DNA of 39,486 nt, from IMG/VR virus record IMGVR_UViG_3300046817_000862, positions 1 to 39,486 of that record, one strand, 5' to 3'. The position numbers and the translations under genes are program-made. This document shows positions 1 through 39,486 of this stretch, in pieces. The stretch is from a virus. Each line of letters begins with the position of its first letter. The stretch's first letter is position 1. The notes below the pieces were generated by a model that did not search any database, had not been told where the DNA came from, and saw only the letters and a list, made by a program, of their open reading frames with translations.

Positions 1-127
1 CGTGATCTCGGTCAGCGCCGCCCGCAGATCAGCAAGCATCTGTGTCAATTGGCTGTTATCGCGTACTAACCCGCCAGCCACCGCTCGTAGCCGCTCGACC
101 TCGGCGCGGAGTTCGTCGCGCTGTTGG
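1..127. repeat. Left copy of 127-bp terminal direct repeat (circular overlap)
   Basis: These bases are identical to 39360-39486. An exact 127-bp overlap equals a common largest de Bruijn k-mer, so the likeliest meaning is that the assembler closed a circular or circularly permuted genome. A gene reads through it in one frame from both copies, so the molecule is biologically continuous here. A true 127-bp terminal redundancy is possible but less likely. Confidence 0.95.
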
Positions 128-336
128 ATTGAGCGCTCGTAGTCCTGGCGGACGGCCGCGAGTGTGTCGGCCAATTCGAGGTATTGGTCGTGGAGTTGGA
201 CGGCCATGTCTTTGGCTCCTTGCTTGAGTCGCTCGACCTCGGCGCGGAGTTCGTCACGCTCGTGGCGTATCTTCTCGAACTGGCCTAGCCAGTAGCCGTC
301 TTGGACCCAGTCGTACTCGTCTTCCTTACTAGTCAT
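1..336 (-). CDS. Coiled-coil protein, 5' part (continues at right end of window)
   Basis: The ATG at 336 opens a frame that leaves the window at base 1. It resumes at 39359 and stops at 39282, giving 137 residues on the circular molecule. The N-terminus is MTSKEDEYDWVQDGYWLGQF. A charged heptad-rich region follows, with the phrase RDELRAEVERL occurring twice about 50 residues apart; an internal duplication of a coiled-coil segment is visible in protein and DNA. It is the sixth gene of the leftward operon and starts 8 nt after the preceding stop. No enzymatic motif is seen. A role as scaffold, partner-binding or nucleic-acid-binding protein would be a guess. Confidence 0.8.
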   Translation of the reverse strand, partial: MTSKEDEYDWVQDGYWLGQFEKIRHERDELRAEVERLKQGAKDMAVQLHDQYLELADTLAAVRQDYERSIQQRDELRAEVERLRAVAGGLVRDNSQLTQMLADLRAALTEIT

Positions 337-344
337 AACGGCAC

Positions 345-521
345 TTATGAAGACCAAGCGGGCCGCTCGTCGCTGCGCCCGTAAAGGTCCTTGAGTAACT
401 GGGTGCAGGCCGGCGAAAGCTGCAAGTCTCTCGCGGCACGTTCGAGCGTCAGCAGCCAGTGAAGGTCTGAGTAGGCCCGTGGCCAGTCAATCTCGAACTC
501 GGATTTGGCCGATATAACCAC
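345..521 (-). CDS. Small protein of unknown function, leftward operon
   Basis: This encodes 58 residues from a GTG at 521, chosen because GGGAG lies 8 nt upstream and because the start then falls just after the previous gene's stop at 539. A GTG at 563 in the same frame would overlap the previous gene and has no clear ribosome site. The protein has an amphipathic helical centre (YSDLHWLLTLERAARDLQL) and an acidic, hydrophilic end. There is no signal peptide or membrane segment. I do not recognise a family. It lies between the OB-like gene and the coiled-coil gene and is probably co-transcribed with both. Confidence 0.65.
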   Translation of the reverse strand: MVISAKSEFEIDWPRAYSDLHWLLTLERAARDLQLSPACTQLLKDLYGRSDERPAWSS

Positions 522-538
522 TACTAAGTCTCCCAAGC

Positions 539-907
539 CTACTGGTTGACCCAGGCTAACCACTTGTCGGCCAACAACAGGACGTGATCCGACCGTACCT
601 CCTCGCGCGTGTGCGACAGTTCGCCCAGGAAGGTGGCCGCAGAACGGAGCACGGCCAGGCGAGCGATGCGATCCTCGCGCGACACACTAGCTGTCTCAAC
701 TCCCGCAGTTTTGAGTACCTCCAGGTCCTTGATGAAACCTTTCGAGTCGACCTCGAGCCGCACGTGCGCACCCTGCTCTGGCAGCTCGACGGGGTGAAAC
801 TGACTGACGTTCAGCCAGGCGCCGCCGATCCTGATGCCCGTGCGGTTGGTGGCTTCGACGGTGCCCTCGACCTGCTGGGTGGGCACCCGACCGTTAGTCA
901 TCGACAT
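539..907 (-). CDS. OB-fold-like small protein
   Basis: This encodes 122 residues from the ATG at 907; an ATG at 901 is the alternative and overlaps the upstream stop. Residues about 12-66 carry a pattern typical of small beta barrels: VEGTVEATNRTGIRIGG, then a tryptophan strand (AWLNVSQF), then a strand ending in VDSKGFIKDLEVL. That is compatible with an OB-like nucleic-acid-binding fold, though the assignment is by pattern only. The C-terminal half is helical and charged. Its place in an early leftward operon fits a DNA metabolism or host-takeover role. Single-strand DNA binding is an inference. Confidence 0.75.
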   Translation of the reverse strand: MSMTNGRVPTQQVEGTVEATNRTGIRIGGAWLNVSQFHPVELPEQGAHVRLEVDSKGFIKDLEVLKTAGVETASVSREDRIARLAVLRSAATFLGELSHTREEVRSDHVLLLADKWLAWVNQ

Positions 908-1067
908 CGCCGCTCACCTCGGTCACTCTCAGGCCAAAGCGGGCCCAGAAGTGGGCGACGATCCACTGCTCGAGTCGGTCCCACTCGACCAGCGACATGT
1001 TCGTGCTCGTCTCAGGCGCGACGGAGACGGTGATGACGATGCGGGTAATCACCACGACACCTGGCAT
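894..1067 (-). CDS. Small protein of unknown function
   Basis: This encodes 57 residues from the ATG at 1067 to the TAA at 894-896. It overlaps the downstream gene's start by 14 bp and the upstream gene's end by 19 bp, which is normal packing here. The first 20 residues form a hydrophobic beta-like segment (MPGVVVITRIVITVSVAPET), followed by a tryptophan-containing helix (VEWDRLEQWIVAHFWARFG) and an acidic tail. It resembles no family I can name. The valine/isoleucine N-terminus is too short and broken for a confident membrane segment. Translational coupling to its neighbours is likely from the overlaps. Confidence 0.65.
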   Translation of the reverse strand: MPGVVVITRIVITVSVAPETSTNMSLVEWDRLEQWIVAHFWARFGLRVTEVSGDVDD

Positions 1068-1321
1068 TCGTCCTCGTCCCACACCGGCGCGGGGCGGCGG
1101 TCGCTGGCGCGGACCATGTCCTCGACGGCGCCGTCTTCGAGCAGCAGGAGCAGGTCGCGCAGTAGCGGTACGAGCTCGATCAGGCGCGACGAGTCCTGCA
1201 TGGCCGCGCGTCCGCCGGCGCGCCACGCGGCGCCCCAGATGGCCGACGGGTCTTCCGATTCGCGGGGATGGTAATGACGCCAGGCGAAGTAGGCGCTGGA
1301 CGGGCTGACGGCGAGGCTCAT
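1049..1321 (-). CDS. Small protein of unknown function
   Basis: This encodes 90 residues from the ATG at 1321, which shares ATGA with the stop of the SWIM gene and implies coupled translation. The N-terminal half has aromatic residues and an alanine-rich stretch (AIWGAAWRAGGRAAMQDS). The second half has a leucine-rich helix (LIELVPLLRDLLLLLEDG) and an acidic end rich in D, E and W. The leucine helix could be an oligomerisation surface rather than a membrane span, because acidic residues interrupt it. No family is recognised. Confidence 0.7.
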   Translation of the reverse strand: MSLAVSPSSAYFAWRHYHPRESEDPSAIWGAAWRAGGRAAMQDSSRLIELVPLLRDLLLLLEDGAVEDMVRASDRRPAPVWDEDECQVSW

Positions 1322-1758
1322 CAGTCCTCCCGCACGATGGGCTCGAAGCCCTTCCGCGGCTTGCCGAGGATGCGGGCGAGCGGCGCGGGATCGTCGTCGA
1401 AGCGGGCGAAGATGTCGTCGTACTTCGCGGCGGCCTGCTCGTCCGCGACGTGCTGGCAGTGGAGTTGCACGGCCAGCTGGTGCTTGCAGGTGTGGCGCTG
1501 GGCGTCGTAGCACGTGCAGGAGGTGCGGGTGACGAGGTAGTAGTGGTCACCCTTGCTGGCGCGGATGCCGTAAGCCTTGCGGCCGTCTGCGGTGCGGCAC
1601 TTGATCCATTGGCCGGCGTCGGTGGCCAGCTCGACGGCCTTCGGGCCGCGCGGGTCGGTGGATGGGAGGAGTAGGGTGGTCATGGTTGGCACCTTTCGCC
1701 AGGTGTTGGCCACGAGCAGGTCGGCGGCTTCAACGCTGGCCTGCTCTCTTTCGGTCAC
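1321..1758 (-). CDS. SWIM zinc-finger protein, first gene of the leftward operon
   Basis: This encodes 145 residues. A SWIM-type zinc finger is visible around residues 81-92 as C-T-C, seven residues, then C-K-H, preceded by the usual aromatic strand (GDHYYLVTRTSCTC). SWIM fingers bind DNA or partner proteins and occur in bacterial ATPases, transposases and stand-alone phage proteins. Just upstream is a basic segment on a WIKCRTADGRKAYGI core. The GTG start at 1758 is preferred because it falls exactly 6 nt after a TATACT box, as the repressor's ATG does on the other strand. An ATG at 1683 with GAAAGGTG 7 nt upstream is a strong alternative. Its product is probably a nucleic-acid-binding accessory protein. 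Confidence 0.85.
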   Translation of the reverse strand: MTEREQASVEAADLLVANTWRKVPTMTTLLLPSTDPRGPKAVELATDAGQWIKCRTADGRKAYGIRASKGDHYYLVTRTSCTCYDAQRHTCKHQLAVQLHCQHVADEQAAAKYDDIFARFDDDPAPLARILGKPRKGFEPIVRED

Positions 1759-1764
1759 GTCCTA

Positions 1765-1793
1765 AGTATACTAGCCGCGCTACCTACGCGCAA
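1765..1793 (-). promoter_or_regulatory. Leftward promoter PL-like, leaderless
   Basis: Read on the minus strand, TTGCGC (1793-1788) and TATACT (1770-1765) are separated by 17 bp, a good sigma-70-type match. The start codon GTG at 1758 begins the seventh base after the -10 box, so the predicted transcript would begin at or next to the start codon. The -10 lies in the 8-bp palindrome AGTATACT (1765-1772). Confidence 0.75.
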
Positions 1794-1801
1794 CATATAC
1801 T
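1771..1801 (+). promoter_or_regulatory. Repressor promoter (leaderless) and operator-like dyad
   Basis: A TATACT box at 1796-1801 is followed by six bases and then the repressor ATG at 1808, mirroring the leftward side. There is no good -35 at 17 bp. Between the two -10 boxes lies an imperfect dyad, GCGCTACCTACGCGC (1777-1791), a natural candidate for repressor binding to both promoters. Confidence 0.6.
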
Positions 1802-1807
1802 GGACGT

Positions 1808-2017
1808 ATGCAATACACCAGTAGCGCACTTGGAGAGCGCGTGCGCCGCCTGCGTATGCGCCAGGCTCTCAGCCAACTCGACCTCGCCGAGAGCGCAGGC
1901 ATCAGCCGCGGTGCCGTCATGCGCATCGAACGGGGGCAGCCGGCGCGGCCGAGCACCATCCGCAGACTGGCGCACGCCCTCGGTGTTGGCGTCATGAAAC
2001 TCACCGTTGGCGAGTAA
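1808..2017 (+). CDS. XRE-family helix-turn-helix repressor (cI-like)
   Basis: This encodes 69 residues, essentially one HTH_3 domain: LGERVRRLRMRQALSQLDLA, then the recognition-helix region AGISRGAVMRIERG, then the closing helices PSTIRRLAHALGVGVMKL. There is no C-terminal peptidase or dimerisation domain, so it is the minimal repressor type. It is transcribed away from the leftward operon and lies directly upstream of the integrase, the usual place of an immunity repressor. Its ATG is 6 nt after a TATACT box, so it is probably translated from a leaderless mRNA, as many phage repressors are. It probably binds the dyad between the divergent promoters; this is inferred. Confidence 0.9.
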   Translation: MQYTSSALGERVRRLRMRQALSQLDLAESAGISRGAVMRIERGQPARPSTIRRLAHALGVGVMKLTVGE

Positions 2018-2025
2018 AAAAGAGT

Positions 2026-2058
2026 TGCCCCGCGCTGCAGAGTCATACAGCCGGGGCA
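2026..2058. other. Hairpin between repressor and integrase; terminator or attP candidate
   Basis: TGCCCCG (2026-2032) pairs with CGGGGCA (2052-2058), and inside it CTG (2035-2037) pairs with CAG (2048-2050). No T-run follows, so it is a weak intrinsic terminator for the repressor gene. Serine integrases often use an attP of about 50 bp next to the 5' end of int with an imperfect dyad, so this spot is also the best attP candidate. Confidence 0.45.
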
Positions 2059-2092
2059 TTGGCAGATCGAAGGGTTGAAGGACTGACCTGCA

Positions 2093-3838
2093 ATGAAAAG
2101 TCTACGACGCACGGTGACGACAAGCACCGCCGCGGCCTACCAGACCAATATCGCCGCTTCCTACGAGCGGGTTAGCACAATGGCCCAGGCCGAGTTCGGC
2201 TATGGACTGAAGGTCTCGGGCCGCGACGTCGACGACATGGCACGAGAGCATGGGCTGGACTTGCCCCAGGAGTTCCGCTTCGTCGACGGCGTGGATCAGA
2301 ACGCGAGCGGTACTGATTGGACGTTGCCGGCCCTCAACGCGATGCTTGACCTCGCCAAGGCTAAGCGCTTCACGACGCTCCTGGTGCCCGCCACTGACCG
2401 CTTCACGCGCGACACGCCGAAGGGGCTGACACTCACTGCACAGTTAGCCAGCTACGGCGTGCGCGTGATCTGGGGCAACCTGCCGCAGATCGAGGATACC
2501 GACGGCCATCCGATGAAGCGCTACATCCGCAGGCGCATGGAGTCCGACGCATTCCAGCTCGCCGAGCTCGAGCGCGAGATGATCACCTTCCGCACGGCCC
2601 GTGCGCGGCACGCCAAGGCCAAGGACGGCCGCGTGGTTGGCAACGGCCCGCCGCCGTTTGGCTACGAGTACCGGCGCGCCGATGATCAGAAGCACAAGGT
2701 GAATGGTCTGGTTGAGGTGGCGCAGGAAGCGCTGATCGTCCGGCAACTCTTCGAACGAGCGCGGACAGCGTCGACGACTCGGCTACAACGATGGCTCGAC
2801 AGCCAGAACGTCCCCACCCCGCGCCAGATGCGCGGACTTCGTGGTGCTCCGTCAGGCGGCTGGAACTACGGGACCATCGCCGAGATCCTCAACAACGCGG
2901 TCTACGTCGGCTGTTATCGCTATGGCGACCAGGAGATCGCTGTGCCGCCCCTGGTCGATCGGGCGACATTCGATGCAGTCCAGAACGGACTGGCGCGCCG
3001 CTACCGTCGCCCGAGTGGCTGGTGGAAGAAGAAGCTCGAACGCGAAGACCCGTTCGTGCTCCGCGGCCTGCTTGAGTGCGGCCACTGCAGCAAACCTGGC
3101 CAGCCACAGATCCTGCACGCCCAGGAGAAGGTGGTCGCCCGGCGCCGCTACTACTGGTGCGCGAACAAGTTCGCCTCGCGCGTCAAGGACGGGCAGCAGA
3201 CCTGCCCGCTTCCAGGCATTCGCGCCGAGGTCCTCGAGGACTGGCTCTGGCACGCGGTCGTGAGCGCCATCGCCAACGTCGACGAGTTCGACGCCAGTCT
3301 TCAAGCATCCCAGGAGCGGCGCGACGCCGAGCTTCACGAACGTGCGGATCGCCTCGCGGCCATCGACCAGGAGGTCGCGCGCTACCAGCGCCGTCTGGAC
3401 CGGGCCGTTGCCAAACTGCTCGATGACGACTTCGAAGATGAGGATGAGCGTGGCTCAGTCGAACGCAACCGCGACGACAGCAAGCGACTGCTCGCACGCC
3501 TCCGCGCCGACCGCGAGCGTGAGGTCGCCGAGACGCGACCGGCCGGACTCAGCGCCGAAGACGTGGTCGCGTTCCGCCAGCTCTTGCGCCACTTGAATAC
3601 GGGTGGACTGGACAAGGCCACGCCGTCAGAGCGGCGCGAGGTCCTCGAGTTGCTCGGCATTCGCGGCGTGGTCCGCGTTGCTTCCGACGGCGCGGACGCG
3701 GTGCTCGTGCAGGAGTCACCGAAGCGCTGGGCGCGCATCGATTGGGACGGCGAGATCCGTCTGCAATCTGACCAGAGTTTCAAGAAACTTCGATTAGTTT
3801 GCAACCCTACGCCGCGCTTCGTGCTTCTGGCGGCGTAG
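2093..3838 (+). CDS. int: Large serine recombinase (phage integrase)
   Basis: This 581-residue protein catalyses site-specific integration between attP and attB through a serine-DNA intermediate. The resolvase-type catalytic domain covers residues about 20-180: the nucleophile is Ser28 in YERVS, and the conserved arginine patch reads ATDRFTRDT. The recombinase domain follows with GPPPFGYEYRR and the typical helix around AVYVG. A zinc ribbon begins near residue 326 with CGHC and continues to a second cysteine pair (YYWC and QTC). A coiled coil occupies about residues 395-480. Length and order match phage large serine integrases. The ATG at 2093 has AAGGA about 10 nt upstream. No recombination directionality factor was recognised; it may be one of the small unknown early genes. 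Confidence 0.97.
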   Translation: MKSLRRTVTTSTAAAYQTNIAASYERVSTMAQAEFGYGLKVSGRDVDDMAREHGLDLPQEFRFVDGVDQNASGTDWTLPALNAMLDLAKAKRFTTLLVPATDRFTRDTPKGLTLTAQLASYGVRVIWGNLPQIEDTDGHPMKRYIRRRMESDAFQLAELEREMITFRTARARHAKAKDGRVVGNGPPPFGYEYRRADDQKHKVNGLVEVAQEALIVRQLFERARTASTTRLQRWLDSQNVPTPRQMRGLRGAPSGGWNYGTIAEILNNAVYVGCYRYGDQEIAVPPLVDRATFDAVQNGLARRYRRPSGWWKKKLEREDPFVLRGLLECGHCSKPGQPQILHAQEKVVARRRYYWCANKFASRVKDGQQTCPLPGIRAEVLEDWLWHAVVSAIANVDEFDASLQASQERRDAELHERADRLAAIDQEVARYQRRLDRAVAKLLDDDFEDEDERGSVERNRDDSKRLLARLRADREREVAETRPAGLSAEDVVAFRQLLRHLNTGGLDKATPSERREVLELLGIRGVVRVASDGADAVLVQESPKRWARIDWDGEIRLQSDQSFKKLRLVCNPTPRFVLLAA

Positions 3839-4022
3839 AGAGCATCCGCTCCAGCAGCTCGCGGTCAGCCTCGAGTTGCTGGCGATCCCCGCGGCCGACT
3901 TCCAGTTCGGCCCTGATGTGCCGTAGCGCGATCTGCGCCAGGATTTCGTACACACGCCACGGCACCTGAGCATCGACCACGCCCACCAGTCTGCGCCGCC
4001 ACCAGGTGCTCCGGCGGGACAC
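3807..4022 (-). CDS. Small helical protein, convergent with the integrase
   Basis: This encodes 71 residues from a GTG at 4022, overlapping the last 32 bp of the integrase gene tail to tail. The protein is basic at the start (SRRSTWWRRRL). It then has one long amphipathic helix (VPWRVYEILAQIALRHIRAE) and an acidic helix ending in LLERMLSTPPEARSAA. The amino-acid pattern looks coded, unlike the other frames on this strand. It follows the XRE gene at 4069 with a 21-bp dyad in the gap. No family is recognised. It could be a partner of the XRE regulator or an excision or antirepressor factor, but there is no direct evidence. Confidence 0.5.
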   Translation of the reverse strand: MSRRSTWWRRRLVGVVDAQVPWRVYEILAQIALRHIRAELEVGRGDRQQLEADRELLERMLSTPPEARSAA

Positions 4023-4026
4023 ATTG

Positions 4027-4047
4027 GGACAAATCCGAAATTTGTCC
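4027..4047. promoter_or_regulatory. Perfect 8-bp-arm dyad, operator candidate
   Basis: GGACAAAT (4027-4034) and ATTTGTCC (4040-4047) form a perfect inverted repeat around CCGAA. It sits 5 bp upstream of the GTG at 4022 and just after the XRE gene. There is no T-run, so an operator is likelier than a terminator. A related element, CGAATTTGTCCC, occurs at 5125-5136. Confidence 0.55.
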
Positions 4048-4068
4048 GCTGGGTCTCGCCTCAGGTCA

Positions 4069-4251
4069 TCACTGAAGTTCGGCTGGGTCGACCTTGAGCG
4101 CCTTGGCCAGTTTGAGGACTGTCGACGGCCATGCGTTGCGGCCGGCCTCCAGCTTGATGATGGTCGTCCTGGAGACCTTCGAGCGCTTGTACAACTCTTC
4201 TTGAGTGAAGGCGCGCTTGAGTCGCCACTCCTGCAGACGAGGCACACGCAC
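4069..4251 (-). CDS. XRE-family helix-turn-helix regulator (Cro or second repressor)
   Basis: This encodes 60 residues from the GTG at 4251. It is a compact HTH_3 domain: VPRLQEWRLKRAFTQEELYK, recognition region SKVSRTTIIKLEAGRN, then PSTVLKLAKALKVDPAELQ. The same frame is open further upstream, with an ATG near 4363 adding about 38 residues that look unlike coding sequence; the short form is preferred because XRE domains start a few residues before this point. It is transcribed leftward, away from the rightward early operon. The dyad at 4382-4409 in the divergent region is its likely target. A Cro-like or secondary immunity role is inferred from position. Confidence 0.8.
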   Translation of the reverse strand: MRVPRLQEWRLKRAFTQEELYKRSKVSRTTIIKLEAGRNAWPSTVLKLAKALKVDPAELQ

Positions 4252-4363
4252 GTCTGATGATGATCGTGCGCGCGACTGGAGTTGAACAGTGTCACCCACG
4301 TTGTGCGCAGGATAAACGCCAGTAGCGCCTCGTGTGTAGGGAGGAAATTGCCGAGCCGGCATA

Positions 4364-4409
4364 TTGACACGTTTCGCTGATGTTGCGCTAACGTTGAGCT
4401 TAGCGCAAC
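4364..4409 (+). promoter_or_regulatory. Rightward early promoter with overlapping long dyad operator
   Basis: A perfect -35 TTGACA (4364-4369) is followed after 17 bp by the weak -10 GCTAAC (4387-4392). The -10 lies in a perfect inverted repeat: GTTGCGCTAA (4382-4391), an 8-bp spacer, then TTAGCGCAAC (4400-4409). Occupancy of the dyad would block RNA polymerase. The GCGCAAC half-site also appears in the 1771-1794 control region. Confidence 0.6.
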
Positions 4410-4505
4410 CTCGAACCGAGAAGGGACTGGCGCAGAGCGGCAATAGCGTTGGCCCGACGAGAGACCCTGCAACGCCCCCGCCGGACGAAACGCACGCCGA
4501 ATCAG

Positions 4506-4521
4506 TAGAACGTGTGTTCTA
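4506..4521. promoter_or_regulatory. Putative LexA (SOS) box
   Basis: TAGAACGTGTGTTCTA has 6-bp inverted arms around GTGT. Its core GAAC-GTGT-GTTC fits the Gram-positive SOS consensus GAAC-R-N-R-Y-GTTY at every position. It overlaps a TAATAC box (4520-4525) just upstream of the first early gene, the position of a LexA-repressed promoter. Confidence 0.65.
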
Positions 4522-4535
4522 ATACTGTGGTGGGT

Positions 4536-5117
4536 ATGGGGGTAGTACGTGGGTGGAAAGTGGTGCCGTTGCCGGCAAGCGGGAAGATTTCAAATGTTTC
4601 CGCACTTTGTCTGCCGGAGCGTATGCCGGTGGCTGACGATGACAGACAGTTGTCTATGTTCCCGCGTGACGATCCTGTCCGAGAGCTGCTCTTCAACGTC
4701 ATCAAGACCCAGGCGGAAGGGATACGCATGCTCTCCGCGGTCGCCGCTGGCTACCAGATGGAACTCAAGGAGGCGCTCGCTCAGGGGTTCCACCTCAAGC
4801 CGCTCGACGATCTTCCGTCCGCGCCCGAGCGTGATGGCTACGGCCCGTCGAATAGCAAACACCGCACGTTCCGCGGTTTCGCGCTCGACCTGCAGCGGCT
4901 CGAACGAATCGTGCGTCGCGACAATCACCTCGAGCACGACGACGCGGTGACCAAGGAAATGCTGTATGCGGCGGGTGCGCCGATGCCCAGGACGATCTGG
5001 AACACGATGAAGGGCTACGCGCTGCGATCCGACCAATGGCCGCCCTCGACGTGGGACGCGAGCGAAGATCGGACATGGCATTCCCCCCACAAAAACAGGC
5101 GCCGAGGCAAATTCTAG
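4536..5117 (+). CDS. Early protein of unknown function, probable SOS-regulated gene
   Basis: This encodes 193 residues from the ATG at 4536. The frame is also open from GTGs at 4527 and 4530, and an ATG at 4623 is a later alternative. The middle is helical: DPVRELLFNVIKTQAEG, then a hydrophobic stretch, then LDLQRLERIVRRDNHLEHDD. The C-terminus is basic and tryptophan-rich, ending in KNRRRGKF. No zinc or nucleotide motif and no membrane segment is seen. As first gene of the rightward operon behind an SOS box and a repressor operator, a regulatory or DNA-binding role (antirepressor, excision or early activator) is possible but unproven. Confidence 0.7.
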   Translation: MGVVRGWKVVPLPASGKISNVSALCLPERMPVADDDRQLSMFPRDDPVRELLFNVIKTQAEGIRMLSAVAAGYQMELKEALAQGFHLKPLDDLPSAPERDGYGPSNSKHRTFRGFALDLQRLERIVRRDNHLEHDDAVTKEMLYAAGAPMPRTIWNTMKGYALRSDQWPPSTWDASEDRTWHSPHKNRRRGKF

Positions 5118-5155
5118 ATTTGGTCGAATTTGTCCCGCCGGGGGCGTTGACGCGG

Positions 5156-5177
5156 ACGCATGCTGGGGGGCATGCGT
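5156..5177 (+). promoter_or_regulatory. Dyad with the ribosome site in its loop, next to the RHH gene
   Basis: ACGCATGC (5156-5163) and GCATGCGT (5170-5177) are perfect inverted arms around TGGGGG, and ATG 5178 follows directly. The G-run in the loop is the only ribosome-binding candidate. As DNA it is a classic operator next to a ribbon-helix-helix gene; as RNA it would form a stem abutting the start codon. Confidence 0.6.
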
Positions 5178-5345
5178 ATGCAGATCGAGGTGCGACGCGA
5201 GGACGAAGATCCGCTGCGCACCCTGGCGTTCAATGATCATCGCTCGGTCCGCGAGCAGGCCAGCTATTTACTGCACCTCAAGATCCGTGACGAGGTCGCG
5301 CGACTTGGACTGACGGAGTCCGAACCAGTAGCCGAGGTTGCGTGA
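5178..5345 (+). CDS. Ribbon-helix-helix (Arc/ParD-like) DNA-binding protein
   Basis: This encodes 55 residues from the ATG at 5178; an ATG at 5172 is in frame but lies inside the dyad and has poor spacing. A short beta strand (MQIEVRRED) is followed by helix LRTLAFNDHRSVREQASYLL and helix HLKIRDEVARLG. The RSVREQA phrase is typical of ribbon-helix-helix repressors, which dimerise through the strand and bind palindromic operators. The palindrome touching its start codon suggests autoregulation. It could be a lone regulator or an antitoxin-like protein, but the next gene does not look like a known toxin. The stop overlaps the next GTG (GTGA). Confidence 0.75.
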   Translation: MQIEVRREDEDPLRTLAFNDHRSVREQASYLLHLKIRDEVARLGLTESEPVAEVA

Positions 5346-5677
5346 GCACGCTCGAGCAGCTCGACGTCATGGCTGAGTTGCTGACGCGCGAACTCGACGA
5401 ACTGCGGCACATTCGCGCCGCCCTGGACGTGCCGCTGACCGAATCGCGCTCGAGTTGCACGGTAAAAACGAGCACGCGCGGCCAGGACCTCGAGGTGAAA
5501 AGCTACGCCGATGGGCTGCTGGCGAAGGCAGTCAACGAGGCGCTGGGCGAGTACGCGCGGGGGATGCGCGAACTGCAAGCGCTGCAGGCGAGCCAGTGGC
5601 AGCAGACGGTCGATGCCCTGGCCGAACGCGAGACCGCGGTGGGCTCGGCGTACTGGAAGTCCGAGGCGTCCACGTGA
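5342..5677 (+). CDS. Helical early protein of unknown function
   Basis: This encodes 111 residues from a GTG that overlaps the RHH stop by 4 bp. It begins with an amphipathic helix (TLEQLDVMAELLTRELDELR). A short polar strand region follows, then a long helix (GLLAKAVNEALGEYARGMRE) continuing to the C-terminus. There are no cysteines of note beyond one in SSCTV. The helical, charged layout suggests a coiled-coil or helical-bundle protein. No family is recognised. Tight coupling on both sides makes co-expression with the RHH protein certain if the operon is transcribed as one unit. Confidence 0.75.
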   Translation: MSTLEQLDVMAELLTRELDELRHIRAALDVPLTESRSSCTVKTSTRGQDLEVKSYADGLLAKAVNEALGEYARGMRELQALQASQWQQTVDALAERETAVGSAYWKSEAST

Positions 5678-6135
5678 GCACGATGGTCGCGGGCAACTGG
5701 CTGGCGGTCCGCGACGGCGATCCACGGGCACGAGCGCTCTTTACCCGGCATTACTCCGCAACGCTAAAGCGGTCACAACCTGTGCGGCCAGTAGGGAACA
5801 CCGAACGATTTGTTGGGCCAGGAGAGCACGTGGTGTTGCTTACCGAAGATTGTCAGGCGCTTTTCGTCTGGCGCTCGGAACGGTTCCGTTTGGACGGGCA
5901 GACTGGCGTCGGATGCTCTGTGTTTCGCAACGAGGGACCGGCTCTAAGTTCTGACTTGATCCGCGAGGCCGACGAGCTGGCGTGGCAGCGCTGGCCAGGC
6001 GAGCGGCACTTCACGTACGTCGATGCGGGCAAGATTCGGCCGAAGCGCGATCCTGGGCGCTGCTTTCTCAGGGCAGGCTGGCAGCGTGCGGGCACGTCGC
6101 AGACGGGACTGATCCTGCTGGAGAGGTTGCCGTGA
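5674..6135 (+). CDS. Conserved phage protein, possible GNAT-like fold
   Basis: This encodes 153 residues from a GTG overlapping the previous stop (GTGA). Signature phrases are LFTRHYSATL near the start, GPGEHVVLLTEDCQALFVWR, GVGCSVFRNEGPALSSDLIR and AWQRWPGERHFTYVDAGKIR, closing with a strand pair ending LILLERLP. From memory this pattern recurs as an unannotated protein in many phages and resembles small acyltransferase (GNAT) architecture: a central strand, a helix, then the final strand pair. No acetyl-CoA P-loop is obvious, so the activity is uncertain. Next to a methyltransferase and nuclease, a nucleic-acid or host-protein modification role is a guess. Confidence 0.75.
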   Translation: MSTMVAGNWLAVRDGDPRARALFTRHYSATLKRSQPVRPVGNTERFVGPGEHVVLLTEDCQALFVWRSERFRLDGQTGVGCSVFRNEGPALSSDLIREADELAWQRWPGERHFTYVDAGKIRPKRDPGRCFLRAGWQRAGTSQTGLILLERLP

Positions 6136-6227
6136 CGCCCGTCTGGCACCCGCCCTTGGCCGTGTGGTTGGCATGCGCGCTGTCGCTGGCGTGCATGGCC
6201 ATGTTCGTGTGGGTGGTGCTGCGCTGA
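6132..6227 (+). CDS. Tiny single-span membrane protein
   Basis: This encodes 31 residues from a GTG overlapping the previous stop (GTGA), and its TGA overlaps the methyltransferase ATG (TGATG). After a short proline-containing head it is one hydrophobic helix (LAVWLACALSLACMAMFVWV) ending in a positive residue, so it is probably a one-pass inner-membrane peptide. Perfect overlap with both neighbours argues that it is a real gene. The function is unknown; superinfection exclusion or membrane perturbation are possible roles. Confidence 0.55.
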   Translation: MTPVWHPPLAVWLACALSLACMAMFVWVVLR

Positions 6228-7660
6228 TGCGGGCAGTCTCGCTATTCAGTGGCGCGGGCGGCTTCGAGGTCGGCCTCGAGCGGGCGGGCATCCAGACCGT
6301 GCTGCAAGCCGAGAACGACCCGTGGTGTCTATCCGTGCTCGAGCGGCACTGGCCGGAGGTAACCCGAGTTGACGACGTTCGCAAAGTGGACAAGGCCGCA
6401 CTCCGCGGACGACGCCGAGAATGGTTGGGAGCAGCGCCACGAGGTGCCGCCCGTCCTGGCGATCAGCCAGAACCAGCGTGGCGAAGTGGTGACGACGGAG
6501 TACGCCCACCAACTGACGAGCGGTGGTGGCAAACCGGGCGAGGGCTACTCGGCGATATTGACCTCGTCTACGGCGGATTCCCGTGCCAGGACCTCAGCGT
6601 GGCCGGAGCGCGGGCCGGTTTTCGGGGCGAACGCAGCAGTCTCTGGTTTGAGTTCCAACGGGTATTGTCCGAGCTGCGGCCACGATGGGCGCTTATTGAG
6701 AATGTTCCCGGATTGCTTAGCTCGGACGGAGGACGGGACATGGCAACCGTCCTCGGGGGGCTGGGCGACCTCGGGTACGGGTGGGCCTACCGCGTACTGG
6801 ACGCGCGCTGGTTCGGAGTCCCCCAGCGACGCCGTCGTGTCTTCATTGTCGGCTGTCTTGGAGACGCGGCCCGTGCCGCGGCGGTACTGGCTGTCTGCGA
6901 GAGCTGCGGCGGGCATCCTGCGCAGGGCCGAGAAGCGGGGGAAGACGTTGCCCCCACGCTTGATGACGGCGCTCGTCGATCTAGCGTCGAACTCCCAATG
7001 ATCGGCTTTCACTCGAAGGATTACGGCCAGGACGCAGCCTACGACATCAGCCCGACCGTGCGCGCCGCAGAGAACGAGAACGGCGGTACGCCACCAGCTA
7101 TCGTCACTGCGTTCGACTGGCAAGCGTCAGCCGGCAATGACGAGTCATGGCGCGGCAAGGGACGGCAGCACGTGGTCCGCTCGGGCGACTACGCCGGTGC
7201 GGTCAGCGCAACCCGAACGGATGCGGTCTTCGGTGACGGCGTTGCGCGCAGTCTGACTGCGCGCAACGAACGCATAGACGCCGAGACAGAGAACCTCCTG
7301 GTCGCTGGCCCGGTCCGGGCCAGCGACGGACATCATGGCCACAGCAGTCCGCGCGGCGACGGCGCCGACAACCTGATCGCCTGGGATGACCGCAACCAGG
7401 CCGCCGACACTGACGCCCATCACACGCTGCGCGGCGCGGGCCTGCAGCGCTCGGACGTGGTCAGCGGTGGCATGGGCGTGCGCCGGCTGACGCCGCTCGA
7501 GTGCGAGCGGCTCCAGGGCTGGCCTGACGAGCACACGCGCTGGATGGCTGAGGGCTTGCCCATCCCGGACAGTCACCGGTACCAGATGATCGGCAACGGT
7601 GTCGCGAGTCCGTGCGCCGAATGGATCGGACACCGCATGGTGGAGGCCAACCGGTGGTGA
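6227..7660 (+). CDS. dcm: C5 cytosine DNA methyltransferase (Dcm-like)
   Basis: This 477-residue enzyme transfers methyl from S-adenosylmethionine to C5 of cytosine in a specific DNA site. Motif I is AVSLFSGAGGFEVGLERAG (residues 3-21). Motif IV is GGFPCQDLS with nucleophile Cys120. Motif VI is ENVPG near residue 158. Motif VIII is PQRRRRVFIVG. Motifs IX-X are RRLTPLECERLQGWP and YQMIGNGVASP. The long segment between VIII and IX is the target-recognition region with phage-type repeats such as DVAPTLDDG. Two oddities: about 50 extra arginine-rich residues between motifs III and IV, and a 210-codon frame on the same strand inside the gene. No matching restriction enzyme is adjacent, so protection against host restriction is likely. 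Confidence 0.95.
   Translation: MRAVSLFSGAGGFEVGLERAGIQTVLQAENDPWCLSVLERHWPEVTRVDDVRKVDKAALRGRRREWLGAAPRGAARPGDQPEPAWRSGDDGVRPPTDERWWQTGRGLLGDIDLVYGGFPCQDLSVAGARAGFRGERSSLWFEFQRVLSELRPRWALIENVPGLLSSDGGRDMATVLGGLGDLGYGWAYRVLDARWFGVPQRRRRVFIVGCLGDAARAAAVLAVCESCGGHPAQGREAGEDVAPTLDDGARRSSVELPMIGFHSKDYGQDAAYDISPTVRAAENENGGTPPAIVTAFDWQASAGNDESWRGKGRQHVVRSGDYAGAVSATRTDAVFGDGVARSLTARNERIDAETENLLVAGPVRASDGHHGHSSPRGDGADNLIAWDDRNQAADTDAHHTLRGAGLQRSDVVSGGMGVRRLTPLECERLQGWPDEHTRWMAEGLPIPDSHRYQMIGNGVASPCAEWIGHRMVEANRW
6369..7001 (+). CDS. Nested out-of-frame gene inside dcm (conserved phage motif)
   Basis: This is a 210-residue frame, +1 relative to dcm and wholly inside it. Its middle has a zinc-knuckle-like CPSCG. 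Its end has PSDAVVSSLSAVLETRPVPRR, YWLSARAAAGILRRAEKRGK and LPPRL. The second phrase is one I recall from annotated phage proteins of unknown function, so both frames of this DNA appear to encode conserved protein. The first third (LAISQNQRGEVVTTEYAHQL, GGGKPGEGY) resembles target-recognition text of phage methyltransferases. The start is uncertain: TTG 6369 is the first possible codon and has no clear ribosome site; later GTGs exist. It may be a small nucleic-acid-binding protein. Confidence 0.5.
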   Translation: MTTFAKWTRPHSADDAENGWEQRHEVPPVLAISQNQRGEVVTTEYAHQLTSGGGKPGEGYSAILTSSTADSRARTSAWPERGPVFGANAAVSGLSSNGYCPSCGHDGRLLRMFPDCLARTEDGTWQPSSGGWATSGTGGPTAYWTRAGSESPSDAVVSSLSAVLETRPVPRRYWLSARAAAGILRRAEKRGKTLPPRLMTALVDLASNSQ

Positions 7661-8015
7661 GCACACGCCAGCCAGCGCTCGTGGTCCACGGCATCAGCTA
7701 CCCCGCGACCAGGAGGCTGCGCAGCACGCTGGTCGGTGACGAATCGGAAAAACACTTTCTCAGTCGCGTGACGCGCCTTGCCGAGCTCTACGGCTGGGTG
7801 GTGTGGCACACGCTCGATTCGACCGGCACGCGCGCCGGCGAGCCCGACCTGCGCATGCTGCGTCCGCCGCGCTACATCGTCGCCGAGTTGAAAAGCGAGC
7901 ACGGTCGACTGCGGCCCGAGCAGGTCACGGCGATCGGCCTGCTCGAGCAATGCCCAGGCATCGAGGTTTTTTGTTGGCGCCCGCGCAACTGGGTTGAGAT
8001 TGTGGAGGTGTTGCG

Positions 8016-8019
<4 letters not shown>
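7657..8019 (+). CDS. VRR-NUC domain nuclease
   Basis: This encodes 120 residues from a GTG overlapping the dcm stop. The VRR-NUC core runs from about residue 30 to the end: SRVTRLAELYGWVVWHTLDS, then the metal site GEPDLRMLRPPRY and IVAELKSEHGRL, then RPEQVTAIGLLEQ. The acidic residues of EPD and the E and K of AELK are the expected PD-(D/E)XK catalytic set. Stand-alone VRR-NUC proteins in phages act on branched or flap DNA, in the manner of Holliday-junction resolvases. Its place before the RecT-like gene and the replication initiator fits recombination-dependent replication or packaging preparation. Confidence 0.85.
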
Positions 8020-8766
<747 letters not shown>

Positions 8767-8767
<1 letters not shown>

Positions 8768-9834
8768 TGACTGACGTGCTGGCGCTGCTCTCGCCCGCGG
8801 AGCCGGGGCAACTCACACCCACGAGTTTGCTACTGCGCGAGGGCATCGCTATCGAGGACTGGTCGCGCATCGGTGCGCAACTCGCGCGTGTTGATCGTGC
8901 GTATCGCTGGTGGGTCGGCGACTGGCTGAATTATGGCGAGCGCGAGTACGGCGAGATGTACGCCGAAGCACTCGAGCGCACTGGACTGGATTATCAGCAG
9001 TTGGCCAACTGCAAATGGGTGTCCGCGGCAGTGGGAGTTTCACACCGGTGTGAAAATCTTTCGTGGGGTCATCATTACGAAGTCGCGGCGCTGGTACCTG
9101 ACGACCAGGACTTCTGGCTCGAGCGCGCCACCGGGCAACTCTGGACCCGTCAGCAATTGCGGGCGCATATCAAAGGGCCGAAGGCCTTGCCAGAGCCAAC
9201 GGATGAGCACCCCCTCCTCCTGCTGCGGTTCTGTCAGGCGGAGCTACCGACAGCGACCATCGTCTCGCTGATTTTGCGGGTGGCATTCCCCGATGCCGAA
9301 CGCGCGCTCGATATGACGTATGGCAGTGGCGCGTTCTGGGACGGCTCTTCAGATGTTCAGGTAACGGCGCACGACGCCAATCCTGCCCGCGCGCTGGATG
9401 GAGTAGCGGACTTCACTCGGTTGGACTACCCAGACGGCAGCTTCGACGTTGCGCTGTTCGATCCGCCGCACATCGCCGATGCGGGTGCTGAGTCGATTAT
9501 GCGCGCGCGATTCGGAACTTATGGAAGCAGCGAATTGCCCGACGTCATCGTCGCTGGTACACGCGAAGCGTGGCGAGTCGCGCGGTTGGGGATCATCGTC
9601 AAGGTCACTGACCACTCGCACTCGCAGGAGTACGTGCTCGAGTCTGACTGGGTTCGCTCAGCGTTGGATGGTCGCAAGCCCTATGACGTCGTGCATCAGG
9701 TGCGCACCGGGGCACTGGTTGACCCAAAGTGGGAGGAGCAAAAGAGTGCCTACAACAACGGGTCGACCTATCTGATCTTCCGAAAAGACAGCCAGAAACA
9801 CATTCTGCGCGGACGACGGAGGGAGCAACGATGA
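8767..9834 (+). CDS. LmbU-like DNA-binding domain fused to a SAM methyltransferase
   Basis: This encodes 355 residues from an ATG overlapping the Rpf stop (TGATG). Residues about 15-140 resemble the LmbU regulator family: WWVGDWLNYGEREYGEMY, LDYQQLANCKWVSAAV, ENLSWGHHYEVAAL, and WTRQQLRAHIK. From about residue 175 a Rossmann methyltransferase follows: the SAM loop ALDMTYGSGAFW, acidic ligand VTAHDANP, and a DPPH tetrad in the place of the DPPY of N6/N4 DNA methylases. A target region follows. The final strand YLIFRKD closes the sheet. DNA amino-methylation targeted by the N-terminal domain is likely. The fusion itself and the DPPH variant are the odd points. Confidence 0.8.
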
Positions 9835-10049
9835 GTGAGCAGGACCCCCTTGCGGGACTGAAACGGATGCCAGACTTGTGGGCGTTATTCAGCCAGCAGC
9901 CTGAGCAGATCCAGTCGGCATATCTTGATTGGTGGCAGCAGCGGATTGAAACTCGCGGCGCGCATCGAGATTGTCTCGAGCCGTTCCTAGCTGGATATCG
10001 CGCTCGCGATCGTGCGCTCACCCGTCGCAAGGTCGTGGTACACGCATGA
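9831..10049 (+). CDS. Small early protein of unknown function
   Basis: This encodes 72 residues from an ATG overlapping the methyltransferase stop (ATGA), and its own TGA overlaps the RecT-like ATG. It is helical with several tryptophans (MPDLWALFSQQPEQIQSAYL, DWWQQRIETRG) and a basic end (RARDRALTRRKVVVHA). No family is recognised. Strict coupling to recT suggests a partner in recombination, a guess based only on position. Confidence 0.7.
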   Translation: MSEQDPLAGLKRMPDLWALFSQQPEQIQSAYLDWWQQRIETRGAHRDCLEPFLAGYRARDRALTRRKVVVHA

Positions 10050-10933
10050 CGCAATCGCTCGCGCGGGCCGAGGGGCTCAGCGACACCCAGCTCCGTGCCC
10101 GATTGAAGCTGGCGCGCAGCACGGGCTTTTCGCTCGAGGGCGCGACCAGCGACCAACTGCACATGGTCTACCTGGTGGCGCAGCGGTATGCCCTGGACCC
10201 GCTCACGCATGTGGGCCTGTTCCAGGGCAAACCGTGGTACACGCTGGACGGGCGCATCCACATGGCGCGCCGCCACCCGCAATTCCGCGGCCTGACCACG
10301 CGCCCACTGACGAAAGACGAAAAGGAGGCGTGGGGCTACAAGCCGGACGACCTGGTCGTCGAATGCACGATGCACACCAAGGACTGGGGCGACATTTCTG
10401 CCCGCGCGAAGGTGACCGCGGCCGAGCGGATGATGCGCACGCCGACAGGTACTCACCCCCAGGAGATGGCCGAGAAGCGGGCCATCGCGCGTGCGTCGCG
10501 TCTGGCCTTCGGGCTGGAGATCCCGGACGAGACCGACGCGGAGGCCGCCGACGAGGAGCGCAACGACCCGCAGAAGGTGGCCGCCAACGGTGCACGCTAC
10601 ACCGAGATTTTTGGGGCCGACGAGGACCACTCGCCGTACGAACTTCCCGAGGCTCAGGTACTCACCGCACCGGAGCCGTCGAGTGCGGTGGCGCCGGACC
10701 CCCCGACGCCGGCGCCACCGTCCGATTCACCCCTGGCGGACAAGTACCGACGCAACCACGAATTGATTGCGGAATGTCGCAAGCGGAACATTGCCGGGAT
10801 GGATCCACTCAAACTCGGTATGGCGGAGGACGTGGTGGAGGCCGCCAACCTGGAACTGGCGGACCGCATCGCGCGCTACGACTTCGAGAACGCCGAGGTG
10901 GCGCGACAGAAGGCCAAGGAAGGCCTCAGGTAA
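10046..10933 (+). CDS. RecT/Bet-like single-strand annealing protein
   Basis: This encodes 295 residues from an ATG overlapping the previous stop. Residues about 30-110 have the hallmark of RecT and Redbeta relatives: a helix, then AQRYALDPLTHVGLFQGKPW and YTLDGRIHMARRHPQFRGL, then further strands. RMMRTPTGTHPQEMAEKRAI near residue 140 matches the region where these proteins carry a helix that finishes the core. The C-terminal third is a proline-rich acidic linker and a charged helix, probably for partner or SSB contact. It anneals complementary strands for recombination and repair of phage ends. No separate exonuclease partner is seen, but the VRR-NUC protein upstream may serve. Confidence 0.75.
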   Translation: MTQSLARAEGLSDTQLRARLKLARSTGFSLEGATSDQLHMVYLVAQRYALDPLTHVGLFQGKPWYTLDGRIHMARRHPQFRGLTTRPLTKDEKEAWGYKPDDLVVECTMHTKDWGDISARAKVTAAERMMRTPTGTHPQEMAEKRAIARASRLAFGLEIPDETDAEAADEERNDPQKVAANGARYTEIFGADEDHSPYELPEAQVLTAPEPSSAVAPDPPTPAPPSDSPLADKYRRNHELIAECRKRNIAGMDPLKLGMAEDVVEAANLELADRIARYDFENAEVARQKAKEGLR

Positions 10934-10961
10934 CGTTTTCGATGTTTCGGTGTAGTTCGTG

Positions 10962-11735
10962 ATGCCGTGGATCGAGTCGCATCAATCACTGGCGCGCCAT
11001 CGCAAGACGCTGGAAGCGGTAGCCCTGCTCAGGGTCGATCGGCACAAATTGATCGGTCACCTGCACGAGTTGTGGTGGTGGGGTCTGGATAACGCCGACA
11101 GCTCGGGCATGGTCGGGCATGCACCTCCGGAGGCGCTGGCTGCGGCCGCAGGCTGGCCACTGCGCGACGCGAATCGATTCGTCGAAGCGTTGCGGACGGC
11201 AGGCTTTTTAGACCAGACGGAAGACGGGTACGTGCTCCACGACTGGTATGACTACGCGGGTCGCATGATTCAAAAACGTGCAGCGAACAAACAGCGCATG
11301 CAGGACGCACGTGCAGCGAACGTGCAACGCACAAACGACGCACGTGCAGGGGCTACCGTACCGGACCTACCGGACCGTACCGTACCCCTAAACCCCCTCT
11401 CTGCACAGACCGCGGCTCACGAGGCGTCTGGCGCTAATGGGGCTGCGCCCCACGCCGACGCCACGCCGCACCAGGACGACGAGAGTCCGCCCCAGACGCT
11501 GCGTCCCGGCATGGCCATCTGCCCGCAGTGTCGCCTGCCGTTCTCAGGCCAGTACATCGACCACACCGCGGAGAAACACAAAGTCAACCCCTCGGCGTCC
11601 CCGGGCAATCTCGGCAGTAAGCTTCGCCGCGACAGTGAGCCCGAGCCGCCGCCGCCCGACGTCGCCGCCCAGTTCGCCGCCATGCACCAGCGGCTCCAGG
11701 ATCTCGAGCAGCAAACCGAGGTCAAGTCGTGCTGA
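10962..11735 (+). CDS. Replication initiator / replisome organiser (DnaD-N-like winged helix)
   Basis: This encodes 257 residues from the ATG at 10962; a GTG precedes it directly. Residues 1-105 form the winged-helix type found in phage replisome organisers: WIESHQSLARHRKTLEAVAL, LIGHLHELWWWGLDNAD, a second helix pair, then GFLDQTEDGYVLHDWYDYAG. Residues 106-130 are two 11-residue repeats matching DNA iterons. A low-complexity linker follows. Around residue 190 a zinc-finger-like CPQCRLPF ends with H-T-A-E-K-H. The C-terminus is a coiled coil. Such proteins bind the origin and recruit the helicase loader; none is encoded here, so host DnaB is probably used. Confidence 0.75.
   Translation: MPWIESHQSLARHRKTLEAVALLRVDRHKLIGHLHELWWWGLDNADSSGMVGHAPPEALAAAAGWPLRDANRFVEALRTAGFLDQTEDGYVLHDWYDYAGRMIQKRAANKQRMQDARAANVQRTNDARAGATVPDLPDRTVPLNPLSAQTAAHEASGANGAAPHADATPHQDDESPPQTLRPGMAICPQCRLPFSGQYIDHTAEKHKVNPSASPGNLGSKLRRDSEPEPPPPDVAAQFAAMHQRLQDLEQQTEVKSC
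11276..11349 (+). repeat. 33-bp tandem repeats (iterons) inside the initiator gene
   Basis: ACGTGCAG starts at 11276, 11309 and 11342, exactly 33 bp apart. GACGCACGTGCAG is repeated perfectly at 11304-11316 and 11337-11349. The unit encodes RAANKQRMQDA then RAANVQRTNDA. Spacing near three helical turns and position inside the initiator gene fit origin iterons, as in the lambda O gene. Confidence 0.7.
11354..11387. repeat. TACCG-rich repeat block next to the iterons
   Basis: TACCGGACC occurs twice in perfect tandem (11359-11376). TACCG begins at 11354, 11359, 11368 and 11378, with TACCC at 11383. It follows the 33-bp repeats directly. It may be a second protein-binding array of the replication origin, or simple-sequence slippage in a linker-coding stretch. 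Confidence 0.55.
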
Positions 11736-12010
11736 CCACGCTGGCCGAGTGGCTCGAGCAGGAACTCACCCTGACGCCAGTCGAGATGCGCATCGTTCGC
11801 GTGTTGAGCACTGCCCCGGGCGAGTGGTTCCGCAACACGGCCATCATTCGCGATGTGTGGCGCGACGAGTACCGCGACCAGCAGCTCCTGGACTGCGAAG
11901 CGCATACGCTGCGCGTCCACCTCTCGCGTATCCGCCACAAGCTCGAGCCGACGCACTGGCGTATTGAGAACCGCTATCGGTATGGCTGGTACCGGCTGGG
12001 TGAGGTCTGA
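11729..12010 (+). CDS. OmpR/PhoB-type winged-helix DNA-binding protein
   Basis: This encodes 93 residues from a GTG that overlaps the previous gene by 7 bp. It is one effector domain without a receiver: the first helix TLTPVEMRIVRVLSTAPGEW, helix NTAIIRDVWRDEYRDQQ, the recognition helix AHTLRVHLSRIRHKL, and the beta wing RIENRYRYGWYRL. It is the last early gene before the packaging genes, a common place for a late-gene activator. A perfect dyad lies at its stop codon. Control of late transcription is inferred from position. Confidence 0.85.
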   Translation: MLTTLAEWLEQELTLTPVEMRIVRVLSTAPGEWFRNTAIIRDVWRDEYRDQQLLDCEAHTLRVHLSRIRHKLEPTHWRIENRYRYGWYRLGEV

Positions 12011-12015
12011 CCTCA
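12001..12015. promoter_or_regulatory. Perfect 15-bp dyad at the early/late junction
   Basis: TGAGGTC, one T, GACCTCA is a perfect palindrome spanning the stop codon of the winged-helix gene and the first base of the next ATG. It may be that regulator's own operator, or an RNA hairpin hiding the start of the terminase small gene. There is no T-run. Confidence 0.5.
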
Positions 12016-12389
12016 TGGTGAGTCGCAACCCCATGGTGCAGTCGTTACGCTGCACGGCTCACAATCGGCAGGGCGGAGTGTGTGGCCACTGGGCGACGCC
12101 CGGGCAGCGCGTGTGCTTCCTGCATGGCTCGAAGTCACCGCAAGCAGTAGCCAATGCGGAGGAACGGCTCAAAGCGCTGGTGCATCCGGCCATTACCGGA
12201 CTCCAGGAGTTGATCAACAATGCGGACTCCGACTCCGTCCGGTTGAGTGCCATTCGCGATTTACTGGACCGCACCGGCTACAAACCGAGTGAGAAAATCG
12301 AGAGCACCGGCGACACCACTATCCGTGTCGAATACGCCGACGTTGTCACTCCGAAACTGACACCGGAACGCAGCAATGGTCATGGGTAA
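12015..12389 (+). CDS. terS: Terminase small subunit candidate with zinc-binding N-terminus
   Basis: This encodes 124 residues from the ATG at 12015; an ATG at 12033 is the alternative. Residues about 10-35 hold a C-x(10)-C-x(9)-C-x(3)-H pattern (RCTAHNRQGGVCGHWATPGQ, then VCFLHG), seen in many phage proteins directly before large terminases. A helix (AVANAEERLKALVHPAITGL) and the phrase SVRLSAIRDLLDRTGYKPSE follow; the latter is typical of small-terminase central domains. It abuts terL with no gap. Recognition of the pac or cos site is the expected role. The identification rests on pattern and context. Confidence 0.75.
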   Translation: MVSRNPMVQSLRCTAHNRQGGVCGHWATPGQRVCFLHGSKSPQAVANAEERLKALVHPAITGLQELINNADSDSVRLSAIRDLLDRTGYKPSEKIESTGDTTIRVEYADVVTPKLTPERSNGHG

Positions 12390-13649
12390 ATGCAGGTCAC
12401 GATCACACTCCAGCGTCCGCTCGAGTGGCAGCGTGACGTCATGCAAACCGGTGCCAGATTCTCAGTGCTTGCATGCGGCCGTCGCTCCGGCAAGAGCACG
12501 CTCGGTCAGCACCAGTTGATCCAGACCGCGCTAAGTGGGCGACCAGCCGGCTACTTCGCGCCGAGCTACAAGCTGCTCGGCGAGTTCTGGCGCGAGCTGC
12601 GGACCACGGTCGAGCCCATCACGCGCGGCAAGTCGGAGCAGGACCACCGACTCGAGCTCGTTACTGGCGGTGTGCTCGAGCTCTGGTCGCTCGACGATCC
12701 GAACCCGGCCCGCGGCAGAAAGTACGCTCGCGTAGTGGTCGACGAGGCGGCCATGGTGGCGAACCTGCTGGACATCTGGCAACTCGCCATCCGTCCGACG
12801 CTGGCCGACTTCGCCGGCGATGCCTGGTTCTCATCAACGCCCCGCGGTCTGAACGATTTTCACCAGTTGTACCAATTGGGCCAGGACCCGCTCGAGCAGG
12901 CCTGGCGTTCGTGGCAGATGCCGACCAGCGTCAACCCGTACATCAGCGCCGATGAGATCGAAGCCGCCCGGCACGAGCTACCCGAGCGTGCCTATGCCCA
13001 GGAGTACCTGGCCCAGTTCGTCCAACTCGAGGGTGCTGGGGTTTTCCGTGGGGTCCAGGCCGTCAGTCGCTTGAAGCCAACGCCACCCCAGCGCGGCCAC
13101 CAGTACGTGTTCGGTGTCGACTGGGCGAGGTCAGCCGATTTCACCGTGTTTTCGATCATCGACGCGACGGTGGGGGAGCAGGTGGCTCTCGACCGATTCT
13201 CGAATATCGACTTCGAGTATCAATCCGAGAGACTCCACCGTTGGGCTGAGCTATACCACCCGGTGCAGATCGTGGCCGAAGCCAACTCAATGGGCGGGCC
13301 GCTGGTCGAACGCTTGCAAACCGGCTACGCCAGGCTCGTCGGTCGAGCCCGCGCGGCCCTGCCGATCTACGCGTGGGTCGCATCAAATGCGTCGAAGGCC
13401 GCGGTCATCCAGTCGCTGGGACTGGCGATCGAGCAGGGGCAGATCACCTTGTTGGACGACCCGGTGCAGATCGGTGAGTTGACCGCGTTCGAGTCGTCGG
13501 TGACCGTCACGGGCATGACCAGGTACGCGGCGCCCGCGGGTCTTCACGACGACACGGTGATCGCGTTGGCTCTTGCGCACTTGGGTAGCGAACTCGCGGG
13601 CGCCGCATCGCCGCGCGCACACTACGGATTCGCGTCACACCGACGCTGA
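12390..13649 (+). CDS. terL: Terminase large subunit
   Basis: This 419-residue motor pumps DNA into the prohead and cuts it. Walker A is ACGRRSGKST (residues 28-37). Walker B is YARVVVDEAAM (about 112-122), and the coupling motif is FSSTPRG near residue 150. The RNase H-like nuclease has GVDWARSADFTVF near residue 240, VAEANSMGGPLV and LHDDTVIALALAH, carrying the metal-binding acidic residues. The order and length are normal for the family. It directly follows the small subunit, with the portal about 2 kb further on after two unknown genes and a non-coding block. Confidence 0.95.
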   Translation: MQVTITLQRPLEWQRDVMQTGARFSVLACGRRSGKSTLGQHQLIQTALSGRPAGYFAPSYKLLGEFWRELRTTVEPITRGKSEQDHRLELVTGGVLELWSLDDPNPARGRKYARVVVDEAAMVANLLDIWQLAIRPTLADFAGDAWFSSTPRGLNDFHQLYQLGQDPLEQAWRSWQMPTSVNPYISADEIEAARHELPERAYAQEYLAQFVQLEGAGVFRGVQAVSRLKPTPPQRGHQYVFGVDWARSADFTVFSIIDATVGEQVALDRFSNIDFEYQSERLHRWAELYHPVQIVAEANSMGGPLVERLQTGYARLVGRARAALPIYAWVASNASKAAVIQSLGLAIEQGQITLLDDPVQIGELTAFESSVTVTGMTRYAAPAGLHDDTVIALALAHLGSELAGAASPRAHYGFASHRR

Positions 13650-13663
13650 AGAGAGGACCGCTT

Positions 13664-14287
13664 ATGGCGACTGACACTGTCGCGCTTACCGCCCGTGCAC
13701 GATTTCGGGCCCACCTTGAATCGCTGGTGCAACTACACCCAGAGTTGAACTCAGGCGAACTCGCCGACCTGGTTGGCCAGACGCTGCCTGAGTCCGACCG
13801 CGAGCTCGTGGGCGAGTTCCTGTCGGCCGAGGCGCGCAACATTCTCGCGTGGGAGATGCGCGCGCAGTTCGTCCGCACGCGACAAGGGATTTATGGCGTC
13901 CTGGACCTCAGCAATCCGGATGCACCGTCCGTCGATGAGTTGGAGCCGGACAAGAAAGCGACGCTGTATGAGCGGATCACCCAGTGGCGCGAATTTCTGC
14001 CGAGTGAGAATCGCTCGCGTCCACTGATGGAGTTCAACAAGGCGAAGTTACTGGAGTCCGCTCAGTACGATGCGGGGATTACCTTCCTGCACGGTTGGAA
14101 GATGCAACTCAAGACACGCCTGGCGAAAGCATTGCCAGATGATGAATCTGTGCTGGTGCGCGATCAGTTCACACCGGAGCAGGTTCTTTCGCTGGGAGAA
14201 ACCATCAAGAAGGAGATGGCACGTGGGAATTTTCGCCTCAAGATCACACCTGTTCACGCGCTACCGCGCACGACTCCAGTTCCGTGA
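13664..14287 (+). CDS. Conserved phage protein of unknown function (first of a pair)
   Basis: This encodes 207 residues; the ATG has a strong ribosome site, GAGAGGA, 6 nt upstream. It is helical throughout: ALTARARFRAHLESLVQLHP, then LPESDRELVGEFLSAEAR, then ILAWEMRAQFVRTRQGIYGV. The second half has EFNKAKLLESAQYDAGITFL, a helix with basic residues, and a C-terminal helix with KKEMARGN. No catalytic motif is recognised. I recall similar proteins beside the next gene in other phages, so the two may act together. They sit between terminase and portal, which suggests morphogenesis or DNA metabolism; there is no stronger evidence. Confidence 0.8.
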   Translation: MATDTVALTARARFRAHLESLVQLHPELNSGELADLVGQTLPESDRELVGEFLSAEARNILAWEMRAQFVRTRQGIYGVLDLSNPDAPSVDELEPDKKATLYERITQWREFLPSENRSRPLMEFNKAKLLESAQYDAGITFLHGWKMQLKTRLAKALPDDESVLVRDQFTPEQVLSLGETIKKEMARGNFRLKITPVHALPRTTPVP

Positions 14288-14927
14288 CAAGGTGATGGGC
14301 GGAACGCCGAAGGACCCGAAGATCATCGAAGCCTGGCTACGGGCCAAGGCCGGCATCACCGACGCCGAGGAGATCCGCCGCGCGTTGTTGCGCACGATGA
14401 GCGAGCTGGGCGCCGACGTCAATCCCGAGATGACATTTGAGGAGCTCGACGCAGCGTCGGCGAAGGTTGCTGGGTCGCGTGAGACCAATGGCTTCAAACG
14501 TGACGAGAACGGCGTGTACATCGAGGCTCGCCAGGTCAAGGCAGCGCTCAAAGAGTCGACCAACATCCTGTACGCGGGTGAGAAGTGGGGTCCGACGAGA
14601 AAAGGACCGAAGGGATTCCTCGCGGAGCGCGTGTTCGTGACGCCAGACGTTATCCCGCTTGGGCGAATGGAGCCTGACGGGATCGAGATGGTCATCGGTC
14701 ATGTGACGGGCCCCGAAGGGCCGCGGAGCACACTCGGGTACTACGAGTACGCCCGCCGCGCGACGATCGACTTCGACGTGCTGGTAACACGCGATTCGAT
14801 CAAGGACGACTGGTGGGTGGACCTGTGGACGCACATGGAAGAGAACGGGATGGGCGCGTTGCGTTCGCAGGGGTATGGAAAGTTTGATGTTCTGGCGTGG
14901 GACCAGATCGACATTATCCCTGATTGA
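14223..14927 (+). CDS. Conserved phage protein of unknown function (second of a pair)
   Basis: This encodes 234 residues. The GTG at 14223 is chosen because AAGGAG lies 7 nt upstream. It overlaps the previous gene by 65 bp; a GTG or ATG near 14292-14295 would remove the conserved-looking YRARLQFRDKVMGGTPKDPK. Distinctive phrases are ETNGFKRDENGVYIEARQVK, ALKESTNILYAGEKWGPTRK, EMVIGHVTGPEGPRSTLGYY and MEENGMGALRSQGYGKFDVL. The glycine-rich GALRSQGYGKF loop is reminiscent of RAMP-type RNA-binding folds, but I would not assign one. The function is unknown; the gene stops just before the 700-bp non-coding block. Confidence 0.8.
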   Translation: MGIFASRSHLFTRYRARLQFRDKVMGGTPKDPKIIEAWLRAKAGITDAEEIRRALLRTMSELGADVNPEMTFEELDAASAKVAGSRETNGFKRDENGVYIEARQVKAALKESTNILYAGEKWGPTRKGPKGFLAERVFVTPDVIPLGRMEPDGIEMVIGHVTGPEGPRSTLGYYEYARRATIDFDVLVTRDSIKDDWWVDLWTHMEENGMGALRSQGYGKFDVLAWDQIDIIPD

Positions 14928-15629
14928 GTGACATGTGCCCCAGGCTCTGCCGCCGGGCCGCGGCATCCTGGGCACTCGACCAACCTCCACTGACCTCGTC
15001 AGGCCGAGCCTGGCCTCACCGACCCCCCTGGTCAGCGCTGGGCACGCCTAGTCTCGCCCCGCCTCGCCGACGGGCCTGATCCTCTCGCGCCTGGTCATCC
15101 CATGACGACAGGCCGTACACCAGCGACCCATATCAAGTCCCACCGTTTCAGATCGTGCCGACTTGTCTAGTCCTGTCATCACAGCCATGCCCCGACACGA
15201 CGACTGGCCTGTGTCCTGCCCTGCCCCGCCGGCCCATATCGACTTGTCTTGTCTCGTCTCGCCAGACCTCGTCGGAACTGTCCTGGCCGACGCCACAAAC
15301 CGACTGGTCATCACTCTTCTCATCGGTACCGTCCCTTGCTTCCCTGACCGACTTCCCTTCCCGACGACGTGTCAAGCCTCGCCTTGTCGTCCCCGGTCCC
15401 GTCCAGCCTCATCGACCGCCTTGCCAGTCCGCCCCTTGTCGCACCGACTTCCCTTGCCGACCCTGGTCCTGCCGTCCCGAATCGACATGTCTCGCCTTGA
15501 CTCTTCTGCACTGCTCAGTTCGACAGGCCGACTTGTCAACCCCTTGCCTATCCTCGCCACGCCGGCGTCACGTGAAACCAGCGCGTTACACTCGCAGCGC
15601 GATGTCGGTTGTTTGTCGGGAATTGACAG
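14928..15629. other. 700-bp pyrimidine-rich non-coding block with degenerate short repeats
   Basis: No convincing gene is present on either strand; open frames here read as arginine/serine/proline noise. The plus strand is strongly C+T rich (39 of 60 bases from 15361). Short words recur: CCGACTTGTC at 15158 and 15528 with CGACTTGTC at 15240, CCGACTTCCCTT at 15348 and 15444, CCCATATC at 15127 and 15233, CGACAGGCCG at 15106 and 15521. It lies between two late genes. Candidates are a packaging site, a structured late RNA, a recombination hotspot or decayed sequence. Confidence 0.75.
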
Positions 15630-17597
15630 ATGGCCATTGACCGCAGTAAGGCAGCGCTCAAAGCGCCAACGTCTGAGTACCTGACGAGTCTCCAGACGGA
15701 GCTCGGCGACCTGTATCTCACCCAGGACAACGACATCGACCTGGTGCGCGAGCAGCGCGAGATGCGCAGGCCGGCACTCTCTGAGGCTGACAAGGACTAC
15801 GTGCTCGTCCACGTCGACCCGCGCGACCCGGACATCACCGAAGAGGCGTTCCAACAGACGGCCATCCTGACGCTCGAGCGGCCGAAACTGAGCATCGTCG
15901 GCGGCGAAGGCGACACGGCCCAGACGGTAGCGTCCAAGCTCGAGCACTTCACCGAAGAGACGCTGTGGGAGTGCGGCACGCGCGAGCCGGGCAGCGACAC
16001 CATGACCCAGGTCACCGACGCGACGCTGAACGACGGCGGCGGCTGGGCCAAAATCCTGTGGTCGTCTGACCTGTGGTCCGAGCGGTACGGCATCCCGTCA
16101 CCCCAATCGGGTGACGGGACCGACGCGTACACGGCGTACGACAAGATGACTGAGGAGGCCAAGAAGCGCGCCGGCCCGCCGTTCGTGTGGCAGTACGTTG
16201 ACCCGCGCAGGGTCTACCCGCAATGGTCGAACGGCTACCTGTGCGAAGTGCTCGAGGTGTCCGAGATGCCCAAGCGGTCGGCGTTCCGACGCTACCGATT
16301 GGCCCAGGACGGCCAGGGCAACATCGTGCCCGAGGAGCTCGGCCAGTCGCAGAACATCATCGAAGCCTCGCGCAACATGCTGAGCTCGGTGACCTTCCTC
16401 GAGCACTGGGACGATACGTGGGTGTCGTACGCCATCTGTGGCCAGAACTACCAGGGCGACGCCACGGGGTACATCGTCAAGCAGTTCAAGCACAAATACA
16501 GCTTCGGCGTGCCCTACGACTACGCGCCAGGGCTGACCATGAACTGGTGGCGCAACCGAAAAGTCGGCTGGGGCATCGGCCGCACCAAGCTCTGGCTTGT
16601 GCAGTATCGGCAGTACCTGCGTGCAATGCATGCGCAGTATGTGGCTCGCGACCTGCTGAGTCCGCTGGTGACGTACGGCGACACGCCCGCGGCGATGATC
16701 ATCGGCGACGACGGCAAGCCCAAGGAAACCGACCCCACGGTCCACCCTGGTGAGATCCTGAACCTTCCGCCTGGGCGCCAGTTGCAGCGCATCCAGTACC
16801 CCGACGCCGCGACGCTCGAAAAGCACATGGCGCTGATCGACGGCGCCATCCGCGACCTGGAGTCACCGCGGGTGACCACGCTCTCGGGCATGGAAGGCGC
16901 AGGCTTCGCGATCTCGCAGGTATTGAGCTACTCGAGGACGCGCGTCGGGCCCGTGCGCCACGGACTTGAAAGTCTGCTTAAAGGCCAGACCGAGAAACTG
17001 TGGACGCTCATTCGCGAACGAGCCAACGAGAAGGTGTACGTGTTCTCGGGCGGCATCGACGTTGGTAGCGGCAAGGCGGCGGCCGAGTTCATCGGCTTCG
17101 GGCCCAAGGACCTCGAGCGGCCCATGCGCATCAAGTGGGAAGTCGCCGCGGCCTTGCCGACAGACCAGCTCATGCAGGTGCGATACGTCACCGAGCGGCT
17201 GAATAACGGCACGTATGGGCTCGATGAGGCCGTCCAGGAAATGGGTGACAACCCCGACGAAATTCGGCGGTCCAAAGCCCGCGACAGGATTCGAGCAAGT
17301 CCCGCGTACCAGAAATGGTTGGATGCGGAAGTCTTCATGCAGGCAGGCCGTGGCGACCTGCTACAGAAGGCGCAGGACGCGGAGCAGCTCGCGCTCAGCG
17401 GCCAACTCGCCGCTGGTGGTGGTCCTCCGCAACTGCCGGGCGGTCCTGGTCCTGGCGTGTTCGAGGGTGCGCCAGGCGGGGTACCTGACCTTGGTGCCCT
17501 GGCCGCTGCGCCTAATGGGGCCGGCGTGAATGCGCCACCAGGTCAGCAAGTTATGGCTGGTGCCGCACAGGCTACCCAGGGACCGCCAGCCGGCTGA
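15630..17597 (+). CDS. Portal protein
   Basis: This 655-residue protein is predicted to form the dodecameric DNA gate at the capsid vertex. The N-terminal part is helical with YLTSLQTELGDLYLTQDND. The central part has the wing and stem pattern expected of podovirus-type portals: TDATLNDGGGWAKILWSSDL, VWQYVDPRRVYPQW, and NWWRNRKVGWGIGRTKLWLV before the tunnel helices. The clip and crown part includes LEKHMALIDGAIRDLESP and SGMEGAGFAISQVLSYSRT. The last 90 residues are Gly/Pro/Ala-rich. The ATG has GGGAA about 8 nt upstream. Identification rests on size, pattern and place after terminase; no better candidate exists in the window. Confidence 0.85.
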   Translation: MAIDRSKAALKAPTSEYLTSLQTELGDLYLTQDNDIDLVREQREMRRPALSEADKDYVLVHVDPRDPDITEEAFQQTAILTLERPKLSIVGGEGDTAQTVASKLEHFTEETLWECGTREPGSDTMTQVTDATLNDGGGWAKILWSSDLWSERYGIPSPQSGDGTDAYTAYDKMTEEAKKRAGPPFVWQYVDPRRVYPQWSNGYLCEVLEVSEMPKRSAFRRYRLAQDGQGNIVPEELGQSQNIIEASRNMLSSVTFLEHWDDTWVSYAICGQNYQGDATGYIVKQFKHKYSFGVPYDYAPGLTMNWWRNRKVGWGIGRTKLWLVQYRQYLRAMHAQYVARDLLSPLVTYGDTPAAMIIGDDGKPKETDPTVHPGEILNLPPGRQLQRIQYPDAATLEKHMALIDGAIRDLESPRVTTLSGMEGAGFAISQVLSYSRTRVGPVRHGLESLLKGQTEKLWTLIRERANEKVYVFSGGIDVGSGKAAAEFIGFGPKDLERPMRIKWEVAAALPTDQLMQVRYVTERLNNGTYGLDEAVQEMGDNPDEIRRSKARDRIRASPAYQKWLDAEVFMQAGRGDLLQKAQDAEQLALSGQLAAGGGPPQLPGGPGPGVFEGAPGGVPDLGALAAAPNGAGVNAPPGQQVMAGAAQATQGPPAG

Positions 17598-18180
17598 GAT
17601 TGGCATTCGACAGATGTTCTGGTACGCCACTCCACAGGCCTCGGCCTCGATTATGACGGAGCATGTCGTCGGTGTTCTCCCGGTTGCTACCAGGCACGAG
17701 GTGGTCGGGGCGACAGCAGGCCCGGACATCGCACGCATGCCGCAGAAGCGTCCCAGACTCAAGGCAGACGCCATGCTCGAGCTCGAAGACGGTGCGATGC
17801 ACCCGGCGCAGATCCCCATCAACGCTGATCACGCCGTAGCCGTGACTGTCCCGCGCGCCCGTCCACAACCAGCAGCCCGTAGACAAGTAGCAGATGACTT
17901 GACTCCACAGTCGCGGCTTCAACGGCCTGCGCGAACTGTGCCCGCGCGCAAAGCGAACGAGACCGCGCTTGGTGCCGCGATGCCCTGTGACCATCGTCCC
18001 GCAACCACATTCGCATGGCCGCGGTCCAGGATCGAGAAGCAGCACACGCCTGCGGATCTTGGGTGCTCGCTTGTGGACGGCGAGATAGCAGGCCTTCGTG
18101 CAGAAGAGGCGACGTTTAATCTGAGACGGCGCGCGGTGAAAGCTCACGCCGCAGTTCTCACAGATACGCTGTACGAGCAT
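17572..18180 (-). CDS. HNH endonuclease with zinc fingers, antisense in the late operon
   Basis: This encodes 202 residues from the ATG at 18180, with GGAG 9 nt upstream. Two N-terminal zinc motifs come first: CENCGVSF with FCTKACYL, then CECGCG. The HNH core follows: GCWLWTGARDSHGYG, then VHRTVFELEHG, then LRHACDVRACCRPDHL and VPGSNRENTDDM, the last typical of homing HNH nucleases. It nicks or cuts DNA and spreads by homing. It points against all neighbours and ends 26 bp inside the portal gene's 3' end. It fills the gap before the next late gene, so it is a mobile insertion. Confidence 0.9.
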   Translation of the reverse strand: MLVQRICENCGVSFHRAPSQIKRRLFCTKACYLAVHKRAPKIRRRVLLLDPGPRPCECGCGTMVTGHRGTKRGLVRFARGHSSRRPLKPRLWSQVICYLSTGCWLWTGARDSHGYGVISVDGDLRRVHRTVFELEHGVCLESGTLLRHACDVRACCRPDHLVPGSNRENTDDMLRHNRGRGLWSGVPEHLSNANLSRLAVPG

Positions 18181-18269
18181 CGGTGGCTCACTCCATCGGT
18201 GTCCGGCCCCCGGCGTCTGAACCACGCGCGGGGGCCAAATGGTGTCTCTAGTGTACCGGGAGGTGCGTC

Positions 18270-18398
18270 ATGGCTCGAGTAACCAAGACTGTCAAGTACA
18301 CGCCCTCGAGCGATGCTCGAGCCGACAAGAAAGCAGGCATCAAGCCCGGCTCGAAGCGCGACCAGGCGCTGGACAAAAAGCGAGGCGTGGGCAAATAG
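18270..18398 (+). CDS. Tiny basic virion-region protein
   Basis: This encodes 42 residues; the ATG is preceded by GGGAGG 6 nt upstream. The protein is lysine/arginine-rich with ARVTKTVKYTPSSDARADKK, AGIKPGSKRDQ and LDKKRGVGK, with no hydrophobic segment. It resembles small basic proteins that accompany head genes in many phages and may neutralise DNA or assist scaffolding. The strong ribosome site and tight packing to the next gene (3 nt) support it. A second small basic gene lies at 27404. Confidence 0.75.
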   Translation: MARVTKTVKYTPSSDARADKKAGIKPGSKRDQALDKKRGVGK

Positions 18399-18401
18399 TC
18401 C

Positions 18402-18932
18402 GTGCCGACGTCGGCCAAGCAGAACGAGATCCTGAAGCTGCAGGGCGAGATCACCCAGGAGGTGACCGGCGACGCCAAGGCGATCGCGCAGGGCGTGTTC
18501 GGCGACAACGCCAACCATCCCGACATGGCCCAGGTGAGTAATCAGCATCTCGACGACCTGTACCGCCAGAAGTACATGGCCAACGATCGGACGTGGCTGC
18601 AGCAAGAAGCGCGGCGCGACCCGCAGCAGTTCCTGGACGTGGCCAAGCGCATCGGCGTGAGCATGCCCGCACCAGGCGCGCCGCCGCCGGTCGATCCGAA
18701 CGCGTTCGCTCAGGCCGTCATGGCTAATGCGACATCGGCGCCAGCAGCAGCACCACCGCCAGCAGCAGCACCGGTAGCACCAGTATCAATGCCACCAGCA
18801 CCAGCTCCACCAGCGCTGCCCGTCCCCCCGCCATCCGCGCCGCTGACTATGCCACCCGGACTTGCCGCACCCGCGTCGCCGCCGGTCATCCTCGGGCCGA
18901 ACGGTCAGCCGTTGCCGCCAATGACTGGCTGA
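18402..18932 (+). CDS. Virion-region protein with Pro/Ala-rich tail
   Basis: This encodes 176 residues from a GTG 3 nt after the previous stop. Residues 1-90 are helical and charged (SAKQNEILKLQGEITQEV, HLDDLYRQKYMANDRTW, DPQQFLDVAKRIGV). The remainder is a proline-alanine tract of low complexity ending in ILGPNGQPLPPMTG. The helical head could bind portal or the large internal protein that follows by 1 nt. No family is recognised. Confidence 0.75.
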   Translation: MPTSAKQNEILKLQGEITQEVTGDAKAIAQGVFGDNANHPDMAQVSNQHLDDLYRQKYMANDRTWLQQEARRDPQQFLDVAKRIGVSMPAPGAPPPVDPNAFAQAVMANATSAPAAAPPPAAAPVAPVSMPPAPAPPALPVPPPSAPLTMPPGLAAPASPPVILGPNGQPLPPMTG

Positions 18933-18933
18933 C

Positions 18934-21900
18934 ATGCCCGGCACCATCCTCCTCGACGACTTCCGCGACTCGATCGGGGACCAACTGCGGCGGCACGTGG
19001 ATGGCTTGACGCAGCTTGGCTCGAGCGCCATCCAGACGATTGGCAATGCACCGCAACAGGTCGCCGAAGCTTTACCGCAGGTCCCGCAGGTAGACCCGAA
19101 CCGGGTGCTGCAGGATCTCCAGCAGCACGTCGCCACCATCACCCAGCCCGTGCAACAGGCGGAGCAGCAGGTGGCCGGCGCCGCGGACCAGTCGCGCCAG
19201 AACGTGCTGCAGACGCTCCAGGACTACGCCGGCGGCTTGACGTCGGTACAGACGCCCCAGCCACCACAACAGGCGCCAGCACCCGCACAGAGCGACATGA
19301 ACCCATCCGTGGCGACAGGACCGCAGCAGAACGCGACAGATGCCGTGCCGCAGGACACCACCTCGGGCCGCGTCTTTCCCGTCCAGGGCTATAACGGCCA
19401 GGTCGACCTGCACTGGGGCGACGTCAAAGGCGGCTCGGACCTGTTCGCGCCGCGCGGCACGCCCGTAGTCGCGATGGAGCCAGGCAAAGTCGTCGAGTCC
19501 GGGTCCAACTCCGTCGGGGGCAACAGCGTGCTGGTCCAGGGTGACGACGGCCTGCAGTACTACTACGCGCACGGCGACGCCACGCCCTCGGTCAACGTCG
19601 GCGACCGCGTGACGGCTGGCGAGTATCTGATGCCAGTCGGCGACACGGGTGACGCGAAGGGCCGCGGGACACATCTGCACATCGGTATCGGGCCCGACAT
19701 CCGCCTCGGCGCCGACAAGTACGGCGGGACGGGCGGCGACTACGACGCGGTCGGCCTGTTGCGCGGCACGCTCGCGCCCCAGGACCAGCAACAAGGCCCC
19801 GCACAACGCGCTCAGCAGGCCGTAGCCGGCGCCGTGCAGGCAGGCCAGGCCATTGTCGGACAGGGGCAGAAGGCGTTCGTTGACACCCTGCAGCCCTTGG
19901 CGCAACAGGTCGCTCAGCGCACGGGCATCGACCCGAATGCCATGCTCGCGATCGCGGCCAACGAGACAGGCTGGGGCCAGTCGCAGAACGCACAGCAGCA
20001 GAACAACCTGTTCAGCATCCAGGGCGACGGCAGCAACGGCTCGAGGTGGGCCAGCTACAAGAGCCCGCAGGAATCGTTCAGCGCATTCGTCAACCTGATC
20101 TCGAGCGCACCGCGCTACGCGCAGGCATGGGCTGACCGCGCCAATCCCGTCAGGTTTATCGACGACCTGCGCAACGCCGGCTACGTGGCTGACGAGCCGG
20201 GCTTCCCGGCGCAGGGCTGGGTCGACCAGGTCAAGTCGATCTACCAGCATCTCCCGGTTGGACAACCCACGACGGCCGATGACGGCGGCGTGTCCGCGCA
20301 GCGGCAGGCAGCGGTCCTCCAGGTCGGCGACCAGACACGACCGGCTGCCAAACAACCGCTGTACGCCGGCGTGATGCAGGATGCGCATGGAAATCCCGTC
20401 GCCGATGGGCAGCAGAACCCCATCCAGGTTATTGGCGATGTTGTCCAGCGCGGCCGCCAAGCCGTCAGTCAGGTGGCCAGCGACATCTCGGACGCGGCGC
20501 AGGGTGCAGCGGCGCGCCAGCAGGCGCAGCTCCCAGGTGGTCCGTTCAATCGGCTCGAGCCCGGCGCCGAAGGTGGTCCGCCGCAGTACACCAACTTCGG
20601 CCAGGCCGCGGCCATGAGCGGGCCCACCAGTCCGGGCGAGGCGATCTCGGGCGCAGTGTCAGGCGCCGTCTCAGGTGCGCAGCAGGCCCTCGCGCCCGTG
20701 GTGAGTGGCGCACAGGAAGCGGTGGCCGGCGCTTATCGTCAGGGCCGCACAGAAGCCGAACAGGCCGAGTTCAACCAGCGCCAGCAGCAGGACACGCTCG
20801 CCGCGGCCGAGGCAATGCGGCGCCAGAGCGAGGAGCAGGCCGCTCGGCCGCTCGACGTGGGCCAGCAGGCTAGCAACGCGTGGAATCTAATTGTCGGCGC
20901 CAATCCGCCGATGGGCATCAGCTACCAGGACTATCAGAACGCGCAGGACGCCAAGAACCAGTGGATCGAGCAGAACAACCCACTGCGCGACGTACTGGTC
21001 GCCGGTGGCTTGACGACCGGCATCGCTCAGCAACTGACCGATCTGCCGACCCTGCTCACACTCGGGCCAGAGCTCGGCTTGGCGCGCGCAGTCGGGCCTG
21101 CCGTTGGCGAACGAGCCGCGGCGGCAGTGGGGGGACGCCTCACGCCTGAAGCGACGCGTTTCGTCGCCACCGTTGCCGACCGGTTCACGTCGGGCGCGAT
21201 TGTCGGCGGCTTGCAGAACGCGCTGGCGGAGGTGGAGAAGCCCGGCGCAACGCCGCAGTCAGTCGGAACCGCATTGCTGGTCGGCATCGGCCTGGGTGGG
21301 ACGATCGACGTCGCTGCACCGGCGATCCGTCCGACCGTGGCGCGTATCGGGCAGACCATCATCGACCGCGCGGCCGAACTCAGGCCAGCCTTGGATCGCG
21401 CAGGACCAGCGGTAGGACGCTTCCTTACGGGGGAAGAGGGCGGCCTGCGTCTTCCAGGCAAGCCGACGGCGCCCGAACCGTCGACGGCGACATGGGAGGC
21501 CTTCGCAGGAGCTCGAGCTGCACCGGGCGAAGCCGTGACAGCCACAACCCCGACTGCACGCGTGACAGCGCGAGTAGGCACCGCACCGCCCTCACCACCA
21601 GAGCGCCCACCGGCACCGCCAGCCGGCGCAGCACCACCTCCTCCATCGGGCGGCGGTAGTCCCGAGCTCGATCGTCTGAACGCGATGTACGACGGCAAGA
21701 CGCCCGCTCCATCAGCCAGTGTTGCCGACCGTATCCAGGCCGTTGGCGACAGTCTCACGCGTGCCTTTACCGACCGCCAGGTCGACATCAATCGCGCCCA
21801 GGAGCGCTACGCCGCCAACCTCGGACGACCCTTGCGCGCGGATGAGATGGCCGCCGAACTGCAGCGACTGGCGTCTGATCCCGCGGCCCAGGTCAAAGTG

Positions 21901-24297
21901 GATGAGGGGCTGAAGCCAGCCATCCAGTCTGTTGGCACCGACTACCCAGCATTGCGGAACTACGTGACGCTGCGGTCGAACGTCGAGATCGCAGACAACT
22001 TGGCCGCGCGAACCGGTAAAGCCGAAGTCGCCACCGATCGGCTGTTCTCTGGCGGCTTGACCCGCGATGAGTCAGCCAAAGCCCTGCAGGACCTCGAGGC
22101 CCAACTCGGACCCGTTCGCTTCGCGCGCGTGCAGGCCGCGGCCGACCAGGTCACGGCGTTCAATCAGTCGCTACGCCAGCGTCTGGTCGATTCGGGCGTG
22201 TTAGATGCGAATACCGCTGCGCAACTCGAGGCGCAGTATCCCAACTGGGCAAAGACCCGCATTCTCGACTACATGGCCGACCCAGCCGGAGGGCAGGGAG
22301 CCGGGACCAAACTCGGGTTGAACGACCGCGGCCTGCGCGAGTACACGCTCAAAGGCACGACTCGAGCACGCGAGGATCCTGTCGCATCGACCGTGGCCTA
22401 CGCCCACCAGGTCGAGCGCATGGCGATGAAGAACGAGGCGTTCAACGCGTTCCTGACGATCGACCAGGCCGGCGCGAAACCCATGCTTCGTGAGGTTCCG
22501 CAAAGTTATTCACCGACCAAGGACGAGGTCGCGATGATCGGCTTCGTCAATGGTCAGAAGCAGAAGTACGTCACCGACAACAAGGCGCTCGGCGCGGCGA
22601 TCAACGGGGCTGGAGTGCTGTCTACGCCAGAGTGGACTAGCGCCTGGCAGTCCATCTTCCGTTCGTTGGCCACCAGTCGTAACCCGGTGTTTCTGGCTGG
22701 CAACGCGGCGCTCGATATCCCGACGTACGTGCTCCGCTCGAGCGTGCGCGAGGGTGGCCCGCAAGCGATCCCGCGGATCCTCTACGAGTTGGCGCGCGGC
22801 TATGGCGACGCCTTCCAGGGCCTGCTCCAGGGCGAGTATCGAGGTGCTGGGACATCTGCGTATCTGAAGGGCGGCGGCGGCCAGTCGGGCTACTTCACCG
22901 GTGGTGAAGGTCAGACCAAACGCGCCGTCGCCGAGATGCAGCGCAAAAATGTGTTCCAGATCGACGGCGTCGGCGATCTCGGCCGACTGACCAAGGATCT
23001 GCTGACGCTGCATCCGGTGGAAGCGCTCGGCGAGCGTATCGAGCTCGGCCCACGCGTGGCGGCGATGCGCCTGGCCGAGAGACGTGGCGCCAACCCGACG
23101 CAGGCGATCATCGATGGCCGCTCGGTCACCGTCGACTTCAGTCAGGGCGGCACGGTCACCAAGTACCTCAACAACTTCATTCCGTTCTTCAACGTCGGAT
23201 TTCAGGGTCCGGCGCAGATCGCGCGCGCCTTCCGCGAGAACAGGGGCGCGTTTATCGCCACAGTCGGGACGCTCATCGGGACACCCGCCGCCGCGGCCGA
23301 GATCTGGAACCGGAGTGACCCACAGCGTGCGAAAGACTACGCCGACGTACCGCAGTACGTAAAAGACCAGGGCGTAGTCGTCATGCTGCCAGGCGACGCA
23401 CCTGTTGACGCGCAGGGCAATCGCAAGCCGATGTACGCGGTCGTCAAACTACGCGAGTGGGCGCCCTTCGCGGCCGCGGCACGCGAGGCTACCGCGCGGG
23501 TGCTGGGTGACGACACGCGTTCCTGGCAGGATGTCGCGTCGTCGGTCGGGGCTGGTCTGTCGCCGACGCAAGCCACCAGCGCCGCTCAGGCGGGTACCGA
23601 GCCGCTCGCCGGTATTCCGATCCTGCCGGCCGCCGCGCAACTCGAATACAACAAGGATTTCTTCCGCAACCGCACTATCGTCACTCAGCGCGGCGATCAG
23701 AATGCGAGCGCTCTTGCGCAGGCCCTCACACCAGCTTTGCAACAGGTGATGGATAAAGCCGGGGCGAACGTGGAGATCCGACCCTCGGCGATCGACTTCC
23801 TGATTCGCAATCAGGGTGCTGGCGTAGGCGGCGCCGTCCTGGGCGCCAGCGACCTGGTCGCGGGGCGCCCCTCAGATGTAGCCGGACCAACCGGCCTACC
23901 CGTAGTTGGCGGACTCGCCGGTCGTTTTGTTGGCGGTCAGACGGGGGAGGAGCTCCAGCAAGCGCGCGACCAGACGCTGACTACCGCCGGGCGTGACATC
24001 TTGCGTCGCAACGGCATCACCGTGACGCCTGGAGCCGTCTCCAGCAGCGTCAACCAGATCCCACTCAAGCTCGAGGAAGAGACGCGTTATCAGCAGCTCG
24101 CCAATCGGTATATCGACGAGGCCATCCAGCGCACTGCGGCATCCGGCGACTTCGCGAGCAAGACCCAGGTGGGCAAACAGAGCATGATCGACCAGGCGAT
24201 GCAGGGCGCGCGCGCTCGAGCAGGCAACGAGGTGCTGAATACCATTCCTGCGGCCGAAAAGCAGCGCCGGCTCAGGACGAAGTCGACGGCAGCCTAG
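18934..24297 (+). CDS. Giant internal virion protein with M23-like and GH73-like domains plus LPD38
   Basis: This encodes 1,787 residues. A helical, Gln-rich start is followed by a LytM/M23 domain at about 145-262 (GGSDLFAPRGTPVVA, YYYAHGD, THLHIGIG). A glucosaminidase or muramidase-type domain at about 313-437 follows (MLAIAANETGWGQSQN with the likely catalytic Glu, then NNLFSIQGDGS). A long helical and hydrophobic centre leads to about 1240-1430, where NPVFLAGNAALDI and VTVDFSQGGTV with FIPFFNVGFQGP match large polyvalent protein domain 38. This layout is that of podovirus ejection proteins, which leave the capsid with the DNA, drill the wall and line the channel. In the M23 domain the usual first zinc His (H-x-G-x-D) is Lys in KGGSD. 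Confidence 0.88.
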   Translation: MPGTILLDDFRDSIGDQLRRHVDGLTQLGSSAIQTIGNAPQQVAEALPQVPQVDPNRVLQDLQQHVATITQPVQQAEQQVAGAADQSRQNVLQTLQDYAGGLTSVQTPQPPQQAPAPAQSDMNPSVATGPQQNATDAVPQDTTSGRVFPVQGYNGQVDLHWGDVKGGSDLFAPRGTPVVAMEPGKVVESGSNSVGGNSVLVQGDDGLQYYYAHGDATPSVNVGDRVTAGEYLMPVGDTGDAKGRGTHLHIGIGPDIRLGADKYGGTGGDYDAVGLLRGTLAPQDQQQGPAQRAQQAVAGAVQAGQAIVGQGQKAFVDTLQPLAQQVAQRTGIDPNAMLAIAANETGWGQSQNAQQQNNLFSIQGDGSNGSRWASYKSPQESFSAFVNLISSAPRYAQAWADRANPVRFIDDLRNAGYVADEPGFPAQGWVDQVKSIYQHLPVGQPTTADDGGVSAQRQAAVLQVGDQTRPAAKQPLYAGVMQDAHGNPVADGQQNPIQVIGDVVQRGRQAVSQVASDISDAAQGAAARQQAQLPGGPFNRLEPGAEGGPPQYTNFGQAAAMSGPTSPGEAISGAVSGAVSGAQQALAPVVSGAQEAVAGAYRQGRTEAEQAEFNQRQQQDTLAAAEAMRRQSEEQAARPLDVGQQASNAWNLIVGANPPMGISYQDYQNAQDAKNQWIEQNNPLRDVLVAGGLTTGIAQQLTDLPTLLTLGPELGLARAVGPAVGERAAAAVGGRLTPEATRFVATVADRFTSGAIVGGLQNALAEVEKPGATPQSVGTALLVGIGLGGTIDVAAPAIRPTVARIGQTIIDRAAELRPALDRAGPAVGRFLTGEEGGLRLPGKPTAPEPSTATWEAFAGARAAPGEAVTATTPTARVTARVGTAPPSPPERPPAPPAGAAPPPPSGGGSPELDRLNAMYDGKTPAPSASVADRIQAVGDSLTRAFTDRQVDINRAQERYAANLGRPLRADEMAAELQRLASDPAAQVKVDEGLKPAIQSVGTDYPALRNYVTLRSNVEIADNLAARTGKAEVATDRLFSGGLTRDESAKALQDLEAQLGPVRFARVQAAADQVTAFNQSLRQRLVDSGVLDANTAAQLEAQYPNWAKTRILDYMADPAGGQGAGTKLGLNDRGLREYTLKGTTRAREDPVASTVAYAHQVERMAMKNEAFNAFLTIDQAGAKPMLREVPQSYSPTKDEVAMIGFVNGQKQKYVTDNKALGAAINGAGVLSTPEWTSAWQSIFRSLATSRNPVFLAGNAALDIPTYVLRSSVREGGPQAIPRILYELARGYGDAFQGLLQGEYRGAGTSAYLKGGGGQSGYFTGGEGQTKRAVAEMQRKNVFQIDGVGDLGRLTKDLLTLHPVEALGERIELGPRVAAMRLAERRGANPTQAIIDGRSVTVDFSQGGTVTKYLNNFIPFFNVGFQGPAQIARAFRENRGAFIATVGTLIGTPAAAAEIWNRSDPQRAKDYADVPQYVKDQGVVVMLPGDAPVDAQGNRKPMYAVVKLREWAPFAAAAREATARVLGDDTRSWQDVASSVGAGLSPTQATSAAQAGTEPLAGIPILPAAAQLEYNKDFFRNRTIVTQRGDQNASALAQALTPALQQVMDKAGANVEIRPSAIDFLIRNQGAGVGGAVLGASDLVAGRPSDVAGPTGLPVVGGLAGRFVGGQTGEELQQARDQTLTTAGRDILRRNGITVTPGAVSSSVNQIPLKLEEETRYQQLANRYIDEAIQRTAASGDFASKTQVGKQSMIDQAMQGARARAGNEVLNTIPAAEKQRRLRTKSTAA

Positions 24298-24479
24298 AGA
24301 TGCAGTTTCCTTGCCGCCCAGGCCAGCATCGACAGGAGCACCATGACACCGAAAAGGAGCAGCCACGGGCTGTTCAGAACGAAGCCTGGCGAGGGAAACC
24401 AGCCTGCGATGAACGGTGCGACAATGAGCCACACGATGACCAGGCCAGCAGCGACCTTGGCCGTAGAATTGAGATGCAT
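24294..24479 (-). CDS. Small two-span membrane protein, antisense in the late operon
   Basis: This encodes 61 residues from the ATG at 24479; AAAGGA lies about 11 nt upstream. Two hydrophobic helices are clear: VAAGLVIVWLIVAPFIAGWF and PWLLLFGVMVLLSMLAWAA, with a short proline-glycine turn and a basic end. Its stop overlaps the stop of the giant virion gene on the other strand. A single antisense membrane gene of this kind could be a lysogenic-conversion or superinfection-exclusion gene expressed from the prophage, or an antiholin-like factor. This is inferred from orientation only. Confidence 0.6.
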   Translation of the reverse strand: MHLNSTAKVAAGLVIVWLIVAPFIAGWFPSPGFVLNSPWLLLFGVMVLLSMLAWAARKLHL

Positions 24480-24506
24480 CGCGGAGATAGTCCTTTCGTG
24501 ATGCAC

Positions 24507-24537
24507 GGCCCGCCGTTTCGTTCCGAACGAGCGGGCC
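24507..24537. terminator. GC-rich hairpin between head genes, terminator candidate
   Basis: GGCCCGC (24507-24513) pairs with GCGGGCC (24531-24537), and TCGTTC (24518-24523) pairs with GAACGA (24525-24530), leaving a small bulge. TTCGTGTGT follows on the plus strand, so only a weak T-rich tail exists. It may end or attenuate late transcripts, or it may lie in the 5' leader of the antisense membrane gene. Confidence 0.5.
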
Positions 24538-24579
24538 TTCGTGTGTCGGCAACTATAGCCGGGCGGAGGGGGTAAACGC

Positions 24580-26364
24580 ATGGACCCGGATCCAAACGAA
24601 CAAACCCTCCTCAACAAGGTTGGCCGCGGCGGATGGACGGTCATTGGCCGTAAGCCTGAAACCCAGGACGTCAGTAGTCGCGACGCCAACAACAACCCGG
24701 TCACGATCCAGCAGCCGACGGGCAACATCATTTGGACGATCACCGATGGCAAGGGCCGTAACCAGCAGATGACGGTCGCTGGTGGCATCCCGAACGCCAA
24801 CGTCGGCGATGTCGTCAAGCCACCGAGCGACCTGCCGTCTTCAGGCAACGAGACGTCCGACACCAGCAAGTGGACGCCCGTGTACCGCACGCCGGGCGAT
24901 CCTTCGAGTGGCCAGATCGGCCAATGGGACCCGTCCAACAACACGTTCCACCCGGTTGCCGCGGACCCTGGCGCCAAAGCTTCGGGTAAATACGACAACG
25001 TCATCGACCCGAACGACTCGTCGGGCAAACGCATCATCGGCATGGTCGACACGGGCGACAAGACGTGGCATCCGATCGCGACCACCGCGGACGGCAAGCA
25101 GGTCGTCACGACGCCGTCGGCGATCTACTCGTACGACAAGGACTCCAACCAGCTCACCAAACTGACCGATGTCGCCAAGGACTCGCCGTTCCAGGTCGTC
25201 AGCTACCCCGACGGGTCGGTGTACCGCTTCGATCCGAACGAGAAGGACCCCAGCAAGGCCTTCACGGCGATGCCAACGGGCGCTCCGAAGCAGATCAAGG
25301 ACTCGCAGGGCAACACCATGTTGCTCAACGAGGACACGGGCGGCTACGAGTACCCGAAGGGAGTTACGCCCGCGGCGACGGTGTCGTCCAACACCACCGC
25401 GAAGGTGCTGACCTGGTACGGCCCGAACGGCGAGGTGATCGCCCAGCACGACAACCCGGCGTACCAGCCAACGCCGGCGCAGGCACCGCCACCGAACACG
25501 GTCGCGCCGTACATCCAGATCCCGGATCCCGACCACCCGTCGAAGTTGATCTGGGTCGAGAACAAGGGGCGCGTCACGGCGTCGCAGGCGCTGAAGGACC
25601 TGGCGACCCACCTCACGGGCCAGGTGGTCAGTGGCGACATCTCGGTCGACGACGCGAAGGCGCTGATCGATGCGTCCAACTCGAGGATGCAGGTCGAGGC
25701 GCAGCAGGGACAGACGGCTGGCACGGCCGCGGGCGACATCCTGCGCAACACCCAGCAGGGCGCGACCACGGCGGCTGGACTGCTGCAGAACCGCGCGCAG
25801 CTTGCGACGACCACGCTGCAGGGCATCCTGGGGCAGACACTGGGCAACAAGAACGTCACGAGCTACGCGCCCGACACGGCGGCCAACCTGGTGCAAGGAC
25901 TCCAGGGCTGGACGGCCTCGCTGATGGGTGGTCAGGCGACGATGGACTCGGCCGCGCGCATGGTCCAGATGGCCGACCCGAAGTCGAGCCTGGCGGACCC
26001 GTCCACGCAGACCGCCATCGGCACACTGACGCAGATGCTGGACAAGTACCGCCAACTGACCGGCGGCCCGCACCCGATCGAACAGGCAACCCAGTCCGCG
26101 CAGCAGAGCCAGCAGCAGGGAGGCCTCATCGCGCCGGTCACGGCACAGGCACAGGCGACCCAGGCCGTACAACCCGTGCAAGCCGTGCAGGCAGTCGGCG
26201 CCGGCTTCACACCGCCCGGTGGCTCGAGTTACACCTACCCGAGCGTTCCGTGGGCGGGCGCGACGCCGCAGACGCTGCCGACGCAAGCCGCCAATCTGGC
26301 CGGAGCAGGTGTGGGGCAGGGTTTCCGCGCACCGACCATCGTGATCAATGCGGGAGGTGGCTGA
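24580..26364 (+). CDS. Virion protein, Gln/Ala-rich, probable internal or connector protein
   Basis: This encodes 594 residues; the ATG is preceded by GGAGGGGG. The first half is beta-rich with short Asn/Asp/Gly loops (GDPSSGQIGQWDPSNNTF, GKRIIGMVDTGDKTW, VVSYPDGSVYRFDPNEK), like a repeated strand-loop fold. The second half is helical (SQALKDLATHLTGQVVSGD, AAGLLQNRAQLATTTLQGI) and ends in a Gln/Ala/Val-rich low-complexity tract. It lies between the giant ejection-type protein and the scaffold, where internal virion proteins are usual. It overlaps the next ATG (TGATG). No family is recognised. Confidence 0.8.
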   Translation: MDPDPNEQTLLNKVGRGGWTVIGRKPETQDVSSRDANNNPVTIQQPTGNIIWTITDGKGRNQQMTVAGGIPNANVGDVVKPPSDLPSSGNETSDTSKWTPVYRTPGDPSSGQIGQWDPSNNTFHPVAADPGAKASGKYDNVIDPNDSSGKRIIGMVDTGDKTWHPIATTADGKQVVTTPSAIYSYDKDSNQLTKLTDVAKDSPFQVVSYPDGSVYRFDPNEKDPSKAFTAMPTGAPKQIKDSQGNTMLLNEDTGGYEYPKGVTPAATVSSNTTAKVLTWYGPNGEVIAQHDNPAYQPTPAQAPPPNTVAPYIQIPDPDHPSKLIWVENKGRVTASQALKDLATHLTGQVVSGDISVDDAKALIDASNSRMQVEAQQGQTAGTAAGDILRNTQQGATTAAGLLQNRAQLATTTLQGILGQTLGNKNVTSYAPDTAANLVQGLQGWTASLMGGQATMDSAARMVQMADPKSSLADPSTQTAIGTLTQMLDKYRQLTGGPHPIEQATQSAQQSQQQGGLIAPVTAQAQATQAVQPVQAVQAVGAGFTPPGGSSYTYPSVPWAGATPQTLPTQAANLAGAGVGQGFRAPTIVINAGGG

Positions 26365-27404
26365 TGGGGCGCTACGTCGGCAACAAGTGGCACGAGGAGC
26401 TGCCGAGCAGCGGTCCTGCGGACCAGACGCAGGGCAACAACGTACCCGTCCCGTCCAGCGGTGGAGGTGGTGGTGGCGCAGCGGCACCCGCCGTGGCAGC
26501 GGCAGCTCCGCAGCCTTCGGCCAGCAACAAGCCTGTCGGCAAGAATGCCTACGGCGACGACATCTACAACACGCCCAACGGTCAGAAGACAGGTACCCAG
26601 ATCACCCAGGAGCTCGCGGCGGCGGGCTGGGATGGCAAGGGCGACCCGGTCACGGTCTACAACCAGACGAGTGGGGGTTCGGGCAGCACGCCGGGGACGC
26701 CAGGCGCGCCGGCGGCGACTGGCACCGACGCCGACATCCAGAAGCTGCAAGCGGGCATCCAGTCGCTGCTGAACGCGCAGGCAAGTGGCAACAAGGACGC
26801 GGTAGCAGAAGCCATTCGCGAGTTCAACGCGACGTTCGGACTCGACACCCAGAAGTTCCAGGACGACGTGCGCCGTTTCAACCAGAACTTCGAGATCTCG
26901 CAGGCCGGGCTGACGGGAATGTACCAGGGCGCGCCGACGCTGCAAGCGCAGAACCAGGCGTATACCCAGCAGATGGGCGTGATCAACGCCGCGTCTGCGT
27001 TACAGGCCAATCCGTTCCGCCAGGCGCAGGTCATCGGTCAGGCGGGGCGCGTCCTGCAGGGCCTGCCGGCGGCAAGCTTTGCCGCGCCGAATACGGTGGC
27101 TGGCGTGGGTACGGTCGGCGGCAACACGCAGGGCGGCATGGGCTATCTCAGTCAGCTAATTTCAGATATCAAAGATCCGACTGCCAACATGACGACCGCG
27201 CAGTCCTGGCTGGACGCCACGCCGACGCCGAACAAGATCGACTCGACGAGCTTTCTCAGGTCGACGCCAACGACGCAGAACCTGATCCTTCAGTCGATGC
27301 AGGAGAAGTACGGACTTGACCCTCAGGATTCTCTGAAACAAATACAGGCCACGCTGCCTCAATTCTCCGCCCCAAACACAACGGGCGTAATCCGGAGGGG
27401 TTGA
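26364..27404 (+). CDS. Virion-region protein of unknown function
   Basis: This encodes 346 residues from an ATG overlapping the previous TGA. After a glycine/alanine/proline-rich start, a motif GKNAYGDDIYNTPNGQKTG precedes a helical region (DIQKLQAGIQSLLNAQASGN) and a long helix with DTQKFQDDVRRFNQNFEISQ. The C-terminal part is helical with SISQ-like and Gln-rich stretches, ending LPQFSAPNTTGVIRRG. Composition matches its upstream neighbour, so both may be parts of one internal complex. Its stop overlaps the next ATG. No family is recognised. Confidence 0.8.
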   Translation: MGRYVGNKWHEELPSSGPADQTQGNNVPVPSSGGGGGGAAAPAVAAAAPQPSASNKPVGKNAYGDDIYNTPNGQKTGTQITQELAAAGWDGKGDPVTVYNQTSGGSGSTPGTPGAPAATGTDADIQKLQAGIQSLLNAQASGNKDAVAEAIREFNATFGLDTQKFQDDVRRFNQNFEISQAGLTGMYQGAPTLQAQNQAYTQQMGVINAASALQANPFRQAQVIGQAGRVLQGLPAASFAAPNTVAGVGTVGGNTQGGMGYLSQLISDIKDPTANMTTAQSWLDATPTPNKIDSTSFLRSTPTTQNLILQSMQEKYGLDPQDSLKQIQATLPQFSAPNTTGVIRRG

Positions 27405-27538
27405 TGCCGCTGAAGAAGAGCGGCTCGAAGGCCGCGGTCAGTCAGAACATCAAGACCGAGATGAAGGCCGGCCGCCCACAGCGTCAGGCAGTCGCGATCG
27501 CGCTCAGCGTCCAGCGACGCGCGAAGGGAAAGAAGTGA
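27404..27538 (+). CDS. Tiny basic protein, DUF6496-like
   Basis: This encodes 44 residues from an ATG overlapping the previous TGA. The sequence MPLKKSGSKAAVSQNIKTEM then GRPQRQAVAIALSVQRRAK closely follows a family of tiny basic phage proteins with a KK...S.NI..M...GRPQKQAVAIAL signature. They occur beside head genes in many unrelated phages and their function is unknown; binding DNA or a head protein is a guess. The signature makes this a confident gene despite its size. Confidence 0.88.
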   Translation: MPLKKSGSKAAVSQNIKTEMKAGRPQRQAVAIALSVQRRAKGKK

Positions 27539-27543
27539 ATTAA

Positions 27544-28431
27544 ATGCCTGGCGATTGGGACAAGTCCGTCCACCCCGACCTGGTCGACGAGGGGCCAGCC
27601 GAACAGCCTGCTGAGACTCCGCTTGAACGCCCCTCGCGGCGGCGCTCGAGCGAGACGGGCGGAGCGCCAAACACTCCACCCCCGTCCGTGGACGAGGCGA
27701 CGCCGGATAGTCTCCCTCCCGAGACATCCGACGCCGCCGAGTCTGAACCCGAGACGCCCGACTGGTTCGCCGCGGTCCGCGAAGCCAAGGACCCGACCGA
27801 GGCGCTGCGCTCGATTCTGAAGAACGTGCCGTACGACGAACTCGAGAAAGATGACGTTTTCTCGGGACTCATCGGCAACGTTGCCGAGCGTCGGGTCAAA
27901 GCGTGGCAGGCCAAACAGGACCGCGACGCCGCGGACAAAGCCAAGCTCGAGGCGGCGGCCAACAACGACCTGTACACCCTGGGTGAGCTGACTCAGCGCG
28001 AATTGCAGCAGCAGCTCGCGTCGCAGCAGGCCGCCCAGGCCGCGGGCCCCTTCATGGACGGCGTCGTGCTGTTCCAGAAGCAACTCCCGGAGTCCATCCA
28101 GAAGGACATCTCCGGGAAGGCATTCGGTGTTGGCAAGAGCCACGCCGAAGGAGTGGCAGAATACATAGACTACGTCTCAGAGCAGCGGGTCAAGCTCGAG
28201 CTTCAAAAGCGCGAGTCTGCACTTCGCAAGTCTCTGATGTCGGAAGTGAACGGTGACGAGCCTGTCCCCGAGCGCGACTCAGGTACCCCCGGTCGCGTCC
28301 GCGAAGTGACAGACGAGATGATTGCCGCAATGTCACTCGCCGAATACGAGGCGCTGTTCGATGAGAACGGGCGCCCCAAGCCAGGGGTACGCCACCGGTC
28401 GACCCGAGGGATACCCGTTCGTCAACACTAG
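27544..28431 (+). CDS. Scaffolding protein (probable)
   Basis: This encodes 295 residues starting 5 nt after the previous stop. The acidic, proline-rich N-terminus is disordered. Residues about 75-135 hold helices (DWFAAVREAKDPTEALRSIL, NVPYDELEKDD). A long Gln/Ala/Lys coiled coil (KLEAAANNDLYTLGEL, QQQLASQQAAQAAG) and a basic C-terminal helix follow (VKLELQKRESALRKSLM). Acidic, helical, disordered-ended and directly upstream of the capsid gene is the standard profile of a scaffold. No protease domain is seen. Confidence 0.8.
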   Translation: MPGDWDKSVHPDLVDEGPAEQPAETPLERPSRRRSSETGGAPNTPPPSVDEATPDSLPPETSDAAESEPETPDWFAAVREAKDPTEALRSILKNVPYDELEKDDVFSGLIGNVAERRVKAWQAKQDRDAADKAKLEAAANNDLYTLGELTQRELQQQLASQQAAQAAGPFMDGVVLFQKQLPESIQKDISGKAFGVGKSHAEGVAEYIDYVSEQRVKLELQKRESALRKSLMSEVNGDEPVPERDSGTPGRVREVTDEMIAAMSLAEYEALFDENGRPKPGVRHRSTRGIPVRQH

Positions 28432-28441
28432 GGGGTAAACC

Positions 28442-29296
28442 GTGGCAACAGGCGCTACGGAATTCGTCGACAAGACGATCTCTGACGGTATCTTCTCGCC
28501 CGACATCTGGAGCAAGCAGGTGTTGCGCGCGACCGAGTCGAACCTCTTGTTCGCCAAGAGCGTCAACCGCGGTTTCGAAAGCGACGCCAGCGTCGGCAAG
28601 ACGGTCAAGGTCGCCAGCATTGGCAACCTGGCCGCTCGAGCCAAGGCCGAAAACACGGCCATCACCTACGAGACCGTGGCGGAAACTGCCACCACTATCA
28701 CCTTGAACATCTGGTCCTACGCGGCCCTTGGCATCGAGGACATCATCAAGGTGCAGAGCATCGTGGACGTCCAGAACGAGTACCAGCAGAAGCTCGGCTA
28801 TGCGCTGGCGAAAGACATCGACTCGGCGCTGGGGGTCGACGTGGCCGGCTTTACCCAGACCGTGGGCACGCTCGGCACGCCGCTCTCAGACGCCAACGTG
28901 CTGTCCGCGGTCCAGCTCCTGGACAACGCCGACGCGCCGCAGACCGAGCGCTTCTTCTTGATGTCACCGGCTGAGAAGGTCGCCAAGCTGGCACTCGATC
29001 GGTGGAGCAATGCCCTGTACATCGGCAACAGCGGTATGCCGGCCAAGTCGGGCATGCTCGGCGACATGTACGGGCTGAATCTGGGCATCACCACCAACCT
29101 GGTCAAGCCAGCCGGCGGCCAGGCGAACTGTTTCATCTTCCATCGTGAAGCGCTGGCGCTGATCCTCCAGAGAACGCCGAAGAGCCATATTTTTTATGAC
29201 ATCGACGTGTTCACGTGGAAGCTGGCGGTCGAAGAGATCTACGGCCATCAGATGATGCGTCCAACGTTCGGTGTGTGGGCCAAGGGGGCTGCGTAG
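28442..29296 (+). CDS. Major capsid protein
   Basis: This encodes 284 residues from a GTG with GGGGG 6 nt upstream. The N-terminal arm (EFVDKTISDGIFSPDIWSKQ) is followed by VNRGFESDASVGKTVKVASI, a long strand TITLNIWSYAALGIEDIIKV, and the spine-like helix (NEYQQKLGYALAKDIDSAL). An A-domain follows with RFFLMSPAEKVAKLALDRW, GMLGDMYGLNLGITTNLV and ANCFIFHREALALILQR. This matches compact HK97-fold coat proteins. It follows the scaffold and no other protein in the window is a rival. Confidence 0.88.
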   Translation: MATGATEFVDKTISDGIFSPDIWSKQVLRATESNLLFAKSVNRGFESDASVGKTVKVASIGNLAARAKAENTAITYETVAETATTITLNIWSYAALGIEDIIKVQSIVDVQNEYQQKLGYALAKDIDSALGVDVAGFTQTVGTLGTPLSDANVLSAVQLLDNADAPQTERFFLMSPAEKVAKLALDRWSNALYIGNSGMPAKSGMLGDMYGLNLGITTNLVKPAGGQANCFIFHREALALILQRTPKSHIFYDIDVFTWKLAVEEIYGHQMMRPTFGVWAKGAA

Positions 29297-29305
29297 GATT
29301 CGGCG

Positions 29306-29929
29306 ATGGCGACTGACACGTTCATCGACCGCATGGTCGACAAGACGCTTGGGCGGACCGACGTTCCGCTCAGGCGCGGTCAGAACTACAACTATCCAAC
29401 CCGCTGGTACGCGACCCCGAACGGCGACATCGTGCAACTCCAGTCTGATCCGCAGAACAGGGCGCTGTATGCAGACCTGGGGTTCCATCTCCTGGCCGAC
29501 ACTCCGGCGCGCGGCCAGAGCATGTCCGAAGTCGAAGAGTGGGAGCGCATCGAGCGACCGAAACTGATCGTCGAGCAGAAGCGTCGGGCGAACCTGATCA
29601 ACACGATCAGGCGGGCCGACTCGCAGAATCCGATGCTGATGCTGAACCTGGACACGATCGATGAAGATTCGACCGAAGAGCTCGAGCAGATGATCAAGGA
29701 CATCCGCGCCCAGGGACACAACGTGCGTGTGACCGAGAGCGGTGTACGCCAGCGTGGTCGCACCGTGGCGGACGACGAGCCCGCGCTGCTGCAGGGAGTC
29801 GAGCGCTCCGAGACGAACTCGCTCGAGGACCTCCAGCGCAAGCTCAGCGCCGAGGGGGCGCGCGCCACGACCATCCAGGGCACCGGCAAGGATCCGATCG
29901 ATGAGGCCAGACGGAGGAGTGGCAAATGA
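29306..29929 (+). CDS. Head-region protein of unknown function
   Basis: This encodes 207 residues starting 9 nt after the capsid stop. The N-terminal half has RRGQNYNYPTRWYATPNGDI and LQSDPQNRALYADLGFHLL, a loop-and-strand pattern seen in phage proteins after the coat gene. The second half is a charged coiled coil (EVEEWERIERPKLIVEQKRR) and a helix with TEELEQMIKDIRAQ. It may be a decoration, head-completion or vertex protein. It overlaps the next ATG (ATGA). Confidence 0.8.
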   Translation: MATDTFIDRMVDKTLGRTDVPLRRGQNYNYPTRWYATPNGDIVQLQSDPQNRALYADLGFHLLADTPARGQSMSEVEEWERIERPKLIVEQKRRANLINTIRRADSQNPMLMLNLDTIDEDSTEELEQMIKDIRAQGHNVRVTESGVRQRGRTVADDEPALLQGVERSETNSLEDLQRKLSAEGARATTIQGTGKDPIDEARRRSGK

Positions 29930-30222
29930 CTGAGACACCAGCGACAGACTTCATCGCACAGGCGAACCTGATGCACGAGCAGGGTCCGTACGTGACGCCG
30001 CCGTCGACGCTGTACTTCACGTATCTCAAGCCCGATGGCGAAAGCATCGTGGCGCCGGCGACCAGCGCCGAGGTGTACCTGCGCGAGGGCTTCTCCATCA
30101 CGGGCGAGCAGACCATCGAGAATTTCGCGGCGTGGAGCGAGGAGCAGGCGGCAAAGGCTGCCCCGAAGGCTGAAGCGACCAGGGGCGAGCACGCCGAGGC
30201 GCCCAAGGCGAACAAGGCCTGA
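29926..30222 (+). CDS. Small head or connector region protein
   Basis: This encodes 98 residues from an ATG overlapping the previous stop. The centre (YVTPPSTLYFTYLKPDGESI) is beta-rich, followed by VYLREGFSITGEQTIENFAA. The tail is Ala/Glu/Lys-rich and probably flexible. No family is recognised. Its position suggests a minor virion component. Confidence 0.75.
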   Translation: MTETPATDFIAQANLMHEQGPYVTPPSTLYFTYLKPDGESIVAPATSAEVYLREGFSITGEQTIENFAAWSEEQAAKAAPKAEATRGEHAEAPKANKA

Positions 30223-30225
30223 CCC

Positions 30226-30690
30226 GTGCCAGTTAGTGGCGCGGACATCGAGGCGCAGGTCGGCGCCGCGCAGGGCCTGTGGACGCACACGCCTGTCGAC
30301 TGGGCAGGCAACGAAGGCGCCGCCAAGCCCGCGGGTTGGCCGAACAACGCGGCGCAGGGCTACCTGGGCGCCGGCTCCGGCACACGCCCGAGTGGCGCGG
30401 TGACCGGCACTGGTCTGCCAGGCACGGTGACGGTCCTGGCCGTATCGATCGGCTCGATCACGTCGACGGGCGCTTCGGTCACCTTCACCCTGAGTGGCGC
30501 GCCGACCAGCTCGCGGGTCAACTACGGCACGACGACCGCGGTGACCAGCAACGCCGCGGGCACGACCGCGACCCAGCAGACCGTGCCGATCTCGGGCCTG
30601 ACGACAGGCACGAAGTACTACGTCAGCGTCCAGACGACGAACGCCACGGGGACGTTCGTGACCAACCTGTATTCGTTCGTGACGGCATGA
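30226..30690 (+). CDS. Small virion protein with a fibronectin-III/Ig-like domain
   Basis: This encodes 154 residues starting 3 nt after the previous stop. Residues 1-65 are a glycine-rich region (QGLWTHTPVDWAGNEGA). From about residue 72 there is a beta-sandwich: ITSTGASVTFTLSGAPTSS, then VNYGTTTAVTSN, then VPISGLTTGTKYYVSVQT, then TNATGTFVTNLYSFVTA. The G-L-T-x-G-T-x-Y-Y-V phrase is the classic FN3 F-strand region. Such domains decorate phage capsids or tails and bind surfaces weakly. It overlaps the next ATG. Confidence 0.8.
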   Translation: MPVSGADIEAQVGAAQGLWTHTPVDWAGNEGAAKPAGWPNNAAQGYLGAGSGTRPSGAVTGTGLPGTVTVLAVSIGSITSTGASVTFTLSGAPTSSRVNYGTTTAVTSNAAGTTATQQTVPISGLTTGTKYYVSVQTTNATGTFVTNLYSFVTA

Positions 30691-30917
30691 CCATGCAGGC
30701 AGAAGACGAGCGACTTGGCCAGATCGCGTACGACGCGTACGCGACCAATACGGGCGGCAAGTCCCTGGCGACGGGCGACGACCTGCCATTGTGGGACGAC
30801 CTGGGCGACGCGTTCAAAACGGCATGGATCGCCGCGGCGCGCGAGGTGCTGGCGAACGCTACATCCAGGACGGTGCCCGAAGAACCGGAAGACGAAGGCG
30901 ACGAGATACCCGAGTGA
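30687..30917 (+). CDS. Small acidic protein
   Basis: This encodes 76 residues from an ATG overlapping the previous TGA. It has helices LGQIAYDAYATNTGGKSLAT and LGDAFKTAWIAAAREVLANA, with the tail EEPEDEGDEIPE strongly acidic. Its GTGA overlap with the next gene supports it. It may be a chaperone or minor structural partner. No family is recognised. Confidence 0.7.
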   Translation: MTMQAEDERLGQIAYDAYATNTGGKSLATGDDLPLWDDLGDAFKTAWIAAAREVLANATSRTVPEEPEDEGDEIPE

Positions 30918-31366
30918 TCGATGAGTACGGCCGGACCGAGTACCTGAGCGTCGCCGCGGCGCATCGGCCCGACTGTACCTTCGGCCCAGGGTTTTTCAGG
31001 CTGTGCCTCGGCGACCGCAATGTCCGCTACTGCCAGACCCAACAGGACGTGCAGTTCGCCTGCGCGTTGCTCGACGGCGTGGTGCGCGAGATCAGGGTCG
31101 AGCGTGACGGCTACTGTCTGGACGGGGACCCGATGATCGGCGACGCGAACACGCCGGACGTGATCGACGGCGAGTGGTGGCTGAGCCTGCCGGTCGCCGA
31201 TGGCATGCTCGAGCTCAAACTCGAGCGCGAGGCGGACTACATCCGCGTCTACCGCCAGATCGAAGCCGCCGTGCTGCGTCGTGACAACCGCGCGTCGCAG
31301 GGTGGCGTGCGCGCGAGCATCGTCATCAAGCGACCAGGCGCACGGGTGACCAACGTGCACGTATGA
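30914..31366 (+). CDS. Virion-region protein of unknown function
   Basis: This encodes 150 residues from a GTG overlapping the previous TGA. The pattern is mixed alpha/beta: PDCTFGPGFFRLCLGDRNVR, a strand VREIRVERDGYCLDGDPMIG, then WWLSLPVADGMLELKLERE and a helix. Four cysteines are spread through the protein, without a zinc-site spacing. No family is recognised. It is followed by an ATGA overlap. Confidence 0.7.
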   Translation: MIDEYGRTEYLSVAAAHRPDCTFGPGFFRLCLGDRNVRYCQTQQDVQFACALLDGVVREIRVERDGYCLDGDPMIGDANTPDVIDGEWWLSLPVADGMLELKLEREADYIRVYRQIEAAVLRRDNRASQGGVRASIVIKRPGARVTNVHV

Positions 31367-31554
31367 CCATTAGCAGCGTGCCGGTCGTCACCGGCGACCA
31401 GACGACCAACGGCACCTGGCAGCACACCGGCCACCTGATCATCAGTTGCAAGTTGCCGTCTGGCACAGTCGTCACGCTGACCCTGCCCGAGGATTGGCAG
31501 ACTTTGAAGGCGCTCGTGCCGAACTCGCTCGAGGACCTGACGTACGGCGGGTGA
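31363..31554 (+). CDS. Small beta-rich protein
   Basis: This encodes 63 residues from an ATG overlapping the previous stop. It has strand segments SSVPVVTGDQTTNGTWQHTG, LIISCKLPSGTVVTLTLPED, then a helix WQTLKALVPNSLEDL. It looks like a small beta-barrel virion component. No family is recognised. The next gene starts 15 nt downstream with an unusual codon. Confidence 0.65.
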   Translation: MTISSVPVVTGDQTTNGTWQHTGHLIISCKLPSGTVVTLTLPEDWQTLKALVPNSLEDLTYGG

Positions 31555-31569
31555 GAGGAGGGTAGATTC

Positions 31570-31992
31570 ATCGCGAACGCGCTTTTTAATCCCGGACGTG
31601 AGGGATTTTTGCTCGGCGAGATCGACTACGACACGGCGGTTATCAAGGTCGCGCTGGTGCGCGCGTACACGTTCAGCGCTTCGCACAAGTTCGTGTCCGA
31701 CGTGACCGGCGCCAGCGGTGTGCTGCACGCGACGTCGGCCGCCCTCGCGTCGAAGACAGGCACCAGCGGGACGGCCGACGCAGCGGACATCACGTTCACG
31801 GCGCCGGCGGCCAACGCCAGCGGTCATTCGCTGCTGTACTTCCAGAGCTCCGCGGTGACGGGCGGCGCGGATGTCGCGGCGTCGGCGCAGCGTCTGATTG
31901 CCTGGGTGGACACGGGCACCGGGTTGCCGGTCACGCCCAACGGCGCCGACATCAACGTCGTGTTCAACGCATCCGGGCTCTTTACCCTCTGA
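31570..31992 (+). CDS. Phage structural protein starting at an ATC codon
   Basis: This encodes 140 residues if initiated at ATC 31570. That codon is 7 nt after GAGGAGGG (31555-31562), the strongest ribosome site nearby. The N-terminus then reads ANALFNPGREGFLLGEIDYD and IKVALVRAYTFSASHKFVSD, the well-known opening of a widespread phage virion family (usually MANALY..GR..FL.G.I). The first standard codon, TTG 31609, would delete that opening and has no ribosome site. The rest is beta-rich (ADITFTAPAANASGHSLLYF, VTPNGADINVVFNASGLFTL). It is probably a minor tail or head protein. Confidence 0.82.
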   Translation: MANALFNPGREGFLLGEIDYDTAVIKVALVRAYTFSASHKFVSDVTGASGVLHATSAALASKTGTSGTADAADITFTAPAANASGHSLLYFQSSAVTGGADVAASAQRLIAWVDTGTGLPVTPNGADINVVFNASGLFTL

Positions 31993-32015
31993 CCGTTTTT
32001 CACTCTGTAATGTAG

Positions 32016-33281
32016 ATGACCAGTCCGACGATCCCTGCCGGCACTGCAGGGATGCAGACGGTCGCTGGCGCTAACGGCACGACGTTTGCGCCGACGCTGC
32101 CGGTCGGAACGGTCGCGGGCGACCTGCTGGTCGCCATCTTCTACACCGATGCCGCGGGCACGGTGACGATGCCCAGCGGGTTCACCAACCTGTACAACGT
32201 CAACCCGTCCGGCTCGATGCACCTGCGCGTCGACTGGAAGATCGCCGTCGGCAGCGACGCCACGTCGTGGTCCTGGACGGGCTCGGTCTGGCGCGTCGGC
32301 GCGCTGCTGCGCATCACCGGTGCCCAGAGCAGCGGGACGCCGTATGAGAACAACGCCTCGGCGCAGAACACCACCAGCGTCGCCAGCACGAACTCGAGCC
32401 TGCCCAGTGTCGCGCTGACGGGTGCAGCCAGTGTCGACGACCTGGCGCTGATCGCGACAGCCGTCACCAACGACAACGCACCGACCTGGTCTGCGCCGTC
32501 GACGTGGACGATTCAGTGGAACAGCGGCGACGACATCGGCATCGCCAAACAAACGCTCGCCTCGGGCGCCGCGGCACCGGCCTCGACGCACGTCACCATT
32601 TCGGATAGCAACGCGGTCGCCGGTCCGGGCGGGACGGTCATCCTGGCCATCAAGTCGCCGTCCGGCGCTCCCAGCCCGCAGACCGTCACACCGGGCTTCA
32701 TCAGTACGGCGGAGTCGGTCTATCAACCGAACGTCAAGCTCCAGGTTCTGCCCAACGCGATAGGCACGGCGGAGTCGGTCGCTCAGCCGACGGCCCTGTT
32801 GCAGGTCCTGCCGAACGCGATCACCACGGCCGAGGGGGTGTACGGGCCGGTGGTCACGCTCAGCGGCGGCGCGCAGTCGGTCGTTCCGAACGTGGTCGCC
32901 AGCGCCGAGAACGTCTTCGGCCCGACGGTCACGCAGCAGGTCCTGCCCGACACCATCGCGACCTCGGCGCTGGTGCGCAACGCGATGGTCATGCTGGTCA
33001 TCCCGCAGACCGTCAACCCGGCAGCCATCAGCAGTGCGGAACAGGTCTACCCGCCATCGTTTGTCGGCTTCGGCGTTCCGGAGATACACCCCGACAGCAT
33101 CCCGTCCGCGGCGAGCGTGTACGCACCGACCGTCAGCGTCGTGCCGCGGTCGATCGCGCCGCCACTGCTCGTCGGACTTGGTCTCAGCGCTCCTGTCCTG
33201 ATCCTGGCCGTCGCCGGTGGCGCGCCGGCACTGGTGTCGGGACCAGTGTCTGGAGCACCTTCGCTGGTGCTAGTACCGTAG
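32016..33281 (+). CDS. Virion surface protein with tandem TAESV repeats
   Basis: This encodes 421 residues. Residues 1-215 form a beta-sandwich domain (GDLLVAIFYTDAAGTVTMPS, RVGALLRITGAQSSGTPYEN). From about residue 225 a repeat of 20-24 residues recurs at least six times with the core I-x-T/S-A-E-S-V-y-x-P-x-V: ISTAESVYQPNVKLQVLPN, IGTAESVAQPTALLQVLPN, ITTAEGVYGPVVTL, then VASAENVFGPTV and SIPSAASVYAPTV. The DNA shows this as repeated CGGCGGAGTCGGTC words at 32707 and 32767. Such repeats make beta-solenoid or spike shafts in tail proteins. The stop is followed by 13 nt. Confidence 0.82.
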   Translation: MTSPTIPAGTAGMQTVAGANGTTFAPTLPVGTVAGDLLVAIFYTDAAGTVTMPSGFTNLYNVNPSGSMHLRVDWKIAVGSDATSWSWTGSVWRVGALLRITGAQSSGTPYENNASAQNTTSVASTNSSLPSVALTGAASVDDLALIATAVTNDNAPTWSAPSTWTIQWNSGDDIGIAKQTLASGAAAPASTHVTISDSNAVAGPGGTVILAIKSPSGAPSPQTVTPGFISTAESVYQPNVKLQVLPNAIGTAESVAQPTALLQVLPNAITTAEGVYGPVVTLSGGAQSVVPNVVASAENVFGPTVTQQVLPDTIATSALVRNAMVMLVIPQTVNPAAISSAEQVYPPSFVGFGVPEIHPDSIPSAASVYAPTVSVVPRSIAPPLLVGLGLSAPVLILAVAGGAPALVSGPVSGAPSLVLVP

Positions 33282-33294
33282 GAGCAACTCGAGC

Positions 33295-34320
33295 ATGCCC
33301 ACCCTTCAGCAGTACCGATCCAGTTTCTCGGCCGAGGCGGGCCCGTACATCGGTCCTGAGTCGTACGAAGTGCGCGCGATGGGCGGCTCGGACCTGACCA
33401 AACTGGTCTGCACCATCTATCCCATCCAGTCGGGCATCCCCCAGCAGGACCAGTTGATCGACCGCCCGCTGTACCGCCCCAACGCGGTGCAGCAAACGGA
33501 CCGCAATCGCTACGTGATGACCTACGACCCCGCGAGTGGCACCATCACGCCCGACATTGTCTGGGCCGTGGCGCCCTTCTCGGATGTCGCGGGTTCAACG
33601 TACGGGTTCCTGGAAGCGTTCACCTATCACGACCTCGAGCAGTACGTGTACCAGGACATCGAGGGCGCGGGCATCAACGGCATCGGCGAGCGCTTCGAAG
33701 TGCTCGGGCCATTCGACGTGCCAACCTGCCATCGGCTGATCAACGAGGGCCTGCGCCACTGCTGGCTGGTGGTCGAGGTGGCGTGCGTGCCGACCATCGA
33801 GATGACCAGGCACGACCTGAACCTGGTCGCACCGTGGCTGATCGACCCTGGCGACGTGCTGCAGGTCGGCCTGCTGGCCAATGGCGAGGATCGCAACCTG
33901 CAGGATCCATTCGAGCGGCGGATCTACGGGCGGGTGGAGCGCGATGGTGGGCACTTCTACCTGCAGACCGGGTCGCTGACGTTCAGCACTGGCGACCTGA
34001 TCTACCTGCGCTGCCTGAAGCGCGCGTACGACCACTGCCGTGCGGCTGGCGGTGTCTTCGGCGAACAGCAGGGGCTGGCGCTCGAGACGGACGAGGCGCC
34101 CGCGGAGCGTGGCTGGGTGGCCGCCGCGGCGCTCGTCGCGGGCTGGCGCCAGTTCGGACACCTGCTCGAGCCGGCGGCGAACCAGCGCCTCATCAGGGAC
34201 CAGGCGTCCGCGGTCGCGGCGTTCAACGACCTGGTCCGCGAGCACCTGGTGGCCGACATGCCGCAGAAGAAGCTGTACCGCCCGCGCACGTTCGGGCCCG
34301 CGGTCAGGATGGCCGGCTAG
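33295..34320 (+). CDS. Tail or neck protein of unknown family
   Basis: This encodes 341 residues, 13 nt after the previous stop with GGAGCAAC upstream. It has beta-rich and helical segments: SYEVRAMGGSDLTKLVCTIY, YVYQDIEGAGINGIGERFEV, MTRHDLNLVAPWLIDPGDVL, IYLRCLKRAYDHCRAAGGVF. The C-terminus has helices (DQASAVAAFNDLVREHL) and PQKKLYRPRTFGPAVRMAG. Its place between the repeat protein and the large tail protein suggests a connector or adaptor. It shares 1 bp with the next start. Confidence 0.75.
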   Translation: MPTLQQYRSSFSAEAGPYIGPESYEVRAMGGSDLTKLVCTIYPIQSGIPQQDQLIDRPLYRPNAVQQTDRNRYVMTYDPASGTITPDIVWAVAPFSDVAGSTYGFLEAFTYHDLEQYVYQDIEGAGINGIGERFEVLGPFDVPTCHRLINEGLRHCWLVVEVACVPTIEMTRHDLNLVAPWLIDPGDVLQVGLLANGEDRNLQDPFERRIYGRVERDGGHFYLQTGSLTFSTGDLIYLRCLKRAYDHCRAAGGVFGEQQGLALETDEAPAERGWVAAAALVAGWRQFGHLLEPAANQRLIRDQASAVAAFNDLVREHLVADMPQKKLYRPRTFGPAVRMAG

Positions 34321-36275
34321 TGTCGCTGTACGCCAAGCGCTCCCCGTGGCCCTATCACGTGGTGATTTCGGGTACGGGTTTTCTGATTGGCTCGCAGCAA
34401 CCTGGTCAGCCAGCGCTGGTGTCGACCAAGTCGCAGGACATCTCCGCTGTTGCACCGCCCGATTACTCGTACGCCGGCGCGAACCCGACCAATGACCGCG
34501 AGGAGCCGTTCCAGAACCTGACACTGGGTCTCGGTCTGGCGCTGCAGGAGAAATGGGACGATCAGCGCTATATCGCGGCCAACGCGGTCGACCTGTCGGT
34601 CTGGCCGTGGTGCCTTGGACCGGAGATTGGCACCTACACCGCGGCGAGCATCGACGCGACCAGGGGCATCGGCAAGTTCTTCGAGATTGGCAACACGCTG
34701 TTCGCGGCCAATGGCGTGAACGTGCTCCAGAAGGCGGCGGGCACGACCGACACCTGGTCGGTGGTCAAGACCTTCGCCCAGCCGATTCTGGACGTGTGCG
34801 TGTTCACGTCCAACTTCGACGGCGTCCAGCGGGCGTTCTTCGCCCTGTCGGGCGCGCCGGCGCAGTGGACGACCAACGGCACGGCGTACACCGCGATGGC
34901 GACGTTCAACGCCCTGTCGTTCACGGTCATCGGCAAAGAGTTCTGGTGGGCGGACGATACGAACCGCTTGAGAAAACTGGATACCAACGCGGACCCGACC
35001 GTCGAAGCGAACTACACCAGCCTGATCTTCCGAGCGGGCGACAAGTCGGCGCAGATCACGTCGCTGCTGGTGACCGCCGGCGGCACGCTGGTGATTGCCA
35101 AGACGGATGGCCTGTATACGCTTAACGCTGCAGGCGATGACCACGAGCTTTTTCCCTTCTTGCGATACGCGGACACGGCCAACAACGGCAAAGCCTGGGG
35201 CACCTTCGAAAACGGCCTGTTCGTGGCCTATGGCGACTCGCTCGGCAGGGTTGACCCTGATCTGTCGTGGACGTCGGTCGGCCCAGACGACCTGACCTCG
35301 AACGTGACGGGCATCTCCGGGCGAGTGACTGCATTCGCCGGGGTGGAGACGATGTTTGCCTACGCTGCGCTGCTGGATCGCAATACCAACACCGGCTACC
35401 TGTGCAAGTTCGGCGCGTGGGTGAGCATCGGCGTCAGGGGGCCGCGGCAGAGCACGCTGGTCACCGCGCTCGGCTCGCAGGGCACGGGCGAGCCGGTGCA
35501 CATCGACGCCTGGCACGGCAGCGTGTCGATCCCGTTCACCGGCCGCGCCATCCAGGCGCTGTTCGTCTCGGGTCTCGGTTCACCCGTGGCTGGTCACACG
35601 CGGACCTATATCGGCTTTTCCGACGGCAGCATCGGCTGGGTATTGAACCCGTGTACGCCCAATCCCGCGGGCTGCATCGACTACCACTACTTCGTCGGCG
35701 ACGGCTGGGTCGACCTGCCGGTCTGGCACGGCGGCTACCACGCGTCGAAGAAGAGTTTGCGCCACTTCAGCGTGACGGGCCCCAGGATCGACGCCAACGA
35801 CTACGTCACGCTCGAGTACCGTCTGGACCCCACGACGGGCATGGCCTGGACGTCGCTGGGCCATACGTTCAACTCGGGCGTGTATGACCGCGTGAAGTTC
35901 CCGACGGGTGCCACATGCACGCTGGCAGCGCTGCGGGTCCACCTGCACAACACCGACCACGCCAGCTCGCCGCTCGTGTCGGCCGTGTCGCTGGGCCACG
36001 CGCTGCGGCCGCAGCGGGTGATGGAGTTCCAGGCGGACATCCTGTGCGCCGATGGACTGGTGCGCCGCGATGGCGTGCCGATCAGGATGGGTCGCACGCA
36101 GATTCAGAAGTTGATCGAGGCGGCGGTCGACAATCCTGGCGCGGTCAACGTGACGCTCCCCGACGAGACGAACCAGCAGCTGTCGTTTACCGATTACCAG
36201 GTTTCTCAGTCCTTCGATGAGGTGGGGAGACAATGGCGCGGCTCGTTAAAAATTAAGGCAGTCCAATTTGTTTAG
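34320..36275 (+). CDS. Large tail protein with beta-propeller-like centre
   Basis: This encodes 651 residues from a GTG sharing one base with the previous TAG. The N-terminus has PWPYHVVISGTGFLIGSQQP. Strand-turn-strand units with DGLYTLNAAGDDHELFPF, GLFVAYGDSLGRVDPD and TYIGFSDGSIGWVLNP recur about every 50 residues, the look of a beta-propeller as in several phage tail-hub proteins. The C-terminal module (MGRTQIQKLIEAAVDNPGAV, GRQWRGSLKIKAVQF) resembles tail-attachment sheets. It may be the hub or host-contact structure of a short tail. Confidence 0.8.
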   Translation: MSLYAKRSPWPYHVVISGTGFLIGSQQPGQPALVSTKSQDISAVAPPDYSYAGANPTNDREEPFQNLTLGLGLALQEKWDDQRYIAANAVDLSVWPWCLGPEIGTYTAASIDATRGIGKFFEIGNTLFAANGVNVLQKAAGTTDTWSVVKTFAQPILDVCVFTSNFDGVQRAFFALSGAPAQWTTNGTAYTAMATFNALSFTVIGKEFWWADDTNRLRKLDTNADPTVEANYTSLIFRAGDKSAQITSLLVTAGGTLVIAKTDGLYTLNAAGDDHELFPFLRYADTANNGKAWGTFENGLFVAYGDSLGRVDPDLSWTSVGPDDLTSNVTGISGRVTAFAGVETMFAYAALLDRNTNTGYLCKFGAWVSIGVRGPRQSTLVTALGSQGTGEPVHIDAWHGSVSIPFTGRAIQALFVSGLGSPVAGHTRTYIGFSDGSIGWVLNPCTPNPAGCIDYHYFVGDGWVDLPVWHGGYHASKKSLRHFSVTGPRIDANDYVTLEYRLDPTTGMAWTSLGHTFNSGVYDRVKFPTGATCTLAALRVHLHNTDHASSPLVSAVSLGHALRPQRVMEFQADILCADGLVRRDGVPIRMGRTQIQKLIEAAVDNPGAVNVTLPDETNQQLSFTDYQVSQSFDEVGRQWRGSLKIKAVQFV

Positions 36276-36829
36276 TTGACATGGCTCCACGTCTTGCCGT
36301 TTCTGACGCGATCGATAGTGTCACGAGTCACCCGGTAGTACCGGGCCAGGCGCGCCCCACTGCCATAGGAACGTGGAGTTGCAAGGATGTCGCGAACGGC
36401 CGCATCGGTCAGTTTCGCCTGGTTGTTGCGCTCCCCGCGTGGTGTTCGGGCCTGTTGTTTATCGGCGTCGACCAACCCTGTCTCGAACGCGTGGTGCAGG
36501 TTCTCCCGATGTGGAACCCACTCAAGGTTCACCAATCGGTCGTCGGTTTTGATGCCGTTCTTGTGATTGCACGTAACTGTGTGCGACGGACCTGGACGCG
36601 GTCCGACGAACGCCTCCAGTACAAGGACATGCACGCATTCACTCGTTGTCACACCACCGATGGACAGTACGACGAGCGGATAGAGCCCGGCTGGCGTGCC
36701 TGCTTTCAGAATTTTGCCGACATGCGTTCCCTTGCCAGGTTTGGCACGACGCACACGTCCCCAATCCGAGACTTCGTACACGCCGTCAAACCGCGCCAGT
36801 GGGCGCCATTCTTCGCTTAGGAGGGACAC
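36272..36829 (-). CDS. NUMOD4-HNH homing endonuclease, antisense in the tail region
   Basis: This encodes 185 residues from a GTG at 36829 that abuts the next rightward gene's GTG back to back. The frame stays open to 36955, so the start is not certain. NUMOD4 is clear (WRPLARFDGVYEVSDWGRV). The HNH core is HTVTCNHKNGIKTDDR then NLEWVPHRENLHHAFETG. A C-terminal helix-turn-helix begins NNQAKLTDAAVRDILATP and ends TRDTIDRVRNGKTW. These proteins bind long sites through the helices and insert by homing. It fills exactly the gap between two tail genes, and its stop overlaps that of the upstream tail gene. Confidence 0.92.
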   Translation of the reverse strand: MSLLSEEWRPLARFDGVYEVSDWGRVRRAKPGKGTHVGKILKAGTPAGLYPLVVLSIGGVTTSECVHVLVLEAFVGPRPGPSHTVTCNHKNGIKTDDRLVNLEWVPHRENLHHAFETGLVDADKQQARTPRGERNNQAKLTDAAVRDILATPRSYGSGARLARYYRVTRDTIDRVRNGKTWSHVN

Positions 36830-37504
36830 GTGGCCAGGACTGTCGCTACAAATTTCACGGGCGCGCTTCAGTACCCATATGCTACAGCAGCCGGAGACAT
36901 TTTCAAAAAGGAAGACGTGCAGACGCTGGCGCAGGCGGTCGACCAGCACGACCACTCCAGTGGCAAGGGCCTGGTGCTGTCGGCTACGTCGATCCCAAGC
37001 GGATTCATCACGTCGGCCATGATCGCCGACGGCACGATTGTGTCGGCCGACATTGCAGATGGGACGATTGCGGCCGTGGACATGGCAGCGGGGGCGGCGC
37101 TGGCCAATCTTGCGGCGGGGAGCATTTCGCGCTCAACCCTGGTCGCCATTACGGCGGCATCCACCACAACGTCCGTGTCATTTGTCGCGAGTGGCGTGGA
37201 CGTTGTGGCGTGGTCGCCCGTCGCAGGCAACGCCTACGTGCATGCGACATGGACAGGACAGGTTTCATGCACCACCAAGGGCGCCATCATCCAGATGTAC
37301 CTGGCGTTTGGGGGCGCGGCATCGTTCCAACCAACAGTCTTGCATGCGCCGGACGTGAGCTACGGCGTACCGGTGCAACTCGATGCGTACATACCGACGG
37401 CAGCCGCGGGCGTGCAGAATTTCCAGGTGTTCTGGCTGACGAATGCGGGCACGTTGTCGATGGTGAGTAACCGATCGATTCTCGTGTGCGAGTCGGTCCG
37501 ATGA
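36830..37504 (+). CDS. Tail fibre or spike-like protein
   Basis: This encodes 224 residues from a GTG with AGGAGG just upstream. The opening HDHSSGKGLVLSATSIPSGF is a familiar phage fibre phrase. It is followed by a five-residue-periodic stretch (ITSAMIADGTIVSADIADG, then TIAAVDMAAGA) that probably forms a short left-handed beta helix or fibre shaft. The rest is a jelly-roll-like beta domain (VDVVAWSPVAGNAYVHATW) suited to receptor contact. It overlaps the next ATG. Confidence 0.85.
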   Translation: MARTVATNFTGALQYPYATAAGDIFKKEDVQTLAQAVDQHDHSSGKGLVLSATSIPSGFITSAMIADGTIVSADIADGTIAAVDMAAGAALANLAAGSISRSTLVAITAASTTTSVSFVASGVDVVAWSPVAGNAYVHATWTGQVSCTTKGAIIQMYLAFGGAASFQPTVLHAPDVSYGVPVQLDAYIPTAAAGVQNFQVFWLTNAGTLSMVSNRSILVCESVR

Positions 37505-37839
37505 CGGTGACCGACGTGGGTGTGTCGACTGGCGGGAAGTCGATCAACCTGTCTCAGTTGCAGACCGAGCTCGAGGCGGCCGGCATCGATTGCAGTGCCG
37601 GCCTGGGCATGACGGACGACCAGGTGTACACCTACAACGCCGAAGGCCAACCGACGGACTTTCCGAGCGCTGCTCAGGCCACGGTCGACGCCACGATCGA
37701 CGCACACGTCGCGCTGCGCCCGATGACCGACCAGGAGCTCGCCGCCGAGTTTCAGGCCACCAGCGACCCCGCGCGCAAGCAGGACATTCGCGACATGCAG
37801 TCGGGCCTGATCCCGCGCGAGCAGGTGCCAATGACATGA
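37501..37839 (+). CDS. Small tail-region protein, fibre assembly candidate
   Basis: This encodes 112 residues from an ATG overlapping the previous TGA. It has SINLSQLQTELEAAGIDCSA, then TIDAHVALRPMTDQELAAEF, then helix ARKQDIRDMQSGLIP. A short helical protein after a fibre gene is the usual place of a fibre assembly or chaperone protein. No family is recognised. It overlaps the next ATG. Confidence 0.7.
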   Translation: MTVTDVGVSTGGKSINLSQLQTELEAAGIDCSAGLGMTDDQVYTYNAEGQPTDFPSAAQATVDATIDAHVALRPMTDQELAAEFQATSDPARKQDIRDMQSGLIPREQVPMT

Positions 37840-38060
37840 GCATGGTCGACCACATCATCTGGTCCGCGGCCGGCGGCGGCGACCTGAACACCAGCGGCGC
37901 GATTTACAAGCTGTGGGTCGCCTACCGCGACGAGGGCAACTACCTGGGCGTGCCGCTCTCACCCGAGACACCCGTCAGCGACACCGAGGTGCAGCAGCCA
38001 TTCTCGAGCGGCGCCGTAATAGCCTGGAACCCCGTTGACGGAGCGCGCCTGGTCTCGTGA
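37836..38060 (+). CDS. LGFP-repeat-like small protein
   Basis: This encodes 74 residues from an ATG overlapping the previous stop. IYKLWVAYRDEGNYLGVPLS followed by PETPVSDTEVQQPFSSGAV and IAWNPVDGARLV matches the LGFP repeat pattern (aromatic strand, G-x-x-x-x-L-G-x-P, F-x-x-G-x-I). LGFP repeats occur in actinobacterial cell-wall proteins and bind the wall. Directly upstream of the lysis enzyme it probably acts as an endolysin or tail wall-binding module, like a split binding domain. Confidence 0.7.
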   Translation: MSMVDHIIWSAAGGGDLNTSGAIYKLWVAYRDEGNYLGVPLSPETPVSDTEVQQPFSSGAVIAWNPVDGARLVS

Positions 38061-38614
38061 CTGTCGCTGCGCTCTATACCCCCGCACACAAATGGGAATC
38101 TGACCCCTGGCCTGAGCCCGGAGATCCGGGCGACCTGACGTTCAACCGCAACGAACCGCCCGTGCGCCAGACGGCGTCCTGGACGTGCTCGTGCGCCGCG
38201 CTGGCGTGGGTGATGAACGCGCTGGGCGTCGAGGCGCTGACAGGTGGAAAGTGGGACGAGTGGGACGGCGTCAACGAGCTGCGCCGCATCGCCGGCTACG
38301 GTGCCGTCTCACCCGACTACGGGCTGGCCTACGCCTCGGGCGTCGACCTCGAGCGCGTGTACAACGACTACGGCTACGTGGTGCAGCGTCAGCCGGTGGA
38401 CTGGGCCGACCTCGCGTACCTCTGCGAGCTCGGCATCGGGCAGCTCGGCGGGGCGCGCTGGTACCACTGGACCGGAGTCCGCGGTTACGACGGCAGACAG
38501 TTCAATCTGGCCAATCCGGCGTTCACCTGGAAGGGCGTGGGTGACGACCTGGACCCGAACGAGTGGAACGCCTGGGGCGCATGGCAGGCCGTCATGGTCA
38601 CCGGCGTGCAATAG
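38057..38614 (+). CDS. C39-like cysteine peptidase, candidate endolysin
   Basis: This encodes 185 residues from a GTG overlapping the previous stop (GTGA). The active-site segment is RQTASWTCSCAALAWVMNAL, a Q...C dyad of the papain/C39 type. YHWTGVRGYDGR supplies the later catalytic His and the neighbouring loop, and NLANPAFTWKGVGDD the C-terminal strand. From memory related chains are common as Chloroflexota and actinobacterial wall peptidases. Followed at once by small membrane proteins, it is the best endolysin candidate, cutting peptide cross-links. The second cysteine (CSC) makes the nucleophile ambiguous by eye. Confidence 0.75.
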   Translation: MTVAALYTPAHKWESDPWPEPGDPGDLTFNRNEPPVRQTASWTCSCAALAWVMNALGVEALTGGKWDEWDGVNELRRIAGYGAVSPDYGLAYASGVDLERVYNDYGYVVQRQPVDWADLAYLCELGIGQLGGARWYHWTGVRGYDGRQFNLANPAFTWKGVGDDLDPNEWNAWGAWQAVMVTGVQ

Positions 38615-38622
38615 GAGATGGC

Positions 38623-38775
38623 ATGCAGATAAGTACTCCCGTCGTCACCATCGGCTGGGTAGTGGCCGTCCTGGTGCTTCTCTTGGCCATTCTGGGCATG
38701 CTCGGCGTGCTTCCGTTCACTGCCCTGGTTGTCTTCGGCCTGATTGGAGCTCTGGCCGTGGCGCGCTTGCTCTAG
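38623..38775 (+). CDS. Holin-like small membrane protein
   Basis: This encodes 50 residues from the ATG at 38623 with AGGAG 5 nt upstream; the overlapping ATG at 38618 stops at once. Two hydrophobic helices fill it (VTIGWVVAVLVLLLAILGML and LPFTALVVFGLIGALAVARL). Size, two spans and position after the endolysin match small class II holins. The next two tiny membrane genes may be antiholin or spanin-like partners. Confidence 0.8.
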   Translation: MQISTPVVTIGWVVAVLVLLLAILGMLGVLPFTALVVFGLIGALAVARLL

Positions 38776-38784
38776 GGTGCTGCC

Positions 38785-38928
38785 ATTCAGGCGCTGCTGC
38801 TGCTTCTGCAGGACAATCCCGCCGCGGTGACAGGGTTCGTAGGAGGTGTGGTCGGCGCGCTGGTGGTGCACATCATCGCCTGGCGCTGGCAGGTTGTTCG
38901 CCGCAAGCATCCGCCCGAAGCCACGTGA
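38785..38928 (+). CDS. Tiny membrane protein, possible ATT start
   Basis: The frame is 47 residues from an ATT at 38785, 9 nt after the holin stop; the first standard codon is GTG 38827, which would leave 33 residues with no ribosome site. The first part is leucine-rich (QALLLLLQDNPAAVTGFVGG) and the second has VVGALVVHIIAWRWQVVRRK, a membrane span with a basic end. It overlaps the next GTG. It lies in the frame of the preceding stop codon. Termination-reinitiation at ATT is the hypothesis; the start is uncertain. Confidence 0.5.
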   Translation: MQALLLLLQDNPAAVTGFVGGVVGALVVHIIAWRWQVVRRKHPPEAT

Positions 38929-39092
38929 GCGATCACGGCGAAGTGGAGCTGCCTGGGCCGCCGCGGGCGCGTCAGGTGCTCGGCGCGCTGGTGCTGCTGC
39001 TGGGTGGGCTGGTGCTGTTCGGCGCGGTGCCGTTCGGATCGACGACGCTCGGCGTGGCGCTGCTGCTGATCGCGGCCGGACTCATCGTGTAG
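38925..39092 (+). CDS. Tiny membrane protein, last lysis-cassette gene
   Basis: This encodes 55 residues from a GTG overlapping the previous TGA. A short hydrophilic start (SDHGEVELPGPPRARQ) precedes two spans (VLGALVLLLGGLVLFGAVPF and TLGVALLLIAAGLIV). It is co-directional with and similar in design to the holin-like gene, so a holin/antiholin pair is possible. Its TAG lies inside the convergent terminator dyad. Confidence 0.7.
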   Translation: MSDHGEVELPGPPRARQVLGALVLLLGGLVLFGAVPFGSTTLGVALLLIAAGLIV

Positions 39093-39120
39093 GCCAGGTG
39101 GCCTAGCTCGTTTGGCCTAG
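39090..39120. terminator. Bidirectional terminator between convergent late and leftward operons
   Basis: TAGGCCAGGTGGCCTA (39090-39105) is a perfect inverted repeat with a 2-nt centre, and its first bases are the stop codon of the last late gene. GGCCTAGCT then recurs (39100-39108 and 39114-39122), making a longer potential stem. It is the only gap between convergent transcription units. There is no clear T-run on either side. Confidence 0.6.
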
Positions 39121-39264
39121 CTAAGGGCTGTTATGTCGGCCAAACGACAGGGCTTCGCGAGCTTCGGCTATGGCTGGCGCGCCAGCACCCATACGGGCAA
39201 GCGGCCCCTGGTCATACCAGCCGCGACTCTTGATCTCGTCCAGCCGGTCAGGTTTGGTAGTCAT
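39121..39264 (-). CDS. Small protein, last gene of the leftward operon
   Basis: This encodes 47 residues from the ATG at 39264 to the TAG at 39121-39123. The sequence MTTKPDRLDEIKSRGWYDQG then PLARMGAGAPAIAEAREALS has a short charged helix, a tryptophan turn and a second helix. It starts 17 nt after the coiled-coil gene's stop at 39282. It is short but well placed in the operon, and no gene opposes it on the other strand. No family is recognised. Confidence 0.6.
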   Translation of the reverse strand: MTTKPDRLDEIKSRGWYDQGPLARMGAGAPAIAEAREALSFGRHNSP

Positions 39265-39281
39265 AGGAACAAATAGCTCTT

Positions 39282-39486
39282 TCAAGCGGGCGGGTTGAGC
39301 GCCTCGTCGGCGATCCTCATGGCGTCAGCAACAGACGCGTCGCCCTCTAGTTCGAGGTCCGTGATCTCGGTCAGCGCCGCCCGCAGATCAGCAAGCATCT
39401 GTGTCAATTGGCTGTTATCGCGTACTAACCCGCCAGCCACCGCTCGTAGCCGCTCGACCTCGGCGCGGAGTTCGTCGCGCTGTTGG
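39282..39486 (-). CDS. Coiled-coil protein, 3' part (continues from left end of window)
   Basis: This is the right-hand copy of the gene that starts at 336 on the left side; the last 127 bases are shared. The frame reads ...EITDLELEGDASVADAMRIA then DEALNPPA and stops with TGA at 39282-39284. That it continues in one frame through the overlap supports circularity. Function as described for the 5' part. Confidence 0.8.
   Translation of the reverse strand, partial: QQRDELRAEVERLRAVAGGLVRDNSQLTQMLADLRAALTEITDLELEGDASVADAMRIADEALNPPA
39360..39486. repeat. Right copy of 127-bp terminal direct repeat
   Basis: Identical to 1-127. See the left copy: it most likely reflects closure of a circular or circularly permuted genome at an assembler k-mer of 127. 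Confidence 0.95.

Follow-up and report, generated by a model that had tools for sequence, protein, structure and literature searches.

Does a 210-codon open reading frame that lies out of frame inside a phage cytosine methyltransferase gene encode a protein of its own, or is it a by-product of the enzyme's own sequence? The question was raised by a sequence-only reading of a virus record of 39,486 bases (hereafter the window, meaning the whole stretch of DNA that was analysed), which took the frame to be true dual coding rather than a random open frame. Comparative evidence supports that claim, and we consider it very likely that the nested +1 frame of dcm is a genuine second protein-coding gene that is translated. 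Translation itself is inferred, as we have no translation data. What is shown directly is the coding constraint in the nested frame, its breadth, its occurrence within dcm for all copies examined, and its start signals.

The nested frame and its host gene

The host gene, dcm, is the first of two DNA methyltransferase genes in the window and is complete, with motifs I-X all within one frame (the ORF spans 6164-7660, with ATG 6227 as the likely start). As had been claimed, the nested ORF is in the +1 frame relative to this ORF and fully contained in it (Table 1). The quoted dcm motifs (Cys120, ENVPG, and RRRRVF) were all present, as were the phrases quoted from the nested frame (SLSAVLETRPVPRRYWLSAR, GILRRAEKRGKTLPPRL, and CPSCG). 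The GILRRAEKRGK phrase had also been described as an annotated hypothetical in other phages, and this held, the core being annotated in mycobacteriophage Thibault (hypothetical protein gp104, 81 aa) and Punavirus 813R1 (hypothetical protein). In Faecalibacterium phage FP_Toutatis, the nested frame (2042-2647) was deposited as a CDS labelled DNA-cytosine methyltransferase, and the real dcm was reduced in the annotation to its C-terminal part. A second DNA methyltransferase gene (8731-9834; phrog_954, 2.1e-15) was observed shortly 3' of dcm.

Table 1. Features of the window discussed in the text, with positions, strand, and supporting evidence
Feature	Position	Strand	Evidence or remark
Integrase	2093-3838		best match phrog_95; DNA-invertase match suggests serine type
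dcm, phage C5-cytosine methyltransferase, host gene	6227-7660	+	PF00145 4.6e-56; phrog_116 8.1e-81; invariant motif residues
GGAGG, Shine-Dalgarno-like	6355-6359	+	sequence; 9 nt before TTG 6369
Nested +1-frame ORF, hidden gene (very likely)	6369-7001	+	210 codons from TTG 6369; purifying selection in nested frame across homologues
Alternative start TTG	6558-6560	+	homologous to ATG/TTG starts of other clades; would yield 147 aa
N-terminal part of nested product	6558-6842	+	disordered (low-confidence) in model; weak constraint; includes clade-specific CPSCGH
Conserved C-terminal core of nested product, SLSAVLETRPVPRRYWLSARAAAGILRRAEKRGKTLPPRLMTALVDLASNSQ	6843-6998	+	two confident helices (predicted), basic; AF2 pLDDT ~95 over residues 110-140; conservation
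dcm segment after motif VIII (target-recognition region)	6899-7459	+	dcm model low-confidence, residues 225-411
Terminase large subunit	12390-13649

The principal rival explanation is that the frame is a by-product, kept open and apparently conserved by the amino-acid constraint on dcm together with high GC. The window alone leaves room for this reading: the nested frame runs for 212 stop-free codons, synonymous shuffles of dcm average 84 (p = 0.022), and the dcm +2 frame gave p = 0.43 in the same test. The open frame in the window sequence is thus only modestly unusual, and it is the comparative evidence that is decisive.

Conservation and selection across relatives

Searches with tblastn matched the nested C-terminus to phage records; every frame-checked hit, phage P1 dmt among them, was +1 to a dcm sequence. 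A 48-residue core consensus query matched 139 phage records, and the window product matched 517 plasmids, mostly from Escherichia. P1-like dmt with the nested interval was present in 488 of 5,426 complete E. coli genomes. Loci fetched with a nested query are pre-selected, and this bias was removed by fetching relatives again with dcm sequence that lies wholly or almost wholly outside the overlap. In the set fetched by the dcm C-terminus, the nested frame was present in 72/80 loci; the remaining 8 are contigs truncated 5' of the region, leaving 72/72 adequate loci. The set fetched by the dcm N-terminus had it in 18/19. The exception, L187, is the most distant relative, and one of the 18, L185, retains only a partial nested frame, its core having been removed by a deletion. 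Among loci from bacterial genomes (prophages) fetched by the core, 80/80 had dcm in the -1 frame relative to the nested frame, and these include Pseudomonadota, Bacillota, Acidobacteriota, Verrucomicrobiota, Phycisphaerae, Gemmatimonadaceae, and Desulfovibrio. No stand-alone copy of the core was found in these 80 loci or in the viral loci examined, each core being +1 to dcm sequence. The nested gene family is common to dcm relatives in the phages of many bacterial phyla, P1 included, and near-universal in its dcm clade.

The sequence-only reading had named two observations that would refute dual coding, namely many stop codons in the +1 frame of homologous dcm genes and dcm synonymous sites that evolve freely in this interval. 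Neither was seen. The +1 frame was open across 92 codons around the core in 192 of 193 non-redundant loci (chosen by nested-HMM hit), vs 1/193 for the third frame, and it was open at 40-50% GC too; both observations speak against the by-product explanation. The second point is answered by the substitution rates below.

Outside the overlap, pairwise identity at dcm fourfold sites was ~0.33; over the C-terminal core of the nested frame, it was 0.88-0.90. The unbiased C-terminal set gave 0.32-0.37 before the nested gene, 0.55-0.69 through the middle, 0.88-0.89 over the core, and 0.32-0.40 after the nested gene, so that dcm-synonymous sites are frozen in the overlap only. Over the core in the same set, identity was 0.55 and 0.45 at dcm codon position 1 vs 0.81 and 0.73 at position 3. 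A position 1 more variable than position 3 is the signature of a dominant +1 frame. A further analysis of this kind reproduced the pattern. Entropy over the core was likewise 1.16 bits in the nested frame vs 2.19 bits in the dcm frame.

To separate the two frames, substitutions were counted by their effect in both, using 75 disjoint (independent) pairs. The overlap gave dNN 0.055, dNS 0.170, dSN 0.150, and dSS 1.13, while the same fictitious frame downstream gave dNN 0.234, dNS 0.260, dSN 0.985, and dSS 1.25. Sites synonymous in dcm thus do not evolve freely within the overlap (dSN 0.15 vs 0.99 downstream). The nested dN/dS (dNN/dNS) was 0.32 [0.28-0.36] in the overlap vs 0.90 [0.86-0.94] in the downstream control, which contradicts the by-product explanation. 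The control value of 0.90 indicates that the method is not exactly neutral at 1, yet the gap to 0.32 is large. By sub-region, nested dN/dS declines toward the core, for which the pooled sets gave 0.18, the unbiased set alone 0.13, and the window's clade 0.21 [0.11-0.42]. The claim that both frames are conserved held only in part: strong nested conservation is confined to about the last 50 residues, and the N-terminal half is weakly constrained. In some sets there was little nested selection in that half, with nested dN/dS ~1 upstream of -210 in the prophage set. The by-product explanation is partly true there, where dcm motifs IV-VI are strongly conserved; for the nested frame as a whole, we regard it as all but ruled out.

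A second rival holds that a DNA- or RNA-level element (a recombination site, an RNA structure, or a protein-binding site) constrains the interval, rather than a protein. In its favor, the core is located on the border of the target-recognition region, a place of recombination among P1-like cassettes. Against it, conservation is codon-periodic in the nested frame, and doubly silent sites evolve at 1.1-1.3 in the overlap and downstream alike. These sites are few (~170 in the overlap). Since they are free, the constraint acts on a protein, and a nucleotide-level element or a low mutation rate is not supported. We consider this explanation nearly excluded as well.

The P1-like E. coli plasmids offer a view of the nested frame where the dcm text changes. 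Their similarity to P1 often breaks off at base 406 of the nested ORF, which is the swap point of the target-recognition cassette (swapped-cassette loci in P1-like plasmids: L276 and L277-L281). After this breakpoint, the dcm-frame text is unrelated between types (KKKEIASAIIANGAA; GEGKETTRYTSNIAIRS; GEGKEVAGNVGNGIKS, the last in E. albertii). The nested text, in contrast, retains its homology across types (EKRRKSLPPLLQMALQSVAKA; EARGRKLPDILQTSLSDLAMIQT; EARGRKLPEMLEMALKAGAIGITL). Nested text that is kept where dcm text varies again argues against a by-product. In five P1-like E. coli copies, the N-terminal 135 codons had 3-12 differences from P1, most of which change the nested residue, so the N-terminal part is loosely constrained.

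Insertions and deletions were also observed at these loci. The dcm of mycobacteriophage Thibault has taken up an HNH gene behind motif VIII. This insertion severed the N-terminal part of the nested frame, and what survives is the core, annotated as gp104. In Vibrio phage 1.088.O, the dcm core (motifs IV-VIII) is deleted and the remnant is still open, while the nested core has decayed.

Start signals and the predicted product

A Shine-Dalgarno sequence of at least 5 bases with a nested-frame start codon, open through to the core, was found in 103 of 198 non-redundant loci, vs 6.7 expected from synonymous shuffles and 0 for the third frame. The typical signal is AAGGAG 7-8 nt before an ATG or TTG. 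One large group of loci carries the start signal AAGGAGATGnGnG-ATG, and another carries AAGGAGTGG...-TTG/ATG just upstream of dcm motif IV. Many nested ORFs have a stop just upstream of the start linked to the Shine-Dalgarno, with the nested stop ~44 nt before motif IV. We propose that the nested protein would be translated from its own start by internal initiation on the dcm mRNA, which is an inference from these signals.

A programmed +1 frameshift is the alternative route to expression. It would append the nested frame to Dcm as a C-terminal extension, and the resulting Dcm-N/nested fusion would replace a separate protein or exist alongside it. The frame relation permits this, and the core is found just past the complete catalytic half of dcm. 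However, start signals in over half of the homologues, and stops just upstream of many nested starts, fit internal initiation, and on these signals we judge a frameshift very improbable.

In the window, a separate nested gene could start at TTG 6369 or at TTG 6558; either is possible, and the exact choice is unresolved. A GGAGG or AGGAGG similar to that in the window precedes the TTG homologous to TTG 6369 in three other loci (L009, L170, and L174), while TTG 6558 has no clear Shine-Dalgarno in the window. A start only at TTG 6558 had been considered, and this view was softened given the GGAGG nine bases upstream of TTG 6369.

For the 147-aa form, confidence in the AlphaFold2 model (40 homologues) was low over residues 1-95 and high in the C-terminal domain, where helices span 114-127 and 133-144 (block means ~95). 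The 33-residue centre of the core has a mean net charge of +5.0. The nested product is thus predicted to comprise a disordered N-terminus and a basic two-helix C-terminal domain. Meanwhile, the dcm model (26 homologues) was confident to residue ~220 and from ~415 and low over 225-411 (from nucleotide 6899), and the start of this target-recognition segment underlies the nested core. It is very likely that the overlap is segregated accordingly. Over motifs IV-VIII, it is dcm that dominates, with a nested product predicted to be disordered. Beyond motif VIII, within the target-recognition segment, dominance passes to the nested frame, whose product is predicted to be folded there, and dcm is variable. 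A zinc knuckle had been suggested by the CPSCG motif. The motif is present, but CPSCGH-type residues are confined to the window's clade and fall in the low-confidence part of the model, so the idea is neither confirmed nor excluded.

No convincing match to the nested product was found in the Pfam, NCBIfam, or PADLOC profile libraries, and no Pfam or NCBIfam family covers it. A sequence search of the PDB returned no match, and Foldseek of the nested model against the PDB returned none at E <= 0.001. Against BFVD, Foldseek found only Thibault gp104 and one protein labelled cytosine-specific methyltransferase. Among PHROGs, the only match was a weak one to phrog_16143 (139 aa, labelled DNA methyltransferase), with E of 3e-11 for the nested translation of L064 and 1e-3 for that of the window, and it stops before the conserved ILRRAEKRGK core. 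This family seems to derive from nested ORFs called as genes, its function label apparently having been inherited from the host gene. Across these databases, no functional homologue of the nested product was found by sequence or fold, in keeping with the earlier view that the sequence does not show its role.

Possible roles and known systems

One possibility, held with low confidence, is that the nested product is a small DNA-binding or methyltransferase-binding partner, co-expressed with the methyltransferase and acting on it or on DNA. This is an inference. Since any overprinted gene will be linked to its host, the linkage to dcm supports a functional partnership only weakly; it does not prove one, because such a gene has no easy way out of the gene that contains it. 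The absence of stand-alone copies and the co-decay with dcm in two cases are no more than suggestive. A bolder reading, which also remains possible, is that P1 Dmt and the other phage C5 methyltransferases of this large clade each form a two-protein system. The dedicated basic partner, encoded in the same DNA by an old overprinted gene, may then bind the enzyme or its DNA, tune methylation or counter host restriction, and have been retained through swaps of the target-recognition domain.

Three known systems invite comparison. Lambda Rz1, a lysis lipoprotein, is encoded by a nested +1 gene within Rz. The window's frame resembles it in being a small +1 gene, with a start of its own, that is wholly enclosed by another phage gene; it differs in having a methyltransferase as host and a product without a match to any known family. 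In ShiLan, an out-of-frame HNH endonuclease in a phage methylase gene was missed by annotation, as published in 2025; it is a mobile insertion with an HNH domain and a disjunct distribution (PMC11855218). Both are overlooked proteins out of frame inside a phage DNA methylase, and a similar HNH arrangement lies beside the Thibault core. In contrast to ShiLan, the nested ORF has no HNH match and is no insertion; it overprints catalytic motifs IV-VIII and is present in essentially all complete relatives. M.AquI and M.EcoHK31I are C5 methyltransferases of two polypeptides, the second of which carries motif IX (or IX-X) (PMC3404938). In EcoHK31I, the genes for alpha and beta overlap, with beta read in a different frame. 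A second polypeptide would likewise accompany the enzyme here, but the dcm frame itself has motifs I-X, and the nested product has no such motifs and no PF00145 match. The core motif strings and the phrog_16143 identifier were absent from the literature searched (most subscription journals lie outside it), which also held no description of the nested family, with ShiLan as the sole near case.

Nested phage genes as such are already known; what is new is a widespread protein family without known relatives, left unannotated because its DNA is shared with a well-known enzyme. As an instance of segregated dual coding in dsDNA phages, it is both clean and wide. The dual coding constrains both the evolution and the engineering of these phages' methyltransferases, and the nested gene is directly testable in phage P1.

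Several minor observations were made on the host genes. The dmt of E. albertii plasmid p2RM9973 (L276) has an apparent intein at the motif IV catalytic cysteine (GGTPC...VHNCQAFS). In mycobacteriophages Thibault, Phoebus, and NihilNomen, the Omegavirus dcm is split, with motifs IX-X in a separate ORF, which may reflect either an M.AquI-like split enzyme or a decaying gene. As with the ShiLan element, the dcm frame remains open through the Thibault HNH insert. Finally, between motifs I and IV, the window's dcm carries an insert peculiar to its clade (positions 6413-6557). The nested-frame reading of this insert (ISQNQRGEV...QLTSGGGKPGEGYSAI) resembles a module that other phages have in the dcm frame of their target-recognition region (AENNRGEVRLQAGDGQLSGPLSAGGGKPGQGYPAI in Cronobacter phage JK004). 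Different inserts were observed at this position in other members of the clade, which suggests that modules are shuffled and are read here in a different frame.
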